A stretch of DNA of 64,000 bases from Sphingopyxis sp. HIX (GTDB lineage: Bacteria > Pseudomonadota > Alphaproteobacteria > Sphingomonadales > Sphingomonadaceae): the NCBI RefSeq assembly GCF_001468285.1, contig NZ_LNSB01000007.1:1-64000 (forward strand). Direction: 5' to 3'. Under the pieces are notes generated by a model, which was given only the letters and a program-made list of their open reading frames with translations, had not been told where the DNA came from and ran no database searches. The position numbers were made by a program, and so were the translations under genes. Below are positions 1-64,000 of this stretch, one piece after another. Each line of letters opens with the position of its first letter. The first letter of the stretch is position 1.

Positions 1-55
1 CCCGCACCCCCCACTCTCCTTCCCTCTTGCGCTCCCCCCGCAAATCGGCCACAAC

Positions 56-71
56 TTTACGTGAACGTAAA
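56..71. promoter_or_regulatory. LiuR-like (MerR family) operator
   Basis: TTTACGTGAACGTAAA is an inverted repeat with 6-bp arms (TTTACG/CGTAAA) ending 37 bp before the enoyl-CoA hydratase start codon. Known sites of LiuR, the MerR-type regulator of branched-chain amino acid and acyl-CoA catabolism in proteobacteria, have almost this sequence. The acyl-CoA gene just downstream fits. The regulator itself is not in the window, so the assignment is by motif only. Confidence 0.6.
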
Positions 72-108
72 GGTAAAGCCGATAATCCCGCGAGAGGAGT
101 TCTTCCCC

Positions 109-909
109 ATGACTGTCCCCAGCTACGAAATGATCAAGCTCGAGATCGCCGACCAAGTCGCGACGATCACGCTCAACCGCCCCGAACGGCTCAATTCGAT
201 GCCGCCCGCGATGGCCGACGAGATCCGCGACGCGCTCGACCATCTGCCCGTGCTCGGTGCGCGCGCGCTGCTGATCACCGGCGAGGGACGCGGTTTCTGT
301 TCGGGCGCCGACCTCGGCGGCGACCGCGCCGCGTCGGCGGTCGGCGGCGGCGCGAACAGCCGCAAGGCGCTGCGCAACCATTATAACCCGATGCTGCTCG
401 CGCTCGCGAACCTCGACATCCCCGTCGTCACCGCGGTCAACGGTCCGGCGGCGGGCGTCGGCTGCAGCTTCGGCCTGTCGGGCGACTTCACCTTCGTCGG
501 CAAGTCGGCCTATTTCCTCCAGGCCTTCGTGAATATCGGCCTCGTTCCCGACGGCGGCTCGTCGTGGCTGCTGCCGCGGCTGATCGGCCTGCCGCGCGCG
601 GCGCAGATGATGATGCTCGGCGAAAAGATCGGCGGCGAGCAAGCGGCCGAATGGGGCCTTGTCTATAAATGCGTCGACGATGCCGAACTGCTGGCCGAAG
701 CGCGCGCGATGGCGGTGCGCCTCGCGAGCGGCCCGACGGTGTCGCTGGGCACGATGCGCAAGATCCTGCGCGCCGGCCTGTCGCAGAGCTTCGCCGAAAC
801 GCTCGACGCCGAGGCGATGGGCCAGTTCGTCGCGGGCAACAGCGAGGATGCGGTCGAGGGCGTGCTGGCCTTCCAGGAAAAGCGCAAGACGGCATTCAAG
901 GGGAAGTAA
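109..909 (+). CDS. Enoyl-CoA hydratase/isomerase family protein
   Basis: A 266-residue crotonase-fold protein, likely hydrating 2-enoyl-CoA in fatty-acid or amino-acid degradation in the cytoplasm. The N-terminus has the ITLNRPERLN signature, followed by the oxyanion-hole segments GRGFCSGADL and NGPAAGVGCSFGLSGD, and the length is normal for the family. I chose the ATG at 109 because GAGAGGAG precedes it at 92-99; an in-frame GTG at 61 lies inside the operator. The Glu/Gly pattern near NIGLVPDGGSSWLLPRLIG is compatible with a hydratase such as the PaaG-like group, but substrate chain length cannot be read. Probably repressed through the inverted repeat at 56-71. Confidence 0.88.
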   Translation: MTVPSYEMIKLEIADQVATITLNRPERLNSMPPAMADEIRDALDHLPVLGARALLITGEGRGFCSGADLGGDRAASAVGGGANSRKALRNHYNPMLLALANLDIPVVTAVNGPAAGVGCSFGLSGDFTFVGKSAYFLQAFVNIGLVPDGGSSWLLPRLIGLPRAAQMMMLGEKIGGEQAAEWGLVYKCVDDAELLAEARAMAVRLASGPTVSLGTMRKILRAGLSQSFAETLDAEAMGQFVAGNSEDAVEGVLAFQEKRKTAFKGK

Positions 910-924
910 GCTAACAACTTTAGC

Positions 925-1003
925 CGTCACCCCGGCGAAGGCCGGGGTCTCGACGCTTGTGCCATGAGCCCAAGGCGAGATCCCGGCCTTCGCCGGGATG
1001 ACG
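925..1003. repeat. Intergenic palindromic (REP-like) repeat
   Basis: Two inverted arms of about 25 bp, beginning CGTCACCCCGGCGAAGGCC and ending GGCCTTCGCCGGGATGACG, flank a spacer of about 30 bp. They lie between the convergent enoyl-CoA hydratase and HD-domain genes. A CGTCACCCCGG core also begins the palindrome at 8755, suggesting a dispersed repeat family. It may also act as a bidirectional terminator, although no T-run follows. Confidence 0.75.
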
Positions 1004-1023
1004 TTTGTTTTTCAGTCGATCCC

Positions 1024-1626
1024 TTACTCCGCCGCTTCCTCGACCATCACCTTCTTGTAGATGCTCGTGCGCGGATAGGAGCAGAGTCGCATCACCATCG
1101 GCTCGAAGAACTCGAGCGGCTCGCTCTTATATTCGGGGTCGAACGCCGGCGCGTCATATTTCTCGCAGAATTCGGCGCATGCGGCGTAATGCGGGCTATC
1201 CTTGAACTGGTCGCGCATGTCGCGGTCGAGGCCGAGGTAGTGGAAGAAATAATGGCCCTGGAAGATGCCATGGTGCTGGACGATCCACAGATTTTCTTCC
1301 GACAGGAAAGGCTTCAGGATCGCCGCCGCGACATCGGGATGGTTGAACGCGCCCAGCGTGTCGCCGATGTCGTGGAGCAGCGCCATCACGACATATTCCT
1401 CGTCGCGGCCGTCGCGGTGCGCGCGCGTCGCGGTCTGCAGGCAATGTTCGAGGCGATCGACCGGAAAGCCGCCATAATCGCCGCCGAGCAATTTCAGATG
1501 GTCGAGGATGCGCTTGCCGTTCTGCGGCGCGAACTCCTTCTGCTCGCGCGCGATGATGTCCCAATCCTCCTGCGTCCCGTCGATCATCGAGCGGAAGGAC
1601 GCGTGGTCGTGCGTCATATCGGTCAT
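1024..1626 (-). CDS. HD-domain protein (PhnZ/inositol-oxygenase-like fold)
   Basis: A 200-residue soluble protein with an HD metal site: the HD pair in ALLHDIGD, a downstream NHPDVAAAIL segment, and IVQHHGIFQGHYFFHYLG, whose histidines suit a di-metal centre. This layout resembles small HD proteins of the PhnZ/myo-inositol-oxygenase group (mixed-valent di-iron oxygenases) rather than nucleotide phosphohydrolases, but the reaction cannot be fixed from sequence. The start at 1626 has AGGAGAGG just upstream. It is monocistronic, converging on the enoyl-CoA hydratase and separated from it by the palindromic repeat. Confidence 0.75.
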   Translation of the reverse strand: MTDMTHDHASFRSMIDGTQEDWDIIAREQKEFAPQNGKRILDHLKLLGGDYGGFPVDRLEHCLQTATRAHRDGRDEEYVVMALLHDIGDTLGAFNHPDVAAAILKPFLSEENLWIVQHHGIFQGHYFFHYLGLDRDMRDQFKDSPHYAACAEFCEKYDAPAFDPEYKSEPLEFFEPMVMRLCSYPRTSIYKKVMVEEAAE

Positions 1627-1659
1627 GGCAGCCTCTCCTATGGTTGAGGGCAGCCTAAA

Positions 1660-2280
1660 TTATTCGTTCCAATTTGCAACGTTATAGCCGTGGAGTTCCT
1701 CGGGCGTCAGGCAGCGGCTGGCGCCGGACGCGGCCGAAGCGGCATCGCGATCGAGCGTGCCGGTCAGGAGCCTCCGCGAAACGCCCATGCGGATCAGATA
1801 GTTGGACACTTCGAGGCTTTGCCGCGCGATATCGGCGCTCTTCGCCGAACCCTGCGCCGGCTCGTAAAATTGTCCGAGATCGAACACCGCTGCCGGATCG
1901 ACCGAACGGATCCGGCCGCTGAGGAACAGCAGCGCACAGGCATCGGTGCAATTCGCGCCCGCCGGGACATGCGCCTCGAAATTCCCCGCCGCGCGCAGGA
2001 CCAGCCCCGCCGCCATTGCGCTGGCCCGGTCGTCGCCCGAGGCATTGAAACGGATCGTGGCAACATCCGGATGGGCGGCGAGCACAGCCTTGAGCCGCGC
2101 GGGCAGATCGCCTTCGATCCGTCCCTGGACGAGCAAAGTGTCGCCCTGCACCTCGATGCGCAGCGTCGCCGAATCCCAACCGGGCAACGTCGGCCGGCAT
2201 GACGCCACCGGATCGGCCTGCGCCGCGCCCGCCAGCAAAGCGCCGATCAGGCATGCGGCAAACGCGCGCGCGCTATTCAA
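1660..2280 (-). CDS. Exported ClpP-fold-like protein lacking catalytic residues
   Basis: A 206-residue protein with an N-terminal signal peptide (ends near AQA at residue 22), paralogous to the protein encoded immediately upstream. The family looks like the periplasmic ClpP/serine-dehydrogenase-like group (COG3904 type). Where the upstream paralogue has CFSAC and VHM, this copy has CTDAC (Asp at residue 113) and DLGQ (Gly at about 136), so the Ser/His pair is missing; SPGG is also replaced by ASGD. It probably starts with TTG at 2280, overlapping the stop of the preceding gene, which suggests translational coupling. Third gene of a minus-strand operon. Possibly a structural or regulatory partner of its paralogue. 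Confidence 0.7.
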   Translation of the reverse strand: MNSARAFAACLIGALLAGAAQADPVASCRPTLPGWDSATLRIEVQGDTLLVQGRIEGDLPARLKAVLAAHPDVATIRFNASGDDRASAMAAGLVLRAAGNFEAHVPAGANCTDACALLFLSGRIRSVDPAAVFDLGQFYEPAQGSAKSADIARQSLEVSNYLIRMGVSRRLLTGTLDRDAASAASGASRCLTPEELHGYNVANWNE

Positions 2281-2983
2281 CGGCGTAGGTCACGCCATAT
2301 TTCAGCGCCTCGTCGAGCGTCAGGCAGCGCCGGGTCGACTTGTCCTCTTCGGTGGCGACGGCCTGTTGGCGATACATGATGTCGGTCAGCAATTTGCGCG
2401 ACACGCCCATGCGGATCAGGAAATCATTATCCTCGCTGGCGAGCAGCGCCGAATCCTGTTCGATACTGCCGATCAGTTCCTTGGTCGCATCGGTGCCCAT
2501 CGCGACGCTCATGTCGATCGCCGAACGGTCACCCGTACGAGTGAACATATGGACCATGAATACGCCGCCGGGATCGATCATGCGCGGCTGGCCGCCCATG
2601 AACACGAAATTGCACGCACTGAAACAGGTCCAGCCGCTGGGGATGCGAGTGCCGAGACCCAGGTTCGACCGGATGATGCGCCCCGCCGCATTGCCCGCGC
2701 GCGCGTCGCCGCCGGGCGAGCGCAGCCAGATTTCGGCGACATCGGGATTCGCCTTGAGCGCCGCGGCGAGCCGCTCGGGCAACCCCGCGTCGACGCGCCC
2801 CTCGGCCAGCATCACCTTCATGTCGCCGCGCTTCTCGACCTTCAGCGTCATCGTCTTGTTGGCCGACCAGTCGGGGTTGAGCGGGCAGCTCGGGTTCGCC
2901 GGGTCCATGCCGGTCGCGCCGGTAAGGCTCGCCAGGGCGACCGCGGCCAACGCGAGGCGGGGCAGTTCACGCCGCAAGGACAT
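2273..2983 (-). CDS. Exported ClpP-fold-like serine protease homologue
   Basis: A 236-residue exported protein with a hydrophobic N-terminus (signal peptide ending about residue 25). ClpP-like features are SPGG at about 89-92, a serine within CFSAC at about 122 and a histidine within VHM at about 145. This matches the predicted periplasmic COG3904-type family; substrates are unknown. The start is placed at the ATG at 2983, which begins a typical signal peptide; a longer in-frame extension is Arg-rich and overlaps the upstream gene more deeply. It overlaps the upstream gene by 17 bp and the downstream paralogue by 8 bp, so all three are probably co-translated. Confidence 0.75.
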   Translation of the reverse strand: MSLRRELPRLALAAVALASLTGATGMDPANPSCPLNPDWSANKTMTLKVEKRGDMKVMLAEGRVDAGLPERLAAALKANPDVAEIWLRSPGGDARAGNAAGRIIRSNLGLGTRIPSGWTCFSACNFVFMGGQPRMIDPGGVFMVHMFTRTGDRSAIDMSVAMGTDATKELIGSIEQDSALLASEDNDFLIRMGVSRKLLTDIMYRQQAVATEEDKSTRRCLTLDEALKYGVTYAVE

Positions 2984-3530
2984 AACGCGTATCGCCCGGG
3001 CCCTTGCACATGCGCTTGGTGACCTGCGTTTCTTCACCGTCGACGATGATGAAGTCGTTGACGTTCATGCACTTGCGGCCACCCTGCTCGGTGTTGATCG
3101 ACGCCACCGTCGATGTCCCGCTGACATTCTCGCGCGTCGTGCTGGTCCAGCTGGCTGTCGCGCCGACTTCTTCACCGCGCGTCACCTCCTCGGTCGCCGC
3201 GGCAGCCTGCAATTGCTCGCCGGGATCGAGGCGGCAGGCGATCGCGTCGGTCAGCGTGCCTGCGACCTCGGCGCTGGGGATATAGCTGCCGAAGCCCGTG
3301 CGGCCCGCCGCGCTGCTGATCGTGTCGCTCAAGATGCCGCCCAATATCTTGCGGCCGGTACCGTCGCCCTTCTTGCCCTTCGGACAGCCGCCATTGTCCT
3401 TCTCGCTCGGACTCGGCGTCGGAGTCGGCGACGTTACCTTGCGGAGCAATCCGCCGAACTGCGCCTCGGCCGGCGCCACCGCGAGCAAACAGGCGGCCAG
3501 TACCGCGGGCGCCGCCATCAATTTCCGCAT
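2967..3530 (-). CDS. Exported protein with surface-antigen-like C-terminus
   Basis: A 187-residue exported protein: a signal peptide ending near AEAQ, a low-complexity linker rich in Pro/Thr/Ser, and a C-terminal part resembling rickettsial 17-kDa-type surface antigens (an LDPGEQLQAAAATEE helix, then a W-T-S-T-T segment, GGRKCMNVND and a final Cys-containing strand). Likely in the periplasm or attached to the outer membrane. The ATG at 3530 is preferred because GGAG lies 8 nt upstream; in-frame ATGs lie at 3536 and further upstream. First gene of the three-gene operon with the two ClpP-fold paralogues. Confidence 0.6.
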   Translation of the reverse strand: MRKLMAAPAVLAACLLAVAPAEAQFGGLLRKVTSPTPTPSPSEKDNGGCPKGKKGDGTGRKILGGILSDTISSAAGRTGFGSYIPSAEVAGTLTDAIACRLDPGEQLQAAAATEEVTRGEEVGATASWTSTTRENVSGTSTVASINTEQGGRKCMNVNDFIIVDGEETQVTKRMCKGPGDTRYVLAA

Positions 3531-3681
3531 AATCATCGCTCCAGCCATATCCGCCCCCACGGGCTTTTCGGCGACCCCTGTAACGGGGGTTCATGCCACC
3601 CGCTGTGATTTTCATCAACTCTTCGCACAATGTCAGCCAGACAGGTTGAATTAAGGCTGAATATGCATCACTACCGTCGCC

Positions 3682-4125
3682 ATGCTGTCGCAAAAGACCC
3701 GCTATACGATCCGCGCCTTCCAGCACCTCGCCGACCATTGGGGCAAGGGGCAGGTCCAGCTTGCGGACATCGCCGACGCACAGAATATCCCGCCCAAATT
3801 CCTGACCGTCATCCTGTCCGAAATGGCGCGCGAAGGGCTGCTCCTGTCGCAGCGCGGGCGCGACGGCGGTTATCAACTCGCGCTGCCGCCGGTCGACATC
3901 AGCTATGGCGACCTGGTGCGGCTGACGCGCGGCTCGCTCGCGCTCGTCCCCTGCGCGGCGCGCAACGCGCACGAGCATTGCAAGAACTGCCTGCCCGAAT
4001 CCGAATGCCGGATGCGCAGTTTAATGTTGAAAGTGCGCGACGATACCGCGGCGATCCTCGATCGCATCACGCTCGCCGATCCGATCGAGCTGCAGCCGCT
4101 GTTCGAGACCGAAGCGGCCGAATAG
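3682..4125 (+). CDS. Rrf2 family transcriptional regulator
   Basis: A 147-residue winged-helix regulator. The N-terminus (MLSQKTRYTIRAFQHLA) is the Rrf2 DNA-binding domain, followed by the recognition helix (IPPKFLTVILSEM) and RGRDGGYQLA. A cysteine cluster at about residues 93-110 (C-x7-C-x2-C-x6-C, from PCAARNAHEHCKNCLPESEC) resembles the Fe-S ligands of IscR/NsrR-type members, so it may sense iron-sulfur status, NO or redox. No isc/suf genes lie nearby. Transcribed away from the surface-antigen operon. Confidence 0.88.
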   Translation: MLSQKTRYTIRAFQHLADHWGKGQVQLADIADAQNIPPKFLTVILSEMAREGLLLSQRGRDGGYQLALPPVDISYGDLVRLTRGSLALVPCAARNAHEHCKNCLPESECRMRSLMLKVRDDTAAILDRITLADPIELQPLFETEAAE

Positions 4126-4145
4126 GCCTCCACCCGTCGCGCAAC

Positions 4146-4174
4146 AAAAAAGGCCCGCTTTCGCGGGCCTTTTT
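4146..4174. terminator. Bidirectional intrinsic terminator
   Basis: AGGCCCGC, a TTTC loop and GCGGGCCT form a perfect 8-bp stem with A6 before it and T5 after it. It can therefore stop both the rrf2-type gene (plus strand) and tRNA-Ala transcription (minus strand). Confidence 0.9.
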
Positions 4175-4180
4175 GGTGAA

Positions 4181-4256
4181 TGGTGGAGCCTAGCGGGATC
4201 GAACCGCTGACCTCCTGCATGCCATGCAGGCGCTCTCCCAGCTGAGCTAAGGCCCC
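4181..4256 (-). tRNA. tRNA-Ala (anticodon GGC)
   Basis: A 76-nt cloverleaf read on the minus strand, with acceptor stem GGGGCCT/AGGCTCC, encoded CCA, T-loop GGTTCGATCC and anticodon loop ATGGCAT giving GGC. The acceptor stem carries the G3:U70 wobble that identifies alanine tRNAs. Confidence 0.97.
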
Positions 4257-4376
4257 GTTCCATTCAGGGGTCGCGCCTCAGCGGTGCGACCGGGACGCCG
4301 CCTTTACCAGCGCGCGTCCCATATGCAAGGGGCCAAATGCATCCTGTGACGCTTTTTTGACCCCCTGCCGAAAAGA

Positions 4377-4703
4377 TCAGCTTTCGTCGTCGTCGTCGTC
4401 CGCGGTCGCGACGCCCAGATCGTCGTCGCCGCCGAGATCGACGTCATTGTCGGGCGAATCGCTGTCCTCGTCGACATCGACGTCCAGATCCAGATCGTCA
4501 TCGGCCGTTTCGGGTTCCTTGACGACCTTGCCGGGCTTTTCGGCTTCTTCGAACGGCATCGGCTGCTTTGATTTCAGCACCGATTCCGGGATCCACGCAT
4601 AGCCGCAATTGATGCACGCGACCGGGTCGTCCTTGGTCAGATCGTAGAATCGCGTTGCGCATTTCGGGCAGCTACGCTTCGTGCCCCATTCAGCCTTCAC
4701 CAT
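4377..4703 (-). CDS. FYDLN-acid family protein (TIGR02300)
   Basis: A 108-residue protein with an N-terminal zinc ribbon (CPKC at 12-15 and CINC at about 30-33) containing the name-giving FYDL motif, followed by a highly acidic Asp-rich tail from about residue 66 to the end. The family is widespread in Alphaproteobacteria and its function is unknown; the acidic tail suggests binding to a basic partner or nucleic-acid-binding protein. Divergent from aroA. Confidence 0.9.
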   Translation of the reverse strand: MVKAEWGTKRSCPKCATRFYDLTKDDPVACINCGYAWIPESVLKSKQPMPFEEAEKPGKVVKEPETADDDLDLDVDVDEDSDSPDNDVDLGGDDDLGVATADDDDDES

Positions 4704-4828
4704 AAACGCCTCATAACCTTCTGGAAACAGGATAAAAATATCGGAAAAGCGACGGCAGTTGAATAGCTATCCGTCAAATCGGCGTGCGCCTTGCCAGATT
4801 GCAGGGCCGCTGTCAAAAGCCGCACGTC

Positions 4829-6157
4829 ATGACCGATCAGAGCGCCACGCCCCGCAGCTTTTCCGCTTCCGCTCCGCTCCAAGGTAGGATCGCGATCCCC
4901 GGGGACAAGAGCATCTCGCACCGATCGCTGATGCTGTCGGCGCTCGCGGTGGGTGAAAGCCGCGTGACGGGGCTGCTCGAGGGGCATGACGTGCTTGCCA
5001 CCGCCGCGGCGATGCGCGCGATGGGCGCCGACATCGAGCGGCGGGACGACGGCGAATGGCGCATCCACGGTGTCGGGGTCGGCGGGCTGCTCCAGCCGCG
5101 CGAAGCGCTCGACATGGGCAATAGCGGCACCTCGACGCGCCTCTTGATGGGCCTCGTCGCGAGCCATCCGATCACCGTCACCTTCGCGGGCGACGCCAGC
5201 CTGTCGGGACGCCCGATGGGCCGCGTCATCGATCCGCTCTCGCAGATGGGCGCCGACATCAGCGCGTCGCCCGGCGGCCGCCTCCCCCTCATGGTCCGCG
5301 GCCTCGCCCCCGCCATCCCCCTCTCCTATCGCCTGCCGATGGCGTCGGCGCAGGTGAAGAGCGCGGTGCTGCTCGCGGGGCTCAACGCCTCGGGCATCAC
5401 CGAAGTCATCGAACCCGTGCCCACGCGCGACCATAGCGAACGCATGCTGAAGGGCTTCGGCGCGACGCTGGAAGTCGAGGTGGAGCCGAACGGCACGCGC
5501 TGGATTTCGATCATGGGCGAGGCCGAGCTCAGGCCGCAGACGATCGTCGTCCCCGGCGACCCCTCGTCGGCGGCCTTCTTCATCGTCGCGGCGCTGGTCG
5601 TGCCGGGCTCCGACGTGACCATCGCCAATGTCGGGCTCAACCCGACGCGCGCAGGGCTGGTCGAGGTGCTGCGGGCGATGGGCGGCGACATCGAGCTGCT
5701 CGATGCACGCGAGGTGGGCGGCGAGCCCGTCGCGGACCTGCGCGTCCGTCACAGCACGCTCAAGGGCATCGAGGTCGATCCCGCGGTCGTGCCGAGCATG
5801 GTCGACGAATTCCCGATCCTCTTCGTCGCCGCCGCGCTCGCCGAGGGCCGCACGACGACGACCGGCCTCGACGAACTGCGCGTCAAGGAAAGCGACCGCC
5901 TGTCGGTGATGGCGAGCGGGCTCGAGGCCATCGGCGCGCGCGTCGCGGAGAGCGAGGACGGCCTCGTCATCGACGGCACCGGTGGCGAGCCCCTGCCCGG
6001 CGGCGCGACGATCGCCGGCCACCTCGACCACCGCATCTGCATGAGCTTCGCCATCGCGGGGCTGGTGAGCAAGGCGCCGGTGACGATCGACGACATCGCG
6101 CCGGTGGCGACGAGCTTTCCCAATTTCGAAGCGCTGCTGACGGGGCTCCAACGATGA
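4829..6157 (+). CDS. aroA: 3-phosphoshikimate 1-carboxyvinyltransferase (EPSP synthase)
   Basis: A 442-residue enzyme joining shikimate-3-phosphate and phosphoenolpyruvate in the chorismate pathway. GDKSISHR at 25-32, LDMGNSGTSTRL, DPSSAAFF, DEFPILFVAAA and the late RVKESDR motif are all present. Start at 4829 (MTDQSA) by homology; a GTG 45 nt upstream is possible. It overlaps the next gene by 4 nt. With cmk and rpsA it follows the common aroA-cmk-rpsA order, with one extra gene inserted between aroA and cmk. Confidence 0.97.
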   Translation: MTDQSATPRSFSASAPLQGRIAIPGDKSISHRSLMLSALAVGESRVTGLLEGHDVLATAAAMRAMGADIERRDDGEWRIHGVGVGGLLQPREALDMGNSGTSTRLLMGLVASHPITVTFAGDASLSGRPMGRVIDPLSQMGADISASPGGRLPLMVRGLAPAIPLSYRLPMASAQVKSAVLLAGLNASGITEVIEPVPTRDHSERMLKGFGATLEVEVEPNGTRWISIMGEAELRPQTIVVPGDPSSAAFFIVAALVVPGSDVTIANVGLNPTRAGLVEVLRAMGGDIELLDAREVGGEPVADLRVRHSTLKGIEVDPAVVPSMVDEFPILFVAAALAEGRTTTTGLDELRVKESDRLSVMASGLEAIGARVAESEDGLVIDGTGGEPLPGGATIAGHLDHRICMSFAIAGLVSKAPVTIDDIAPVATSFPNFEALLTGLQR

Positions 6158-6780
6158 AGTCGCGCTGTCTCGCCTCGATCGGCGCCCTCCCTGCGCTGCT
6201 TGCCGTCAGCCACCCGGCTGTCGGTGCACAAGACCAAGCCGAACTGCCAAGAACGGCAAATGCGCCATGCGACGGCGAGGTCGACTATTGCCCGAGCGCG
6301 GTCCAGTTGCGCGTCGACCGGAGCTTCTCGGCCTTCCCGATCGACAGTGCACTCGCCGCCGCGCGCGATCGCCTGACCGAGATCGTCGAGCGGGGATGCG
6401 ACCAGTCGAACGAATGCGAATGGCGCGACCGGTCGGGCGTCGGCCATTTCGCATGGGGGGACGACGAAACCGCACTCACCATCGTCATCAAGACCATCGA
6501 GGCCGAAGCCTTCGCCGGCCGTCCCATCGAAGCCCTCGGCATCGGCACCGCGCGCAGACAGGCCGATGTGATCGCCAATGTCCGGCGGTTCCTGGGCGAG
6601 GGCGAGGGCGAGGGCGAGGGCGAGGGCGAGGGCGAGGTCGATTGCGACCCCGCGCATGTCTCGGGCAATGTCGGCCCGGTCGAGTGCAGCGCCACGCTCG
6701 ATCCCGGCTGGATCCAGATCGGCTTCGACCGCGACGGCAACCTGCTGCGCATACGCTTCGACGGATATCATTTCACATGA
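6154..6780 (+). CDS. Small exported protein with a Gly-Glu repeat, between aroA and cmk
   Basis: A 208-residue protein of unknown function with a signal peptide (cleavage likely near VGA-QD at about 25). Four cysteines lie in the first half and two after the repeat. Residues about 148-161 are (GE)7, encoded by seven copies of GGCGAG. The gene overlaps aroA by 4 nt and cmk by 4 nt (ATGA), so it is translated as part of the operon. I do not recognise the family. The gene looks intact, and changes in repeat number would keep the frame. Confidence 0.75.
   Translation: MKSRCLASIGALPALLAVSHPAVGAQDQAELPRTANAPCDGEVDYCPSAVQLRVDRSFSAFPIDSALAAARDRLTEIVERGCDQSNECEWRDRSGVGHFAWGDDETALTIVIKTIEAEAFAGRPIEALGIGTARRQADVIANVRRFLGEGEGEGEGEGEGEVDCDPAHVSGNVGPVECSATLDPGWIQIGFDRDGNLLRIRFDGYHFT
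6595..6636 (+). repeat. GGCGAG hexanucleotide microsatellite (7 copies)
   Basis: Seven perfect tandem copies of GGCGAG lie inside the gene at 6154. The unit is a multiple of three, so slippage would add or remove Gly-Glu dipeptides without a frameshift. Confidence 0.97.
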
Positions 6781-7406
6781 TCATCGCGGTCGACGGCCCC
6801 ACCGCGTCGGGCAAGGGCACCATCGCCCGTGCCATCGCCGAGCATTTCGGCCTGCCCGTGCTCGACACCGGGCTGCTCTACCGCGCGGTCGGCTATCAGA
6901 CGCAGCTCAATCACGGCGATCCCGACAATGCTGCCGATGCGCTGGCGGCGTGCGACTTTCCCGCCAGTCTGCTCGATGATCCGGCGCTGCGCTACGAAAG
7001 CACGGGCAGCCTAGCGAGCCGCGCGTCGATCCATCCCGCGGTGCGCGCGGCGCTGTTCCAGCGGCAGGTCGATTTTGCGAACCAACCCGGCGGCGCGGTG
7101 CTCGACGGGCGCGACATCGGCACCGTGATCGCACCGCACGCCGACGCCAAGCTGTTCGTGACCGCCAGCGCCGAGGAACGCGCACGGCGCCGCCATGCCG
7201 AAATGCTCGGGCGCGGGGTCGAGATCGGCTATGACGCGGTGCTCGCCGACATCCACGCCCGCGACGCGCGCGACACCGGGCGGAGCGAGGCACCGCTGCT
7301 GCGCGCGCTCGACGCGATGCTGCTCGACAATAGCGGGCTGAGTGTCGCCGAGGGCATCGCCGCCGCGATCGCCTTCGTCGGGGAAAAGGTCAGGCGACCC
7401 AGCTGA
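6777..7406 (+). CDS. cmk: Cytidylate kinase
   Basis: A 209-residue kinase that phosphorylates CMP/dCMP using ATP. The P-loop GPTASGKGT at 7-15, LDTGLLYRAV, LDGRDIGTVIAP and RARRRHAE are characteristic. The ATG overlaps the upstream stop (ATGA). The gene ends 17 bp inside the 3' end of the convergent adenylate cyclase gene. Slightly short for Cmk (usually about 220 residues) but complete. Confidence 0.95.
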   Translation: MIIAVDGPTASGKGTIARAIAEHFGLPVLDTGLLYRAVGYQTQLNHGDPDNAADALAACDFPASLLDDPALRYESTGSLASRASIHPAVRAALFQRQVDFANQPGGAVLDGRDIGTVIAPHADAKLFVTASAEERARRRHAEMLGRGVEIGYDAVLADIHARDARDTGRSEAPLLRALDAMLLDNSGLSVAEGIAAAIAFVGEKVRRPS

Positions 7407-8679
7407 TATCGGGCAATGCGTTGGGCACGCGCTCCGCAGGCGCGGCGTGATAGACCGCGGTTTCGCCAACCCCCTTCAGCATCTCGACATGCGGCGGTCC
7501 GAATTCGGCGCGGTCCTTGGCGCGCAGCCAGGTGCTTTCGGAGATCGCGATGCCGTTGACCGGCGCGGTGCCCTCCAGCCGCGCGGCCATGTTCACCGTC
7601 TCGCCCCAATAATCGTATGCCATGCGCGTCGCGCCGATCACCCCGCCGACCACCGGCCCGCTGTGGATGCCGACGCGCAGCCCGACCTCGACCCCGGCGA
7701 GCTGCTGGAGTTCGCCCACCACCTCGAGCACCGAGCGCGCGAAGGCGATCGCGGTGTCGGCGCTGTTGCGCGTGGTGAGGTTGGCGCCCGCGATCGCCAG
7801 ATAGGCGTCGCCGATCGTCTTGACCTTTTCGACGCCGTGCTCGGCGGCGCAGCGGTCGGCGTGGTTGAAGAAGGTGTTGAGCAGCTCGACCAGATGCCCC
7901 GGCGACACGCGTTGCGCGAGCTTGGTGAAGCCCGCCATGTCGATGAAGATCACGCTGGCGTCGGCATAGGCGTCGGCGACCAGCCGCCCGTCGCGGATGC
8001 GCTCGACCGCCGCGACGGGGAGCATGTTGTAGACGAGTTCCTCGTTGCGCTTGCGCTCGGCTTCGAGCGCCTCGGCGAGCGCGAAGGCGCCGCGGCTCGA
8101 ACGGTCGATCGCGAAATTGATCGCGATCATGATCATCGCGCCGCTCATATAGCTGAGCAGCGCGTACCAGAGGCCCGCGCCATGGCTCTGCACCGCGAGC
8201 ACGGTCGAGAGGAAGACGACGACGTCGAGCGCGAGCCACAGCAGGAACAGCCGCGGGCGGCTGGCGAGCGCGACCGCGGCGAAGGCGCTCACCGACAGGC
8301 GGTTCATCACCCCCACCGCGTGCATCTCCTCCTGCATCTCGATCAGCTCGTCGAACAGGACCAAGTTGATATGGCCGAGCAGGAAGACGATGCCGAGCAG
8401 CGCGGCGAAGTCGATCCCCGGGCGGCTGAGATAGCCGGGCCAGAAGGTCGCGCCGATATAGGAGCCCGCGAGGATCAGCATGCAGCCGAAATAGACCGCA
8501 AGCTTCGCCGTATCCTCATGGCTGACGAACAAGGGATTGGCGATCGTATAGGCGAGCGCCACGAGCATGAAGAGCACGCCGTAAACGCGCACGAAGGGCA
8601 AGCGCAGCGTGCGCGCCGTTTCCTGGAAACGCGCTTCGACCGCCGGATCGGCGAACGGACCATGCACCGCCTGTGGCAT
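7390..8679 (-). CDS. Membrane-bound class III adenylate cyclase
   Basis: A 429-residue protein with about six N-terminal transmembrane segments (roughly residues 35-205), a short coiled linker (ALAEALEAERKRNEEL) and a C-terminal class III nucleotide cyclase domain. Metal-binding aspartates are in FIDMAGFT and KTIGDAYLAI; the later YDYWGETVNMAARLE segment carries the Asn/Arg transition-state region. It makes cAMP, most likely, which could feed Crp-type regulators. The start at 8679 has GAGAGGGG upstream. Tail-to-tail overlap with cmk. Confidence 0.9.
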   Translation of the reverse strand: MPQAVHGPFADPAVEARFQETARTLRLPFVRVYGVLFMLVALAYTIANPLFVSHEDTAKLAVYFGCMLILAGSYIGATFWPGYLSRPGIDFAALLGIVFLLGHINLVLFDELIEMQEEMHAVGVMNRLSVSAFAAVALASRPRLFLLWLALDVVVFLSTVLAVQSHGAGLWYALLSYMSGAMIMIAINFAIDRSSRGAFALAEALEAERKRNEELVYNMLPVAAVERIRDGRLVADAYADASVIFIDMAGFTKLAQRVSPGHLVELLNTFFNHADRCAAEHGVEKVKTIGDAYLAIAGANLTTRNSADTAIAFARSVLEVVGELQQLAGVEVGLRVGIHSGPVVGGVIGATRMAYDYWGETVNMAARLEGTAPVNGIAISESTWLRAKDRAEFGPPHVEMLKGVGETAVYHAAPAERVPNALPDISWVA

Positions 8680-8754
8680 TGAGACCCCTCTCGAATGGCC
8701 GCGAGCATACGGGCGAGGTCTTACGATGGGGTTTACCGGCTTCGGTGCCCTCCT

Positions 8755-8789
8755 CCCCGTCACCCCGGACTTGATCCGGGGTGACGGGG
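8755..8789. repeat. Intergenic palindrome (REP-like)
   Basis: CCCCGTCACCCCGGA, a 5-nt spacer and TCCGGGGTGACGGGG form perfect 15-bp inverted arms just upstream of the rpsA promoter region. It shares its CGTCACCCCGG core with the repeat at 925. Confidence 0.8.
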
Positions 8790-8805
8790 AAAGGAAGCTT
8801 CCGGC

Positions 8806-8834
8806 TTGCTAATCCGCCGCTTCGCGCCTATAGG
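8806..8834 (+). promoter_or_regulatory. Putative sigma-70 promoter of rpsA
   Basis: TTGCTA and TATAGG are separated by exactly 17 bp, about 230 bp before the rpsA start codon. A transcript from here would have a leader of about 225 nt containing the terminator-like hairpin at 8911. Confidence 0.45.
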
Positions 8835-8910
8835 CCCGCTCGTCCGACGGGCTCTCCAGCCGGTCGAGGCATGGACAAACCGCCGCTTGTAACGAGCGTC
8901 GGGCGTGACG

Positions 8911-8934
8911 GGGCGCACTCGTCGCGCCCTTTTT
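8911..8934 (+). terminator. Terminator-like hairpin in the rpsA leader
   Basis: GGGCGC, a 7-nt loop and GCGCCC are followed by TTTTT. No plus-strand gene lies between cmk (ending 7406) and this point, so the hairpin sits in the leader of rpsA. An upstream ACGAG (8892-8896) could pair with CTCGT (8918-8922) in its loop, giving a competing structure. It may be an attenuator or the end of a short leader RNA. Confidence 0.55.
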
Positions 8935-9066
8935 GCTTTGCCCATGGCTCGCCGATGGCGCGTCCAGAGGATGTCTTGCTTCGCATCCGGCGGGCAGGAC
9001 GGATCGGCCACAAGACCAGCGGAACCAACCGCTTGGCCGGAACAAATGAAGTAAGGAAGAACATCT

Positions 9067-10782
9067 ATGGCCTCTACGGCTTTTCCGTCGCGCGACGATT
9101 TCGCCGCGATGCTCGACGAATCGCTGGGTGGTGCTGATGGCGGCTTTGAAGGCCGCGTCGTCAAGGGCACCGTGACCGCGATCGAAAACGACCTGGCAGT
9201 GATCGACATCGGCTTGAAGAGCGAAGGCCGCGTGCCGCTTCGCGAATTCGCGATGCCGGGCCAGAAGGCCGACCTCAACGTCGGCGACGAAGTCGAAGTC
9301 TATGTCGACCGCGTCGAAAACGCCAATGGCGAAACCATGCTGTCGCGCGACCGCGCTCGCCGCGAAGCCGCCTGGGACCGCCTGGAAGAAGAATTCAACA
9401 AGGAAGCCCGCGTCGAAGGCGTCATCTTCGGCCGCGTCAAGGGCGGCTTCACCGTCGACCTCGGCGGCGCCGTGGCGTTCCTCCCGGGTTCGCAGGTCGA
9501 TATCCGCCCCGTGCGCGACGTCGGTCCGCTCATGGACCTGCCGCAGCCCTTCCAGATCCTCAAGATGGATCGCCGCCGCGGCAACATCGTCGTGTCGCGC
9601 CGCGCCATCCTCGAGGAAACGCGCGCCGAACAGCGTTCGGGCCTGATCCAGAACCTGGAAGAAGGTCAGATCATCGAAGGCGCCGTCAAGAACATCACCG
9701 ATTATGGTGCGTTCGTCGACCTCGGCGGCATCGACGGCCTGCTCCATGTCACCGACATGAGCTACAAGCGCGTCAACCACCCGAGCGAAGTCATCAACAT
9801 CGGTGACACCGTCCGCGTCCAGATCATCCGCATCAACCGCGACACGCAGCGCATCAGCCTCGGCATGAAGCAGCTCGAAAGCGATCCGTGGGAAGGCGTC
9901 GCCGCCAAGTACCCCGTCGGTGCGAAGCTGTCGGGCGTCGTCACGAACATCACCGACTATGGTGCGTTCGTCGAGCTGGAAGCCGGCATCGAAGGCCTGG
10001 TCCACGTCAGCGAAATGTCGTGGGTCAAGAAGAACGTCCACCCCGGCAAGATCGTCTCGACCAGCCAGGAAGTCGACGTCATCGTCCTCGAAGTCGACAG
10101 CGACAAGCGCCGCATCTCGCTTGGCCTCAAGCAGGCCCAGTCCAACCCCTGGGGTGCCTTCGCCGAAGCCCACCCGGTCGGCTCGGTCGTCGAAGGCGAA
10201 GTCAAGAACGCGACCGAATTCGGTCTGTTCGTCGGCCTGCCCGGCGACGTCGACGGCATGGTCCACATGTCGGACATCGCCTGGGGCATCTCGGGCGAAG
10301 AAGCGCTGCACCTCCATCGCAAGGGCGAGGCCGTGCAGGTCGTCGTTCTCGACGTCGACGTCGAGAAGGAACGCATCAGCCTCGGCATCAAGCAGCTCGA
10401 AAAGGGCGCCCCGGCCGTCGGCGGCGGCGCCGCTGCCGGCGCGGGTTCGGTGAAGAAGAACGACGTCGTCACCGTGACCGTCCTCGAAGTCCGCGACAAC
10501 GGCCTCGAAGTGCAGGCTGGCGATGATGGCGCCACCGGCTTCATCAAGCGCGCCGACCTCGGCCGCGACCGCGACGAGCAGCGCCCCGAGCGCTATCAGG
10601 TCGGCCAGAAGTTCGACGCGATGGTCACCGGCTTCGACCGCTCGAAGAAGCCCAGCTTCTCGGTCAAGGCGATGCAGATCGCCGAAGAGAAGCAGGCCGT
10701 CGCGCAGTACGGCTCGTCGGACTCGGGTGCGTCGCTCGGCGACATCCTCGGCGAAGCGCTGAAAGCCGGCAAGAAGAGCTGA
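9067..10782 (+). CDS. rpsA: 30S ribosomal protein S1
   Basis: A 571-residue protein built from six S1 (OB-fold) repeats, e.g. VEGVIFGRVKGGFTVDLGG, ITDYGAFVDLGGIDGLLHVTDMSY, ITDYGAFVELEAGIEGLVHVSEMSW and ATEFGLFVGLPGDVDGMVHMSD. It delivers mRNA to the 30S subunit. Length is normal for Alphaproteobacteria. ATG at 9067 with AAGGAAG upstream. Codon usage is notably regular, as expected for a highly expressed gene. Followed by a strong terminator, then ihfB. Confidence 0.98.
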   Translation: MASTAFPSRDDFAAMLDESLGGADGGFEGRVVKGTVTAIENDLAVIDIGLKSEGRVPLREFAMPGQKADLNVGDEVEVYVDRVENANGETMLSRDRARREAAWDRLEEEFNKEARVEGVIFGRVKGGFTVDLGGAVAFLPGSQVDIRPVRDVGPLMDLPQPFQILKMDRRRGNIVVSRRAILEETRAEQRSGLIQNLEEGQIIEGAVKNITDYGAFVDLGGIDGLLHVTDMSYKRVNHPSEVINIGDTVRVQIIRINRDTQRISLGMKQLESDPWEGVAAKYPVGAKLSGVVTNITDYGAFVELEAGIEGLVHVSEMSWVKKNVHPGKIVSTSQEVDVIVLEVDSDKRRISLGLKQAQSNPWGAFAEAHPVGSVVEGEVKNATEFGLFVGLPGDVDGMVHMSDIAWGISGEEALHLHRKGEAVQVVVLDVDVEKERISLGIKQLEKGAPAVGGGAAAGAGSVKKNDVVTVTVLEVRDNGLEVQAGDDGATGFIKRADLGRDRDEQRPERYQVGQKFDAMVTGFDRSKKPSFSVKAMQIAEEKQAVAQYGSSDSGASLGDILGEALKAGKKS

Positions 10783-10812
10783 TCCAGCGCTTCATTACCG
10801 AAATGAGACAGA

Positions 10813-10844
10813 AGGCCCGCCGGATGCGTCCGGCGGGCCTTTTG
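10813..10844 (+). terminator. rpsA intrinsic terminator
   Basis: AGGCCCGCCGGA, a TGCG loop and TCCGGCGGGCCT form a perfect 12-bp stem followed by TTTT, 31 bp after the rpsA stop codon. Confidence 0.92.
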
Positions 10845-10977
10845 ATTCGGCGATATATTTTGCGCCCCTGCTGATTCATGTTAGTCTGGCGACCGCGTTG
10901 GGAGGGGTCTCACGCACGGGGCCGGCAACGACCGGTAGCCAGCATCGTAAAGATGCGCGTCAACGATAGGGGAAGCT

Positions 10978-11259
10978 ATGATCCGGTCGGAACTGGTTCA
11001 AAAGATCGCTAGCGAAAACAGCGACCTACGCCTCGAAGAGGTCGAAAAGATCGTCGATGTTTTCTTCGATTCCATCGTGGACCAGCTCGCGTCGGGCGGC
11101 CGCGTCGAACTGCGCGGCTTCGGCGCCTTTTCGACCCGCAGCCGCGACTCGCGCACCGGCCGCAACCCGCGCACCGGCGCGGCGGTCGACGTGCAGGCGA
11201 AGAGCGTGCCCTATTTCAAGCCCGGCAAGGAAATGCGCGAGCGGCTCAACGGCAGCTGA
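10978..11259 (+). CDS. ihfB: Integration host factor subunit beta
   Basis: A 93-residue HU/IHF-family DNA-bending protein. The core [14 protein letters not shown] and the beta-arm [14 protein letters not shown] are present, with the minor-groove NPRTG proline. Position directly after rpsA is the conserved location of ihfB. It partners with IHF alpha, encoded elsewhere. A separate promoter in the 130-bp gap after the rpsA terminator is likely. Confidence 0.95.
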
Positions 11260-11288
11260 CGCCGCCGCCGCGGCACTGCGGGCCCGGC

Positions 11289-12056
11289 TCAGTTCTTGAG
11301 CCGGTAGCCCGTCCGGAACATCCAGAAGATCACCGCGAGGCACAGGGTCAGGAAGAGCGCGACCGCGCCCATGCTGACCTCGATGCCGACATCGCCCTGC
11401 CCGAAGAAGGTCCAGCGGAAGCCGCTGATCAGATAGACGACGGGGTTGAACAGGGTGATCGTCCGCCACGCCGCGGGCAGCATGTCGAGCGAGTAGAAGG
11501 CGCCGCCCAGGAAGGTCAGCGGATAGACGACGAGCAGCGGGATCACCTGCAACTGCTCGAAGCTCTGCGCCCAGATGCCGATGATGAAGCCGAAGAGGCA
11601 GAAGGTCACTGCCATCAGGATCATGAAGGCGACCATCCACAGGGGATGCGCGACCTGGACGTCGACGAACAGATGTGCGGTCGCAAAGATGATCGCGCCG
11701 ATGATCACCGACTTGGTCGCCGCGGCGCCCACATAGGCGATCACGGTCTCCAGCGGCGACAGCGGCGCCGACAGCATCTCGTAGATCGTCCCCGTCCATT
11801 TGGGCATGTAGATGCCGAAGCTGGCGTTGCTGATGCTCTCGGTGAACATCGTCAGCATCATGAGTCCCGGCACGATGAACGCGCCATAGGGAACGTTGCT
11901 GACCTCGGTCATCCGGCTGCCGATCGCCGATCCGAAGACGACGAAATAGAGCGAGGTCGTGATCACCGGCAGCATCAGGCTGGTCCACACGGTGCGCCCG
12001 AAGCGCGCGAGCTCGAACATGTAGATCGCGCGCACGCCGCGCCAGTTCGCGGTCAT
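11289..12056 (-). CDS. ABC-2 type transporter permease (YadH-like)
   Basis: A 255-residue membrane protein with about six transmembrane segments and the ABC-2 family segment [19 protein letters not shown]. It forms the membrane part of an exporter with the ATPase encoded upstream; the reading frames overlap by 4 nt. The cargo is unknown. Confidence 0.9.
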
Positions 12057-13000
12057 GCGGCTTCTCCCTTCGCATTGTTGCTGTCGTGGACGAGCCCGAC
12101 GAAAATATCCTCGAGCGAGCTCTGCCGCGTGTGCAGGTCCTTGAACTGCACCCCGATGTCGGTCATCCGCCGCAGCAGCGACGGCACGCCCGTCGCCTCC
12201 GCGCGGCTGTCGAACTCATAGACCAGTTCGTTGCCGTCGCCCGCCAGCTCGAGCTTCCACTGCGCCAGTTCCTCGGGGATCGCCGCGAGCGTTTCGGCAA
12301 GGTTGAGCGTCAGCGTCTTGCGGCCGAGCTTCTTGATCAGCTCGTCCTTCTGCTCGACCAGGATCAGCCGCCCGCCGGTGATCACCCCGACGCGGTCGGC
12401 CATTTCCTCGGCCTCCTCGATATAGTGGGTGGTGAGGATGATCGTCACCCCGCGCTCGCGAAGCCCGCGGACCATGTTCCACATGTCGCGCCGCAGCTCG
12501 ACATCGACCCCCGCGGTCGGCTCGTCGAGGAACAGGATCTCGGGCTCGTGGCTGAGCGCCTTCGCGATCATCACGCGGCGCTTCATCCCCCCCGACAGCT
12601 CCATGATCTTGGCGTCGCGCTTGTCCCACAGCGTCAGGTCGCGCAGCAGTTGCTCGATGAACGCCGGGTCGCGCGGCTTGCCGAACAGCCCGCGCGAGAA
12701 GCTGACCGTGGTGAGCACCGTCTCGAACGCGTCGGTGTGCAGTTCCTGCGGCACCAGCCCGATCATCGCGCGCGCCGCGCGATAGTCGCGCTGATGGTCG
12801 TGCCCGGCGACGGTCACCGTCCCCATGCTCGGCGTGACGATGCCGCATACTATGCTGATCAATGTCGTCTTACCCGCACCATTGGGGCCGAGCAGCGCAA
12901 AAATCTCGCCCTTGTTGATGGTGAGGTCGACGGACGACAGCGCGGTATGGCCGCCCTTGTACGTCTTGCCGAGTCCGGCGATGGTGAGGACAGCTTCCAT
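12053..13000 (-). CDS. ABC transporter ATP-binding protein (YadG-like)
   Basis: A 315-residue ATPase with Walker A GPNGAGKT at about 38-45, Q-loop VPQEL, signature LSGGM and Walker [13 protein letters not shown]. The C-terminal extension of about 90 residues (from [15 protein letters not shown]) is typical of ABC-2 exporters of the CcmA/DrrA type. Operonic with the permease. Confidence 0.92.
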
Positions 13001-13089
13001 CCCGCCCCTCTAGCGGGTCCGCCCGGGGCGGTGAAGCGGCAAAGATCGCTTGACCTCATCGCGCGCCTCGGCTTGACCGGCGAGGCTGG

Positions 13090-13175
13090 GCGGACGTGGC
13101 GAAATCGGTAGACGCAGCAGACTTAAAATCTGCCATCCTCTGGATATCCGGGTTCAAGTCCCGGCGTCCGCACCA
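13090..13175 (+). tRNA. tRNA-Leu (anticodon TAA)
   Basis: An 86-nt class II tRNA with acceptor stem GCGGACG/CGTCCGC, anticodon stem GCAGA/TCTGC around the loop CTTAAAA (anticodon TAA), a long variable arm, T-loop GGTTCAAGTCC and encoded CCA. Confidence 0.97.
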
Positions 13176-13193
13176 GCGCCAATCCCGCGCGCT

Positions 13194-14126
13194 TCAGCGC
13201 CGGAGCAGCGCCTTGGCCCGCGCCCGCAGCCCCAGCCTGTCGAGCCACGCCTTGCCGCGCGCCGCCGCCGCGTCGACGCCCCGCATCGCCACCAGCGCCG
13301 CACGATTGCGCAGCGTCGGGCGCAGCACCAGCACGTCGGCGCAGGCGATCGAATCGCGGCCGAACTGCGCCTTGTGCGCCCCGTCACCCTCGGTGAAGTC
13401 GAAGGCGCGGAACCGCCCTTCGGCAAAGAGCGCGCGCATCGCCTCGACATGCAGCACGGTACCCGGCGACAGTTCGGCGAAGTCGGGATCGTAGCCGAGA
13501 TGCGCGTAAACCAGGATGTCGCGCTCGACCGGAAGGTAGAGATAGGCGATCGCCCGCTCGCCGGCGAACAACAGGAAGGCGCGGACATCGTCGGCCTCCG
13601 CCGCCGCGACCGCCGCGGCGACATCTGCGTCGCCGGTCGGCAGCCCCGCCTGCATCAGCCGCGCCTGATAGGTGCGCTCGGACAGCGGCACGGCCAAGGC
13701 CATGAACGCACGGATTTCGTCGGCGCTGCGATAGGCGCGCACCGTCAAGCCGCCCTCGACCTGCTCCGCCAGCCGCCGCGCCTTGCGCGACAGCGTCGAG
13801 CGCGTCTTCGACGAAAAGCCCTGCCACCAACCGTCGAAGCTCCGCCCCTCCATCGCGATATAGTGGCGCGGATAGTGCTGGCGCACCGCGACCAGCCAGC
13901 CGTCCAGCCCGGCCCCCAGTTCGGGCAGCCGCGCGGCGGGGAGCGAACGGAGCAGCCAGCCGTCGTGCGCTGCGGGCGGCATCGCGGCAGGCGCCTCGGC
14001 CAGCACGGCGTCGAGATCGTGCGGCATCACGCGCAGCCGCCGCCGGAGATGCCCGAGCGTCCGGCCGCCGACGTCGATGCGCAGCGCGACGCTTTCGCAG
14101 CCCTTTTCCTCGTCCCGGCCGTCCAT
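13194..14126 (-). CDS. GNAT-fold acetyltransferase (BioF2/CelD-like, Acetyltransf_6)
   Basis: A 310-residue protein with the FSSKTRSTLSRKARRL segment typical of the FemAB/CelD-like GNAT group, followed by a core of alternating strands (VRAFLLFAGERAIAYLYLPVERDILVYAHLGYD) and the late FDFTEGDGAHKAQFGRD motif. In sphingomonads such genes often lie with exopolysaccharide loci, but none is adjacent here. Substrate unknown. Divergent from the binding-protein gene. Confidence 0.8.
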   Translation of the reverse strand: MDGRDEEKGCESVALRIDVGGRTLGHLRRRLRVMPHDLDAVLAEAPAAMPPAAHDGWLLRSLPAARLPELGAGLDGWLVAVRQHYPRHYIAMEGRSFDGWWQGFSSKTRSTLSRKARRLAEQVEGGLTVRAYRSADEIRAFMALAVPLSERTYQARLMQAGLPTGDADVAAAVAAAEADDVRAFLLFAGERAIAYLYLPVERDILVYAHLGYDPDFAELSPGTVLHVEAMRALFAEGRFRAFDFTEGDGAHKAQFGRDSIACADVLVLRPTLRNRAALVAMRGVDAAAARGKAWLDRLGLRARAKALLRR

Positions 14127-14212
14127 ATCCTCGCCAAAATCCCCGGAGCCCTATTCCCGTTTCGCAGCACTTGGTTATGATTGGCTTAGTGGGTGCAACG
14201 AAAAGGCGCGGA

Positions 14213-15718
14213 ATGACGGCAGCAGGCAGATATGGACGCATCGCGGCGGCAACGGCGGCGGTGGCGAGCCTGGCGCTGCCGCTGTCGGGTTGCGGGCTGT
14301 TCGGCGCGCGCGGCCCGGTGACGATCGCCGCGATCGGCACGCTCAACGGCGCGGTCAGCCCCGTCGGCGGCGAGCTCAACGCCGCCAATGCCGCCTTGCT
14401 CGACGCCAGCTCGCAGGGGCTCGTCAGCTACGACGGCGAGGCACAGATCGACGTCGGGCTCGCCGAGCGCTGGACCGTCACCGGCGACGGGCGCAGCTAT
14501 ATCTTCCGCATCCGCGAGGCCAAATGGGCGAACGGGCGCAAGGTCACCGCGGGCGACGTCGCCGCGATCCTGCGCTCTTATCTGGGCCCCGGCAGCCGCC
14601 ACCCGCTGCGCGGCGATTTTCCCGAGGTCGAGGCGATCCGCGCGATGACCGATACGGTCGTCGAAATCCGCCTCTCGATCGCGCAGCCGGGCATGCTCGA
14701 ACTGCTCGCCCAGCCCTCGATGGCGATCGTCAACCGCGGACTCGGCTGGGGCCCGATGCGCGCGAAACGGATCGGCAAGGCGATGCTGCTGACCCCCGTC
14801 GCCGATCCCTTGGCCGAGGATCCCGAAGCCGCCGAGGCGGCCGCCGCCGATCCCGCGGCGTCGATCGAACTCGTCGGCACCTCGGCGCCCAAGGCGCTCG
14901 CGCGCTTCAAGAACGGCTATGCCGATGGCGTCATCGGCGGGCGCTTCTCCACCCTCCCCTATTTCGCGGCGTCGAACATCGGGCGCTCGCGCCTCGTCGT
15001 CGACCCGGTGCCCGGGCTGTTCGGGCTGAGCTTCACCAGCAGCGAGGGCCTGCTCGGCGTGCAGGCCAATCGCGAGGCGCTGTCGCGCGCGATCCGGCGC
15101 GAGCGGCTGGTCGATGCCTTCGGGCTGCAGGAATGGCAGTCGCAGGTCACCCTGCGCCCCGACCTTTACACGCGCGACGTCGGGCCGACGCCGCTGCTGC
15201 CCGCCTGGGCCGAGTTCGACGAGCAGTCGCGCTTCGTCCAGGCGAAGCGCACGATCGATGCCTGGCGCGCGGGCGGGCGCGAGATCGCGCCGCTGCGTAT
15301 CGCGGTCCCCGACTCGCCGGGCGGGCGCATCCTTTATGCCTATGTCGCCGCGGACTTCGCGCGGCTGGGCGTACCGAGCCGCCGCGTCGGGCTGGCGGCG
15401 CGCGCCGACCTGAAGCTGATCGACGAGGTGATGCCCAACGACGACGCCTTGTGGGGCCTCCGCCGCCTGTCGTGCCGCGCCGACACCATCTGCCACCGCG
15501 ACGCGCAGGAGAAGATCGACGAGGCCGTCGCGGCGACCGGCAGCGCGGAACGCTCGCGGCTGATCGGCGAGGCCGAGGAACTGCTCGCGGGCTATTCGCC
15601 CTTCATCCCGATCGCCACGCCGCTGCGCTGGTCGGTCGCGTCGCAGCGGCTGACGGGGCTTCGCGCCAACGGCCGCGGCCAGCACCCCTTGAATCACATG
15701 ATTGCCCTACCCAACTAA
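14213..15718 (+). CDS. Lipoprotein extracellular solute-binding protein, family 5-like
   Basis: A 501-residue protein with a lipobox (LSGC at about 29-32), so probably anchored to a membrane facing the periplasm. The mature part resembles oligopeptide/dipeptide-binding proteins (SBP_bac_5): GLVSYDGEAQIDVGLAERW and TYIFRIRE-like strands near the N-terminus. No permease or ATPase of an Opp/Dpp system is nearby, so it may serve a distant transporter or have a different role. The ATG at 14213 is preceded by AAAAGGCG; an in-frame start 42 nt upstream is less likely. Confidence 0.82.
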   Translation: MTAAGRYGRIAAATAAVASLALPLSGCGLFGARGPVTIAAIGTLNGAVSPVGGELNAANAALLDASSQGLVSYDGEAQIDVGLAERWTVTGDGRSYIFRIREAKWANGRKVTAGDVAAILRSYLGPGSRHPLRGDFPEVEAIRAMTDTVVEIRLSIAQPGMLELLAQPSMAIVNRGLGWGPMRAKRIGKAMLLTPVADPLAEDPEAAEAAAADPAASIELVGTSAPKALARFKNGYADGVIGGRFSTLPYFAASNIGRSRLVVDPVPGLFGLSFTSSEGLLGVQANREALSRAIRRERLVDAFGLQEWQSQVTLRPDLYTRDVGPTPLLPAWAEFDEQSRFVQAKRTIDAWRAGGREIAPLRIAVPDSPGGRILYAYVAADFARLGVPSRRVGLAARADLKLIDEVMPNDDALWGLRRLSCRADTICHRDAQEKIDEAVAATGSAERSRLIGEAEELLAGYSPFIPIATPLRWSVASQRLTGLRANGRGQHPLNHMIALPN

Positions 15719-15763
15719 TACAGTGGCGCTGCAAGTTCGAGCGCTGCCTGAAAGGACCCAAGG

Positions 15764-16186
15764 ATGGCCCCTTCGACCCCCGACACCGACGCCCTGTTCG
15801 ATTCCTTGATCCAGAACCGCCGCGATCCCGCGGCCTTGCGCAAGCGCGTCGAGACGCTCGAGATCATCCTCGAGCGCAGCTTCGTCATCCCCGGCATCAA
15901 CCGCCCCGTCGGGCTCGACGCGATCGTCGGGCTGGTGCCCGTCGTTGGCGATGTCATCTCGGGCCTGATGGGCGCCTATCTCATCTGGGAGGCGCGCAAC
16001 CTCGGCATGCCGAAGTGGAAGATCTGGCGGATGATCGGCAATCTCGGCGTCGACACCGCGCTCGGCGCGATCCCGATCGCGGGCGACGCGTTCGACCTCC
16101 TGTTCCGCTCGAACACGCGCAACCTCAAGATCATCAAGAAGCATCTCGACAAGCATCACCCCGGCACGATGATCATCGATCAGTAA
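15764..16186 (+). CDS. DUF4112 small membrane protein
   Basis: A 140-residue protein with a hydrophobic segment around GLDAIVGLVPVVGDVISGLMG and a second around TALGAIPIAGDAFDLLF. The paired PVVGD/PIAGD motifs are typical of DUF4112 (function unknown). The ATG at 15764 follows AAGGACCCAAGG. It lies between the binding-protein gene and the peptidase gene, with gaps of 45 and 89 bp. Confidence 0.85.
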   Translation: MAPSTPDTDALFDSLIQNRRDPAALRKRVETLEIILERSFVIPGINRPVGLDAIVGLVPVVGDVISGLMGAYLIWEARNLGMPKWKIWRMIGNLGVDTALGAIPIAGDAFDLLFRSNTRNLKIIKKHLDKHHPGTMIIDQ

Positions 16187-16275
16187 GCGCCGGATAAGGC
16201 CCGCTTCCCTTTCACTGTGTCGCGGTGCTAGCACGGCGGCACGAACCGGCGCATGCCGGTAACAGGGAGACCCAG

Positions 16276-18393
16276 ATGATCCGCGCCACGCTCGCCGCGC
16301 TCGCCCTCGGCTGTTCCTTCACGACCCTCGCCGTCGCCGCCGAGAAGGAGGAAAAGGACCCCTATCTCTGGCTCGAGGAGATCGAGGGCAAGAAGGCGCT
16401 CGATTGGGTGAAGGCGGAGAATGCCGCGACCGACAAGCTGATCCTCGGCCGCCCGGGCTTCGAGGCCGACCGCAAGCGTGCGCGCACCATCCTCGACGAC
16501 GACCGCCAGATCGCGATGCCCGGCGAGGTGATGGGCGACACGATCACCAATTTCTGGCGCGACGCCGCCAATCCGCGCGGCCTGTGGCGCCAGAGCCCGC
16601 TCGCCGCCTATCTCGCCGGCAAGCCCGAATGGAAGGTGCTGATCGACGTCGACGCGCTCGGCAAGGCCGAGAAGCAGAGCTGGGTGTGGCACGGCGCCGA
16701 CTGCCTCGCCCCCGACTACAAGCGCTGCCTCGTCTCGCTGAGCCCCGGCGGCACCGACGCCGACATCGTGCGCGAATGGGACCGCGGTACCGGGACCTTC
16801 GTCGAGGGCGGCTTCACCGTTCCACTCGCGAAGAGCAGCGTGACGTGGGAGGACGCCGACAATCTGCTCGTCGCGACCGACTTCGGCGAGGGCAGCATGA
16901 CGACCTCGGGCTATCCGCGCATCGTCAAGCGCTGGAAGCGCGGCACGCCGCTGTCTGCCGCCGAGACCCTCGTCGAGGGCGAGACCGCCGACGTCGGCAT
17001 GGGGGTCGGCGCCGAGATGGACGGCGACACGCGCTGGCCGATGATCAGCCGCAACAAGAGCTTCTACACCACCGACTTCTACCTCCGCCGCCCCGGCAAC
17101 GACGGCGATTACAACCGGACCATCATCCCCGAGACCGCCGAATTGCGCGCGGTGATCGACGGACAGGCGATCGTCTTCCTCAACGACCCCAGCGGCAGTT
17201 CGCCCGCGGGTTCGCTGCTCGCGATGCCGTTGCTCGAAATGGCGCGCGGCGACATGGTGCCGATCATCGAGGTGATGACGCCCAGCGCGAGCCAGGCGAT
17301 CGAGAATGTCGCGGCGGGCGACGACGTGCTCTGGGTCAAGGCGCTCGACGACGTCGAGGGCAAGCTCTTCGCGCTCCGCCGCGACCAGCCTTATGGCCGC
17401 TGGAGCCAGAAGGCGGTGCCGCTCGCCGCCAATGCGACGGTGCAGATCGCCGGGGTGGTCGGCAAGACCAACCAGCTGCTCGCGACCGCCGAGACGATGC
17501 TGCAGCCGCCGACGCTCTATGCCTTGGGCGAAAGCGGCGCACCGCAGACGGTCCAGAGCCTGCCCGCAGTGTTCGACGCCAAGGACATGAGCGTCGAGAA
17601 GCGCTTCGCGACGTCGAAGGACGGGACGAAGATCCCCTATTTCCTCGCGCGCAAGAAGGGCACGACCGGGCCGGTGCCGGCGCTCGTCCACGCCTATGGC
17701 GGGTTCAAGGCGGCGCAGACCCCGGGCTATCTCACCGGCCAGCCCTATCGCGCCGGGCCATTGGGGCTCTTCTGGGTCGAGGACGGCAATGCCTATGTCC
17801 TCGCGAACATCCGCGGCGGCGGCGAATATGGCCCGGCGTGGCACCAGGCCGCGCTCTACGAGAAGCGCCAGAACAGCTTCGACGACCTGCACGCGGTCGC
17901 CGAGGATCTCGTCGCGACGGGGGTCAGCCCCAAGGGCAAGATCGCGATCTCGGGGCGCTCGAACGGCGGCGTGCTCGTCGGCGCGGCGATGGAGCAGCGC
18001 CCCGACCTCTATGGCGCGGTGATCTCGGGCTCGCCGCTCAAGGACATGAAGCGCTTCAACAAATTGCTCGCCGGCGCCTCGTGGGTCGACGAATATGGCG
18101 ACCCCGACGATCCCGCCGACTGGGCGTTCATCTCCAAATATTCGCCGTACCAGAATTTGAAGAAGGGCGTGAAATATCCGCCGATCTTCCTCTATCTCTC
18201 GACCAAGGACGACCGCGTCCACCCCGGCCACGCGCGCAAGTTCGCGGCGCGGCTGAAGGAATATAGGAACAGCGTCTATTATCACGAATATCTGGAGGGC
18301 GGCCATTCGGTCGGCGCCGACCATGCCGAGGATGCCGTGCGCGCGGCGATGCTGCATGCGTTTTTGCTGCGCGAGTTGGTGGAGAAGAAGTAG
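16276..18393 (+). CDS. Prolyl oligopeptidase family serine peptidase
   Basis: A 705-residue S9A-type peptidase with a signal peptide (ending near AVAA), an N-terminal DPYLWLEEIEG segment, a beta-propeller, and an alpha/beta-hydrolase domain. Catalytic residues are Ser in GRSNGG, Asp in TKDDRVHP and His in EGGHS. Probably periplasmic, cleaving short peptides after proline. The ATG at 16276 follows AGGGAGA; an earlier in-frame start would destroy the signal peptide. Confidence 0.92.
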   Translation: MIRATLAALALGCSFTTLAVAAEKEEKDPYLWLEEIEGKKALDWVKAENAATDKLILGRPGFEADRKRARTILDDDRQIAMPGEVMGDTITNFWRDAANPRGLWRQSPLAAYLAGKPEWKVLIDVDALGKAEKQSWVWHGADCLAPDYKRCLVSLSPGGTDADIVREWDRGTGTFVEGGFTVPLAKSSVTWEDADNLLVATDFGEGSMTTSGYPRIVKRWKRGTPLSAAETLVEGETADVGMGVGAEMDGDTRWPMISRNKSFYTTDFYLRRPGNDGDYNRTIIPETAELRAVIDGQAIVFLNDPSGSSPAGSLLAMPLLEMARGDMVPIIEVMTPSASQAIENVAAGDDVLWVKALDDVEGKLFALRRDQPYGRWSQKAVPLAANATVQIAGVVGKTNQLLATAETMLQPPTLYALGESGAPQTVQSLPAVFDAKDMSVEKRFATSKDGTKIPYFLARKKGTTGPVPALVHAYGGFKAAQTPGYLTGQPYRAGPLGLFWVEDGNAYVLANIRGGGEYGPAWHQAALYEKRQNSFDDLHAVAEDLVATGVSPKGKIAISGRSNGGVLVGAAMEQRPDLYGAVISGSPLKDMKRFNKLLAGASWVDEYGDPDDPADWAFISKYSPYQNLKKGVKYPPIFLYLSTKDDRVHPGHARKFAARLKEYRNSVYYHEYLEGGHSVGADHAEDAVRAAMLHAFLLRELVEKK

Positions 18394-18405
18394 GGGGCAA
18401 GGGGT

Positions 18406-18522
18406 GCTCTCTCCCCTTCAGGGGAGAGATACGCAGGCTTGCCAGCTCGCTGGCTAGCCGGAGTTGAGAGGGGAGTGAACGCTTCCCCCTCTCCCAACCC
18501 TCTCCCCTGAAGGGGAGAGGGC
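18406..18522. repeat. Intergenic inverted-repeat element
   Basis: Two copies of a CTCTCCCCTTCAGGGGAGAG-type palindrome (18406-18431 and 18499-18520) flank a spacer of about 70 bp containing GCCAGCTCGCTGGC. It lies between convergent genes and may act as a terminator. The purine/pyrimidine-rich arms look like a dispersed repeat of this genome. Confidence 0.7.
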
Positions 18523-18538
18523 TTAACAGCTCCGCCCC

Positions 18539-19903
18539 TCAAAAAACCACCACCACCTTCGTCCCCGGCTCGGCATCGCCGATCTCGAGCATCCCCTTGT
18601 GCAGCGCCACGATCGCCGCGACCAGCGCGAGCCCCAGCCCCGTCCCCGGCGCCCCCGCGGTTTCGGGCACGCGGAAGAAGCGCTCCTTCACCCGCTCGCG
18701 ATAGGCGGGCGCGATGCCGGGGCCGCTGTCGGCGATCTCGATGCGGATGCGGCCGCCCTTCGTGCTCGCCGCGACCAGGATGCGCCCGCCCTCGCCCGCA
18801 TATTTGACTGCATTGTCGAGCAGGTTCGACACCGCCTGGAAGATCAGATTGCGGTCGCCCTCCATCTCCAGCCCGGCGGCGATCGCGCTTTCCAGCACTT
18901 GGCCATGCGTCTCGACGTCCGGGCTGTAGAGCTCGATCGCATCGGCGAGCAGCGCACTCAGGTCGACGCGCGCGAAGCCCGCGAAATGCCGCCCGCTCTC
19001 GATCCGCGCGATGCGCAGCAGCGCGTCGAAGATCGCCTGCAGCCGCGCGGCCTCGGCGATCGCCTGTTCGGTCAGCCGCTCGCGCTCCTTGGCGCCCTTC
19101 GCCATGCGCAGTTCGTCGAGGTCGGCATGCAGCCGCGCCAGCGGGGTGCGCAGTTCGTGCGCGACATTGTCCGACACGCGCCGCACCGACTCGACGGACT
19201 CCGCGATCCGGCCCAGCATCAGGTTGAGCGTCTCGGCGAGTTCGTCGAAATCGTCGCCGGTGCCGCGCAGCGGGATGCGTTCGGTCATGCTGCCCGCCAT
19301 CACGCGCCGCGCGGTGCGCGTCACCGCATCGATACGGCGCCCGACTACGGCGCCCATCGCGAAACTCCCACCGATCGCGAGCAATGCCGCGATCAGCACC
19401 AGCCAGGCCGAACTCACCGCAAAGAGCTCGTCGCGGTCGTCGATATCCTCGACGTCGCGCCCGACGATCAGCCGCGCGCCGTCGCCCAGCCGACGCTCGA
19501 CGACAAGCGCCTCATAGTCGATCTCCTCACCGCTGGCGTAAAGATCGGCTTCGAGCAGCCGCCAGCCGCGCACCGCCTCGTCGGGCCAGCTCGGCAGATT
19601 GCTGCTCAGCGTGCTTCCATTCGCGCCGACCAGCGCATGGAAAGCGTGGCGATGCCCCGGGGTTCGCTGGCGCGCATCGAGCGCGGCGATCAACGCGCCG
19701 CGTCCCTCGCCGCGATCGATCGCCGCCAGCTTTTTAGCCTCGGCCACGACAACATCGGCCTCGCGAAGCAATGGCTGATAGACTCCGATCCAATAGGCGG
19801 CCCCAAACAGCGCGAGCATCGAGGTCAGGAACAGCGCTACATAGATCAGCCCGAGCCGGAAGGTCAGGCTGCGCGTCATCCGCCGCCAGCGCGGCGCGGT
19901 CAT
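18539..19903 (-). CDS. Two-component sensor histidine kinase
   Basis: A 454-residue membrane kinase: transmembrane segment at about 15-37, a periplasmic domain, a second segment at about 165-190, HAMP, then HisKA with phosphorylated His in VAHELRTP (about residue 250) and an HATPase_c domain (N box LLDNAVKYA, G boxes IADSGPGIA and GTGLGLAL). It ends just after VVVF. Overlaps the cognate response regulator by 4 nt. The signal is unknown. Confidence 0.92.
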   Translation of the reverse strand: MTAPRWRRMTRSLTFRLGLIYVALFLTSMLALFGAAYWIGVYQPLLREADVVVAEAKKLAAIDRGEGRGALIAALDARQRTPGHRHAFHALVGANGSTLSSNLPSWPDEAVRGWRLLEADLYASGEEIDYEALVVERRLGDGARLIVGRDVEDIDDRDELFAVSSAWLVLIAALLAIGGSFAMGAVVGRRIDAVTRTARRVMAGSMTERIPLRGTGDDFDELAETLNLMLGRIAESVESVRRVSDNVAHELRTPLARLHADLDELRMAKGAKERERLTEQAIAEAARLQAIFDALLRIARIESGRHFAGFARVDLSALLADAIELYSPDVETHGQVLESAIAAGLEMEGDRNLIFQAVSNLLDNAVKYAGEGGRILVAASTKGGRIRIEIADSGPGIAPAYRERVKERFFRVPETAGAPGTGLGLALVAAIVALHKGMLEIGDAEPGTKVVVVF

Positions 19904-20577
19904 GCGCCCGCCCGCATCATGTAACCCGTGCCGCGCACCGTGTGGATCAGCGGAACATCATGCCCCTTGTCGACCTTTTGCCGCAGCCGGCTGACATGCT
20001 GATCGATGATGTTGGTCTGCGGGTCGAAGTGATAGTCCCAGACATGCTCGAGCAGCATCGAGCGCGTCACCACGCGCCCCTCGTTCTGCGCGAGGTAAAC
20101 GAGGATGCGGAATTCGCGCGCGGTGAGGTCGATCGGCCGCCCCTGCCGCTTCACCTGCTGGCCGAGCAGGTCGATCTCGAGGTCGCCGACCGACAGCTTC
20201 GTCTCGGCGACGATCGCGGGCCCGCGCCGCGCGAGCACGTCGACGCGCGCGAGAAGTTCGGACATGGCGAAGGGCTTGGTTAGATAATCGTCGCCCCCCG
20301 CACGCAGCCCCGCAACGCGTTCGTCGACTTCGCCCAGCGCACTCAGGAACAGGATGGGGGTCGCATCGCCCGTCGCGCGGATCGTCTGGACGATCGTCAA
20401 CCCGTCGACCTGCGGCAGCATGCGGTCGACGATGATCAGGTCGAAGCTGTCGGTCGCAGCGCGCAGCAGCCCGGCGCGGCCGTCGCTCTCGTGCGTAACG
20501 ACGTGTCCCGCGGCCTTCAGCCCCTTGCCGATATGCTCCGCGACGCGGGCGTCGTCCTCGATCACCAGGATTTGCAT
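19900..20577 (-). CDS. OmpR-family response regulator
   Basis: A 225-residue regulator with a receiver domain (IEDDARV acidic pair, phospho-acceptor Asp in IIVDRMLP, Lys in LTKPF) and a winged-helix C-terminus (LTAREFRILVYLAQNEGRVVTRSMLLEHVW, QHVSRLRQKVD). The start at 20577 follows GGGGG. Pairs with the kinase encoded downstream. The frame stays open far upstream of the start, but that part is not domain-like. Confidence 0.93.
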   Translation of the reverse strand: MQILVIEDDARVAEHIGKGLKAAGHVVTHESDGRAGLLRAATDSFDLIIVDRMLPQVDGLTIVQTIRATGDATPILFLSALGEVDERVAGLRAGGDDYLTKPFAMSELLARVDVLARRGPAIVAETKLSVGDLEIDLLGQQVKRQGRPIDLTAREFRILVYLAQNEGRVVTRSMLLEHVWDYHFDPQTNIIDQHVSRLRQKVDKGHDVPLIHTVRGTGYMMRAGA

Positions 20578-20736
20578 ATCCCCCCTTAGGCACGCCGCGC
20601 ACCACCCGCCACATCCGCGAACATTTGATTTTCGACATGTTCGGCGTCGGTGCACGAACATGGCCAAAAACAAATCTTTGCGCCACCCGCCCGATAAGCC
20701 CGCCCGCCATGGCTCCGCCCAGCAAAGGAGCAGGTC

Positions 20737-21474
20737 ATGGGCCGGGCACAAATCAGCATCGCGGCAGCGCCGCAACCGGACGTCGCGCCCGCGAAGATCG
20801 CGCTGTCGGTCTTCGACCTCGACCGCACGCTCACGATACTGCCGACCTATACCCCCTTCCTCTTCTTCGCGGCACGAACGCGCGCGCCGTGGCGGCTGCT
20901 GCTTGTGCCACTGCTGCTGCCGTTCGCCCTGCTCTACGCGCTGAAGCTGCTGCCGCGCTGCCGGATGAAGCAGGCGATGCACTGGGTCGCGCTCGGCAGC
21001 GCGCTCCCCGAACGCGACGCCGCACGGCTCGCCGACCGCTTCGCGCAGCATCTGGTCGAACGCGGCCTCTATGCGGAGGGCCTCGCGTTGATCGAGTCCG
21101 AGCGCGCCGCAGGTCGCCGCGTGGTGCTCGCGACGGCGGCGCCGCATTTCTACACCGCCGCGCTCGCGCGCCGGCTCGGCATCGCCGACGTCGTCGCCAC
21201 CGCCTCGTCGTGGAAGGACGGGCGGCTGACCCCCGCGATCGCGGGCGCCAATTGCTACGGCGCCGACAAATGCGCGATGGTCCAGGCCTTCATGGCCCGC
21301 GCCGGCATCGCGCGCGAAGACGCGCATATCCGCTTCTTTTCGGACCATGCGTCCGACCAGCCGCTCTTCGACCTCAGCGACGAACCCGTCGCCGTGAACC
21401 CCTCGCCCAAATTGGCGACCATCGCCGCCGCGCGCGGCTGGCCGCTGCTCGATTGGCGCCCGAAAAAGGCCTGA
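20737..21474 (+). CDS. HAD-IB family hydrolase (SerB-like phosphatase)
   Basis: A 245-residue HAD phosphatase: motif I DLDRTLT at about 28-34, a hydrophobic cap region (WRLLLVPLLLPFALLYAL) that may touch the membrane, motif II LATAAP and motif III with FFSDHASDQPL. In this subfamily substrates include phosphoserine and lysophospholipid-type phosphates. First gene of a tight three-gene plus-strand cluster. Confidence 0.88.
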   Translation: MGRAQISIAAAPQPDVAPAKIALSVFDLDRTLTILPTYTPFLFFAARTRAPWRLLLVPLLLPFALLYALKLLPRCRMKQAMHWVALGSALPERDAARLADRFAQHLVERGLYAEGLALIESERAAGRRVVLATAAPHFYTAALARRLGIADVVATASSWKDGRLTPAIAGANCYGADKCAMVQAFMARAGIAREDAHIRFFSDHASDQPLFDLSDEPVAVNPSPKLATIAAARGWPLLDWRPKKA

Positions 21475-21478
21475 CCCC

Positions 21479-22633
21479 ATGCGTATCGGTTTCCTCTTCA
21501 ACCACAGCGTCGGCCACCAGGTCGCGCATTCGCTCCCCGTCGCGCTCGCGCTGCGCCGCCTGTCGAACCGCGCCGACATCCGCATCCTCGTGTCGCAGGG
21601 CAGCGAGGCCGAGGTGACGCGGATGCTCGACCGCGAGGCCGGGCCGCGCCCCGACATCGTCCGCCTTCGCGCGCCGGCGCGGCTCGCGCGCGCCGCGAAA
21701 CGCGCGACCGGCGGCGCGGTCCCCGCCGACACGCTGTCGGTGCTGCGCCGCAATCTCGACCATTTCCGCGACCTCGACGCGCTCGTGGTCCCCGAAAAGA
21801 CCTCGCTGCTGCTCAAGACGCATTTCGGGCTCGACAATCTGAAGCTGATCCACACGCGCCACGGCGCGGGCGACCGCGCGATCGGTTTCGACAAGGCGAG
21901 CGGCCAGTTCGACCTGGTGCTGATGTCGGGCGCGAAGATTCGCGACCGGCTGTCGGATGCGGGGCTGCTGCGTCAGGACGGCCATGCGATCGTCGGTTAT
22001 CCCAAGTTCGACCTGCCGCCGCGCAGCCCGCGCCCGCGGCTCTTCCCCAAGGACCGCCCGACCGTCCTCTACAACCCGCACCCCTCTCCCGCGTTGTCGA
22101 GCTGGTACAAGATGGGACCGCAAATCCTCGACTGGTTCGCGAAGAGCGACAAATATAATCTCGTTTTCGCGCCGCACGTCATGCTCTTCCAGAAGAAACT
22201 CACCGCCTCGCTCTCGCCTTTCGCGCTCGGCTGGAACCGCCTGCCCGACGTCCGCCACTACGAGCTCGACCATATGCTGATCGACACCGGGAGCGCGGCG
22301 AGCGTCGACATGACCTATACCGACGCCGCCGACATCTATCTCGGCGACGCGAGCAGCCAGATCTACGAGTTTATCCGCCGCCCGCGCCCCTGCGTCTTCC
22401 TCAATCCTCGCGGCCATGCATGGCGCGGCGACGCCGATTTCGCGCATTGGCAGGCCGGCCCGGTGGTCGAAACCTTCGAAGATTTCGAGGCCGCGTTCGA
22501 GGAGGTGCCGATGCTGGGCCCCGCCGACCGCCAGCGCCAGCAGGATCTGTTCGCCTACAGCTTCGATCTCGACGCGCGTCCCTCGTCCGAACGCGCGGCC
22601 GAAGCGATCCTCGACTATATGGGCCGCGCCTGA
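21479..22633 (+). CDS. CDP-glycerol glycerophosphotransferase-like (TagB/TagF fold) protein
   Basis: A 384-residue GT-B-fold protein. IHTRHGAGDRAIGF, PTVLYNPHPSP and the C-terminal block VDMTYTDAADIYLGDASSQIYEF are arranged as in CDP-glycerol glycerophosphotransferases, where the late segment is normally DxxITDYSS-like. A role in adding a polyol phosphate or sugar to a surface glycan or lipid is plausible. It begins 4 nt after the HAD gene and its stop overlaps the next start (TGATG), so the three are co-translated. Confidence 0.65.
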   Translation: MRIGFLFNHSVGHQVAHSLPVALALRRLSNRADIRILVSQGSEAEVTRMLDREAGPRPDIVRLRAPARLARAAKRATGGAVPADTLSVLRRNLDHFRDLDALVVPEKTSLLLKTHFGLDNLKLIHTRHGAGDRAIGFDKASGQFDLVLMSGAKIRDRLSDAGLLRQDGHAIVGYPKFDLPPRSPRPRLFPKDRPTVLYNPHPSPALSSWYKMGPQILDWFAKSDKYNLVFAPHVMLFQKKLTASLSPFALGWNRLPDVRHYELDHMLIDTGSAASVDMTYTDAADIYLGDASSQIYEFIRRPRPCVFLNPRGHAWRGDADFAHWQAGPVVETFEDFEAAFEEVPMLGPADRQRQQDLFAYSFDLDARPSSERAAEAILDYMGRA

Positions 22634-23409
22634 TGGCCGGGGTCGCCGCTCCCTCGCCGCTCGGCGCCTTCGTCGAATATGGCCTCGTCAAGACGCTCGC
22701 CAAATGGCGCGCCCGCGCGCTGTCGGCGCTCCGTCCGGTCAGCGACCGCCCCGTGCGTACGCACTATGGCGTGACGATGCACGCCAATTGGCGCGACCGC
22801 ACCTTCCAATATTGCTATCACGGCACCTATGGCCCGGTGCTCGCCGACTATCTCGCGGAGCGGCGGCAGCCCTTCGCCTTCGTCGACATCGGCGCGAACC
22901 AGGGGCTCTACAGCCTGATCGCCGCGCAGAACCCGCATTGCGCCGCGGTGACAGCGTTCGAACCCGTCGCGGCAACCTTCGCGCGCCTCGCCCGCAACAT
23001 CGCCGCCAATGCCGGCACCGCGAAAGTGACCGCCGTCGACGCCGCCATCTCGCGCGAATCGGGTAGTGCGACGATCGCCACCGACAGCGGACACAGCGGC
23101 ACCGCGAGCCTCCGCCACGCCGACGCCGCGGGCGATACGATCCGTATCCTCGGCGCCGCCGAATTCGACCCGCTGATCGACGCGGAGCTGCCGTTGGTCG
23201 TGAAGATCGACGTCGAGGGGCATGAGGAAGCGGTGATCGACGCGCTGATGGCCTCGGCGCACCTGCCGCGCATCGCCGCGATCTTCTACGAGGTCGACCA
23301 CCGCTGGACCGACGCCGCCGTCATCGAGGCGCAGCTCCGCACCGCGGGCTTCATCCGCTTCACCCGCTATGGCTTCGGGCGCCACTACGACATGCTCGCA
23401 GAGCGATGA
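22633..23409 (+). CDS. FkbM family methyltransferase
   Basis: A 258-residue SAM-dependent O-methyltransferase: motif I FVDIGANQGLYSLIAAQN, an acidic strand end FEPVAATF, and the FkbM signature KIDVEGHEEAVIDAL. FkbM-type enzymes usually methylate sugar or glycan hydroxyls, which suits the surface-glycan idea for the upstream gene. The ATG at 22633 overlaps the upstream stop. Confidence 0.88.
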   Translation: MAGVAAPSPLGAFVEYGLVKTLAKWRARALSALRPVSDRPVRTHYGVTMHANWRDRTFQYCYHGTYGPVLADYLAERRQPFAFVDIGANQGLYSLIAAQNPHCAAVTAFEPVAATFARLARNIAANAGTAKVTAVDAAISRESGSATIATDSGHSGTASLRHADAAGDTIRILGAAEFDPLIDAELPLVVKIDVEGHEEAVIDALMASAHLPRIAAIFYEVDHRWTDAAVIEAQLRTAGFIRFTRYGFGRHYDMLAER

Positions 23410-23433
23410 GGCGCGGCGCCGGGCAACCCCGGG

Positions 23434-24252
23434 TCAGAAAGCGGCCGTAACGCTCGCCACCACGGCCGCATCGGCGATCGAGCCCGTCCCGTCACCGCCC
23501 TTGCTGAAATTGGGCTGCAACCGCGCCGCCTCCCCCCTGCCGATGTCGGTATCAACGTAGGAAATATTGAGCGTCAGGTTCCGCCATGTCGCGTCCATAC
23601 CGAGCGACCAGTCCCAATAGCGGCCGGTCGGCGCGACGCTGGTACCGTTGGGGCCGAGCCCCGGATTGCCCTCCGAATAGCCGATATGTGCCTTCGCGGT
23701 GAGCGGCGTGCCCGCGATGGCCAGCGCGCCGTCGCCCCACAGGTAGAGATTGTCGTCCTTCTGCCCGCGGCTGTTCGGCGCCGCCGACACATTCGCGAGC
23801 GCCTGCTGCCTCGGCGCATAGGCGGCGCCCGCGGTCAGCGTGGCGGGGCCGGTGGTGCCGGTCAGCTTGAGATAGGGCTCGGCGAAATCCGATTCATCGG
23901 CGCCGCCCGGATACATGTACCAGACCAGCCCGACGTCGAGCGTCGCATTGTCCGCCACGGGCAGCTTGTAACCGCCGATCAGGTCGAGTTCCATATTGGC
24001 ACCGCCGAACGTGCCCCAACCGGCAAGGTTCGACCCCCAGACGCCCGCGTAGAGCCCGCTTTCGTGCGTCAGGGTGATCCCGCCCTGCACCGCCACCTCC
24101 TTGTCCGACTGCGACACGCCGCGGAAACGATAGTCCGAGGCGATCGTCGCCGATCCCGAGACGGTGACGGCCGGCTTTTCTTTCTCCTGCGCCGAAGCGG
24201 CGACGGGTGTCAGGGCTGCCGCGAGAAGGGCCGCGGGAATGATCTGTTTCAT
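23434..24252 (-). CDS. TorF family putative porin
   Basis: A 272-residue outer-membrane protein with a signal peptide (ends at ASAQ) and many amphipathic strands, including the family-typical ASDYRFRGVSQSD near the N-terminus and a terminal phenylalanine (VTAAF). TorF/TIGR02001 proteins are predicted porins of unknown solute. The position next to the kdp locus and a shared CATAG palindrome upstream (24355) suggest coordinated regulation with potassium uptake. Confidence 0.88.
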   Translation of the reverse strand: MKQIIPAALLAAALTPVAASAQEKEKPAVTVSGSATIASDYRFRGVSQSDKEVAVQGGITLTHESGLYAGVWGSNLAGWGTFGGANMELDLIGGYKLPVADNATLDVGLVWYMYPGGADESDFAEPYLKLTGTTGPATLTAGAAYAPRQQALANVSAAPNSRGQKDDNLYLWGDGALAIAGTPLTAKAHIGYSEGNPGLGPNGTSVAPTGRYWDWSLGMDATWRNLTLNISYVDTDIGRGEAARLQPNFSKGGDGTGSIADAAVVASVTAAF

Positions 24253-24354
24253 CTTGTCCTCTTGGGTCTCGCCCCGCCGGAATGGCCCGGGCTCATGAGG
24301 CGGCCCCACTAGATCGGCTGCGCGTTGGAAATCGAGAGGAGCTGCGGCGCGATC

Positions 24355-24374
24355 GCATAGTGTTTTTCCTATGC
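24355..24374 (-). promoter_or_regulatory. CATAG/CTATG palindrome upstream of the porin gene
   Basis: GCATAG and CTATGC are perfect 6-bp inverted arms around TGTTTTTC, about 100 bp before the porin start. The TCGA-containing box on the minus strand (TCTCGATTTCCAACG, 24323-24337) follows it, as at 24941. One of four related sites around kdp; KdpE is the candidate binder. Confidence 0.45.
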
Positions 24375-24387
24375 GCGGCGTCGCACC

Positions 24388-24657
24388 TTAGACGTCGTCG
24401 CCGGGCAGCCGCCGCCAGCGCTCCGACACCTCGACCGGCTCCCAAAGGCCGGGCCCGACGAACAGAAGCGCGCTCCCGATGCTGCCGCACAGGAAGACGA
24501 TCGCCGCGAGCAGCAGCATCAGCGACGCATGATCGCGCGGCGCGGCGAGCGCGATCTGATGGAGCCGCGCCGCGACCCACCAGCCGAGGGCGAGCACCGC
24601 CATGCCGCCTGCGCGAAGGCCGATGTTGAAGGAAAGACTGTTGGACCGATGTTTCAT
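24388..24657 (-). CDS. Small membrane protein of unknown function
   Basis: An 89-residue protein with two hydrophobic helices (about residues 12-30 and 40-62) and a soluble tail ending RRLPGDDV. Not recognised. ATG at 24657 with GGAGG 7 nt upstream; that Shine-Dalgarno lies inside the hairpin at 24662-24678. A second in-frame ATG at 24684 would add nine residues through the hairpin. Lies between the porin and kdp genes, with a kdp-like motif upstream. Confidence 0.6.
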   Translation of the reverse strand: MKHRSNSLSFNIGLRAGGMAVLALGWWVAARLHQIALAAPRDHASLMLLLAAIVFLCGSIGSALLFVGPGLWEPVEVSERWRRLPGDDV

Positions 24658-24661
24658 GGGA

Positions 24662-24678
24662 GACCTCCGAAGGAGGTC
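24662..24678 (-). promoter_or_regulatory. Hairpin burying the Shine-Dalgarno sequence
   Basis: On the minus strand GACCTCC, a TTC loop and GGAGGTC form a perfect 7-bp stem. The right arm contains the GGAGG ribosome-binding site of the gene starting at 24657, so translation may depend on opening this stem. Alternatively it is coding if the ATG at 24684 is used. Confidence 0.5.
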
Positions 24679-24683
24679 ATTCA

Positions 24684-24703
24684 CCTACGCATTGCCGCAT
24701 AGG
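24684..24703 (-). promoter_or_regulatory. CTATG-type inverted repeat upstream of the small membrane protein
   Basis: CCTATGC and GCGTAGG (minus strand) are near-perfect inverted arms around a 6-bp spacer, with TCTCGAAA directly before them. Related to the sites at 24355, 24968 and 33030. Confidence 0.4.
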
Positions 24704-24756
24704 GTTTCGAGAGCGACAAATCGCGGGCGGCGTTGGGATTTCATATGATTGCAAAA

Positions 24757-24921
24757 CTAGCGCGCCAGATCCGCGAAATAGGCGATGAGCGCGACGATCG
24801 CGCACATGTAGACGGTGAGCAGCAGGGGACCTTGCGCGCCCAGCCAGTCGACGATGCGGTCCCACACACGCCGGTCTTCGGCGGCGCGGCTTTCGATATC
24901 ATGTCCAGCCATGTCGATCAT
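24757..24921 (-). CDS. 54-residue single-pass membrane protein
   Basis: The minus strand encodes MIDMAGHDIESRAAEDRR, then a tryptophan-containing amphipathic stretch (WDRIVDWLGAQ), a single transmembrane helix (PLLLTVYMCAIVALIAYFAD) and LAR before a TAG stop. The charged N-terminus and one helix suggest an accessory membrane peptide. No strong ribosome-binding site is seen, and a start at the second Met (24912) is possible. It sits between kdpE and the other small membrane gene, with a kdp-type motif upstream. Confidence 0.55.
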   Translation of the reverse strand: MIDMAGHDIESRAAEDRRVWDRIVDWLGAQGPLLLTVYMCAIVALIAYFADLAR

Positions 24922-24967
24922 CTAGGCGCGGCGGCCGTTGGATTTCGAGAGCGAGCGCCCGCTTTTT

Positions 24968-24985
24968 CCATAGCAATTGCATAGG
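24968..24985 (-). promoter_or_regulatory. Direct CTATG repeat upstream of the 54-residue protein
   Basis: On the minus strand CCTATGCAATTGCTATGG holds two CTATG units spaced 11 bp start to start, about one helical turn, as expected for an OmpR-type dimer site. TCTCGAAATCC follows at 24940-24950. Part of the four-site set around kdp. Confidence 0.45.
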
Positions 24986-25004
24986 ATCGCGGCGCCGGGG
25001 GCGC

Positions 25005-25718
25005 TCAGTGCCCGGCTTCGGCGCTTTCGCTGTTCACGCGCAGCCGATAACCGATGCCGAGCTCGTTGGTGATGATCTGCGGCTGCTGCGGGTCGGTTTC
25101 GAGCTTCTGGCGCAGCGTGCGGATCAGGACGCGCAGATATTCGACATGATGCTCATGCTCGTGCGGCCACACCTCGGCCATGATCTGCTTGTGCGTGATG
25201 ACGCGGCCCGGAAAGCGCGCGAGCTGGGCCAACACGCCATATTCCTTGGGGGTCAGATGCACTTCCCTGCCACCCTTGCTCACGGTGCGCGCGACGAGGT
25301 CGAGCTGGACGTCGCCCACCGTCAGCGCGAGGTTGCCGCCGTCGCGCGTCAGCCGGTTGCGCAGCGCGACGCGCACGCGCGCGAGCAGCTCGTCGGTGTC
25401 GAAGGGTTTGGTCAGATAGTCGTCGGCGCCAAGGTCGAGCGCCGCGACCTTCTCCTCGGTCGCGTCGCGCGCCGAGACGACGATCAGCGTGGTCCCCGAC
25501 TGCTGCTTGAACAGGGGCACGAGTTCGAGCCCGTCGCGGTCGGGCAGCCCAAGGTCGAGCAAGGTGATGTCGGGGCGCTCGTCGCGCAGCTTCTCGGTCG
25601 CCTCGCGCGCATTCTCGGCCTCGACGATCGCATAGTCGGCGCGCTCCAGCGCGGCGCGGATCAGGCGGCGGATATGGAGTTCGTCGTCGACGACGAGCAC
25701 CTTGTGACGCAGCTTCAT
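25005..25718 (-). CDS. kdpE: Response regulator KdpE
   Basis: A 237-residue OmpR-type regulator: receiver with VVDDE, phospho-Asp in LLDLGLPD and LTKPF, then a winged-helix domain (LTPKEYGVLAQLARFPGRVITHKQIMAEVW, VLIRTLRQKLE). Its position overlapping kdpD by 4 nt identifies it as the regulator of the potassium-uptake operon. Last gene of the kdp run. Confidence 0.95.
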   Translation of the reverse strand: MKLRHKVLVVDDELHIRRLIRAALERADYAIVEAENAREATEKLRDERPDITLLDLGLPDRDGLELVPLFKQQSGTTLIVVSARDATEEKVAALDLGADDYLTKPFDTDELLARVRVALRNRLTRDGGNLALTVGDVQLDLVARTVSKGGREVHLTPKEYGVLAQLARFPGRVITHKQIMAEVWPHEHEHHVEYLRVLIRTLRQKLETDPQQPQIITNELGIGYRLRVNSESAEAGH

Positions 25719-28384
25719 GGGACATCCTTGTCGGTCAGATTCGTGATGATCAACGCCTCGGGGATGCGGATCGTGAAGCAGGCGCCGTGCGGTTCCTCAT
25801 TGTTGCTCGCCGCGACCGTCAGCCCCATCGCCTCGGCAAAACCCTTGACGATCGCGAGCCCCAGCCCGGTGCCATGCTTGGCGCGATCGCTGCCTTCGAG
25901 CCGGGTGAAGGTTTCGAAGACGCGCTTCTCGTTGCCCGGCGCGATGCCGGGCCCCTGGTCGATCACCGACAATTCGATCGCATCCGCGGTGCGGCGCGCG
26001 CGGATGGTGATCGGCGTGTCCGGATCGGCATAACGCCCGGCGTTGTCGAGCAGGTTGATCAGGCAATGATGCAGCAGCACCGGGTCGACGCGGACGAGCG
26101 GGATGTTCGGCGAGATATCGACCTTGACGTCATGCCCCGCGAGCGACGCCCGCGTGTCGTGCGCGGCGCTGGCGGCGGCGTCGAACAGGTCGGTCGCCTC
26201 GACCTTCATCGGCAGCGCGCCGGCCTCGACGCGCACCATGTCGAGCAGGTTCGAGACGAAACGGTTGAGCCGCCGCGCCTCGGCCTCGATCGTCTCGGCG
26301 AGAGCGGGCGAGGGATGGCGCTGCATTTCCTGCGCCGCCGATAATATGGTGGTCAGCGGAGTGCGCAGGTCGTGGCTGACCGACGAGAGCAGCGCCGAGC
26401 GCAGCCGGTCGCGCTCGTCGATCTGGCGCGCGCGGAGCGACGCTTCTTCGAGCTCCATGCGGTCGAGCGCGATCGAGGCCTGGTCGAGCAGGCTCATCAG
26501 GAGGGGCACCTGGTCGGAGCGCACCGGCTCGCGCGCGTCGTCGCGGGTCAGCCCGAGCACCCCGAGCACCCCGCGCGTCGTGCGCAGCGGGTGGAAGAGC
26601 CAGTCCGAGGCGGTGAGCGTCGCCGATCCGCGCCCCGCGGGCTGCGCATTGTCCATCGCCCATTGCGCCGCGGCGCGTTCGATCTGTTCGAGCCGGTCCT
26701 CGGGCGGCACCGCGGCGCGCAGCGTCGGCCCGTCGGCCGAGGGCAGCAGAATCACCGTGCGCACGTCGAGCAGGCGCCCGACCTCGGCGCAGATCGCCTG
26801 CATCAGCGCGTCCTGGTCGGGCGCGGCGGTGAGCAGCCGCGAGAAGCTGGCGAGCGCGGCGTTCTGGCGCGCGCTCGACTGGGCGAGATCGGCTTGCGCG
26901 CGCACGCGCGCGGCGAACTGGCTGGTGACGATCGCGACGCCGAGCAGCACGAGGATGCTGATGACATTTTCGGGGTTGTTGACCGTCAGCGTGCCCGTCG
27001 GCGGCAGGAAGAAGAAATTATAGGCGAGGCTCGATGCGAGCCCCGCGAACAGGCCGGCGCGGAGGCCAAAGGTCGCCGCCGCAAACATCACGGGGACGAG
27101 GTAGAGCAGCGAGATATTGCCGAGGTCGATGACCTCGATCAGCAGGCGGCCGAGCGCGGTCATCGCGGCGACCATCGCGAGCGACCAGATATAGTCCGAC
27201 GGCGTGCCCCAGCGCCCGGGGGCGGCGACCGCGCGGCGCCCGGCGGCCTTCGCCTCGGGCTCGCCGGGCAGGACGTGCACCGCGACATCGTCGATCATGC
27301 GTACGAGCTGGTCGACGACCGAGCCGTGGCGCATCTCGAACCACCAGGGGCGCGCTGACTTGCCGATGACGATCTGCGTCGCGCGAGCGTCGCGGGCGAA
27401 CGCCTGCAACCCCTCGACGACGCTCGCCGCCGGCACGGTCGCGGTCGAGGCGCCGAGCCGCGACGCGAGCGCGAGCGTGTCGGCGAGCTGCCTGCGGTCT
27501 TCGTCGGTCAGCGACTGGCTGCGCCGCGTCTCGATATAGACCGCGGTCCACGGTGCGCGCAGCGCATCGGCGAGTCTTTTCCCCGCCCGCACGAGTTCGG
27601 CCGCCACCGGCAGTTCGCTGACCGCTACGACGATGCGCTCGCCCACCGCGAAGCTGCCCGCGAGCGCGTGGCTCCGGACATGGTCGAGCATTTGGGCATC
27701 GACCGCCTGCGCGGCGCGGCGCAGCGCCAGTTCGCGCAGCGCAGTGAGGTTCGATTTCGAGAAAAAATGCGTCAGCGCGCGCGTCGCTTCCTGCGGGATA
27801 TAGACCTTGCCGTCGCGCAGCCGCTCGATCAGTTCGTCGGGCGGGATGTCGACGACCTCGATCTCGGCATTTTCGAGGATCGAGTCGGGCACCGTCTCGC
27901 GTACGCGGACCCGCGTGAACGACGCGACGACGTCGTTGAGGCTCTCGACATGCTGGATGTTGAGCGTCGAATAGACGTCGATGCCGGCATCCAGCAATTC
28001 CTCGACATCCTGATAGCGCTTGGGATGGCGGCTGCCCGGCGCGTTGCTGTGCGCCAGTTCGTCGACGAGCACGAGCTGCGGCCGCCGTTCGAGGATCGCG
28101 TCGATATCCATCTCGCCCAAGCTGTGGCCCTGGTGATCGACCTCGCGCCGCGCGACGATCTCATGCCCCTCGACGAGCGCCCCGGTCTCGCGGCGGCCGT
28201 GGGTTTCGACGACGCCGATCACGACGTCGACCCCGGCCTCGCGCCGGTGGCGGCCGTCGGTCAGCATCTCCCACGTCTTGCCGACGCCGGGCGCGGCGCC
28301 GAGGAAGACTTTCAGACGCCCGCGGCCTTCCTGCGCTGCCTGGCGCAGGAAGGCCTCCGGTGATGGTCGATCCTTGTCGGTCAC
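25715..28384 (-). CDS. kdpD: Sensor histidine kinase KdpD
   Basis: An 889-residue sensor: N-terminal KdpD domain with Walker [10 protein letters not shown] at about 29-37 and [20 protein letters not shown], a universal-stress-like domain ([15 protein letters not shown]), four transmembrane segments at about 400-500, a GAF-like region, then HisKA ([11 protein letters not shown]) and an ATPase domain ([26 protein letters not shown]). Senses low K+ or turgor-related cues and phosphorylates KdpE. Overlaps both kdpC and kdpE by 4 nt. Confidence 0.96.
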
Positions 28385-28971
28385 GCGGCGGGTTTAGCGC
28401 CAAAACCATCGAGTCGTCGATTGAGCTCGAACACATTCACGCGCGGCTCGTCGAGGAAGCCGAGCAGCGGCGTTTCGACGCTCTGTTCGACCAGCCCCCG
28501 CACCGCCGCCGGGTCGAGCCCGCGCGCCTTGGCGACGCGGTCGACTTGATAGAAAGCGGCTTCGGGCGTGATGTCGGGGTCGAGCCCCGAACCCGACGCC
28601 GTCACCAGGTCGGCGGGCACCGCCTTGCCGGGTTCGGCCGCCTTCAGCTTTTCGACGTCGCCCTTCACGCGGTCGACGAGAACCTGCGACGTCGGGCCGA
28701 GGTTCGACCCCGAGGAGGCGAGCCCGTCGTAACCGTCGCCAGCCGCCGACGGGCGCGTGTTGAAATAACGCTCCGAGGCGAAGGCCTGCCCGACGACGGT
28801 CGAGCCGACGACCTTGCCGTTCTCGCGCACGAGGCTGCCGTTCGCCTGGGCCGGGAAGAGCGCCTGCCCGACGCCGGTCATGGCGAGCGGATAGGCGATC
28901 CCGAGGAGGAGCGCGAAGAGCAACGTCATGACGAGCGCCGGACGCAGCGAAGAGATGAGATCCTTGTTCAT
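28381..28971 (-). CDS. kdpC: Potassium-transporting ATPase subunit KdpC
   Basis: A 196-residue subunit with one N-terminal transmembrane helix, then the family motifs [33 protein letters not shown] and [15 protein letters not shown]. It stabilises the KdpA-KdpB complex. Starts 11 bp after kdpB ends and overlaps kdpD by 4 nt. Confidence 0.97.
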
Positions 28972-28982
28972 ATGCGGCCTCC

Positions 28983-31019
<2,037 letters not shown>

Positions 31020-31029
31020 TTGGATATCC

Positions 31030-32733
31030 TTAGAAGAGCTGGCCGTTGATCATCGCGAGATGATCGGCGATCGGACCGAGCGCGAGGCTGGGCAGGAAGG
31101 TCAGGCCGCCGACGATCAGCACGATGCCGATCAGGAGGCCCGTCCACAGCGGCCCGGTGGTAGGGAAGCTGCCCGCGGTCGCCGGCGTATATTTCTTCGC
31201 CGCGAGGCCGCCCGCGATCGCCAGCATCGGGATGATGATGAAGAAACGGCCGAGCCACATCGCGATCCCCAACAAGCCGTTATAGAAGGGCGTGTTGGCG
31301 GTCAGGCCGGCGAAGGCCGATCCGTTGTTCCCGACCGCGCTGGTGAAGGCGTAGAGGATTTCCGAAAATCCGTGCGGCCCCTTGTTGAGCGGCCCGGCCA
31401 GCCCCGCCTCGGTGACCGACGCGATGGCGGTGAAGCCGAGGATGACCAGCGGCAGCACCGCGATCGCGAGCACCGCGAGCTTGACCTCGCGCGCCTCGAT
31501 CTTCTTCCCGACATATTCGGGGGTGCGCCCGACCATCAGCCCGGCCACGAAGATCGCGAGGATCGCGAAGAGCAGGAAGCCATAGATGCCCGCGCCGACG
31601 CCGCCGATCACGACTTCGCCGAGCTGGATGTTGAACAGCGGGATCATGCCGCCGAGCGCGGTGAAGCTGTCGTGCATCGCATTGACCGCGCCGCACGACG
31701 CCGCGGTGGTCACCACCGAGAAGAGCGACGAGGCGGCGATGCCGAAGCGGACCTCCTTGCCCTCCATATTGCCGCCCATGGCGCCGAGATTGTGGAGGAT
31801 GGGGTTGCCCGCGGCTTCCTGCCAATAAGTGATCGTCACGCCGGCAAGGAAGATCGTCACCATCGCGGCGAGGATCGCCCAGCCCTGGCGCGGGTTACCC
31901 ACCGCCTTGCCGAAGGTCCAGGTCAGGCCGAAACCGATCGCGAAGATCGACAGCATCTGGACGAAATTGGTCAGCGCGTTCGGATTTTCGAACGGATGCG
32001 CCGAGTTGACGTTGAAGAAGCCGCCACCGTTGGTGCCGAGCATCTTGATCGCTTCTTGGCTGGCGACCGGGCCCAGCGCTAGCGTCTGCTTCGCGCCTTC
32101 GAGCGTCGTCACGTCGACCGAGGCGGCCAGCGTCTGCGGCACACCATTGGCGATCAGGAAGATCGCATAGACGATGCAGACCGGCAGCAGCAGGTAGAGC
32201 GTCACGCGCGTCATGTCGGCCCAGAAATTGCCGATCGTCTTCATCTCGCGCCGCGCGAAACCGCGGAACAGCGCGAAGGCGAGCGCGATGCCCGTCGCCG
32301 CCGACAGGAAATTGTGGATCGTCAGCCCCAGCATCTGGCTCAAATTCGACATCGTCGATTCGCCGCCATAGCTTTGCCAGTTGGTGTTGGTGGTGAAGCT
32401 GATCGCGGTGTTGAACGCGAGGTCCGCGCTGGTGCCGTCATAGCCCAGCGGGTTGAGCGGCAGCACGCCCTGCAGGCGCAATATCGCATAGGTGAAGAGC
32501 AGCAGCACCGCGTTGAAGATCAGCATATGCACCGCGTAGCGGCGCCAGCCCTGCTCCTCGTTCGGGTCGATGCCCGCGAGGCGATAGAAGCCTGCTTCGA
32601 CCGGCCCGAGGATACGGTGCAGCGGCGTGCGCTGGCCGTCGTAGAGCGCGTAGAGCCAGCGGCCCATCGGCTTGGTGATCGCCAGCAAAAGCCCCACGAA
32701 GACGATGATCAGGAGCCATCCCTGAAAGGTCAT
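31030..32733 (-). CDS. kdpA: Potassium-transporting ATPase channel subunit KdpA
   Basis: A 567-residue membrane protein of the SKT superfamily, with selectivity-filter-like segments including [13 protein letters not shown] near residue 470 and [18 protein letters not shown] near 235. It binds and conducts K+. Ten helices are expected and the length is typical. ATG at 32733 follows GGGAGG. Confidence 0.98.
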
Positions 32734-32745
32734 GGCGCGCCTCCC

Positions 32746-32835
32746 TTAGAAGCGTTCGGGCCGTGCGAGCACGGCGACGAGATAGAAGAGAAGGCCGAGC
32801 GCGGTGAGGCCCGCGAGCCAGAGGTCGAGAGTCAT
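32746..32835 (-). CDS. kdpF: Kdp complex small subunit KdpF
   Basis: A 29-residue hydrophobic peptide (MTLDLWLAGLTALGLLFYLV, ending LARPERF). The single helix followed by a RPERF terminus is the KdpF signature; KdpF is a lipid-like stabiliser of the KdpABC complex. It begins 12 bp after the small gene at 32848 and ends 12 bp before kdpA. Confidence 0.92.
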   Translation of the reverse strand: MTLDLWLAGLTALGLLFYLVAVLARPERF

Positions 32836-32847
32836 GGTCGATGGTCC

Positions 32848-32931
32848 TTATGCGTCGTCGCACAGCCGCGCGTAGCCGAGGCTCGCGGCGAGGAGGGCGA
32901 GGATGATGCCGACCCAGATGAGATCCTGCAT
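32848..32931 (-). CDS. 27-residue membrane peptide leading the kdp operon
   Basis: The minus strand encodes MQDLIWVGIILALLAASLGY then ARLCDDA, a single hydrophobic helix with a short polar tail. GGAG lies 7 nt before the ATG and the stop is 12 bp before kdpF. I recall similar unnamed mini-genes at this place in other kdp operons, but cannot verify that here. It may be a second small partner of the Kdp complex. Confidence 0.7.
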   Translation of the reverse strand: MQDLIWVGIILALLAASLGYARLCDDA

Positions 32932-33029
32932 GGGTTTGCTCCGGCAGGACGCTGGCCACGGGACGCGGCACGAGTCGTCTGCGGAGGCTCAAATAGGTGC
33001 GGGGCGCATTTGAATTCGAGACAGCGAAA

Positions 33030-33056
33030 ACTATGGGCGCATAGTATTTGCGTATG
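33030..33056 (-). promoter_or_regulatory. Putative KdpE-binding region of the kdp operon
   Basis: ACTATGGGCGCATAGT is a near-perfect inverted repeat, and a further GTATG (33052-33056) gives, on the minus strand, ATACG and CTATG units 11 bp apart. The site lies about 100 bp before the first kdp gene. A TCTCGAAT box follows on the minus strand (33013-33020). Confidence 0.5.
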
Positions 33057-33737
33057 ATTTTGCCGTTTCCGGCCTCGCGGCGCCTCGCCGCGCTCCGCCC
33101 GACATAATGAAAATACAATGGTGGGCGCTTCCGCTCGATCTCGAATCCTCCACCGATCCGGGGCGCTTTTTCGTGCCCGGCTCGGCTGGGATGCGAGCCC
33201 GCACGAATCATCCGCGGCCCGCCAAAAGGGCGGCCGTCTTCGAATGGTGCCTGCGATATGGGGAGACCCCCTGGTGGCAGGGTGAATCGAACCAGTATGT
33301 TATCACTATGATTTCTATAGGTTTATTTAGTCAAGAGACTTTCGCACCCCCACATTTATCCCCACATTTCTGATGCCATAACGATAGTTCGATTAACAAA
33401 AATGGTCCATTTTGGTATAAATCGACGCGACATCCCGATGCTTTTTTACTCCGGTGCTGGCCGATTTTGACTCACGAACTTCGATTGAGTTTGCCCCTAT
33501 CAGCCATGCCAGATCGCTCCCAAGACGCTCTCCCACTCCAGAGGGGAGCCTGGACAGGAGCGTTAGGTCCCTTGCCTTGATTGGATCATCTTGCGGTCAG
33601 CCGCATCGTCGTCGTTCTAATCGGAACCAAGAGAGCCGACATCATTTTCTAACGGCGTGTCGATCGTTGAACTTGGCAGCCGATCTGCGGAGCATCTATA
33701 AGCAACCCGTCGCGATCATACGATCGGCGCCCCGCTT
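33057..33737. other. Gene-poor, AT-rich intergenic stretch
   Basis: No convincing gene in 680 bp. Open frames here lack ribosome-binding sites and have no domain-like sequence. From about 33290 to 33480 the base composition drops sharply toward A+T compared with both sides (e.g. runs such as TAGGTTTATTTAGTC and TTAACAAAAATGG). A tRNA-3'-end-like sequence sits at the left edge of this dip. The stretch may mark a junction left by an integrated element. Confidence 0.5.
33272..33293 (-). other. tRNA 3'-end-like fragment (possible attachment site remnant)
   Basis: On the minus strand GGTTCGATTCACCCTGCCACCA looks like a T-loop plus acceptor end with CCA. It does not fold as a complete tRNA: the preceding bases do not pair with the T-stem and the spacing to CCA is about 3 nt short. 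Such fragments are often left as attachment sites by elements integrated into tRNA genes. It could also be chance. Confidence 0.3.
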
Positions 33738-34106
33738 CTATCTCGAACCTGTAGGCGCTAATTTGGCACCTGCCCTTCGAACGCCCAGAATGATCGCGTC
33801 GACATCACCCCCATGCCGGAAACTGAGTAATGTCAGATAGGCCGAAAGAAACAGCATACCGCCGAGCATCGCGACCAGACCAAGCGCGAATGCGCCCAAC
33901 GTAAAGTCGTTGCGCCAGGCGGTCCATATTCCCGAGAGCAGCAGAAAAGTGAAAAAATCGAAATTGAACTGCCCCGGCCATGACATTGCAGCCATATCGC
34001 CGAAGAATATCGGCAACAGGTTCCATCCGTGCGCGCTGATCGTGACAGCCGTGTAAATAAGGATCGACAGCGTACATGTGATGAGAAACGCCCTGAACCA
34101 GACCAT
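33738..34106 (-). CDS. Small integral membrane protein (about 3 helices)
   Basis: A 122-residue hydrophobic protein with helices around residues 5-25, 45-63 and 68-92, and the polar segments FFGDMAAMSWPGQFNFDFF and ILGVRRAGAKLAPTGSR. The ATG at 34106 is preceded by GGGGAGAG, which fixes the start; frame extension further upstream is unlikely. Function unknown. Lies at the left edge of the stress-gene block. Confidence 0.7.
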   Translation of the reverse strand: MVWFRAFLITCTLSILIYTAVTISAHGWNLLPIFFGDMAAMSWPGQFNFDFFTFLLLSGIWTAWRNDFTLGAFALGLVAMLGGMLFLSAYLTLLSFRHGGDVDAIILGVRRAGAKLAPTGSR

Positions 34107-34231
34107 CACACTCTCCCCACTTGAGCGACGTGCGTGCGAGAGGATCACAGATCGCGCCGCCTGACAACTACCGCCCAGTTCAAATAGCGCTTCAACAAGC
34201 CGAATGGCCATCATCAAAACCAAGGAATTCC

Positions 34232-34259
34232 TTGACTTTTTGAATTGGTGGCCTACAAG
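34232..34259 (+). promoter_or_regulatory. Possible promoter of the cold-shock gene
   Basis: TTGACT and TACAAG are separated by 16 bp, about 130 bp before the cold-shock start codon. Long 5' leaders are usual for csp genes. The -10 is weak, so this is tentative. Confidence 0.3.
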
Positions 34260-34387
34260 CAGCGGGCTAACGTCGCCTGCGACGGAATTCTGATGACCCT
34301 AAGGGGTCTATTTCTTCCCTTCTCACGCTTCCAGCTCTGCCGGTGCTTTTGCCGGCGGGTATCCTGTTTTCGTGAAAGGAAACAATC

Positions 34388-34594
34388 ATGCCGATCGGCA
34401 ACGTCAAATTCTTCAATTCCGACAAGGGCTATGGCTTCATCGCCAACGCCGATGGTTCGGGCGACAGCTTCGTCCACATCTCAGCGGTCGAGCGCGCCGG
34501 AATGGCGAGCCTCAACAAGGATCAGCGCCTCAGCTACGAGCTCGAAACCGGCCGCGACGGCAAGGTTTCGGCCGTGAACCTCGAAGCGGCCTGA
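34388..34594 (+). CDS. Cold-shock domain protein (CspA family)
   Basis: A 68-residue OB-fold RNA-binding protein with RNP1 (KGYGFI) and RNP2 (SFVHIS). Acts as an RNA chaperone. ATG at 34388 follows GAAAGGA. It is followed after 9 bp by an IF-1 gene, so the two OB-fold RNA-binding proteins are probably co-transcribed. Confidence 0.93.
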   Translation: MPIGNVKFFNSDKGYGFIANADGSGDSFVHISAVERAGMASLNKDQRLSYELETGRDGKVSAVNLEAA

Positions 34595-34603
34595 CGCCTC
34601 CGG

Positions 34604-34858
34604 ATGGCCAAGGAAGAGGTCCTCACCTTCGAGGGCATGATCGACGAGATTTTGCCCGACAGGCGATTTCGCGTCGAGCTCGAAAATGGCCACCGGCTTA
34701 TCGCCTACACAGCCGGCCGGACGCGGCGTTTCCGCATCCGGTCTGTTGTCGGCGACGCCGTGCGCGTTGAAATGACGCCCTATGACCTGTCCAAGGGCCG
34801 CATCGTCTATCGCGATCGCGGTCCGGGCAGCCCCGGCGCCGCGAGCAAGCGGCGCTGA
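34604..34858 (+). CDS. infA: Translation initiation factor IF-1 (probable second copy)
   Basis: An 84-residue S1-domain protein: [41 protein letters not shown] and [19 protein letters not shown] follow the IF-1 pattern. The C-terminal extension [12 protein letters not shown] is longer than in the standard 72-residue factor. Pairing with csp suggests a cold- or stress-associated paralogue rather than the housekeeping copy, which is usually linked to a Maf-like gene; this cannot be settled from the window. Confidence 0.88.
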
Positions 34859-34880
34859 TTCCTAGTTCAAGAAGACCGGC

Positions 34881-35024
34881 ATGTTTCAGAATAGTAGCAT
34901 TTTCCCGAGCCTCTCCGCTCTCCCGCTCGCCGGGAAGCCGGTGCACCGCCTCACGCAAGCGCGCCGCTCTGCCACGCTCGCGCGGCGCGAACTCAGGCGC
35001 CTTGTCGCCGACATGATCGACTGA
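34881..35024 (+). CDS. Hypothetical 47-residue basic protein
   Basis: An ATG-initiated frame at 34881 (MFQNSSIFPSLSALPLAGKP, then an Arg-rich helix RRSATLARRELRRLVADMID) ending TGA at 35024. GAAGA lies 5 nt upstream, and the following gene begins 16 bp after. No family recognised. Confidence 0.4.
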   Translation: MFQNSSIFPSLSALPLAGKPVHRLTQARRSATLARRELRRLVADMID

Positions 35025-35040
35025 TCGAAAGGATAGCAGC

Positions 35041-35253
35041 ATGGCCGCAAACGCAACGAGTGAACATTATCGCGGGCAGGCCGAACGCTGCGAGGCCGAT
35101 GCCGCCGCATCGGACCTGACGGAAGTTCGCGACCGCAACCTTCGCTCGGCGGCCGCATGGCACGCCATGGCGTCGCGGCAGCAGAAGTCCGAAGCGGCGC
35201 GCGCCGAGAAGGACCGTTTGGCGGAGGCAGTGCGAAAGCAGTGTCTTGCATGA
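35041..35253 (+). CDS. Hypothetical 70-residue helical protein
   Basis: A small, Ala/Arg/Glu-rich protein, predicted helical (RGQAERCEADAAASDLTEVRDRN, SAAAWHAMASRQQKSEAARAEKD). ATG at 35041 with GAAAGGA 8 nt upstream. Function unknown; similar short proteins occur in sphingomonad stress-gene clusters. Confidence 0.6.
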   Translation: MAANATSEHYRGQAERCEADAAASDLTEVRDRNLRSAAAWHAMASRQQKSEAARAEKDRLAEAVRKQCLA

Positions 35254-35291
35254 ATGACTTTCGGAAAATTTGACCTGGCAGGGGGACCGTC

Positions 35292-35594
35292 TTGAGCGAA
35301 CCTGCCTTGCCGGGTCCTCCGCAACCGCGGATCACGACACAGGAACAGCGCGAGATCATTCGCGCCGCGCTCGAGACGCTACATCCCCACATATTTGTAA
35401 CGAGGCCCAACCCGCTGCGCGCCCTCACGCTCGCGGACCATATCGAGGAGGTTCTTCTCGAAGCACTTGGCCCCGCAGCGCAGAACAATCTCAGCGCCGT
35501 CCCCTGGCTCCTCGCCGACATGGCGGCAGCGGCGGCCGGAAAGCTCGACGAAGTCGTCCGGCGACGCCTCGAGATGCCAGACCCGGCCCCCTGA
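35292..35594 (+). CDS. Hypothetical 100-residue protein
   Basis: A TTG-initiated frame with AGGGGG 6 nt upstream. Proline-rich N-terminus, then helices around EQREIIRAALETLHPHIF and LADHIEEVLLEALGP. No family recognised; the start codon is uncertain. Confidence 0.5.
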   Translation: MSEPALPGPPQPRITTQEQREIIRAALETLHPHIFVTRPNPLRALTLADHIEEVLLEALGPAAQNNLSAVPWLLADMAAAAAGKLDEVVRRRLEMPDPAP

Positions 35595-35619
35595 TAGGCG
35601 GGACGTCCAATACTTTGTC

Positions 35620-35635
35620 CTCAAACGCGTTTGAG
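35620..35635. promoter_or_regulatory. Perfect 16-bp palindrome, candidate operator
   Basis: CTCAAACGCGTTTGAG is an exact palindrome 24 bp before the start codon of the 61-residue protein. No matching regulator is evident nearby. Confidence 0.5.
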
Positions 35636-35659
35636 ACCTTACCTCTTCAGGAATTCATC

Positions 35660-35845
35660 ATGGATATGAACCAGCTCTTCTACCATCATCAGATCGCCCT
35701 GATGACCGCCAGCCGCACCCGGCCGAACGGCGACGGTGCCTTCGATCTGGCCCGCCACTATGCGACGCGCATCAACCGCTTCCGCCGGAGCCGTGGCCTC
35801 TCCCCGGACTTTACCGGCTACAGCGATCGCTCGCCCGGTTTCTGA
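35660..35845 (+). CDS. Hypothetical 61-residue protein
   Basis: Encodes MDMNQLFYHHQIALMTASRT, then FDLARHYATRINRFRRSRGL. ATG at 35660 with AGGAAT upstream and the palindrome at 35620 before it. The HHQIALM and HYATRI segments look conserved-protein-like, but no function is known. Confidence 0.6.
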   Translation: MDMNQLFYHHQIALMTASRTRPNGDGAFDLARHYATRINRFRRSRGLSPDFTGYSDRSPGF

Positions 35846-35876
35846 TGAATGCCGCCGTTCCAAGCCAGGATAAAAT

Positions 35877-36062
35877 ATGAACCGAAGCCGAAGGGTGCAA
35901 AATATGTTCGAGACCGTGATGACCAGCAACAAGAAAGGTCCCGGCAAGAGAGGGCCCGCACCGCCCGCGACCAAGCTACCGCCGCACCCCGATCCTGCCC
36001 GCCATGTTCCGGACACGACCGACTATAAGAATGGATACACACCCAAACCCACGCTTCAATAA
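35877..36062 (+). CDS. Hypothetical 61-residue proline-rich protein
   Basis: An ATG-initiated frame with AGGAT upstream, rich in Pro/Lys (KKGPGKRGPAPPATKLPPHPDPARH), probably disordered. No family recognised. From its end to the receiver gene (36063-36211) nothing else is seen. Confidence 0.4.
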   Translation: MNRSRRVQNMFETVMTSNKKGPGKRGPAPPATKLPPHPDPARHVPDTTDYKNGYTPKPTLQ

Positions 36063-36211
36063 TATGGTAAGGAAGCGGCACCGAGCGCTATTCGCCTTTC
36101 GACCGACGGCATGCTCGGAGACCTGGGATCATCCTGCCTTCGAACGCCGACGCCAGCCCCATCGGATCGTTTGATCAATTGGCCTCGTGCATCAGCATCC
36201 GTGCTTACGCG

Positions 36212-36616
36212 CTAAGGATGGTGCCGCCGGGCTGCCGACAACAGGCGCTTGATATGCAGGGCTACATTTTCGGGATCATAGGGGCGCCGGAGATGCGGGC
36301 CTTCGTCACATAACTGACCAGCGGCCCTGGCGGCGGAATCCACGCTGCCCGCAAGAACCACTGTCACGTCGGGGTAATTTTCCCTCGCCCACATTCGCAA
36401 CTCGAAAGCATTATATCGTCCGCAGAGCTCGGCGTCGATCAGCAGTGCATCGACCGTCATACTCCCTTCCTCGAGCGCGACGACCACTTCGTCGGACGTT
36501 GCGGCCTCGAAGACCTTGTAGCCGCAGTGCCGAAGATATTCGGCAAGCGCATTTCGGATTAGCACGTCGGCATCCGCGACGATCAGGCACTGAGGTCCCG
36601 GGAACTCGTCTGCCAT
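36212..36616 (-). CDS. Degenerate receiver-domain protein
   Basis: A 134-residue receiver without output domain. The phospho-acceptor Asp is retained in LLIDAEL (about residue 61), but the acidic pair is changed (VADAD) and the conserved Lys before Pro is Arg (LRRPYD), so phosphorylation chemistry is probably impaired. ATG at 36616. Overlaps the upstream receiver gene by 34 bp. Perhaps a phosphate sink, an inhibitor, or a protein-protein adaptor in the stress pathway. Confidence 0.75.
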   Translation of the reverse strand: MADEFPGPQCLIVADADVLIRNALAEYLRHCGYKVFEAATSDEVVVALEEGSMTVDALLIDAELCGRYNAFELRMWARENYPDVTVVLAGSVDSAARAAGQLCDEGPHLRRPYDPENVALHIKRLLSAARRHHP

Positions 36617-36972
36617 GGATCTCCAATCAGTCTTTCGATCGCCGCGGAAAGCGCCGCCACCGTATAGGGTTTCGCGATAAATGCGTCGGCCGGAGGTGCA
36701 TCGGAAGAAACCAGATGCGCCGAGCACACGATCACCGGCCGGTCGGGAGCAAGCCGTTTCGCGCGGCGGGTCAGTTCCATTCCATCCAGGCCGCCGGGCA
36801 TGTGCACGTCCGTAATAACGAGATCGATTGTTTGCCCGGACATCAAAATGTCGAGGCCCTCGTCTCCGCTGGCAGCTTCCAAAACCTGGTAGCCAAGATC
36901 GCGCAAGGAATCGCAAAGCATGAAACGAATGAGGAACTCATCCTCAACGACCAGTAACGTCTGTGCAGCCAC
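36583..36972 (-). CDS. Single-domain response regulator
   Basis: A 129-residue receiver with a full site: VVEDEF acidic pair, phospho-Asp in VITDVHMP, Thr/Ser position VCSAH and Lys in IAKPY. A GTG start at 36972 is chosen because GAGGA lies 6 nt upstream; longer ATG starts read through the promoter. Behind a perfect GGAAC-N16-CGTT promoter at 37048. Single-domain receivers of this type relay phosphate to HWE/HRxxN kinases in the alphaproteobacterial stress response. Confidence 0.85.
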   Translation of the reverse strand: MAAQTLLVVEDEFLIRFMLCDSLRDLGYQVLEAASGDEGLDILMSGQTIDLVITDVHMPGGLDGMELTRRAKRLAPDRPVIVCSAHLVSSDAPPADAFIAKPYTVAALSAAIERLIGDPWQTSSRDLSA

Positions 36973-37047
36973 TTTAGGTCCTCGCCACAACCCGAGCCGA
37001 GCGACCCCGGTTGGACCCGCACCCCGCCACGTTCTGGATAAATGCCA

Positions 37048-37072
37048 AACGCCAGGCCACAAAGACGGTTCC
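37048..37072 (-). promoter_or_regulatory. EcfG-type promoter of the receiver operon
   Basis: On the minus strand GGAAC, 16 bp and CGTT, the exact consensus of general-stress sigma factor EcfG in Alphaproteobacteria. The -10 lies 76 bp before the GTG start at 36972. Confidence 0.7.
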
Positions 37073-37299
37073 GCGCTTTAGCCGGGATCATCATCCGTCA
37101 TTCCTTACGACTAATCGTTGGGCACAACGCTTCCATACGTCAAGCCGGGCTAGCCGACGCTCGCAATTATGTGGACTGGACGACTTAAAGCGACCGGACT
37201 TAACTTAGGTTATCGGCAGTTTTGCGTATTTTCTGCGTCATGAAACTTGGGCGCGTGGCCTGCGTTGGCTTGGCAAGCAATCAGCCAAGGAGCCAACCG

Positions 37300-39450
37300 A
37301 TGCCGAAGAAGCCGCAGCCTTCGCCCGCAACCGATAACAGCCTCGAAGCCCACCAGCCGGGAAGCGGTCAGACCCGGGTCAGAGCCGACAAAGGCAATGC
37401 CGGCGAGCTTCATCAGCATATCGCGGGCGACGACGAACGCGATGGCCGTGCGCATCTCACCGACAATTTCGGGCACCGGATCGCCGACAATCAGAACAGC
37501 CTCAAGGCGGGTCAACGCGGACCGACGCTGCTCGAGGATTTTGTCCTCCGCGAGAAGATTTTTCACTTCGACCATGAGCGCATCCCCGAACGCATCGTTC
37601 ATGCCCGCGGCTCGGGTGCTCACGGCGTCTTCGAATGCACGCGCGCGATCCCCGAACTCACCAAGGCCGACATCTTCCAGGAGGTTGGCAAGACTTGCCC
37701 GGTCTTCGTGCGCTTCTCGACCGTCGCCGGCGGCGCGGGATCGATCGACACGCCCCGCGACGTGCGCGGCTTTGCGGTCAAGCTCTACACCGAGGCGGGC
37801 AACTGGGATCTCGTCGGCAACAATATCCCGGTCTTCTTCATCCAGGACGCGATGAAGTTCCCCGACCTTGTCCATAGCGTCAAGATGGAGGCCGACCGCG
37901 GCTATCCGCAGGCCGCGAGCGCGCACGACACCTTCTGGGATTTCATCTCCCTGATGCCCGAGAGCTTCCACATGATCATGTGGGCGATGTCCGATAGGGC
38001 GATCCCTCGCAGCTTCCGCACCATCGAAGGCTTTGGCGTTCATACATTCCGTTTCGTCAATGCGAAGGGACGGTCGAAGTTTGTGAAGTTCCACTGGAAG
38101 CCCGCGCTCGGCCTCCAGTCGATGGTTTGGGACGAGGCGGTCAAAATCGCGGGCGCCGACCCCGACTATCAGCGCCGCGACCTCTTCGAGGCGATCGAGG
38201 CCGGCGACTTCCCGCAGTGGGATCTCGGCGTGCAGATATTCGACGAGGCCTTCGCCGAAAAGCAGCACTATGATGTGCTCGATGCGACCAAGCTCATCCC
38301 CGAGGAGGATGTGCCGGTCGAGATCGTCGGGCGGATGACGCTAAACCGCAATCCCGACAATTTCTTCGCCGAGACCGAGCAGGTTGCCTATCTGCCCTCG
38401 AACATTATTCCCGGCATCGATTTTAGCAACGACCCGCTGCTGCAGGGACGCCTCTTCTCCTATCTTGATACGCAGAAGTCGCGTCTCGGCACGACGAACT
38501 TCCATCAGATTCCGATCAACGCGCCCAAATGCCCGTTCCACAATTTCCAGCGGGACGGGATGATGCAGACGCTCATTCCCAAGGGCCGTGCGAACTATGA
38601 GCCCAACAGTCTCGCCGAAGCGGGAGAGGACGCCGGCCCGCGCGCCTGCCCCGACACCGGGTTCACGACCTTCCCGGAGAATGGCGAGCGTAACGATCCA
38701 TCCCAGAAGCTGCGCATCCGCGCCGACCTGTTTGCCGATCATTTCAGCCAGGCACGGCTCTTCTTTTGCTCGCAGACGGAGAACGAGCAGGCACATATCG
38801 CCTCGGCGCTGGTGTTCGAGCTCTCGAAGGTCACGCTCGACCATGTCCGCGCCCGCGTCGTCGGTCAGCTTCGCAATATCGACGAGGATCTCGCGAAGCG
38901 CGTCGCCAAGGGGCTCGCGATCGATCTTCCCGCGAGGATCAAGCCCGCCAAGGCCGCCATCGACATGGCGCCGTCAGATGCGCTGTCGATCCAGAAGGAC
39001 GACCGTCCCGACATCAAGGGACGAAAAGTCGCGATCCTGTTCGCCGAAGGCTCCGATAAGGACACGATCGACAAGCTCAGGACGCAGATCGAGAAAGCCG
39101 GCGGCAGCACCTTCCTCGTCGCCCCCAAAGTCGGCGGCATTCCTGTGTCCGGCGGAACGCTGAAGGCCGACGGGCAGCTCGCCGGCTCGCCCTCGGTGCT
39201 GTTCGACGCGGTGGCCTCGGTCCTGACCGAAGAGGCCGCGAACAAGCTCAGCCGTGAAGGCGCGGCCGTGCAATGGTTCATGGACGCCTTCGGCCATTGC
39301 AAGACGATCGCGCACGACCAAGCGAGCCGGGTGCTGCTCGACAAGGCCGGGGTGGAGTTCGACGAGGGCATCGTCGCTCTCGCCGATTTCATAAAGGTCG
39401 GCACGCGCCGCCACTGGGACCGCGAGCCCAAGGTGCGCGACCTCGCGTAA
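37300..39450 (+). CDS. katE: Catalase HPII, large-subunit type
   Basis: A 716-residue haem catalase that destroys hydrogen peroxide. The N-terminal arm is followed by the core ([14 protein letters not shown] with the distal His, [26 protein letters not shown], and the proximal Tyr in [13 protein letters not shown]) and a C-terminal class-I-glutamine-amidotransferase-like domain from about residue 580 ([15 protein letters not shown]). This domain layout defines HPII. ATG at 37300 with AAGGAG 8 nt upstream. Katalase genes of this type are often stress-sigma dependent, but no clear EcfG site is seen in the 227-bp upstream gap. Confidence 0.97.
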
Positions 39451-39487
39451 TGGCCCGATCCGGGACGCGCTGAAGCCTTTTTGCCTG

Positions 39488-39512
39488 GCAACATCGGCAT
39501 TCGGCGCGCGTT
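39488..39512 (+). promoter_or_regulatory. Near-consensus EcfG promoter
   Basis: GCAAC, 16 bp and CGTT, with one substitution in the -35 (GGAAC expected). The -10 is 28 bp before the start codon of the lipoprotein gene at 39540. Confidence 0.5.
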
Positions 39513-39539
39513 GAGCAAACAACAGGAAAGGGAGATAAT

Positions 39540-40034
39540 ATGACGCGCTTGCTGTTGGTTATGGCATCGGCCCTGTCGATCGGGGCCGCGACCCTCTCGC
39601 TACAGTCATGCGGTGCCCAAAGCGTCGAGGCCGCGTCGCCCAGCGGCCCGGTCAACGCGCTACTGACCCTTCCCGACGGCTCGACCTTCGTCGCTGCCGA
39701 GGGTTCGCTGCCTCGCGGGATCGCCGAATGGCTGGCATCGCGCGAAGGCGACGAAGCGCGGTTCGCATTTGCCGGATTCGACGAAGATCGGCCGCGGCTG
39801 ACCAGCAAAGGACTTGGATCCGCGGCCGATCTCGCGACTATCCTCCGTGCCGCTCCGGCTGCATCGCTCGAAATCGCGGGGGACGAGGCCCAGGCGAAGG
39901 CGCTGGCAACCATGCTCGATGAACGGGGCATCGGTTCCGAGCGATTGAAGATCATCCCCGCCGCCGGGCTCGGCAGCGTGATACTGACCGTCCACCGCGG
40001 TTCAACCGCCCCGCTGATGACCGCTAAACCCTGA
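39540..40034 (+). CDS. OmpA-like lipoprotein
   Basis: A 164-residue lipoprotein (signal ending LQSC at about 24). The second half reads like a degenerate OmpA/peptidoglycan-binding domain: LTSKGLGSAADLATILRAAP, LEIAGDEAQAKALATMLDERGIGSERLKIIPAAGLG. The usual NxxLSxxRAxxV motif is shortened, so peptidoglycan binding is uncertain. GGAAAGGGAG precedes the ATG. Near-consensus EcfG promoter upstream. Confidence 0.65.
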   Translation: MTRLLLVMASALSIGAATLSLQSCGAQSVEAASPSGPVNALLTLPDGSTFVAAEGSLPRGIAEWLASREGDEARFAFAGFDEDRPRLTSKGLGSAADLATILRAAPAASLEIAGDEAQAKALATMLDERGIGSERLKIIPAAGLGSVILTVHRGSTAPLMTAKP

Positions 40035-40038
40035 CAGT

Positions 40039-40326
40039 TCAATCCGGCGGCAGCGCCAGCATAAGCCATGTTGATCGCCTTGTGGCGATCGAAGTCGGGA
40101 GGACCGTCGGCTCACCGCACGGGCCGCGCTCGCCAAGCGCCCGTTTGGCGCGATCGATGGCCGCCCTCGCCCGGCGAATGGCGGCTGCGTCCTTCCCGCC
40201 TCGTGCCGCACGAACCGCGCTCCGCGCTGCCATCCGCTGGGACGCAAGACGCGCGCGATCGTCTTCAGACAATGCCGGGTTGATATGCGCCAAGGGGGCG
40301 ACCGCGAACCTTGAAGGAGCGGCCAT
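40039..40326 (-). CDS. Small conserved-type protein with a probably disrupted C-terminus
   Basis: A 95-residue frame: an Ala/Arg-rich helix (ALSEDDRARLASQRMAARSAVRAA...RRARAAIDRAKRALGERGP), then an out-of-character tail. In a shifted frame the DNA continues as PVR, stop, ADGPPDFDRHKAINMAYA, which I recall as similar to the usual ending of such proteins (GPVWWADG...). So a 1-nt loss in a C run and a point-mutated tryptophan codon are possible. No clear ribosome-binding site. May be a decaying gene. Confidence 0.4.
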   Translation of the reverse strand: MAAPSRFAVAPLAHINPALSEDDRARLASQRMAARSAVRAARGGKDAAAIRRARAAIDRAKRALGERGPCGEPTVLPTSIATRRSTWLMLALPPD

Positions 40327-40509
40327 CGGGCGTAACCGGATAATGGAAGGGTGGCTTTGCAAGGACGGCCTGCCGCCCACGCTACGCGCGCCCTGACATA
40401 GTCGTGTGCCGGCGACCGAAGGGTTGGCCGCCGGCACCCGTGGGGGAAGACGGAAGGAGGCTTCCATCATCCCCGGAAGGCGGGGCTCCGAACTGCAGAG
40501 CCCGGTAGA

Positions 40510-40680
40510 TCATGGCAGTGTGCGGCGACCGCGCCCGAAGACGAAGGCAACAACGAAAAGAACGACGCCGATGACGAGAAGAATCTTCGCAAAGTCGGCC
40601 GAGAGACCGGCGATGCCACCGAAGCCGAGCAGCGCTGCGACAAGGGCGACGACGGCGAAGATGATGGCCCATCTGAACAT
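40510..40680 (-). CDS. DUF1328 (YtjA-like) small membrane protein
   Basis: A 56-residue protein with two hydrophobic helices ([19 protein letters not shown] and [18 protein letters not shown]). It matches the DUF1328 pattern of small stress-linked membrane proteins. ATG at 40680 follows GGGAGAAA. Driven by the EcfG-type promoter at 40779. Confidence 0.85.
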
Positions 40681-40778
40681 GATATTTCTCCCGCTGTTGG
40701 GCGCGTCCTCGCGCCCCGCGCGCAAGCGAAGAGGCAGCGAAGCACGCCGTACCATTCATCCGAAGTGGATGTGCACGC

Positions 40779-40803
40779 AACGCAGACGAACATATTTGGT
40801 TCC
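40779..40803 (-). promoter_or_regulatory. EcfG-type promoter of the DUF1328 gene
   Basis: On the minus strand GGAAC, 16 bp and CGTT, an exact match, with the -10 99 bp before the DUF1328 start codon. Confidence 0.7.
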
Positions 40804-40828
40804 AGCAATATCGCTGACAAATGGGTTT

Positions 40829-40864
40829 CATAACATAGATTAAGTTCATGATTTTAATGGAACA
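40829..40864 (+). repeat. 36-bp upstream repeat, copy 1 (Q/N-rich gene at 40933)
   Basis: CATAACATAGATTAA, then four divergent bases, ATGATTT, one variable base and AATGGAACA. It matches the inverse-orientation copy at 43221-43256 in 32 of 36 positions. AT-rich and promoter-like. Confidence 0.85.
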
Positions 40865-40883
40865 ATTGCCCATCCAGCGCGTC
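40859..40883 (+). promoter_or_regulatory. Near-consensus EcfG promoter of the Q/N-rich gene
   Basis: GGAAC, 16 bp and CGTC (one mismatch from CGTT), 49 bp before the start of the gene at 40933. The GGAAC lies in the conserved upstream repeat. Confidence 0.5.
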
Positions 40884-40932
40884 TCCATGAGGCCCACACC
40901 CCCGAGGGCAACACCGCGAAGGAGAGGCCATC

Positions 40933-41100
40933 ATGGCGCAGAATAACCAGCAGGGCGGCAACCAGCCCAACCAGAACCCCGGTCAGGACGGCCAGCAAGA
41001 ACAGCAGGATCAGACCCGCCGCCAGCCGAACCAGGACCAGGACGACAATCAGGGTGGCAACCAGGCCGGCCGCGACGACGAAAATCGTCAGAACCGCTGA
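40933..41100 (+). CDS. Gln/Asn-rich 55-residue protein, copy A
   Basis: Encodes MAQNNQQGGNQPNQNPGQDG, then a stretch rich in Gln, Asn, Asp and Arg, ending ENRQNR. Predicted disordered and very hydrophilic. ATG at 40933 with GGAGAGG 7 nt upstream. It is paralogous to the gene at 43009 (both start with M-A-x-N-N and end with N-R-Q-x-R). Function unknown; the promoters suggest stress expression. Confidence 0.75.
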   Translation: MAQNNQQGGNQPNQNPGQDGQQEQQDQTRRQPNQDQDDNQGGNQAGRDDENRQNR

Positions 41101-41272
41101 TCATCCAGCGACAGACGAGCGCGTTTGCGGCGCTCTCTGGGCCGGGCCGTCGCTCCCGCACGGTCCGGCTTCGCTATATCGGGGAACGGCTAAATCCCGA
41201 GCGACGTGACGACACCGAAACGCGCTGGTCCGCCGTCCCCCGCCGCCGATATCATTCGAAAAGGAAATTCCC

Positions 41273-41827
41273 ATGAACGCGCCCCTCGCCGCTCGCCGCA
41301 TTCTTATCATGGCAACCGATGGATTCGAGCAGTCCGAACTTGAGGTTCCGCTCGAAAAACTGAAGGAGGCCGGCGCCGAGGTCCGGGTCGCGTCTCTGAA
41401 AGAGGGACAGATCAAGGGGTGGGACGACGATAATTGGGGCGACGAGATCGACGTCGACTTGCTGATCGCGGACGCCCGCGCCGAAGATTTCGACGCACTT
41501 GTACTACCCGGCGGCCAGATCAACCCCGACCTGCTGCGCGTCGAGGAGGAGGCGATCGCGCTCATCCAGGCTTTCGCCGACGCCGACAAGCCTGTGGCAG
41601 CGATCTGTCATGCGCCCTGGCTGCTCGTCGAGGCGGGCCTTGCGAAAGGCCGCAACATGACTTGCTACAAGTCGATCCGCACCGATGTTGCCAATGGCGG
41701 CGCCCAAGTCTTTGACAAAGAGGTCGTGGTCGACGGCAATATTATCACCAGCCGCTGTCCCGACGATCTGCCGGCATTTTGCGACGCAATCATAGAGACC
41801 GTGGTGCGTGTCGGCGCCGATGCCTGA
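41273..41827 (+). CDS. PfpI/DJ-1 family protein (YhbO-like)
   Basis: A 184-residue class-I-glutamine-amidotransferase-like protein with the nucleophile elbow AICHAPW (Cys112-His113) and an early Glu in DGFEQSE (about residue 19). Members include deglycase/stress proteins such as YhbO and PfpI. ATG at 41273 follows AAAAGGAAA. Upstream, GGAAC (41183-41187) with a CGTG after 17 bp is a poor EcfG candidate. Confidence 0.9.
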   Translation: MNAPLAARRILIMATDGFEQSELEVPLEKLKEAGAEVRVASLKEGQIKGWDDDNWGDEIDVDLLIADARAEDFDALVLPGGQINPDLLRVEEEAIALIQAFADADKPVAAICHAPWLLVEAGLAKGRNMTCYKSIRTDVANGGAQVFDKEVVVDGNIITSRCPDDLPAFCDAIIETVVRVGADA

Positions 41828-41929
41828 GACGTGGCGAGCCCCCTGTCAGCCCCGCGGGAACCATGACGACGTCGCTCGCATTTCGGCAGCGGATGTACCG
41901 TCAGACGTTAGATGAGGAGAGCTGGCATA

Positions 41930-42670
41930 ATGTTCGATCGGGATATGGCGCCGCCGGGCATGGCGATCTTTCTTGCGAAGCTGCTCAGCCACAGCCTGCT
42001 TTCGACCGAGGACCAGGCGGCGATCGCCGCTCTTCCGCACCAGACGCGGCGCCTCGAGCCCAACGACTATATTTTGCGCGAAGGCGACCGGTCCGATATC
42101 TGCCCGGTCCTGCGGTCGGGCTTCGCTTACCGGCAGAAGATAACCGAGGGCGGCGGGCGCGAGATCGTCTCGATCAAGATCCCGGGCGACCCGCTCGACT
42201 TCCAGTCGATGTACCTTCGCACCGTCGATCATAATCTGCAGGCACTGACCGCCGTCGAACTGACCGTCATCATGATTTCGGATTTCGAACGCCTGGTACA
42301 GGCGCGTCCCGCGATCGCGCGCGCCGTCATGGTCGACATTCTCATCGAAGCCTCGATCGGCCGCGAATGGCTTCTCAACAATGGCCGCCGGAATGCGCTC
42401 GCGCGTCTCGCGCACCTCTTTTGCGAGCTCCACTACCGGCTGCTCGATACCGGCTCGGGCGGCCTCGACATTCACAAAATGCCGCTCACCCAGGAACAGC
42501 TCGCCGACGTGCTCGGTCTGACCCCTGTCCATGTGAACCGGACACTGAAGGCGCTGGAACGCACGGGCGCCATCGCCCGCGACGGCCGCGGTATTCGCAT
42601 CGCCGATCTGCAATCATTGATCGGCACTGCGGAATTCTCCGACCTCTATCTCCACCGCGACCAGCCCTGA
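41930..42670 (+). CDS. Crp/Fnr family transcriptional regulator
   Basis: A 246-residue regulator: a cyclic-nucleotide-binding-like domain at about residues 30-140 (LEPNDYILREGDRSDICPVLRSGFAYRQK) and a C-terminal winged helix (LTQEQLADVLGLTPVHVNRTLKALERTGAI). No FNR-type N-terminal Cys cluster is seen, so it probably does not carry a 4Fe-4S cluster. ATG at 41930; an upstream in-frame ATG (41912) sits in the ribosome-binding region. Cognate ligand unknown; an adenylate cyclase gene lies at 7390. Confidence 0.9.
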   Translation: MFDRDMAPPGMAIFLAKLLSHSLLSTEDQAAIAALPHQTRRLEPNDYILREGDRSDICPVLRSGFAYRQKITEGGGREIVSIKIPGDPLDFQSMYLRTVDHNLQALTAVELTVIMISDFERLVQARPAIARAVMVDILIEASIGREWLLNNGRRNALARLAHLFCELHYRLLDTGSGGLDIHKMPLTQEQLADVLGLTPVHVNRTLKALERTGAIARDGRGIRIADLQSLIGTAEFSDLYLHRDQP

Positions 42671-42690
42671 CCCCCGAAGGAGCAGACGAG

Positions 42691-42954
42691 ATGGGACGTT
42701 ATTTCTTCCACACCCGCGATGGGCACCGCGAGATCGACGAAGTGGGTCTCGACCTTCCCGATGACAGGACCGCAGGATTGGAGGCGGTACGCTATGGCGG
42801 AAGCCTTCTCGCCGACGACCCTCATATTCTGCGACACGACCAGGGACTGCGCGTCGAGTGCGTCGACGATGCAGGAAAGCTCTTATACACGCTGCTGGTC
42901 ACCTCGGTGGACGCAAAGGAAAATCTCGCAACCTTCGCGACCGAGAAAGATTAG
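42691..42954 (+). CDS. DUF6894-like small protein
   Basis: An 87-residue protein beginning MGRYFFHTRDGHREIDEVGLDLPD, a pattern shared by short alphaproteobacterial DUF6894 proteins (function unknown). GAAGGAG lies 8 nt before the ATG. Directly downstream of the Crp/Fnr gene (20-bp gap), so probably in its operon. Confidence 0.8.
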   Translation: MGRYFFHTRDGHREIDEVGLDLPDDRTAGLEAVRYGGSLLADDPHILRHDQGLRVECVDDAGKLLYTLLVTSVDAKENLATFATEKD

Positions 42955-43008
42955 GGGCGAAACGGGCACGCGCGAGCGGTCTTCCAGATGCGAGAAACCG
43001 GACTGCCA

Positions 43009-43158
43009 TCAGCGGCTCTGACGATTCTGATCGTCGCTTCCGCCCGGGTTCCGGTCGTCGATGCGCTCCTTGCCCGGCGGACGGTTCCGGTAGTCCTGCC
43101 GTTCCTGCTGGCGACCGCCGGCCGGCTGATTGCCGCCCTGCTCGTTGTTCCGAGCCAT
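43009..43158 (-). CDS. Gln/Asn-rich 49-residue protein, copy B
   Basis: The minus strand encodes MARNNEQGGNQPAGGRQQER, then polar residues and ends DDQNRQSR. Paralogue of the gene at 40933 but in the opposite orientation; the frame is intact. GGAAGG lies about 12 nt before the ATG. Upstream DNA (43221-43256) matches the region before copy A. Likely disordered; function unknown. Confidence 0.75.
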   Translation of the reverse strand: MARNNEQGGNQPAGGRQQERQDYRNRPPGKERIDDRNPGGSDDQNRQSR

Positions 43159-43220
43159 TTGCCTGTCGCCTTCCTGAAACTGCCCGAAGCGGGCATCCAG
43201 AGAGGCTTTCCGGACCCTAA

Positions 43221-43256
43221 TGTTCCATTTAAATCATAAGTTTAATCTATGTTATG
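43221..43256 (-). repeat. 36-bp upstream repeat, copy 2 (Q/N-rich gene at 43009)
   Basis: The inverse complement of 40829-40864 with 4 mismatches (CATAACATAGATTAA and AATGGAACA cores are identical). After GGAAC the 16-bp spacing leads to CCTC instead of CGTT, so the EcfG -10 is not conserved in this copy. Confidence 0.85.
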
Positions 43257-43293
43257 CAAGTCGTTCGCACGCTGCACAAATTCAGCTTTCCGA

Positions 43294-43318
43294 GGAACAG
43301 GCGCCCCGCCCCCGCGTT
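43294..43318 (+). promoter_or_regulatory. EcfG-type promoter of the CsbD gene
   Basis: GGAAC, 16 bp and CGTT, an exact match to the EcfG consensus; the -10 ends 29 bp before the start codon at 43348. Confidence 0.8.
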
Positions 43319-43347
43319 AAACGATCGAACTTCAACGGAGACCGATC

Positions 43348-43545
43348 ATGAACAGCGATACGATCAAGGGCAATTGGGAACAGGTCAAAGGCCATGTTCA
43401 GAAGAAGTGGGGCGAACTCACCAACGACGAGCTCGACCAGATCAACGGCAACCGCAAGATTCTGGCTGGTAAAATCCAGGAAAAATATGGTCGCGCGCAG
43501 GATGAAGCCGAGCGCGAGATCGACGAGTTCGAAAACAGCTACTGA
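43348..43545 (+). CDS. CsbD family general-stress protein
   Basis: A 65-residue helical protein (MNSDTIKGNWEQVKGHVQKK, WGELTNDELDQINGNRKILAGKIQEKYG) with the CsbD/YjbJ sequence pattern. CsbD proteins are abundant general-stress products of unknown mechanism. GGAGA lies 7 nt before the ATG, with an EcfG promoter and its own terminator. Confidence 0.95.
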   Translation: MNSDTIKGNWEQVKGHVQKKWGELTNDELDQINGNRKILAGKIQEKYGRAQDEAEREIDEFENSY

Positions 43546-43564
43546 TCCTTCCTGGATCGAAGAA

Positions 43565-43594
43565 AGTCCGCGCGGCCCTGTCGCGCGGACTTTT
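43565..43594 (+). terminator. CsbD gene terminator
   Basis: AGTCCGCGCG and CGCGCGGACT pair perfectly around a 7-nt loop, followed by TTTT, 20 bp after the csbD-type stop codon. Confidence 0.9.
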
Positions 43595-43634
43595 CCGTGC
43601 CCGGGTGGGAGCGGGCAAGGCGACAGGGGGCAAG

Positions 43635-45581
43635 ATGACCACGACAACCAGCGGCACGCTCTTTCGTCACGGAAAGTTTGGGTTCGACGCTCTCTCGCGC
43701 CGCGCGAGGCTCGCGGCGGGCGCGGGCGGCGCTTTTCTGATTATCGGCGCCCTCGGAATCGGGGCCTTTCCCGTTTCGGTGCTGCACGGCACTGCCGAAC
43801 GCCAGCTTGGCGAACATTTCGGCGCCCCGGTCCGCATCGGCGCCCTGTCGCGTGCGGAGTTTTTCTCCTTCACACCCACGCTCGTCGTCGAGGATGTCAG
43901 CATCGCGCAGCCGACGTGGGCCGGCACAGGGTCGCTTTTCAAGGTCAGGCGCGCGAGCGCCCGGACACCGATCCTGTCACTGCTCTTGGGTGACCCCGCC
44001 ATTCGCTCGCTGGACATCGTCGGGCTCGAAGCCAATCTCGTTCGCGACGCCAATGGCAAGAGCAATTGGGAAGGCTCCGGGGATAAGAGACCGGATGAGG
44101 CCGACCGCGAGCTGAAGCTCGACGCGCTGAGCATAAGGGACAGCCGCTTCAGCCTACTCGACGCAAAGCGCCGTCTCGACATTGCCGGAACGCTAGAGGC
44201 AGCGGCGGACCGCAGCGTCACGCTGCGCGCCGAAGGCCGCTTCGACGGCGTTCCTGCGCGCCTTATAGCAACGGGCGCACCGCTCGGAGCCGCAAAGGGC
44301 TCGGCGTCCTGGCCCTTTTCGGCCAGCCTCGCGTCGCCGACGTTCCGGCTCGATGCCAAAGGCACGATGGCGGGTGGGCTGAACATGCGTGAGATGGATA
44401 TCGAGATGAGTACGCGGGGGCAGACTCTCAAGCAACTCGACTATATCATCGAAGCGGGGCTCTTCGGCACTCAGGATATCGACTTCGAGGGCAAAGTCCG
44501 GCGCCGCGGGCCCGACTGGTTCATCGACAGGCTCGGCGGCATGATCGGCCGCTCGACGATCCATGCGAAGGCAAGTGTCCTCAAGCGCGAGGGGCGCACC
44601 AGGATCGACGCGACGATCGATGCGCCGCAATTCGATTTCGACGATCTTGCAGACGATGCAGGGCTCGCGGCGGCCCGCGTGCGGGAAGCCCGGACCGGTC
44701 CGCGCATCATCCCCGAGACGCGCATCAACCTCTCGAAAATTGGGCCCACCGACGGTATCATAAGGTTCAACGCGCCGCGGCTCCTCATCAAGGGCGGCTC
44801 GGCCTTCCGCAGCCTCAAGGGCGATCTCGTTCTGGAGAAGCGCGTGCTTACGCTTCGCAACGCCGTTGCCGGCCTCGACAGAGGGCAGATGACCGGCTGG
44901 GTCAAGGTCGATTCCCGAGGCAACGCCCCCCTTCTCTCCACCGAGCTGCGGGTGACCGGCACCTCGCTCGACACCCTCGTAGGGCAGCCGTCGATGATCC
45001 GCGGGCCGCTCGAAGGCCTGGTCCGCCTGCAGGGGCGCGGCGACACGATCCGCGCCGCTTTCGCCGGCGGCAACGGCAAGATTGCCTTTGTCGCGCGCGG
45101 CGGCGCCATGAACCGGGCGGCCGCCTTCATCCTGGGGCAAGATCTTGGCGGCGCGATCGGACAGAAGCTTGGCGACGACGACGCGATGGTCCCCATCCGC
45201 TGCGCCGTCCTCGCCTTCACTGTGCGGCAGGGTCTCCTCACGCCCGCGCCCTTGCTCATAGACACCAGTATTTCGAAAGGCGCTGCACGCGGCCGGATCG
45301 ACCTCGACGGCGAGACGATCGCGCTCATATTCGGCGGTGCATCCAAGGGTGACGCCGCACTCAAGCTCGTCGATCCGATCAGGATCGGCGGAACGCTGTC
45401 GAGCCCGTCGATCACGCTCGCGCCGCCTGGAAAGCCCACTGGCAAGTCGGGCGGAATCATCGGCGCGATCGGGCGCTCGATCGGAAGCGCCCTCGGATTG
45501 CGGAAGGATCACGGCAAGCCTCCCACCCCGAGCGCAGCGCCCGCCGATTGCGACGCGCTCGCGGGCAAGGCGCTCGCCTGA
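43635..45581 (+). CDS. AsmA family protein
   Basis: A 648-residue protein with one N-terminal membrane helix (about 25-50) and a long beta-rich periplasmic region. AsmA-type features include LGEHFGAPVRIGALSR, GDPAIRSLDIVGLEANLVRDANGKSNW and a C-terminal conserved SKGAARGRIDLDGETIALIFGG segment. The family bridges inner and outer membranes for lipid transport or outer-membrane assembly. ATG at 43635 with AGGGGG 5 nt upstream. Downstream of the csbD terminator. Confidence 0.88.
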   Translation: MTTTTSGTLFRHGKFGFDALSRRARLAAGAGGAFLIIGALGIGAFPVSVLHGTAERQLGEHFGAPVRIGALSRAEFFSFTPTLVVEDVSIAQPTWAGTGSLFKVRRASARTPILSLLLGDPAIRSLDIVGLEANLVRDANGKSNWEGSGDKRPDEADRELKLDALSIRDSRFSLLDAKRRLDIAGTLEAAADRSVTLRAEGRFDGVPARLIATGAPLGAAKGSASWPFSASLASPTFRLDAKGTMAGGLNMREMDIEMSTRGQTLKQLDYIIEAGLFGTQDIDFEGKVRRRGPDWFIDRLGGMIGRSTIHAKASVLKREGRTRIDATIDAPQFDFDDLADDAGLAAARVREARTGPRIIPETRINLSKIGPTDGIIRFNAPRLLIKGGSAFRSLKGDLVLEKRVLTLRNAVAGLDRGQMTGWVKVDSRGNAPLLSTELRVTGTSLDTLVGQPSMIRGPLEGLVRLQGRGDTIRAAFAGGNGKIAFVARGGAMNRAAAFILGQDLGGAIGQKLGDDDAMVPIRCAVLAFTVRQGLLTPAPLLIDTSISKGAARGRIDLDGETIALIFGGASKGDAALKLVDPIRIGGTLSSPSITLAPPGKPTGKSGGIIGAIGRSIGSALGLRKDHGKPPTPSAAPADCDALAGKALA

Positions 45582-45589
45582 ATCCCCGC

Positions 45590-46645
45590 TCAGTCGCGTA
45601 GTTCGCGCGCCGCGAGCGGAAGCACTATCCGCGCGCGCATCCCTTTCCCTGTCCGCTCGCTCGTCCCGTAATGAACCTCGGCGCGGTGCGTCCTTGCGAT
45701 AGCGGCGATGAGCTTCGTACCGAGTCCCGTGCCCTGCGCCGGCCGGTCGCTCGCGAAACCCGGACCATCGTCCTCGACGCTCAACTCGATCGATCGGTCG
45801 CCGACACGGCTGAGCCCGATCCGGATTTGCCCGTCGTCCGCCACATCATAGGCATATTTGCAGGCATTGCTGACCCACTCATTGGCGATCATGCCCAGCG
45901 CGACGGCCTTGTCGGTCGCGATCCGCAGCGGCTCCACCTCGGTCCGCACGTCGCGGCGCGCCGCGCCCGTCGACCAGCTCTCGCCAAGATCGGCGGCGAG
46001 GCCCGCCAGATAATCGTCCATGGCGACATATTCGACGTCATTGGTCGTGTAGAGACGGCGGTTGACCTGCGCGACGGTCGCAATCCGCTGCTGCGTCTTC
46101 TGCAGCGCCTCGCGTGCCTCTGGATCGGGCAGCGTTTTGGCCTGCAGCGCGACGAACGACATGATCATCTGGAGATTGTTGGCGACCCGGTGATTGACCT
46201 CCTTGAGGAGCGCCTCGAGCCGTGCATTGCTCGCGCGCAATTCCTCTTCGGCCCGCTCGCGGTCGCGGCGGAGGGCTGCGCGTTCCAGAACCTGTCCGAA
46301 GGTGTTCGCGAGCAGATCGAAGAAATCCGCGCCCACGGATTTCACGACATAGTCATCGGCGCCCGCCTTGAGCGCGGCCACCGCGACACGGCTTTCCTCC
46401 GAGCCCGTTACATAAACGACTGGCGGACAGCCCGCGATCGCGCGCAGGGCTTCGAGCGTCGCAAGCCCGTCCTGCCCCGGCATATAATGATCGACGGCGA
46501 TCAGATCGAAACGTCCGTCGCGCGTCATCGCCACGCCCTCGGCACCGCTTGCCGCCAAGCTGACTTCGAACCCGTCGCGCGCAAGGTTGCGCGAGACGAG
46601 ACGCCTTATGCCTTCGTCGTCATCGATATAGAGGATATGCGCCAT
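45590..46645 (-). CDS. Response-regulator/HRxxN histidine kinase hybrid
   Basis: A 351-residue cytoplasmic protein: an N-terminal receiver (IDDDEG, phospho-Asp in IAVDHYMP, Lys in VVKSVG) followed by a kinase core of the HisKA_2/HRxxN class (EVNHRVANNLQMIM, His at about 162) and HATPase (NEWVSNACKYA, DDGPGFA, GTGLGTKLI). In sphingomonads, HRxxN kinases phosphorylate the PhyR anti-anti-sigma factor of the general stress response. Third gene of a minus-strand operon with the upstream receiver and sensor kinase. Confidence 0.9.
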   Translation of the reverse strand: MAHILYIDDDEGIRRLVSRNLARDGFEVSLAASGAEGVAMTRDGRFDLIAVDHYMPGQDGLATLEALRAIAGCPPVVYVTGSEESRVAVAALKAGADDYVVKSVGADFFDLLANTFGQVLERAALRRDRERAEEELRASNARLEALLKEVNHRVANNLQMIMSFVALQAKTLPDPEAREALQKTQQRIATVAQVNRRLYTTNDVEYVAMDDYLAGLAADLGESWSTGAARRDVRTEVEPLRIATDKAVALGMIANEWVSNACKYAYDVADDGQIRIGLSRVGDRSIELSVEDDGPGFASDRPAQGTGLGTKLIAAIARTHRAEVHYGTSERTGKGMRARIVLPLAARELRD

Positions 46646-46665
46646 GGCGGCGGACGCCCCGCTTC

Positions 46666-47115
46666 TCAAGCCGGATCCGGGTCGGGGACCTGGATCACCG
46701 AAAGGAAGAGACCGAGTTGGCGGATCGCGTCGGCGAAATTTTCGTAGTTCACCGGCTTCGTTATGTAGACATTGCAGCCGAGGTCGTAGCAGCGCTGGAT
46801 TTCGACCTTGTCGTCGGTCGTGGTGAGCACCACCACGGGCGTGCGGCGCAGCGCGCTGCCGTCGCCCTTCAATCGGGCGAGGATATCGGTGCCGCTCATG
46901 TCGGGCAGATTGAGATCGAGCAGGACGAGCGCCGGACCGTTGCGCGCGGGTCCGTCCTCGGCATCATAGAGAAAGGCGAGCGCCGAGGTGCCGTCGGTGA
47001 AATGATGGATCGTATTCGAGATACCGGCGCGGCGGATATTCTTCTCGATCAGCCGGGCATGACCTTCGTCATCCTCGATCATCACGATGTTCACGGGTTG
47101 TTGTTGATCAGGCAT
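46666..47115 (-). CDS. Single-domain response regulator (Rcp1-like)
   Basis: A 149-residue receiver: EDDEG acidic pair, phospho-Asp in LLDLNLPD, Thr in LTTT and Lys in ITKP. The Rcp1-type long beta3-alpha3 region (DAEDGPARNGPALVLLDLN) suits receivers paired with phytochrome-like or CHASE kinases. The start at 47115 is preferred because GGAG lies 6 nt upstream; the frame also has an ATG 6 nt further up. Between the kinase genes; overlaps the upstream kinase by 8 bp. Confidence 0.88.
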   Translation of the reverse strand: MPDQQQPVNIVMIEDDEGHARLIEKNIRRAGISNTIHHFTDGTSALAFLYDAEDGPARNGPALVLLDLNLPDMSGTDILARLKGDGSALRRTPVVVLTTTDDKVEIQRCYDLGCNVYITKPVNYENFADAIRQLGLFLSVIQVPDPDPA

Positions 47116-48610
47116 TTTCATCTCCGCCTTTCCATTCGATCGGCAGACTGAGACGGAAGGTCGACCCCTCGTCCAGAACCGATTGCACGTCGATCGTGCC
47201 GCCGAGGCGATAGGCGAGCGCCCTGGCGTGTGCGAGACCGATGCCCTCACCGGGCTGGTCCTGTGTTCCCGACCTTCGGAAAAGGTCGAATATGCGGTCA
47301 TGGTCGCGCGGGTCGATCCCGCGGCCATTGTCTTTCACCTCGACGAAGGCCCGGCCATATTCCGTGCCCCCGCTGACGGTGATGACGCCGGCGCGTCCGG
47401 GCTTCAGATATTTCAGGGCATTTTCGACGAGGTTCGAGAGGATTTGCTCGACCGCGAGCCTGTCGTTCACGATCCCCGGTAAATCGCCGATCTCGACCCG
47501 TGTACCCGTCTCCTGGATGCGGTGTTCGAGACTCTCGGCGATCCCTTTGACAAGGATGCCAAGGTCGAGCCGCTCGGGGGCCAGCGAGCGCCTTCCCTGC
47601 CGCGAGAGATTGAGGATCGCGTTGATGAGGCGATCCATCTTCTGCGTCGAACTTCGGATGAAATTGATCGCCTCGGGGAGGTCCTCCTCGATCGCGAGGC
47701 GGGTCGGCCCATCGGGGGCCTGCCACGTCCCGGCATCGCTCCGCGCGAGATAATCGGCAATCGCCTTGCGGGCGGCCTCGAGTTCGGCGGTGAAGCCCAT
47801 CACGTTGACGAGCGGCGACCGCAGGTCGTGACTGACGATATAGGCAAAGCGCTGGATCTCGGCATTGGCCCGGCTGAGTTCGGCGGTCCGCGCGTCTACC
47901 AGTTCTTCCAGATCTTCATTCAATATCCGAAGCTGCTCGCGCGACTCGCGAAGCTCGGCGAGATTGCGGCGAATGAGAAGCAGGGTGACGGCGGCGACCG
48001 CCACGATCAGCATTCCGGTCAGCAGCAGCGTGGTGTTGAACAAGGCCTGAGTACGCCGCTGCTCGGCCTCACGCTCGCGAAGCAGTCCAAGCTCCTCCGC
48101 CAGCATCGCGTCGACGACGCTGCGAACCTCGCGGACATAAGCGACGCCTGTATCGGTCATGAAACCCTCGACAACCGCGCGGCGCGCGGCGGCATCGGCG
48201 CCAACCGCTTCACGGTTATAGGCCTGATAAGCATCGAGAAGCTCGCGGAGGCGCGCGGCGCGGGCGCGCTGCCCCAGATTGTCACTGATTAGCCCATCGA
48301 GATCCTTTACCTGCGCGATAGCACTCCGCTGCGCAGCCGCCATGATACGGGCGAAGGCAGGATCGTTGGTGAGGAGAAGCCCGCGGCGCGCGGTTTCCAT
48401 CCGTTCGTTGACACTCGCAAAGGAGCCGAGGCGCGCCTCGACCGCGAGTGTGTGCGAGACGAGCTGCGCATTCTCTTCATTCTGCCGCTGCGTCCAATAG
48501 GTCGCCGCCGCAGCCACGAGCAGCGCGGCGAACCCGAGAGCGAGCAAGGCGATGATAACACGGCTCGCACGCCTGTCGCGTCCGAGCGACGCGAGCTTTT
48601 CCGATCTCAT
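47108..48610 (-). CDS. CHASE3-type sensor histidine kinase
   Basis: A 500-residue membrane kinase with a helix at about 20-40, an extracytoplasmic CHASE3-like helical domain (RMETARRGLLLTNDPAF), a second helix at about 190-215, a coiled coil, HisKA with VSHDLRSPL (His at about 265) and an ATPase domain (LVENALKYL, DNGRGID, GEGIGLAHA). The signal is unknown. First gene of the operon with the Rcp1-like receiver and the HRxxN hybrid; such assemblies often feed the general stress response. Confidence 0.9.
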   Translation of the reverse strand: MRSEKLASLGRDRRASRVIIALLALGFAALLVAAAATYWTQRQNEENAQLVSHTLAVEARLGSFASVNERMETARRGLLLTNDPAFARIMAAAQRSAIAQVKDLDGLISDNLGQRARAARLRELLDAYQAYNREAVGADAAARRAVVEGFMTDTGVAYVREVRSVVDAMLAEELGLLREREAEQRRTQALFNTTLLLTGMLIVAVAAVTLLLIRRNLAELRESREQLRILNEDLEELVDARTAELSRANAEIQRFAYIVSHDLRSPLVNVMGFTAELEAARKAIADYLARSDAGTWQAPDGPTRLAIEEDLPEAINFIRSSTQKMDRLINAILNLSRQGRRSLAPERLDLGILVKGIAESLEHRIQETGTRVEIGDLPGIVNDRLAVEQILSNLVENALKYLKPGRAGVITVSGGTEYGRAFVEVKDNGRGIDPRDHDRIFDLFRRSGTQDQPGEGIGLAHARALAYRLGGTIDVQSVLDEGSTFRLSLPIEWKGGDENA

Positions 48611-48812
48611 GTTATCCGGTTCCCCCGCGCGGCGATCTGGCGTCGGTGCATGGCGGGGGATCGGGCCGGGCGCAAGCCCCCGGTACGACGCGGCACCAGC
48701 ACGCCGGGCCCAAATTTAACATGGATCAATCTGGCGTCGTCAGCGGGACCGTCGGGCGGCGCCGCACCCACCTCGTCGCTCCCGCCAACCTGGCGCGAGA
48801 GGCGGATATGAC

Positions 48813-49370
48813 CTACTGCGCCGTGATCCGGACCAGCGACCAGTCGTAGCCGAACGACCGCACCCGGTCTTCGAGATGCTCGAGAATCTCGGGGCCGGGC
48901 CGGGCCTCGCGGGTCAGCGCCCAGAGATACCGGCCAGATGGCTCCCCGACGATCGACCAGTCATAATCGTCGCCATGGTCGAGAACCCAATAATCGCCTG
49001 CGAAAGGCCCGAAGAAGCGCACCTTCAGCTTGGCGTTGGTCGCCCTGTCGACGACCTTTGCCTTACCCACCGACTTGTCAAATTTGCTTACCTCGCCGCC
49101 CCTGCGTCCGCGGTTGACGACGCGAACGCTGCCGTCGGGACCCAGGCTGTAATCGGCGGTCACGGCATCCATGCCTTTCTGGAAGGAAGCCTCGTAGCGG
49201 AACTGCTCGTACCAGCGGCCGCCGTAACGAACGAGATCGACCGGCTTGGCGGGTTCGGGCACGGCGGGGTTCCCGACGGGTCCCGGTCGCGGAATATATT
49301 TCCAGGCCGCCCAGACGACAGGCGCCGTGACAGCCGCACCGAGGGCTGCGATGATTGCCGGTTTCTTCAT
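48813..49370 (-). CDS. Lipocalin family protein (Blc-like)
   Basis: A 185-residue protein with an N-terminal membrane anchor/signal (about 5-24) and the lipocalin motif GGRWYEQFRYEASFQKG, then strands ending DYDWSIVGEPSGRYLWALTREARP. Bacterial lipocalins bind lipids or small hydrophobic molecules at the outer membrane under stress. ATG at 49370 with AGGAGC 6 nt upstream. No Cys of a lipobox is evident at the usual position, so an anchored rather than lipidated form is likely. Confidence 0.85.
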   Translation of the reverse strand: MKKPAIIAALGAAVTAPVVWAAWKYIPRPGPVGNPAVPEPAKPVDLVRYGGRWYEQFRYEASFQKGMDAVTADYSLGPDGSVRVVNRGRRGGEVSKFDKSVGKAKVVDRATNAKLKVRFFGPFAGDYWVLDHGDDYDWSIVGEPSGRYLWALTREARPGPEILEHLEDRVRSFGYDWSLVRITAQ

Positions 49371-49411
49371 GAAAGCTCCTTTCGTTCGGGAGAAGCGCTG
49401 CCGACGGGCGC

Positions 49412-49436
49412 AAAAAGGAACCCGCCGAAGCGGGTC
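49412..49436 (-). terminator. Orphan minus-strand terminator upstream of the lipocalin gene
   Basis: On the minus strand GACCCGC, a TTCG loop and GCGGGTTC (7 bp, last pair wobble) are followed by CCTTTTT. No annotated minus-strand gene precedes it, so it may end an unrecognised small RNA or peptide from the 49440-49620 interval, or attenuate the lipocalin gene. Confidence 0.5.
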
Positions 49437-49638
49437 CACAGATTTGCTGCCGTTGCCAGCTCGGGAAGATTATCGATCGATGCCCACTCGAACCAATGAC
49501 AAGGCCTGATAGTTGCGGCGAACGGCATGAATATATTTTCGGCACTCGCTGAAACTTTTCGATCCGATTCCGGTTTATAAATCCGCACGGGCCGCACGGA
49601 GATCTGGCTGTCTGCCGGCGCCATGTGCTAAGCATGCC

Positions 49639-49673
49639 GCCGCCCGCGGGGCTCTCCTGGAGCCGCGGGCGGC
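49639..49673. other. Strong GC-rich hairpin upstream of the FAD oxidoreductase gene
   Basis: GCCGCCCGCGG and CCGCGGGCGGC form a perfect 11-bp stem with a 13-nt loop. No T-run follows on either strand, so it is not a classical terminator. It lies about 55 bp before the oxidoreductase start codon and may affect its leader. Confidence 0.6.
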
Positions 49674-49726
49674 ACATGATGTGCTTCTTCCAAAAACACC
49701 CTTTTCCTCTTGCGGCGCCCCCCTCA

Positions 49727-50965
49727 ATGACGACGAACCAAGTCTCGCCGACCGAGCGTCGCGATCTGCGCACCGGGCGCTCGATCTGGATGGATCGGCG
49801 GAGACCCGCGCTCAAGACCCAACACCTCGAACAGGACGCGGTGTGCGGGGTGCTGGTGATCGGCGCAGGAATTTCAGGCGCCCTTATTGCCGAATCGCTG
49901 TCCGAGGCCGGCCATGAGGTCATCGTGATCGACCGACGCGGTCCCTCGCTGGGATCGACAACCGCGTCCACCGCGATGCTCCAATATGAACTCGACACGC
50001 CGCTCAGCCTCATGGCGGACAGGATCGGGCATGATCGTGCGGCCCGGATCTGGCAGCGCTCGCGACTGGCGGTCGATGCGCTGCGCGAGCGCACTGAAAG
50101 GCTCGGGCTCGACGTGGGAGCCGCGACGCGCGGCTCGGTCTATCTCGACGGCAATATCCTCGATCCGGCCGGACTCGCGCGCGAGGCCGATGCGCGGCGC
50201 CGTGCCGGGTTCGAAGTCGAACTCATCGGCCCCGCCGAGACCGAGCGGCGCTATGGCATCCCCCGCCGGCACGCGATCATCGGCCATGGCAACTATATTG
50301 CCGATCCGCGGCGACTGACGATCGAATATCTGCGCGTCGCGCAGGCGGCGGGATGCCGCATTCACGCGCCCTGCGAGGCCAGCGCGATCGAACCGCATGA
50401 CCGGGGCGTTACCGTGCGAACGCGCGAGGGGCATGTCGTAAAGGCGCGCCATCTTGTGATCGCGACGGGCTATGAGCGCCTCAAGGGAATCCCGTCGAAG
50501 GGCAATTATATCATGTCGACCTGGTCGATCGCCACCGCACCCCAGCCGAAAGCGATCTGGCCCGGCGCCGATCTCATATGGGAGGCATCCGACCCCTATC
50601 TCTATGTCCGCACCACGCCGGACGGTGCCGTCATTTGCGGCGGAGAGGATGAGCCGTTCGACGACGAGGAGCGGCGCGACGCCATGATCGGGGCGAAGGC
50701 CGAACGCCTCGCGACCAAGCTCAGAAGACTCCTGCCGGGCCTCGATCCCACACCCGCTTATGCCTGGACGGGAAGCTTCGGCAACAGCCCCGTCGGCACG
50801 CCGACCGTCGGCCGCATTCCGCGCATGCCGAACTGCTATGCCGCGATGGGCTACGGCGGCAACGGCATCACTTTTTCGATGATGGCGGCGCAGCTTCTGC
50901 GCGGCCTGATCGGCGGATACGGCGACTGCGACGCAGAGCTGTTCAGCTTCTACCGGCCTTTTTGA
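49727..50965 (+). CDS. FAD-dependent oxidoreductase (DAO family)
   Basis: A 412-residue protein with an N-terminal Rossmann FAD motif VIGAGISGALIAESLSEAGHEVIVID and a family-typical C-terminus (GYGGNGITFSMMAAQLLRGL). Glycine oxidase/D-amino-acid-oxidase-like; the substrate is unknown. The ATG at 49727 is internal to a longer frame and is supported by the fold; the longer start would run through the hairpin. Confidence 0.85.
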   Translation: MTTNQVSPTERRDLRTGRSIWMDRRRPALKTQHLEQDAVCGVLVIGAGISGALIAESLSEAGHEVIVIDRRGPSLGSTTASTAMLQYELDTPLSLMADRIGHDRAARIWQRSRLAVDALRERTERLGLDVGAATRGSVYLDGNILDPAGLAREADARRRAGFEVELIGPAETERRYGIPRRHAIIGHGNYIADPRRLTIEYLRVAQAAGCRIHAPCEASAIEPHDRGVTVRTREGHVVKARHLVIATGYERLKGIPSKGNYIMSTWSIATAPQPKAIWPGADLIWEASDPYLYVRTTPDGAVICGGEDEPFDDEERRDAMIGAKAERLATKLRRLLPGLDPTPAYAWTGSFGNSPVGTPTVGRIPRMPNCYAAMGYGGNGITFSMMAAQLLRGLIGGYGDCDAELFSFYRPF

Positions 50966-51032
50966 CCCCGCTCTGACGACCGCACGGCGGGCACCGCTTG
51001 CGTGTGCCGCTTCAAAATGATGTAATCGCCTT

Positions 51033-51449
51033 ATGACCAGAGAAGCGGCGTGCCACTGCCGAGCGGTCAGGCTCGAATGCACCGGTGAACCGGCCAAGAT
51101 CTCGTTATGCAACTGCCTCGATTGTCAGCGTCGTACCGGATCGCTCTTCAGCGTCGCCGCTTTCTTCCCGCGTGGATCGGTCCGGCAAATGTCTGGCGAT
51201 TGCGGCACATTTCGCCGGGACTCGGCGAGCGGATTTCCGGTCACCTTCCATTTCTGCCGCAAGCGCGGAACGTCGCTCTGGTGGGAAGCCGAGCGCCTCC
51301 CCCACCTTGTCGGGATCGCTGCCGGTACGTTCGAGGACCCGGCATTTCCCGCGCCCGCGCAAGCGGTGTGGACGAAGGATCGGCATCATTGGCTTGCATT
51401 CCCGGACACTGTGCCGTGCTCCCGCGAGAACCCGGCACCGAGGCCCTGA
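51033..51449 (+). CDS. GFA family protein (DUF636)
   Basis: A 138-residue protein with the GFA zinc-binding layout: CHC near residue 8, CNCLDC at about 27-32 and an FC..GTSLWW segment. In the last motif the usual second Cys (FCxxCGT) is Arg (FCRKRGT), so one zinc site may be lost. The family is named for glutathione-dependent formaldehyde activation, but most members are uncharacterised. The gap to the esterase gene (51450-51766) holds only the terminator at 51544. Confidence 0.8.
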   Translation: MTREAACHCRAVRLECTGEPAKISLCNCLDCQRRTGSLFSVAAFFPRGSVRQMSGDCGTFRRDSASGFPVTFHFCRKRGTSLWWEAERLPHLVGIAAGTFEDPAFPAPAQAVWTKDRHHWLAFPDTVPCSRENPAPRP

Positions 51450-51543
51450 TCCCTGAATATGAGGCCGCCCATGCAGCCGCCACGTTCCGTGCAGCGTACC
51501 GGATCATGGCCGCGACCGTTTTCGATCCTGTGGGAAACAAAAT

Positions 51544-51575
51544 GGCGCCCGTCGGGCTGAAACCCGACGGGCGCC
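51544..51575 (-). terminator. Terminator of the minus-strand catabolic operon
   Basis: GGCGCCCGTCGGG and CCCGACGGGCGCC form a perfect 13-bp stem around a 6-nt loop. On the minus strand it is followed by ATTTTGTTT. It lies 190 bp after the stop of the esterase gene. A plus-strand role for the GFA gene is less likely because no T-run follows on that strand. Confidence 0.75.
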
Positions 51576-51766
51576 AGTAATGAAGATTCGTCCTCGACGA
51601 GGAAGAACGCTTCTGGGTCGCAGGGGCGCCACTATATCGGCCAACCACCCGATGATTGTATCGAAACGCCAAAACAGGCCGATACGGACGGTCGCGTAAG
51701 CCCGGCCCCGGCGAACGGAGACCAGACGATCTGCATTCCGCGTGCGATGATTTGCCAGACGGTTCT

Positions 51767-52776
51767 TCAACGATGGTTCAGGCGGCGAGGATCGGCCTGC
51801 TCCACCTCGATCCCGGCAGCGCGCTTGCCCTCATCCATCGCACTGCGAAAGGTCAGGACGTTTTGGTCGATCCAGCCGGGCGGCGACAGCTGTCGTCCAA
51901 GAAATCCCAGCGCATCTGCCATGCGCGGCAGGAGCGATGGGCCGACATGATCGGCACCGTGTACCAGTCGATATTCGTGCGCGAGCCCGGCGTCGAACAG
52001 GATCCGGTGCAGATATTCCGCACCTTCGTAGAGATAGAGCGCGTCTTGGTCGCCGACCTCGATATAGATGCGAAGATCGAGCAATCGGCCGGGCGCAACG
52101 CTCGCGATCGTCGCGGGATTATTCGCCGCCCAATAGCCCCGATCGACGGGGTTGCCGAACATCGGACGCAAGGCGCGCTCCGGCCGCCAGAAGCGCGTCT
52201 CTGTCCCCGCCCCTGTCCATTCCAGCGCCGCCTCGATCGCAGGCTCGAGCGCGATGACGCCGGCAAACAATTCAGGATGCTTGAACGCGATCCGGAGGCT
52301 GCCGAGGCCGCCCATCGATACGCCTCCGATGAAGGTCCGCTCGCGTAACACTTCGACATGCGCCGACCGGCGAACGAAGGGCAGCACATCGGAAAGGATA
52401 TAGCTTTCCCAGCGCTCGCTACTGTCGAGGAAGTCCATATAGAGCGAGCGGCGCCCGCTCGGGGTCGCGATGACGAGCGGCGGCACGCGGCCAGATGCAA
52501 TTTCGCGGTCGAAGACGCTCTTGAAGAAGAGTATATCTTTCTCGCTGCCATTCCCCCATGGAGCCAAAGAAGCAGCGGGTACGCGTCCGCGCGCGCGGCA
52601 TCATAGCCCGGCGGTTCATAGATCGCGACGCCGACATCGCCCGGCACGTTGGACGACGCCAAATTGTGAAACCCTATCGTCCCTTCGGTATCTGGCGCGG
52701 ACGCTAAGGCAGGCACGGCGACCGACGCTACCGAGCCCGTCGCAACGAGACCCGAAAACTCCCTGCGGTTCAGCAT
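51767..52776 (-). pseudogene. Tat-exported esterase (enterochelin-esterase-like), frameshifted
   Basis: Two overlapping frames together encode one alpha/beta hydrolase. The 5' part starts at 52776 with a Tat-type signal (NRREFSGL) and reaches LLLWLHGG; the 3' part (from about 52560) contains GVSMGGLGS (nucleophile Ser) and late Asp/His motifs (EVGDQD, HGADHVG). The join falls in a run of five C on the plus strand (52553-52557); one more C would restore HGGNGSEKD. So a 1-nt deletion, slippage site or sequencing error is involved. RBS GAGGGACGG. Last gene of a catabolic operon. Confidence 0.8.
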
Positions 52777-52783
52777 CCGTCCC

Positions 52784-54436
52784 TCAACGCGCGCCCGGCG
52801 CGGCGCAGCTGAAATTCCTCGCTGAAGTGGTCGAACCCCAGCCGCGGTATACTGCTTTTTTGGGATAGGAACACAGCGGCCGCTGCATTTCCACCTTTCC
52901 GGCATCGTCGCTCGCGAACTTCGTCGCGATGATGCTCTCAGGCGCCTTGCCGCCATCGGCCCAGTCGATCAGCGCCGAGAAAATGTCGTGTCCCGCGTCA
53001 TAGCCGGGCGGCTGCGGCGGGATACCGAGCGTGCCATTGAAGGCATCGGGACCGGCGCCACCGCCGCAATGCATCATACCAGGTGCGAGGAACAGGCGCG
53101 CATTATTTGCCAGATTGTCCACGCCGCCGAAATCCTTCGCATGCCGTTCGTAAAAGGCGACCGACTGCCCCGGCGCGACGAGCGTATCGGCGAGCCCATG
53201 ATAGACGATCAGCTTGCCGCCGCGGGCGGCAAATGCCTTGAGACTGCCGCGCGTCGCATCATTGACGATCGCGTCCAAACGCCGATCGACCAGCGGCATG
53301 TCGCGGTCGAAGTCAAAGCTCTTCCAGTCCCAGTCCGCGCCGAACACCCATTTGAACAGGGCGCCGAAAGGCGGTTGTTCGTTGATCGGCTTCTGGAGAA
53401 AAGCCCAGCCGAAGGTGTCGGGCATCTCGCTACCGGGCAACCAGCCGAAGTAGCTTGTCTTGCCTTCCGCGGTTCGTGGACCCGAGTAAAAAGCGCGGGC
53501 GGTCTCGACCTCAGCCGGCGTGAGACAAGCGTCGGACGCCCCGCCCTTGCAAGCGAGGACAGCGGGATCGAATGTGCAGCTCATCGGATCCGAGACGAAC
53601 CGGTCGCCCGCAAGGCCGTGCCCCTGCTTCCAGCAGGTAGCGACCGCGGCCTTGTTCAGCAGTCTGAGCTTGGTATCCGATAGCAGGCTGCCCGGCGTGC
53701 GATGCGCGGCGGCATAGTCCCATAAGACCGCGGCATGGCCCCAGGTCCGGTTCATGACCGGCGCGCCGACGAGAATCCCGTCATAGTCTTCAGGATAATA
53801 GAGCGCCTCTATGAGCCCCTGCTGTCCACCGGTCGAGCAGCCGGTGTAATAGGAGCGTTTCGCCGCCTGACCATAGAAGGCATTGGTGATCGCCTTGCCG
53901 GTGGTGGTCATGACATGGGTCGAGAGCCGTCCCCAGTCGCGCCATTTGCGGTCATGGCCTATGAGGGCATCGCCCTCCAGCGGCGTCGCGGGCGCCGTCC
54001 CGGCATCGGTCGTCGCGGTCGCAAAGCCGCGCCGCAGACCATCCGCCATCCCCGAATAGCCGCCCGCGAGTATGCCGGCGAAGCCTCCGTTGCCATTGCC
54101 ATGGAAGACGCCGGCCCATCCCTCCAATGGCAACCAGATTTCGACGCCGATGTCGGACCCGGGCGCTGAACGGACGTGCGCGACGACACGGCAGAAGCTG
54201 CGATATCCCGCCGTATCGCCGGCGATCGACGTCTCCGCCGCTTTGCCCGGCACAAGGACCGCGCTCGTTATGCTGGTGTCGGCAAGCTTGAGACCGGCGA
54301 GGCTCGCGCATCGCGCCTCGGGCGCCTCGATCGCGGACACTGCCCTGGAAACCGGCGCTTTCGCCGCAACGTTCACCGGAACCAGCGATCCCGCCGCGAC
54401 GCCCGCCAGCAGGACGATGCCAGATATCCGCCTCAT
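52784..54436 (-). CDS. Tannase/feruloyl esterase family protein
   Basis: A 550-residue exported protein (signal ends near VAAK) of the tannase family. Catalytic Ser lies in CSTGGQQG (about residue 200), with the associated Asp and His in the C-terminal region (DTLVAPGQS; MMHCGGG), flanked by family cysteines. It hydrolyses ester bonds of aromatic or related compounds. It ends 7 bp before the esterase and its start overlaps the MFS stop by one nt. Confidence 0.9.
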   Translation of the reverse strand: MRRISGIVLLAGVAAGSLVPVNVAAKAPVSRAVSAIEAPEARCASLAGLKLADTSITSAVLVPGKAAETSIAGDTAGYRSFCRVVAHVRSAPGSDIGVEIWLPLEGWAGVFHGNGNGGFAGILAGGYSGMADGLRRGFATATTDAGTAPATPLEGDALIGHDRKWRDWGRLSTHVMTTTGKAITNAFYGQAAKRSYYTGCSTGGQQGLIEALYYPEDYDGILVGAPVMNRTWGHAAVLWDYAAAHRTPGSLLSDTKLRLLNKAAVATCWKQGHGLAGDRFVSDPMSCTFDPAVLACKGGASDACLTPAEVETARAFYSGPRTAEGKTSYFGWLPGSEMPDTFGWAFLQKPINEQPPFGALFKWVFGADWDWKSFDFDRDMPLVDRRLDAIVNDATRGSLKAFAARGGKLIVYHGLADTLVAPGQSVAFYERHAKDFGGVDNLANNARLFLAPGMMHCGGGAGPDAFNGTLGIPPQPPGYDAGHDIFSALIDWADGGKAPESIIATKFASDDAGKVEMQRPLCSYPKKAVYRGWGSTTSARNFSCAAPGAR

Positions 54437-55770
54437 TATTGCCTCCCGAGAATTGATGTGTCCGCCGGGCCGGTCTCCGATTTCCGGATCAACCGGGCGA
54501 GCCAGACGAAGAGCAGCGCGGCGACGAGATACATCGGCGCCAGCGCATAATAGGCCATCCGCAACGCATGCTCGCCATGGTCGGCACGGAAATAATCGCT
54601 CGCCATACCGACGAAGGTCGGTCCTAGGCCAAGGCCGATCAGGTTCATGACGAGGAGCAGCAAGGCGCCCGAAATCACCCGGGCGCCGGGATCGACTTCG
54701 CCTTGAACGAAGGTGACCGTCGCGGGAAGAAAGAAGGAGTTGAGGAAGAGCGGCACGAACAGCAGGGCGAGCGCGGTCTCCCAGCGATCGGCAGCCGCAA
54801 AGCCGAGAAAGAATGGCAAAGCGAGGAGCAGCGAGAGCGCCGGAATGCTGGCATAGGCGGCCTTGTTCTTCACGGCGAAGCGGTCGATCAGCCGACCGGC
54901 GACGAAGATGCCGGCGCCCATTCCGAACCCGACCGCCAGCGCATACCAGATCGCGACATCTTCGAGCGTCATCCCCTTCTCGCGCATGAGGAAGAGGGTC
55001 GCAAAATTGCTGAGGCCATAGGTGATGAAGTTGGCCGCACCACTCGCCAGCGCCGCGACGGCCAAAACGCGGTTGCCGAAGAAGGCACGGATCGCCGATC
55101 CGAAGCTTTGTGCGGGAGCGGCAGTCGCCGTCGGCGCCGGCACCGGATCGAAACGGCCGCGTTCGGGCTCGGGAATGACCAGATAGACGATGATGGCGGT
55201 GAGCACGCCGATCGCACCCACCACATAGAAGGGGATGCGCCAGTCATAGGCGGCAGCCAGCGATGCGCCGAAGGCGACGCCGAGCGCCGAACCGAGTGGC
55301 GGCCCGAGATTGAAAATGCCCATGGCGGTGCCGCGCTGCTCGCGGGGATAAGTGTCCGAGATAATCGCATAGGATGGCGGCACCCCGCCCGCCTCTCCGA
55401 CGCCGACCGCCATGCGCGCAACGACAAGCTGGCCATAATTGGCGGCCATGCCGCACGCGGCGGTTGCGGCGCTCCACAGGCCGCAGGCGATCGAGAGAAC
55501 CTTTACCCGGTTCGTACGGTCCGCGAGCCACCCGACCGGGATGGCAATGAAGCAATAGAAGAGTGCGAAATAGAAGCCCGTGATCCGGCCGAGTTGGCTG
55601 TCGCTGATCTGGAGGCTGTCCTGAATCGGCTTTGCAAGGATCGATACGAGCTGCCGGTCGAGGAAGTTCAGCACATAGACGAAGCAGAGCATGCCGAGCG
55701 CCAGTCCCCGGTTGCCCGCCTCGCGGGGAACAGTGGGCGCGGCTCCGCCCCGATGTTGCATGCTGTCCAT
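54436..55770 (-). CDS. MFS transporter
   Basis: A 444-residue, 12-helix major facilitator with the motif-A segment GWLADRTNRVKVLS (between helices 2 and 3) and a second at FVAGRLIDRFAVKNK. Resembles the anion:cation/aromatic-acid-type group. Substrate uptake for the neighbouring esterases and CoA-activating enzymes is likely. Codons overlap with the tannase gene. Confidence 0.9.
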   Translation of the reverse strand: MDSMQHRGGAAPTVPREAGNRGLALGMLCFVYVLNFLDRQLVSILAKPIQDSLQISDSQLGRITGFYFALFYCFIAIPVGWLADRTNRVKVLSIACGLWSAATAACGMAANYGQLVVARMAVGVGEAGGVPPSYAIISDTYPREQRGTAMGIFNLGPPLGSALGVAFGASLAAAYDWRIPFYVVGAIGVLTAIIVYLVIPEPERGRFDPVPAPTATAAPAQSFGSAIRAFFGNRVLAVAALASGAANFITYGLSNFATLFLMREKGMTLEDVAIWYALAVGFGMGAGIFVAGRLIDRFAVKNKAAYASIPALSLLLALPFFLGFAAADRWETALALLFVPLFLNSFFLPATVTFVQGEVDPGARVISGALLLLVMNLIGLGLGPTFVGMASDYFRADHGEHALRMAYYALAPMYLVAALLFVWLARLIRKSETGPADTSILGRQ

Positions 55771-55793
55771 AAGCCTCCTCCCTTCGCTGCTCT

Positions 55794-56639
55794 TTATCCG
55801 TTCTGCACCCAGCCCGCGCGCCCCTTGCCGCCGCCCAGCCCCGCCGCGACGCGCTGTTTGAGCAGCGCCGGAGGCCTGAACCGCTCGCCATAGGCATCAT
55901 GCAATATGTCCTGCACCTGGACGCAAAGATCCGACGTGACGAGATCCATCATGGCGAACGGCCCGACCGGATGCCCGAGCCCGAGGCGGCACGCCGTATC
56001 GAGATCGGCGGGCGTTGCCACCCCTTCTTCCACGAGACGGACCGCCTCGATGAGAAAGGCGTGCAGCATACGGTTGACGGCGAAGCCGGCGACATCCTTG
56101 ATCTCGACCGGATGTTTGCCGACGCCTTCCAGCCACGCCGAAACCTGCTCGACCGCCGCGCGGTCGGTGCCGAAGGCCGGGATGATCTCGACGAGTTGCA
56201 TGCGCGATACCGGCGAGAAATAGTGGGTCCCGAGAAAGAGGGGTCGGCGCTCGGGCTGCAACGCGGCGGCAAGCGTCGATATCGGCAGCGTCGACGTGTT
56301 CGACGCGAGGATGCAGTGCGGAGCACACAGGGTGTCTAGCGTACCGAGGACAGCAACCTTGGCATCGAGCGCTTCGAACACCGCCTCGGTGACGAGATCG
56401 CGATCGGCAAGATCCGCTATGTCCGTGGTCGGCCGGATCAGGGTCAGTGCTTTATGTGCGTTATCGGCTTCATAGATTTGCCGCGATATGCCCTTCTCGA
56501 CCAGGCTGCCGAGCCGCACCATCGCGCGATCGAGGGCCTCCTCCGACAGATCGTTCAGCAGGACATCATGTCCGGCCAATGCAAACACAAGCGCGATTTC
56601 CGCGCCCATCAGCCCTGCTCCGACGACCGCGGCCTTCAT
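55794..56639 (-). CDS. 3-hydroxyacyl-CoA dehydrogenase
   Basis: A 281-residue NAD-dependent enzyme: Rossmann GAGLMGAEIALVFALAGHDV, catalytic His in LGTHYFSPV, and the dimerisation domain with DVAGFAVNRMLHAF. Oxidises 3-hydroxyacyl-CoA, e.g. 3-hydroxybutyryl-CoA to acetoacetyl-CoA. Its first codons overlap the stop of the CoA ligase gene (4 nt), 23 bp from the MFS gene. Confidence 0.93.
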   Translation of the reverse strand: MKAAVVGAGLMGAEIALVFALAGHDVLLNDLSEEALDRAMVRLGSLVEKGISRQIYEADNAHKALTLIRPTTDIADLADRDLVTEAVFEALDAKVAVLGTLDTLCAPHCILASNTSTLPISTLAAALQPERRPLFLGTHYFSPVSRMQLVEIIPAFGTDRAAVEQVSAWLEGVGKHPVEIKDVAGFAVNRMLHAFLIEAVRLVEEGVATPADLDTACRLGLGHPVGPFAMMDLVTSDLCVQVQDILHDAYGERFRPPALLKQRVAAGLGGGKGRAGWVQNG

Positions 56640-58666
56640 GCGGCATCTCCCGTCCGCCGCCAGCGCCGGGCCTGGTCGATATACCAGGGCAGAATTTCGG
56701 GCGTCGCGGTCGCGTCGGCATTGATCACCTTGGACACCGGCCAGCCGGCAAACAGTCGCTTGATGGGAAGTTCCTGCTTCTTGCCAGATAGCGTCAGGGG
56801 AATTGCCGGTGCCGCAATCAGACGATCGGGCACGAAGCGCGGCGAGAGGCTGGTGCGGATGGCTGATGCGATCGCCGCTTCGGTTTCGGTATGAAGCTCC
56901 CCTCCCTCATCGGGAACGACGAACATGATGAGCTCGCTGCCACCCGCGCCATCCTCGACATCGATGATCATCGTATCGGCAACGCCCGGCAGACCTTCGA
57001 CTGCCGCATAGATCTCGGCCGTGCCCATGCGCAGCCCGTGCCGGTTGATCGTCGCGTCGCTGCGGCCCGAGATAGTGCAGCCGCCGTCGATACCGATCGT
57101 GAGCCAGTCACCATGGCGCCAGATACCCGGCCATTCGGAAAAATAGGATTCATGGTAGCGACTTCCGTCCTCGTCGCCCCAGAAATAGAGCGGCATGCTG
57201 GGGAAGGGCCGCGCGCAAACAAGCTCGCCGACCTCGTCGATCACGGGCCGGCCGTTCTCGTCCCATGCCTCGATCGCGGCGCCGAGATGACGGCATTGCA
57301 GCCTGCCCGGCGTGTCGGGCAATTCGGGATTTCCGGCCATGAACGCGGCGGCAATTTCGGTTCCGCCGCTGACATTGCACCACCAGATGCCGGGTCGGCC
57401 GGCAGCTTCGAACTCGGCCGATCCCCAGCGCTGCACGTCGGGGGGAAGCGGCGAACCGGTACTGCCGAGTGCCCGGATTTCTCCAAGACCCCCGAGACCT
57501 GCCAGATCGAGACCCGCCTTGCGGCAACTTGCGAAAAAGGCGGCGCCGGCGCCGAACCAGGTCACGCCGCTCCGCGCGGCAAAGTCCCAGAGCCGGCTCC
57601 AGTCGGGATCGGCTTTCGTGCCGCTCGGCGAGCCGTCGAAGATGCAGATGGTCGTGCCACTGAGCAATCCGCCGACCTGGATATTCCACATGACCCAGCC
57701 CGTTGCGCTGAACCAGTGAAACCGGTCGCCGAAGTTGTTCGCGGAATAGCTCGGCCCGAGATCGAAATGGAGCCGGCCGGCGGCGGTCGCGAGGAGTACA
57801 CCGCCGTGCCCGTGCACGATCGCCTTGGGCAACCCGGTCGTCCCGCTCGAGTAGAGGATCCATAGCGGATGATCGAAGGGCAGCCACTCGGGTTCGAATG
57901 CCGCCACCGCGGCATCGGCGCGGCCGACCACCTCGGCAAAGTCGAGCGCGCCGGACACGGCAGCCGCCCCATATCCGCTGGTAACAAGGAACAATCGCTC
58001 GATACACGGCAACTCAGCGCATATTTCGGCGACGGCAGCGCTACGGTCCATCGCCTTGCCCGCATACAGGACGCCGTCGACCGCAATCAGGGCCTTGGGC
58101 TTGGTCTGCCGCAATCGGTCGAGCACCGCGCTCGTTCCCATGTCGGGCGAGCAGAGTGTCCAGATCGCGCCGAGGCTCACCGAGGCGAGCAGGCCGATGA
58201 CTGCCGCCGGAATGTTGGGCAGGTAGGCCGCAACCCTATCCCCCTTCCCTATCCCGTTCCGGCGCAGTTCAAGCGCCAGCGACGCCGCCTGCCGGCGAAG
58301 CTCAGCCCAGCTCAGCTCAACGGTGTCGCCGCGCTCGTTCATGGCGACAATCGCCGGCTGGCCGGCCTCGTCGGCTGCGGCCGCGTGCCGGAATATATGG
58401 CGCGCATAACTGACTTCGGCGCCCTCGAACCAGCGCGCGTGCGGCATGGCGTCGTCGCTCAGCACGGCGGTGAACGGTGCCGCAGATTCGATTCCATCAT
58501 AGTCCCAGATGCTGCGCCAGAAGGCTTCGAGGTCGTTCACCGACCAGCGCCGCAAATCCTCGAAGTTGGCGAACTCGAGGCCGTGCGTCGCCTTGAGCCA
58601 ATCTGAGTACAGGCGCATCTGCGGAACCGGACCCGGAGGATTTGCGCTGGTACTGGCATGAGTCAT
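56636..58666 (-). CDS. Acetoacetyl-CoA synthetase
   Basis: A 676-residue ANL-superfamily ligase: P-loop YSSGTTGLPK (about 275-284), A5 motif NVSGGTEIA, A8 hinge SGRSDATINRHGLRMGTAEIY and catalytic Lys in LSGKKQELPIKR near the C-terminus. The length and the N-terminal FWRSIWDYDGIES segment match acetoacetate-CoA ligases. It activates acetoacetate or a similar beta-keto/hydroxy acid, consistent with the neighbouring dehydrogenase. Confidence 0.92.
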   Translation of the reverse strand: MTHASTSANPPGPVPQMRLYSDWLKATHGLEFANFEDLRRWSVNDLEAFWRSIWDYDGIESAAPFTAVLSDDAMPHARWFEGAEVSYARHIFRHAAAADEAGQPAIVAMNERGDTVELSWAELRRQAASLALELRRNGIGKGDRVAAYLPNIPAAVIGLLASVSLGAIWTLCSPDMGTSAVLDRLRQTKPKALIAVDGVLYAGKAMDRSAAVAEICAELPCIERLFLVTSGYGAAAVSGALDFAEVVGRADAAVAAFEPEWLPFDHPLWILYSSGTTGLPKAIVHGHGGVLLATAAGRLHFDLGPSYSANNFGDRFHWFSATGWVMWNIQVGGLLSGTTICIFDGSPSGTKADPDWSRLWDFAARSGVTWFGAGAAFFASCRKAGLDLAGLGGLGEIRALGSTGSPLPPDVQRWGSAEFEAAGRPGIWWCNVSGGTEIAAAFMAGNPELPDTPGRLQCRHLGAAIEAWDENGRPVIDEVGELVCARPFPSMPLYFWGDEDGSRYHESYFSEWPGIWRHGDWLTIGIDGGCTISGRSDATINRHGLRMGTAEIYAAVEGLPGVADTMIIDVEDGAGGSELIMFVVPDEGGELHTETEAAIASAIRTSLSPRFVPDRLIAAPAIPLTLSGKKQELPIKRLFAGWPVSKVINADATATPEILPWYIDQARRWRRTGDAA

Positions 58667-58753
58667 CGCGTGGCGGAACCTTGTTCAAATCGCGGGTGGG
58701 ATCGGGTGTTGACCCGGCGCCGCACCCCCCGGGGCGGCGCCGAAGGCGAGACG

Positions 58754-61396
58754 TCAGAAGGCGGTTCGGAGGCTCATGGCTGCATAGCGACCGATCGCAT
58801 TATAGGTACCCCCGATGCCGTCGGTTCCCGGGAAATAGGGCGGCGTCTTGTCGAACAGATCGTTGATCTGAAGGCCGATCTCGGTGCCCTTCATAAATCC
58901 CGTATCGGGCAGCTTGACCGAAAGGCGCAGGTCCACCGTCGTGTAGCTCTTCGATTGATAAAGGCTCGTACCGGTCGGGGTTGCGAAGGAGGCGGTAACG
59001 CCGCTGCGATGATTGACGAAATTGACGAACGTCACGGGACCCGCCGTGACACCGAGCGTCGTGCGCAGCGTCGTGCGCGGGATGCCGGCGTCGAGCGAAT
59101 TGCTGACCGCCGAGGTTGGCGACAATTGGGTGCGATACTTCAGAATATAATTGCCGGCGATCCCGCCAAAGATTGTCCCAAAGTCAGCCGAATGCCGATA
59201 CCGCACGTCGAAATCGATGCCGTTCGTCTTGCGAATACCGAAATTGCCTTGGCGCAGGTCCAATATGTTGCCGATCGTCGGAACCGCCGAGAAGGTATAG
59301 AAGAAGGGAACGGTGTTCGTAATCGCGGACGTGACCTGCGCAGCGCTGGGGTCGCGGATGACCAGCGAAGCGAAGGTAGGATCGGTGAACACAAGCGCGC
59401 CGAGGCCCGACGGCGTTCCGATCACATCACGGTATCTGATGTCATAGAAAGTCGCACCGGCCGTCAGCCCCGGCGCAAAGGCCGGCTTCAGGTCAAGCCC
59501 GAACGAGAAGGTGCGGGCTTTTTCCGGCTTCAGATTCTGGTTGCCGCCGAAGAGCAGCATCGTGTTGACCTGCGTTGCCCCGCGCAAGGGATCGCGCACG
59601 CCGAAGGCGTCGACCAGCGCCGCTGCGGCATAATAGGAGCCGACAGTCGAGCCGAGGTCGCGAAGTCCGGGCGCCCGGAACGACCGGCCGTAACTGCCGC
59701 GCAAATTGACGCCTTCGACGGGTTCCCAGGTGATGCCGACCTTCGGATTGGTCGTCGAGCCGAAGTCGCTGTAATGATCGTAGCGCCCTGAGAGCGACAG
59801 GGCGAGGCTATGGGCCATCGGCCCCGCATTGCCCTCGCCGACGATCGGCACGAACAGCTCGCCATAGACCGACGCGATGTTGCGGCTCAGATCTTCCGGA
59901 AAGCCGACGCCTCCGCTCGATCCGCGCTGCATGTAGGTTTCGCGCCGATATTCGGCGCCAAGCGCGACCTTGAGATCTCCGCCCGGCAGGTTGGCCAGCG
60001 GTCCGTCGATCTTCACGGCGCCGATCCGGGTGCGCTGGCGGTTGGTGAAATCGGTCGGATTGTCGAGAATGGCGGCGACAACCGCCGGATTGGTGCGGGT
60101 ACCGAACGGGTCAAGCGCCGTCGCGGTCGTCGTGCCGGCTGCCGCTGCCGTCAGGGCGGTGGTGTTGATGCCGGGCTGGAAGGTGTCGTTTCGCGCCCAG
60201 TTAAACGTTCCGAAAACGCTGGCCTTGAAGTCGCCCGGCAATTTGATGTCGAGCCCGGCCGTGGCGTTCCCGCTCCTGACGCGGAATGTCTGGTCGAAAT
60301 GATCCGCGCCAACCAGGTTGTCGGGCCTGAAGTCGACAAATTCAAATGTCGCCCCGGTGCCTGGCGGAGCCCGGAAGAAGGGATTGGCCGCGGTGATCAA
60401 GACAAAGGTCTGCCCGGGCAGCGCAGCCTGAACGATATCCCGTCGATCAGAGTAAAGGAGATCGGCCCAAAGGGTCACGTTCGAGGACAGGTCTTGGCGC
60501 GCCGAGACGAAGGCGGCGTGGGTGCGGTTTTCCGGCACAAGATCGACCGGCCCGCGCGGGTCGCAGGTGTTGAGCCCCGGCGCCAGGCTGGGCGCAGCAT
60601 AGATCGTGCCGGTGAACAGATTGACGTTCGCATCCGGACAGACGGCCGAGCGCGTATCGACGCCGCCTGCGGCGCGGAAGTCAAGCGAGCGATACCGCCG
60701 GTCGGCGCCAGTGATATTGCTGTTCTCGGAATATTGATAGGCCGCGACAAACGAGCCGCTACCCCAGTCATGGCCGAAGATGCCGCCCGCATTGAAGGCG
60801 TGATAGTCGTCTGCGAAGCCGTAGCGGACATTCGCCTCCAATCCCGACACGCGTTTCCGGGTGATGAAGTTGACGACGCCGGCCACGGCATCCGAGCCGT
60901 AGATGGCCGACGCCCCGTCGGCGACGATCTCGACCCGCTCGATCGCGAGTTCGGGAAGAAACGGATAGTCGGGGTTGGTCTGCTGCGTACTCCCCGAGAT
61001 CAGGCGATGCCCATTCATCAGCGGCAAGGTGGCGGCAGGCGGGAGTCCGCGAAGGCCCGGCGCGAAGGATCCCAGCCCGCCATTGCTGGTACGCGGCGCC
61101 GTGTTGAAGCTGTTGAGTTGCGGGACGGTTGCGAGCAGTTCGGGGGTGCTCGCCGCGCCGATCAGCTTCGCATCCTCACGCGTGACGCCAATGAGCCCCG
61201 ACCCCGTCGGCGGGATGCCGCGAATGCTTGTGCCGGTCACGACGATTTCGGTGTCAGCTTCGCCGTCCGCGTTCGACTGCGTGCTGTCTTCGGCCGACTG
61301 GGCCCGCGCGGCCGTCGGCACGAGAAGCACCGCCGCGATTGCGGAGCCCGATAGCAGACATGCGCGGCCCGCCATGAATAGGATGTTGTTCGACAT
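58754..61396 (-). CDS. TonB-dependent receptor
   Basis: An 880-residue outer-membrane receptor: signal peptide (ends AARAQ), TonB-box-like ADTEIVVTGTSIRG, plug domain (VERVEIVADGASAIYGSDAVAGVVNFITRKR) and a barrel ending with the aromatic terminus SLRTAF. It resembles the large sphingomonad receptors for organic substrates rather than siderophore receptors. ATG at 61396 with GAGAGGA upstream. Divergent from the AraC gene; probably takes up the substrate of the esterase operon. Confidence 0.93.
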   Translation of the reverse strand: MSNNILFMAGRACLLSGSAIAAVLLVPTAARAQSAEDSTQSNADGEADTEIVVTGTSIRGIPPTGSGLIGVTREDAKLIGAASTPELLATVPQLNSFNTAPRTSNGGLGSFAPGLRGLPPAATLPLMNGHRLISGSTQQTNPDYPFLPELAIERVEIVADGASAIYGSDAVAGVVNFITRKRVSGLEANVRYGFADDYHAFNAGGIFGHDWGSGSFVAAYQYSENSNITGADRRYRSLDFRAAGGVDTRSAVCPDANVNLFTGTIYAAPSLAPGLNTCDPRGPVDLVPENRTHAAFVSARQDLSSNVTLWADLLYSDRRDIVQAALPGQTFVLITAANPFFRAPPGTGATFEFVDFRPDNLVGADHFDQTFRVRSGNATAGLDIKLPGDFKASVFGTFNWARNDTFQPGINTTALTAAAAGTTTATALDPFGTRTNPAVVAAILDNPTDFTNRQRTRIGAVKIDGPLANLPGGDLKVALGAEYRRETYMQRGSSGGVGFPEDLSRNIASVYGELFVPIVGEGNAGPMAHSLALSLSGRYDHYSDFGSTTNPKVGITWEPVEGVNLRGSYGRSFRAPGLRDLGSTVGSYYAAAALVDAFGVRDPLRGATQVNTMLLFGGNQNLKPEKARTFSFGLDLKPAFAPGLTAGATFYDIRYRDVIGTPSGLGALVFTDPTFASLVIRDPSAAQVTSAITNTVPFFYTFSAVPTIGNILDLRQGNFGIRKTNGIDFDVRYRHSADFGTIFGGIAGNYILKYRTQLSPTSAVSNSLDAGIPRTTLRTTLGVTAGPVTFVNFVNHRSGVTASFATPTGTSLYQSKSYTTVDLRLSVKLPDTGFMKGTEIGLQINDLFDKTPPYFPGTDGIGGTYNAIGRYAAMSLRTAF

Positions 61397-61501
61397 GATG
61401 GTCCTCTCCCTCGCTCTTCGAATGCGGCCGGGGCCGCGGCCGGACTTTGCCGACTTGATGCCCTGCTTATGGTCTGCCAGAGAGGTTTGTAAGCGCCCGG
61501 A

Positions 61502-61529
61502 CGGACAACGATGTGTCTTTAGCGGACAA
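61502..61529 (+). promoter_or_regulatory. CGGACAA direct repeats, candidate AraC operator
   Basis: Two CGGACAA copies (61502-61508 and 61523-61529) are 21 bp apart start to start, two helical turns, between the divergent TonB-receptor and AraC start codons. AraC-type dimers typically bind such paired sites. The motif recurs inverted at 62680. Confidence 0.5.
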
Positions 61530-61547
61530 GGTAGAGAGAGAGAGACG

Positions 61548-62621
61548 ATGTCGATTGTCGACCCGCAGATAGGGGCTGGGACCAGCAGCACGCGCGCCGG
61601 TTTTCCTTCGCTGAACCAGCGAATCTTTGCGCCTTTCAAGTTGGCGACCGTCATTGAGGCCGTCGCCCGCCGCGGCATCAAACCCGAGACAGTTCTGGAT
61701 CGTACGGGATTGACACTCGCGGATGTACGCGATCCCCACACACTGACCTCGATCGGCCAATATCTGGTTGCGTGCGAAAATATCGTCGCCGCGGGCGCTC
61801 AATTCGGCGACGCATTCGAAATCGGGTCGCGGCTCCATCTTTCGGCCTACGGCATGTATGGCTACGCGCTGATGTGCTCGCCGACGATGCGCGAGTTCTT
61901 CGACTTCGCTGTGCGATACCAACCGCTCGCCACGCCGACGGTGAGGCTGGGGTGGCGGACGGAAGGCGCGTTCGCGATCTGGCGTTTTGAGGAAATCTAT
62001 CGCGACGTCATGAGCAACGAGGTCCGGACCTTCCTCGTTCGCCAGCAGATGAAGATGACCTACACCCATATCCGGGACACCTCCGGGGCGGACAATTTGC
62101 CCGTGCAGGCGATATTCGCTTTGACCGAAGACGGGCAGACATCCGCCGACGAACAGGCCTTGTCCTGCCCCTGTTCCTATGGACAGGATGCCAACGAACT
62201 TCATTATCCGATCGGAATTCTTGAGCAGACGCCAGAACTCGGCAACCGGCTCACAAGAGCGATGCTCGAAGAGACTTGCGACCGGCTGATTGGCCAGTCG
62301 CGGATCGCATCGGGATTGTCCGGCGAGGTCTATCAGCTCCTGCTGCTCGCCCCGAACCAGTCGGCCTCAATGACCTCGATCGCGGAGCAGCTGGGATTGC
62401 AAGAGCGAACCCTGCGCCGTCGGCTCGCCGCAGAAGACACGAGCTATGGCGAAATCGTCGATGATGTTCGCCGCAAGCTTGCGATCGAGTATCTGCAGAC
62501 CACCCGGATGAGCGTCGACGACGTCGCCTGGAAAGTCGGCTTCAGCGACAGCGCGAACCTGCGCCGTGCCGTCAGGCGATGGACAGGAAAGACCATCAAC
62601 CAAGTCCGCGCGGAGCGATGA
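61548..62621 (+). CDS. AraC family regulator with arabinose-binding-like domain
   Basis: A 357-residue regulator with an N-terminal Arabinose_bd-type domain (AVARRGIKPETVLDRTGLTLADVRDPHTLTS) and a C-terminal AraC HTH (MTSIAEQLGLQERTLRRRLAAEDTSY, KLAIEYLQTTRMSVDDVAWKVGFSDSANLRRAVRRWTG). OruR/ArgR-like group. ATG at 61548 after a GAGAGAGAG stretch; longer frame upstream overlaps the promoter region. Likely controls the divergent TonB-receptor and esterase genes. Confidence 0.9.
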   Translation: MSIVDPQIGAGTSSTRAGFPSLNQRIFAPFKLATVIEAVARRGIKPETVLDRTGLTLADVRDPHTLTSIGQYLVACENIVAAGAQFGDAFEIGSRLHLSAYGMYGYALMCSPTMREFFDFAVRYQPLATPTVRLGWRTEGAFAIWRFEEIYRDVMSNEVRTFLVRQQMKMTYTHIRDTSGADNLPVQAIFALTEDGQTSADEQALSCPCSYGQDANELHYPIGILEQTPELGNRLTRAMLEETCDRLIGQSRIASGLSGEVYQLLLLAPNQSASMTSIAEQLGLQERTLRRRLAAEDTSYGEIVDDVRRKLAIEYLQTTRMSVDDVAWKVGFSDSANLRRAVRRWTGKTINQVRAER

Positions 62622-62679
62622 AGCGCCAACCGCCCGGCTTATGCCAGAGAGATCATCTTGAGCGCATGATGGCCGTTTG

Positions 62680-62697
62680 TTGTCCGTCCGTTGTCCA
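62680..62697. promoter_or_regulatory. TTGTCCG repeats upstream of the second AraC gene
   Basis: TTGTCCG and TTGTCCA lie 11 bp apart (62680 and 62691), the inverse of the CGGACAA motif at 61502. About 90 bp before the start of the second AraC-type gene. Suggests that one regulator controls both. Confidence 0.45.
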
Positions 62698-62788
62698 GCG
62701 CAAGCTGCGAAAAGCGGCCATTGCGATAAGCACTAAGTGAACAACGACTCTCGCTTGACGATGGCCCTCCAAACGAGATGATGTCCTG

Positions 62789-63583
62789 ATGTGGACCCGC
62801 AGGCATCGACCGCCGGCTATTCTCGGCGATCATATTCGCTTCTTTGCGGAGCGAACTGCTGAACTTGGCGATCAATCCTTATCGGTGCCGCTTCCCGCCC
62901 GTGTCGATCAGTTGATCGAGTTCTATCTCGAAGATCGATATCTGGTTTCACGCGATGGCAGGCCTGCCGGTCCCGCTCCTGAGTTGGCGATAGTGGGGCC
63001 CCAAGGTCGTCCCGGTACTTGGCTCCACCTTTCTGGCTCCCTGAAAGTCTTCACCATCCACTTTCAGCCTGGTGGGCTTAACGCGCTGTTTGGCATCGCG
63101 ACAAGCGAGCTTACCGATCAGGGTGTCGAAGCTCAGAGCCTCATCGGACGAAGTGCCGACCATCTTCGCGACGACCTCATGCAGGCTGAAGATTTTGCGG
63201 AGCGCGTCGACGCCGCGCAGCGCTGGCTGGTAGACCGCATGAGTAGTGCGAAGCCTGTCGACATCGTTGCGCGGATCGCGAGAGCGGTCATCGAATCGGG
63301 AGGTCTCCCGCCCGTCCGTGAGTTCGCAAGACAGACAGGCCTCAGCGATCGCCAGTTTTCGCGGCGGTTTGAACATCAGACCGGCCTCGCGCCAAAGGTC
63401 TTTGCCAGGGCCGTGCGTTTCGGTGCGGCGTTAGAAGCCAAATCCGAGGCGCCGGAACGAAGCTGGACCGACATAGCCTATGAGGCGGGATATGCGGATC
63501 AGTCCCACTTGATCCGGGACAGCCGACAGCTGGGCGGCGCGCCGCCGCGAAGATTTTACGCCGACTGGTCCGCCGTTCCATGA
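62789..63583 (+). CDS. AraC family transcriptional regulator (DUF6597-type N-terminus)
   Basis: A 264-residue regulator with an N-terminal beta-rich domain (LSVPLPARVDQLIEFYL, FTIHFQPGGLNALFG) and an AraC HTH domain (PPVREFARQTGLSDRQFSRRFEHQTGLAPKVFARAVRF, WTDIAYEAGYADQSHLIRDSRQLGGAPP). Ligand unknown. Expression may be linked to the adjacent catabolic operon or to the SnoaL-like gene downstream. Confidence 0.88.
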   Translation: MWTRRHRPPAILGDHIRFFAERTAELGDQSLSVPLPARVDQLIEFYLEDRYLVSRDGRPAGPAPELAIVGPQGRPGTWLHLSGSLKVFTIHFQPGGLNALFGIATSELTDQGVEAQSLIGRSADHLRDDLMQAEDFAERVDAAQRWLVDRMSSAKPVDIVARIARAVIESGGLPPVREFARQTGLSDRQFSRRFEHQTGLAPKVFARAVRFGAALEAKSEAPERSWTDIAYEAGYADQSHLIRDSRQLGGAPPRRFYADWSAVP

Positions 63584-63646
63584 CGCATTTGTTCAATTTG
63601 TCCGAGTTCTGCCGGACTAGGATGGGCAAGGCAGCGAGGAAGACCG

Positions 63647-64000
63647 ATGGACAGACGGCAGGCGTTGTTGGGATTGGCTGCGGCAGCAATGACCGCCGGC
63701 ACGGCGCAAGGAAATGAAATGACGGGTTTTGACCTAAAAGACGGCGTCACGAGACTGGCAGCGGACTACGCCAATGCATGGAACAGCTCGGACATGGACG
63801 CCATGACTGCCCTCTACACTGACGATGTTCATTGGGTGAACATCGTCGGCATGCACTGGCGCGGCAAGGCCGAGGTCGACAAGGCGCACCGCATCTTCTT
63901 CGACATCATGTTCAAGGGCGTGCCCTTGGCGCTGGAAGAAATCGAATCGATCGCCGCGCTACCGGGGGGAGCCGCCGTCGCCGTCATCCGATGGTCCGTC
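63647..64000 (+). CDS. SnoaL/SgcJ-like protein with Tat-like signal (partial)
   Basis: The 5' end of a gene that runs off the window; the first 118 codons are present. MDRRQALLGLAAAAMTAG is a Tat- or Sec-type signal, followed by an NTF2-like domain opening (TRLAADYANAWNSSDMDAMTALYTDDVHWVNIVGMHWRGKAEV) as in SgcJ/EcaC proteins. GAGGA lies 6 nt before the ATG. Function and length unknown. Confidence 0.8.
   Translation, partial: MDRRQALLGLAAAAMTAGTAQGNEMTGFDLKDGVTRLAADYANAWNSSDMDAMTALYTDDVHWVNIVGMHWRGKAEVDKAHRIFFDIMFKGVPLALEEIESIAALPGGAAVAVIRWSV

Follow-up and report, generated by a model that had tools for sequence, protein, structure and literature searches.

A conserved TonB-linked operon of sphingomonads with a proposed role in the catabolism of short 3-hydroxy acid esters

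Related systems

TonB-linked catabolic operons typically combine a receptor, an exported hydrolase, an inner-membrane carrier, cytosolic enzymes, and a specific regulator. The same overall plan is found in a gene cluster of Sphingopyxis sp. HIX, which lies in the 64,000-nucleotide stretch analyzed here (contig NZ_LNSB01000007.1, positions 1 to 64,000; hereafter the window); however, known operons of this type mostly serve glycans or aromatics, whereas the cytosolic end of this cluster is ketone-body-like. Its closest described relatives at the protein level are tannase/feruloyl esterase family enzymes (PF07519), Spinster-type major facilitator superfamily (MFS) carriers, acetoacetyl-CoA synthetase (AACS, TIGR01217), and the (S)-3-hydroxybutyryl-CoA dehydrogenase/PaaH family. 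Taken singly, the genes are ordinary, and their combination looks like a pathway that nobody has worked out. In open-licence PMC articles, searched by titles and the beginnings of abstracts, no report was found on such an ester operon or linking an ester to these bacteria (PMC7029565 was off point).

Organization of the operon

Six genes on the reverse strand encode, in coding order, a TonB-dependent receptor (TBDR), an AACS-like acid-CoA ligase, a 3-hydroxyacyl-CoA dehydrogenase (HAD), an MFS transporter, and two esterases of families PF07519 and PF00756; all these identities agree with those proposed by a previous sequence-only reading. Successive genes are separated by 87 bp, a 4-bp overlap, 23 bp, a 1-bp overlap, and 7 bp. 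The cluster is very probably a single operon, bracketed by an operator-like repeat and a terminator-like hairpin. The latter (51543..51576, reverse strand) has a 15-pair stem and a T-rich tail. Although the pattern scan returned 10 such sites against a mean of 8.4 in shuffled sequences, the hairpin at 51576-51543 has the longest stem of the ten and likely marks the end of the operon. A scan for sigma-70-type promoters gave two sites versus 2.2 expected and hence nothing usable, and a tRNA scan detected none close to the cluster.

An AraC-family regulator gene (61548..62621, forward strand; PF12625 and PF12833) is divergent from the operon. The intergenic region contains a putative operator (61503..61528, reverse strand), a TGTCCG direct repeat with 21-bp spacing and a TGTC..GACA element within the first copy. 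This repeat is conserved among 16 aligned AraC-TBDR intergenic regions and is the sole site with two or fewer mismatches in the 4.87-Mb genome (none for the reversed control), and we infer that it is bound by the AraC protein. AraC control, as previously suggested for a cluster spanning 51767-61396, is supported by the divergent gene and the conserved repeat occurring once in the genome, with the correction that the regulator gene lies outside that range.

Uptake and ester hydrolysis

The TBDR (58754..61396, reverse strand) is 880 aa long and contains PF07715 and PF00593. The tannase-fold esterase (52784..54436, reverse strand; 550 aa) matches PF07519 over the entire profile (positions 1-490 of 490) with 284.7 bits against a cut-off of 29.8. 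Its catalytic residues are C200, S201, D417, H456, and C457, corresponding to the CS-D-HC catalytic motif of the tannase/feruloyl esterase family. S201, D417, and H456 are invariant in 21 esterase sequences and the two cysteines are present in at least 90% of them. The predicted structure (pLDDT 83.7) gives a Z score of 43 to feruloyl esterase B. AoFaeB (3wmt), FoFaeC (6fat), and MHETase (6qga) share its family, fold (Z 36-43), and CS-D-HC residues, but are only 27-32% identical over the model, and the operon enzyme differs from them in having AACS and HAD as neighbors. None of the solved PF07519 relatives found belongs to its own clade, whose members are at least 58% identical. By both sequence and fold, it is nearest to enzymes acting on aromatic esters; no hydrolase of 3-hydroxybutyrate oligomers is among the structural matches listed, which excludes nothing.

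The second esterase (PF00756; 51767..52776, reverse strand) is frameshifted in this record, with its N-terminus in one frame and the catalytic part in another, while it is unbroken in five related loci, including L004 (338 aa) and L005 (336 aa) as well as L018, L019, and L036. Judged by eye, the N-terminus of the tannase-fold enzyme is signal-peptide-like and that of the PF00756 enzyme is Tat-like, which suggests that both are exported. Two exported esterases had been proposed; both families are indeed present, one of them in a broken copy here, and export is a prediction from the N-termini.

The transporter (54436..55770, reverse strand; 444 aa, PF07690) has the Spinster-type protein 6e8j as its best PDB sequence match, followed by the spinster homologues SPNS1 and SPNS2. 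It differs from these in its location within a catabolic operon, where it would presumably carry the freed acid into the cytoplasm.

CoA ligase and dehydrogenase

The AACS-like ligase (56636..58666, reverse strand; 676 aa) exceeds both curated cut-offs (TIGR01217, 651.2 versus 520.9 bits; NF002937, 846.9 versus 639 bits) and is the only gene in the genome above that of TIGR01217. It shares the SGGT and MWN motifs with AACS, including the S. lividans enzyme 4wd1. Unlike canonical AACSs, the operon-type ligases form one separate clade of 23 rows with a long stem (support 100/100) in a tree without biochemically known rows, adjoining proteobacterial AACS (families f48 and f14). Of 20 loci considered for this tree, 15 yielded a row and L070, L071, L073, L074, and L077 yielded none with the gene caller and thresholds used. 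Residues in the acyl-pocket region are partly common to canonical AACS and partly different, with A/G/A at positions 373, 374, and 376 versus mostly T/S/K in the canonical group (rows L054, L057, and L075 were omitted from the comparison). Because of this separate long-stem clade and the differences near the acyl pocket, the acid used by the ligase may differ from acetoacetate, the acid of canonical AACS. On the other hand, both groups have Gly in place of the Trp of acetyl-CoA synthetase that limits that enzyme to acetate.

The HAD (55794..56639, reverse strand; 281 aa), whose start overlaps the end of the ligase gene by 4 bp, contains PF02737 (187.5 bits) and PF00725 (91.6 bits). Like the (S)-3-hydroxybutyryl-CoA dehydrogenase/PaaH family, it possesses both domains and the active-site residues Ser, His, Glu, and Asn (S-N-T-S at 113-116, H139, E151, and N189), and its best PDB matches are named 3-hydroxybutyryl-CoA dehydrogenase. 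However, it has HYFSP instead of HFFNP and falls below the cut-offs of all 23 NCBIfam families listed (best score 246 bits versus a cut-off of 508). This family is L-specific, or (S)-specific. The overlap with the ligase gene occurs in all ten HAD-bearing loci, even in L033, where a different type of ligase occupies the AACS slot; therefore, the ligase product is probably the HAD substrate, an (S)-3-hydroxyacyl-CoA. A short-chain dehydrogenase/reductase (SDR) near the alternative ligase in L033 has a (3R)-hydroxyacyl-CoA dehydrogenase as its best PDB match, and a homologue with 72% identity lies close to the alternative ligase in L007 as well.

Distribution of the locus

Each of the 23 AACS loci compared (the window and 22 others) also carries an ester hydrolase gene together with genes for a TonB receptor and an AraC-type regulator. 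The AraC homologue itself occurs in 18 of them and the remaining five have a second AraC-type regulator (cl9reg, domain assignment based on L017 only), whereas HAD is absent from 14. The association is far from chance, since the order AraC/TBDR/AACS/MFS/tannase-fold esterase is found again in other sphingomonads; Caulobacter and Phenylobacterium carry the unit too, in a rearranged form. Across 196 genomes drawn from the order, that of the window included, all seven AACS genes sit in such TonB/AraC/ester-hydrolase loci, and AACS occurs in 5 of the 6 genomes with an esterase orthologue (E<1e-200) versus 2 of the 190 others (Fisher p 5e-8, relatedness ignored). One locus, L016, has a 61% identical esterase and no partner genes. 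No orthologue was found on plasmids; seven plasmid records matched, with a best identity of 38%.

Among 398 genomes of the phylum, AACS was detected in 85 and a tannase-family gene in 43 at the thresholds used, and a reading of the two tables gives both in 16. The two genes lie less than 20 kb apart in only three genomes (G000, G019, and G047, all of the window's family), the next distance being 68 kb. An AACS-tannase linkage as a general rule was thus rejected (3 of 16 co-bearing genomes), and the link is particular to this locus family. Near 17 further AACS-bearing regions, 12 of which adjoin the operon clade in the tree, no consistent partner gene was observed (parts of L048-L050 were omitted). 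In an Acidobacteriales locus (L024), a type-B carboxylesterase, two tannase homologues, subunits A and B of a SCOT-type CoA-transferase, and thiolase lie in one row. Of 299 genomes from its class, 110 contain a match, and 20 more loci were taken from higher-scoring matches (some higher ones omitted) with approximately 8 kb on each side, or less at contig ends; SCOT, AACS, HAD, and thiolase were detected in none of them (tblastn, E 1e-25), and an independent acetoacetate link via Acidobacteria was dropped.

Proposed pathway and alternatives

The six genes of the window operon include no acyl-CoA dehydrogenase or hydratase, so the acid is expected to join the pathway already as a 3-hydroxy or 3-oxo compound. 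We propose, with a probability of approximately 0.5, that this dedicated operon serves to break down esters whose acid is a short 3-hydroxy (or 3-oxo) compound resembling (S)-3-hydroxybutyrate. A small ester or oligo-ester would be imported into the periplasm by the TonB receptor and cut by the tannase-fold esterase, which in relatives would be aided by the PF00756 esterase or a type-B carboxylesterase. The acid released into the cytoplasm by the Spinster-type carrier might be converted to its CoA thioester by the ligase. HAD would then oxidize the (S)-3-hydroxyacyl-CoA, and the 3-ketoacyl-CoA so formed would be split by a thiolase encoded outside the operon; AraC may sense the acid and act at its own operator. 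The substrates of all these steps and the induction are predictions. That an ester is taken up, hydrolyzed, and activated with CoA, as had also been suggested before, is supported by the conserved gene content, the overlaps, and the conserved repeat; to call the path complete was an overstatement, as the unit lacks a thiolase. The suggestion of a beta-hydroxy or beta-keto acid product holds in part: the ten ligase-HAD overlaps and an (R)-type SDR in two loci speak for it, while the separate AACS subfamily and the many loci without HAD do not.

Scavenging of (R)-3-hydroxybutyrate oligomers or acetoacetate from the polyhydroxybutyrate of other organisms is possible but rather unlikely. The esterases would cut the oligomers, the 3-hydroxybutyrate dehydrogenase of the genome (at C50; TIGR01963, 371.3 versus 307.05 bits) would oxidize the product, and AACS would activate acetoacetate. 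This would suit the 14 loci without HAD, and the genome also encodes a SCOT-type CoA-transferase subunit, although AACS could then duplicate the CoA transferase. Moreover, the only match in the genome to PF10503, a family of PHB-depolymerase-type esterases, is weak and partial (34 bits), and the (S)-specific dehydrogenase, whose gene overlaps that of the ligase, would go unused and unexplained on this route. We regard as similarly improbable that the ligase is an AACS-family enzyme re-specialized for another small acid (e.g., a branched or unsaturated one from a plant or fungal ester), with HAD on a side branch. The isolated clade, the altered pocket region, and the ligase replacement in L033 are consistent with such a change, but the Gly shared with canonical AACS and the constant ligase-HAD overlap argue against it. 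Uptake of aromatic esters of the feruloyl or gallate type, with the side chain processed by the CoA enzymes, is the least likely, because only the esterase family (and its fold), and no other gene of the operon, points to aromatic acids. A distant homologue (39%) in Streptomyces (L023) does adjoin a cluster that resembles a ring-cleavage one, judged by eye from N-termini; however, no aromatic-acid ligase or ring-cleavage enzyme was recognized among the genes of the 23 loci (outer genes by eye only), and the ligase belongs to the AACS family.

Significance

Within the preferred reading of short 3-hydroxy acid ester catabolism, we tentatively suggest a more specific pathway of sphingomonads and caulobacters, not yet described, in which a tannase-fold esterase with a new specificity would hydrolyze TonB-imported esters of short (S)-3-hydroxy acids, and a re-specialized AACS, paired with a dedicated (S)-dehydrogenase, would lead the acids to a 3-ketoacyl-CoA; some relatives might have a parallel (R)-branch with the other ligase and an HSD17B4-like SDR. 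If true, a natural ester would be involved that the literature found does not link to these bacteria, and a bacterial Spinster-type carrier would gain a substrate. The tannase-fold and AACS clades would have new, testable specificities, which may be of interest for the hydrolysis of polyesters and fine chemicals, and the operon would point to an environmental ester used by these bacteria.

Organization of the probable operon and predicted hydrolysis

The probable operon runs along the minus strand (61396 to 51767) and comprises, in order, a TonB-dependent receptor (58754-61396), an acetoacetyl-CoA-synthetase (AACS)-like ligase (56636-58666), a 3-hydroxyacyl-CoA dehydrogenase (HAD, 55794-56639), a Spinster-type MFS carrier (54436-55770), a tannase-type esterase (PF07519, 52784-54436) and a second esterase (PF00756, 51767-52776). 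Intergenic spacings are 87, -4, 23, -1 and 7 bp, and a 15-pair terminator-like hairpin lies 3′ of the PF00756 gene. An AraC gene (61548-62621) is divergent from the operon; directly behind it, another AraC-type gene (62789-63583, plus strand) has a DUF6597 N-terminus, and tblastn listed no homologue of this gene near other operons. The nearest named relatives of the window genes belong to Sphingopyxis and other sphingomonads. Elsewhere in the host genome (4.87 Mb, 90 contigs), a second, distant PF07519 gene (contig C37, approximately 26358-27758) shows 26% identity to the operon's esterase.

The sequence-only reading had placed two esterases in this cluster. The receptor, ligase, HAD, carrier and tannase-type esterase indeed form a tight run, but the PF00756 gene is broken into two frames in the window record. 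It is unbroken in two related loci (L004 and L005), against both of which the sequence 3′ of the break has a dN/dS of 0.16, and therefore the break is either recent or a sequencing error. This esterase is also short in L039 (156 residues matched) and most related loci yielded no copy of it, so it seems dispensable. Between L004 and the window, dS is patchy (HAD, 0.06; AraC, ligase, receptor and MFS genes, 0.12-0.20; both esterases, 0.41-0.46), which looks like a recombinational exchange of the esterase end.

The tannase-type esterase matches the full PF07519 profile with 285 bits and contains the CS-D-HC residues. Its predicted model (pLDDT 83.7) aligned best with feruloyl esterases (Z 42-43, identity 27-30%), next with MHETase (Z 36-37, 31-32%) and then with Aspergillus niger tannase (Z 31.7, 20%). 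The closest solved relatives of the carrier are 6e8j and spinster homologues.

Conservation of the locus

Scanning genome contigs for relatives of the tannase-type esterase gave 21 loci, 16 of which (L004-L015, L017-L020) also have an AACS; it is missing from the other five (L016, L021-L024), even though the L016 esterase is 61% identical to that of the window. With six further loci of the order (L034-L039) and the window itself, 23 AACS loci were compared, the counts referring to the stretches compared and flanking genes being mostly judged by eye instead of annotated singly. All 23 contain a TonB receptor and an AraC-type regulator (the window's type in 18, only a second type, cl9reg, in five), 21 the tannase-type esterase (a type-B carboxylesterase takes its place in L034 and L035), 20 an MFS homologue (all except L018, L019 and L036) and nine HAD. 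Locus L033 has the esterase, MFS carrier and HAD, with a different ligase and no AACS. Type-B carboxylesterases (PF00135, domain tested on L036) join or replace the tannase-type esterase in several operon versions (L009:8133-9842, L033:7233-8879, L036:11237-12943).

Among 196 evenly drawn genomes of the order (Sphingomonadales, judging by the named relatives), host genome included, 11 had a tannase match (E 1e-80 or better), six of these being orthologues (E below 1e-200), and seven had an AACS (E 1e-120 or better). Five genomes contain both orthologue and AACS, with the two genes always contained within 3.6-10.1 kb; G039, from which L033 comes, is the sixth genome with an orthologue. In the two AACS genomes without the orthologue (G067 and G079), the AACS is flanked by cl9reg and a TonB receptor on one side and by an MFS carrier and a type-B carboxylesterase on the other, so all seven AACSs of the draw lie in loci of the operon kind. 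Co-occurrence of orthologue and AACS gave a Fisher p of 5e-8, with shared ancestry ignored. The association thus goes beyond chance, and the unit recurs across the AACS loci compared.

Regulation

Across 16 AraC-receptor intergenic regions, a direct repeat (TGTCCG...TGTCCG, 21-bp spacing) is conserved, as are stretches around CTTAC and CAAG-CGGC closer to the receptor gene, while the remainder is variable. Allowing up to two mismatches, the repeat pattern has one site in the host genome, in the AraC-receptor region, and the reversed control has none. We infer that the AraC protein binds this repeat.

The ligase and the released acid

The ligase scores above both AACS cut-offs and is the only host-genome gene above that of TIGR01217. 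In a 55-row tree, whose long branches (L054, L057) lie elsewhere, the 23 operon AACSs form one clade (support 100/100), which joins 12 AACSs of families f48 and f14 from other proteobacterial genomes in a 35-row group (100/100); these 12 group among themselves with just 87/64, and canonical AACS is distant from the operon clade. Near the acyl pocket, the operon clade shares M326, W327, N328, G434 and G435 with the other groups, whereas its positions 325, 373, 374, 376, 428 and 429 differ from the canonical group (14 rows). Streptomyces lividans AACS (4wd1) has Ala at 376, so that position alone proves nothing.

HAD was found in ten loci (window, L004, L011, L013, L015, L017, L019, L020, L033 and L036), and in every one its start overlaps the ligase end, by 4 bp in eight and by 8-10 bp (called start) in L036 and L019. 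The overlap is kept in L033 despite a non-AACS ligase, which most resembles the NCBIfam models for long-chain-fatty-acid and 3-(methylthio)propionyl-CoA ligases, with a score below cut-off for each of the 25 models listed. The simplest reading of this coupling is that the ligase product is the HAD substrate. The best PDB matches of HAD are named 3-hydroxybutyryl-CoA dehydrogenase, and its family acts on (S)-3-hydroxyacyl-CoA. Because the window operon has no acyl-CoA dehydrogenase or hydratase among its genes, an economical guess is that the released acid is already oxygenated at carbon 3. In mammals, a CoA ligase is reported to activate L-3-hydroxybutyrate (PMC8359440).

Near the second ligase type, L033 encodes an SDR whose best PDB match is a (3R)-hydroxyacyl-CoA dehydrogenase, and L007 a protein 72% identical to it; L005 has this ligase type with no such SDR in the stretch compared. 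A neighbouring group of genes in L005:15042-20531 and L007:13827-19367 also resembles an operon, with a TonB receptor, a type-B carboxylesterase and a ligase of the fatty-acyl/3-(methylthio)propionyl-CoA type followed by an apparently TetR-like gene; it may represent a sister ester pathway.

The beta-hydroxy or beta-keto acid first proposed therefore gains from the invariable ligase-HAD overlap and loses from the absence of HAD in 14 of the 23 AACS loci, where a housekeeping enzyme might replace it. The host genome also has a 3-hydroxybutyrate dehydrogenase and a CoA-transferase subunit, so acetoacetate could be used without the operon AACS, and the nearest solved kin of the operon esterase act on aromatic esters.

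An apparent Acidobacteria link, acetoacetate enzymes beside tannase homologues, was repeated in none of 20 further loci. Distant tannase homologues occur in one Burkholderiales genome (L022:6651-9266) and one Acidobacteriales genome (L024:16253-19276), with homologous gene pairs in their neighbourhood; the L024 pair encodes a CitMHS-type transporter and an AtuA (PF07287) protein. AtuA is also present, together with a type-B carboxylesterase, in L114, a further Acidobacteria locus.

The individual parts of the operon are already known, and the open papers searched yielded no description of their combination. Judged from sequence comparison, these genes very probably constitute a conserved, specifically regulated ester-catabolic operon (probability roughly 0.85). 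The chances that its acid would be a short 3-hydroxy or 3-oxo acid are about even, and (S)-3-hydroxybutyrate itself may be proposed as a tentative, rather unlikely candidate.
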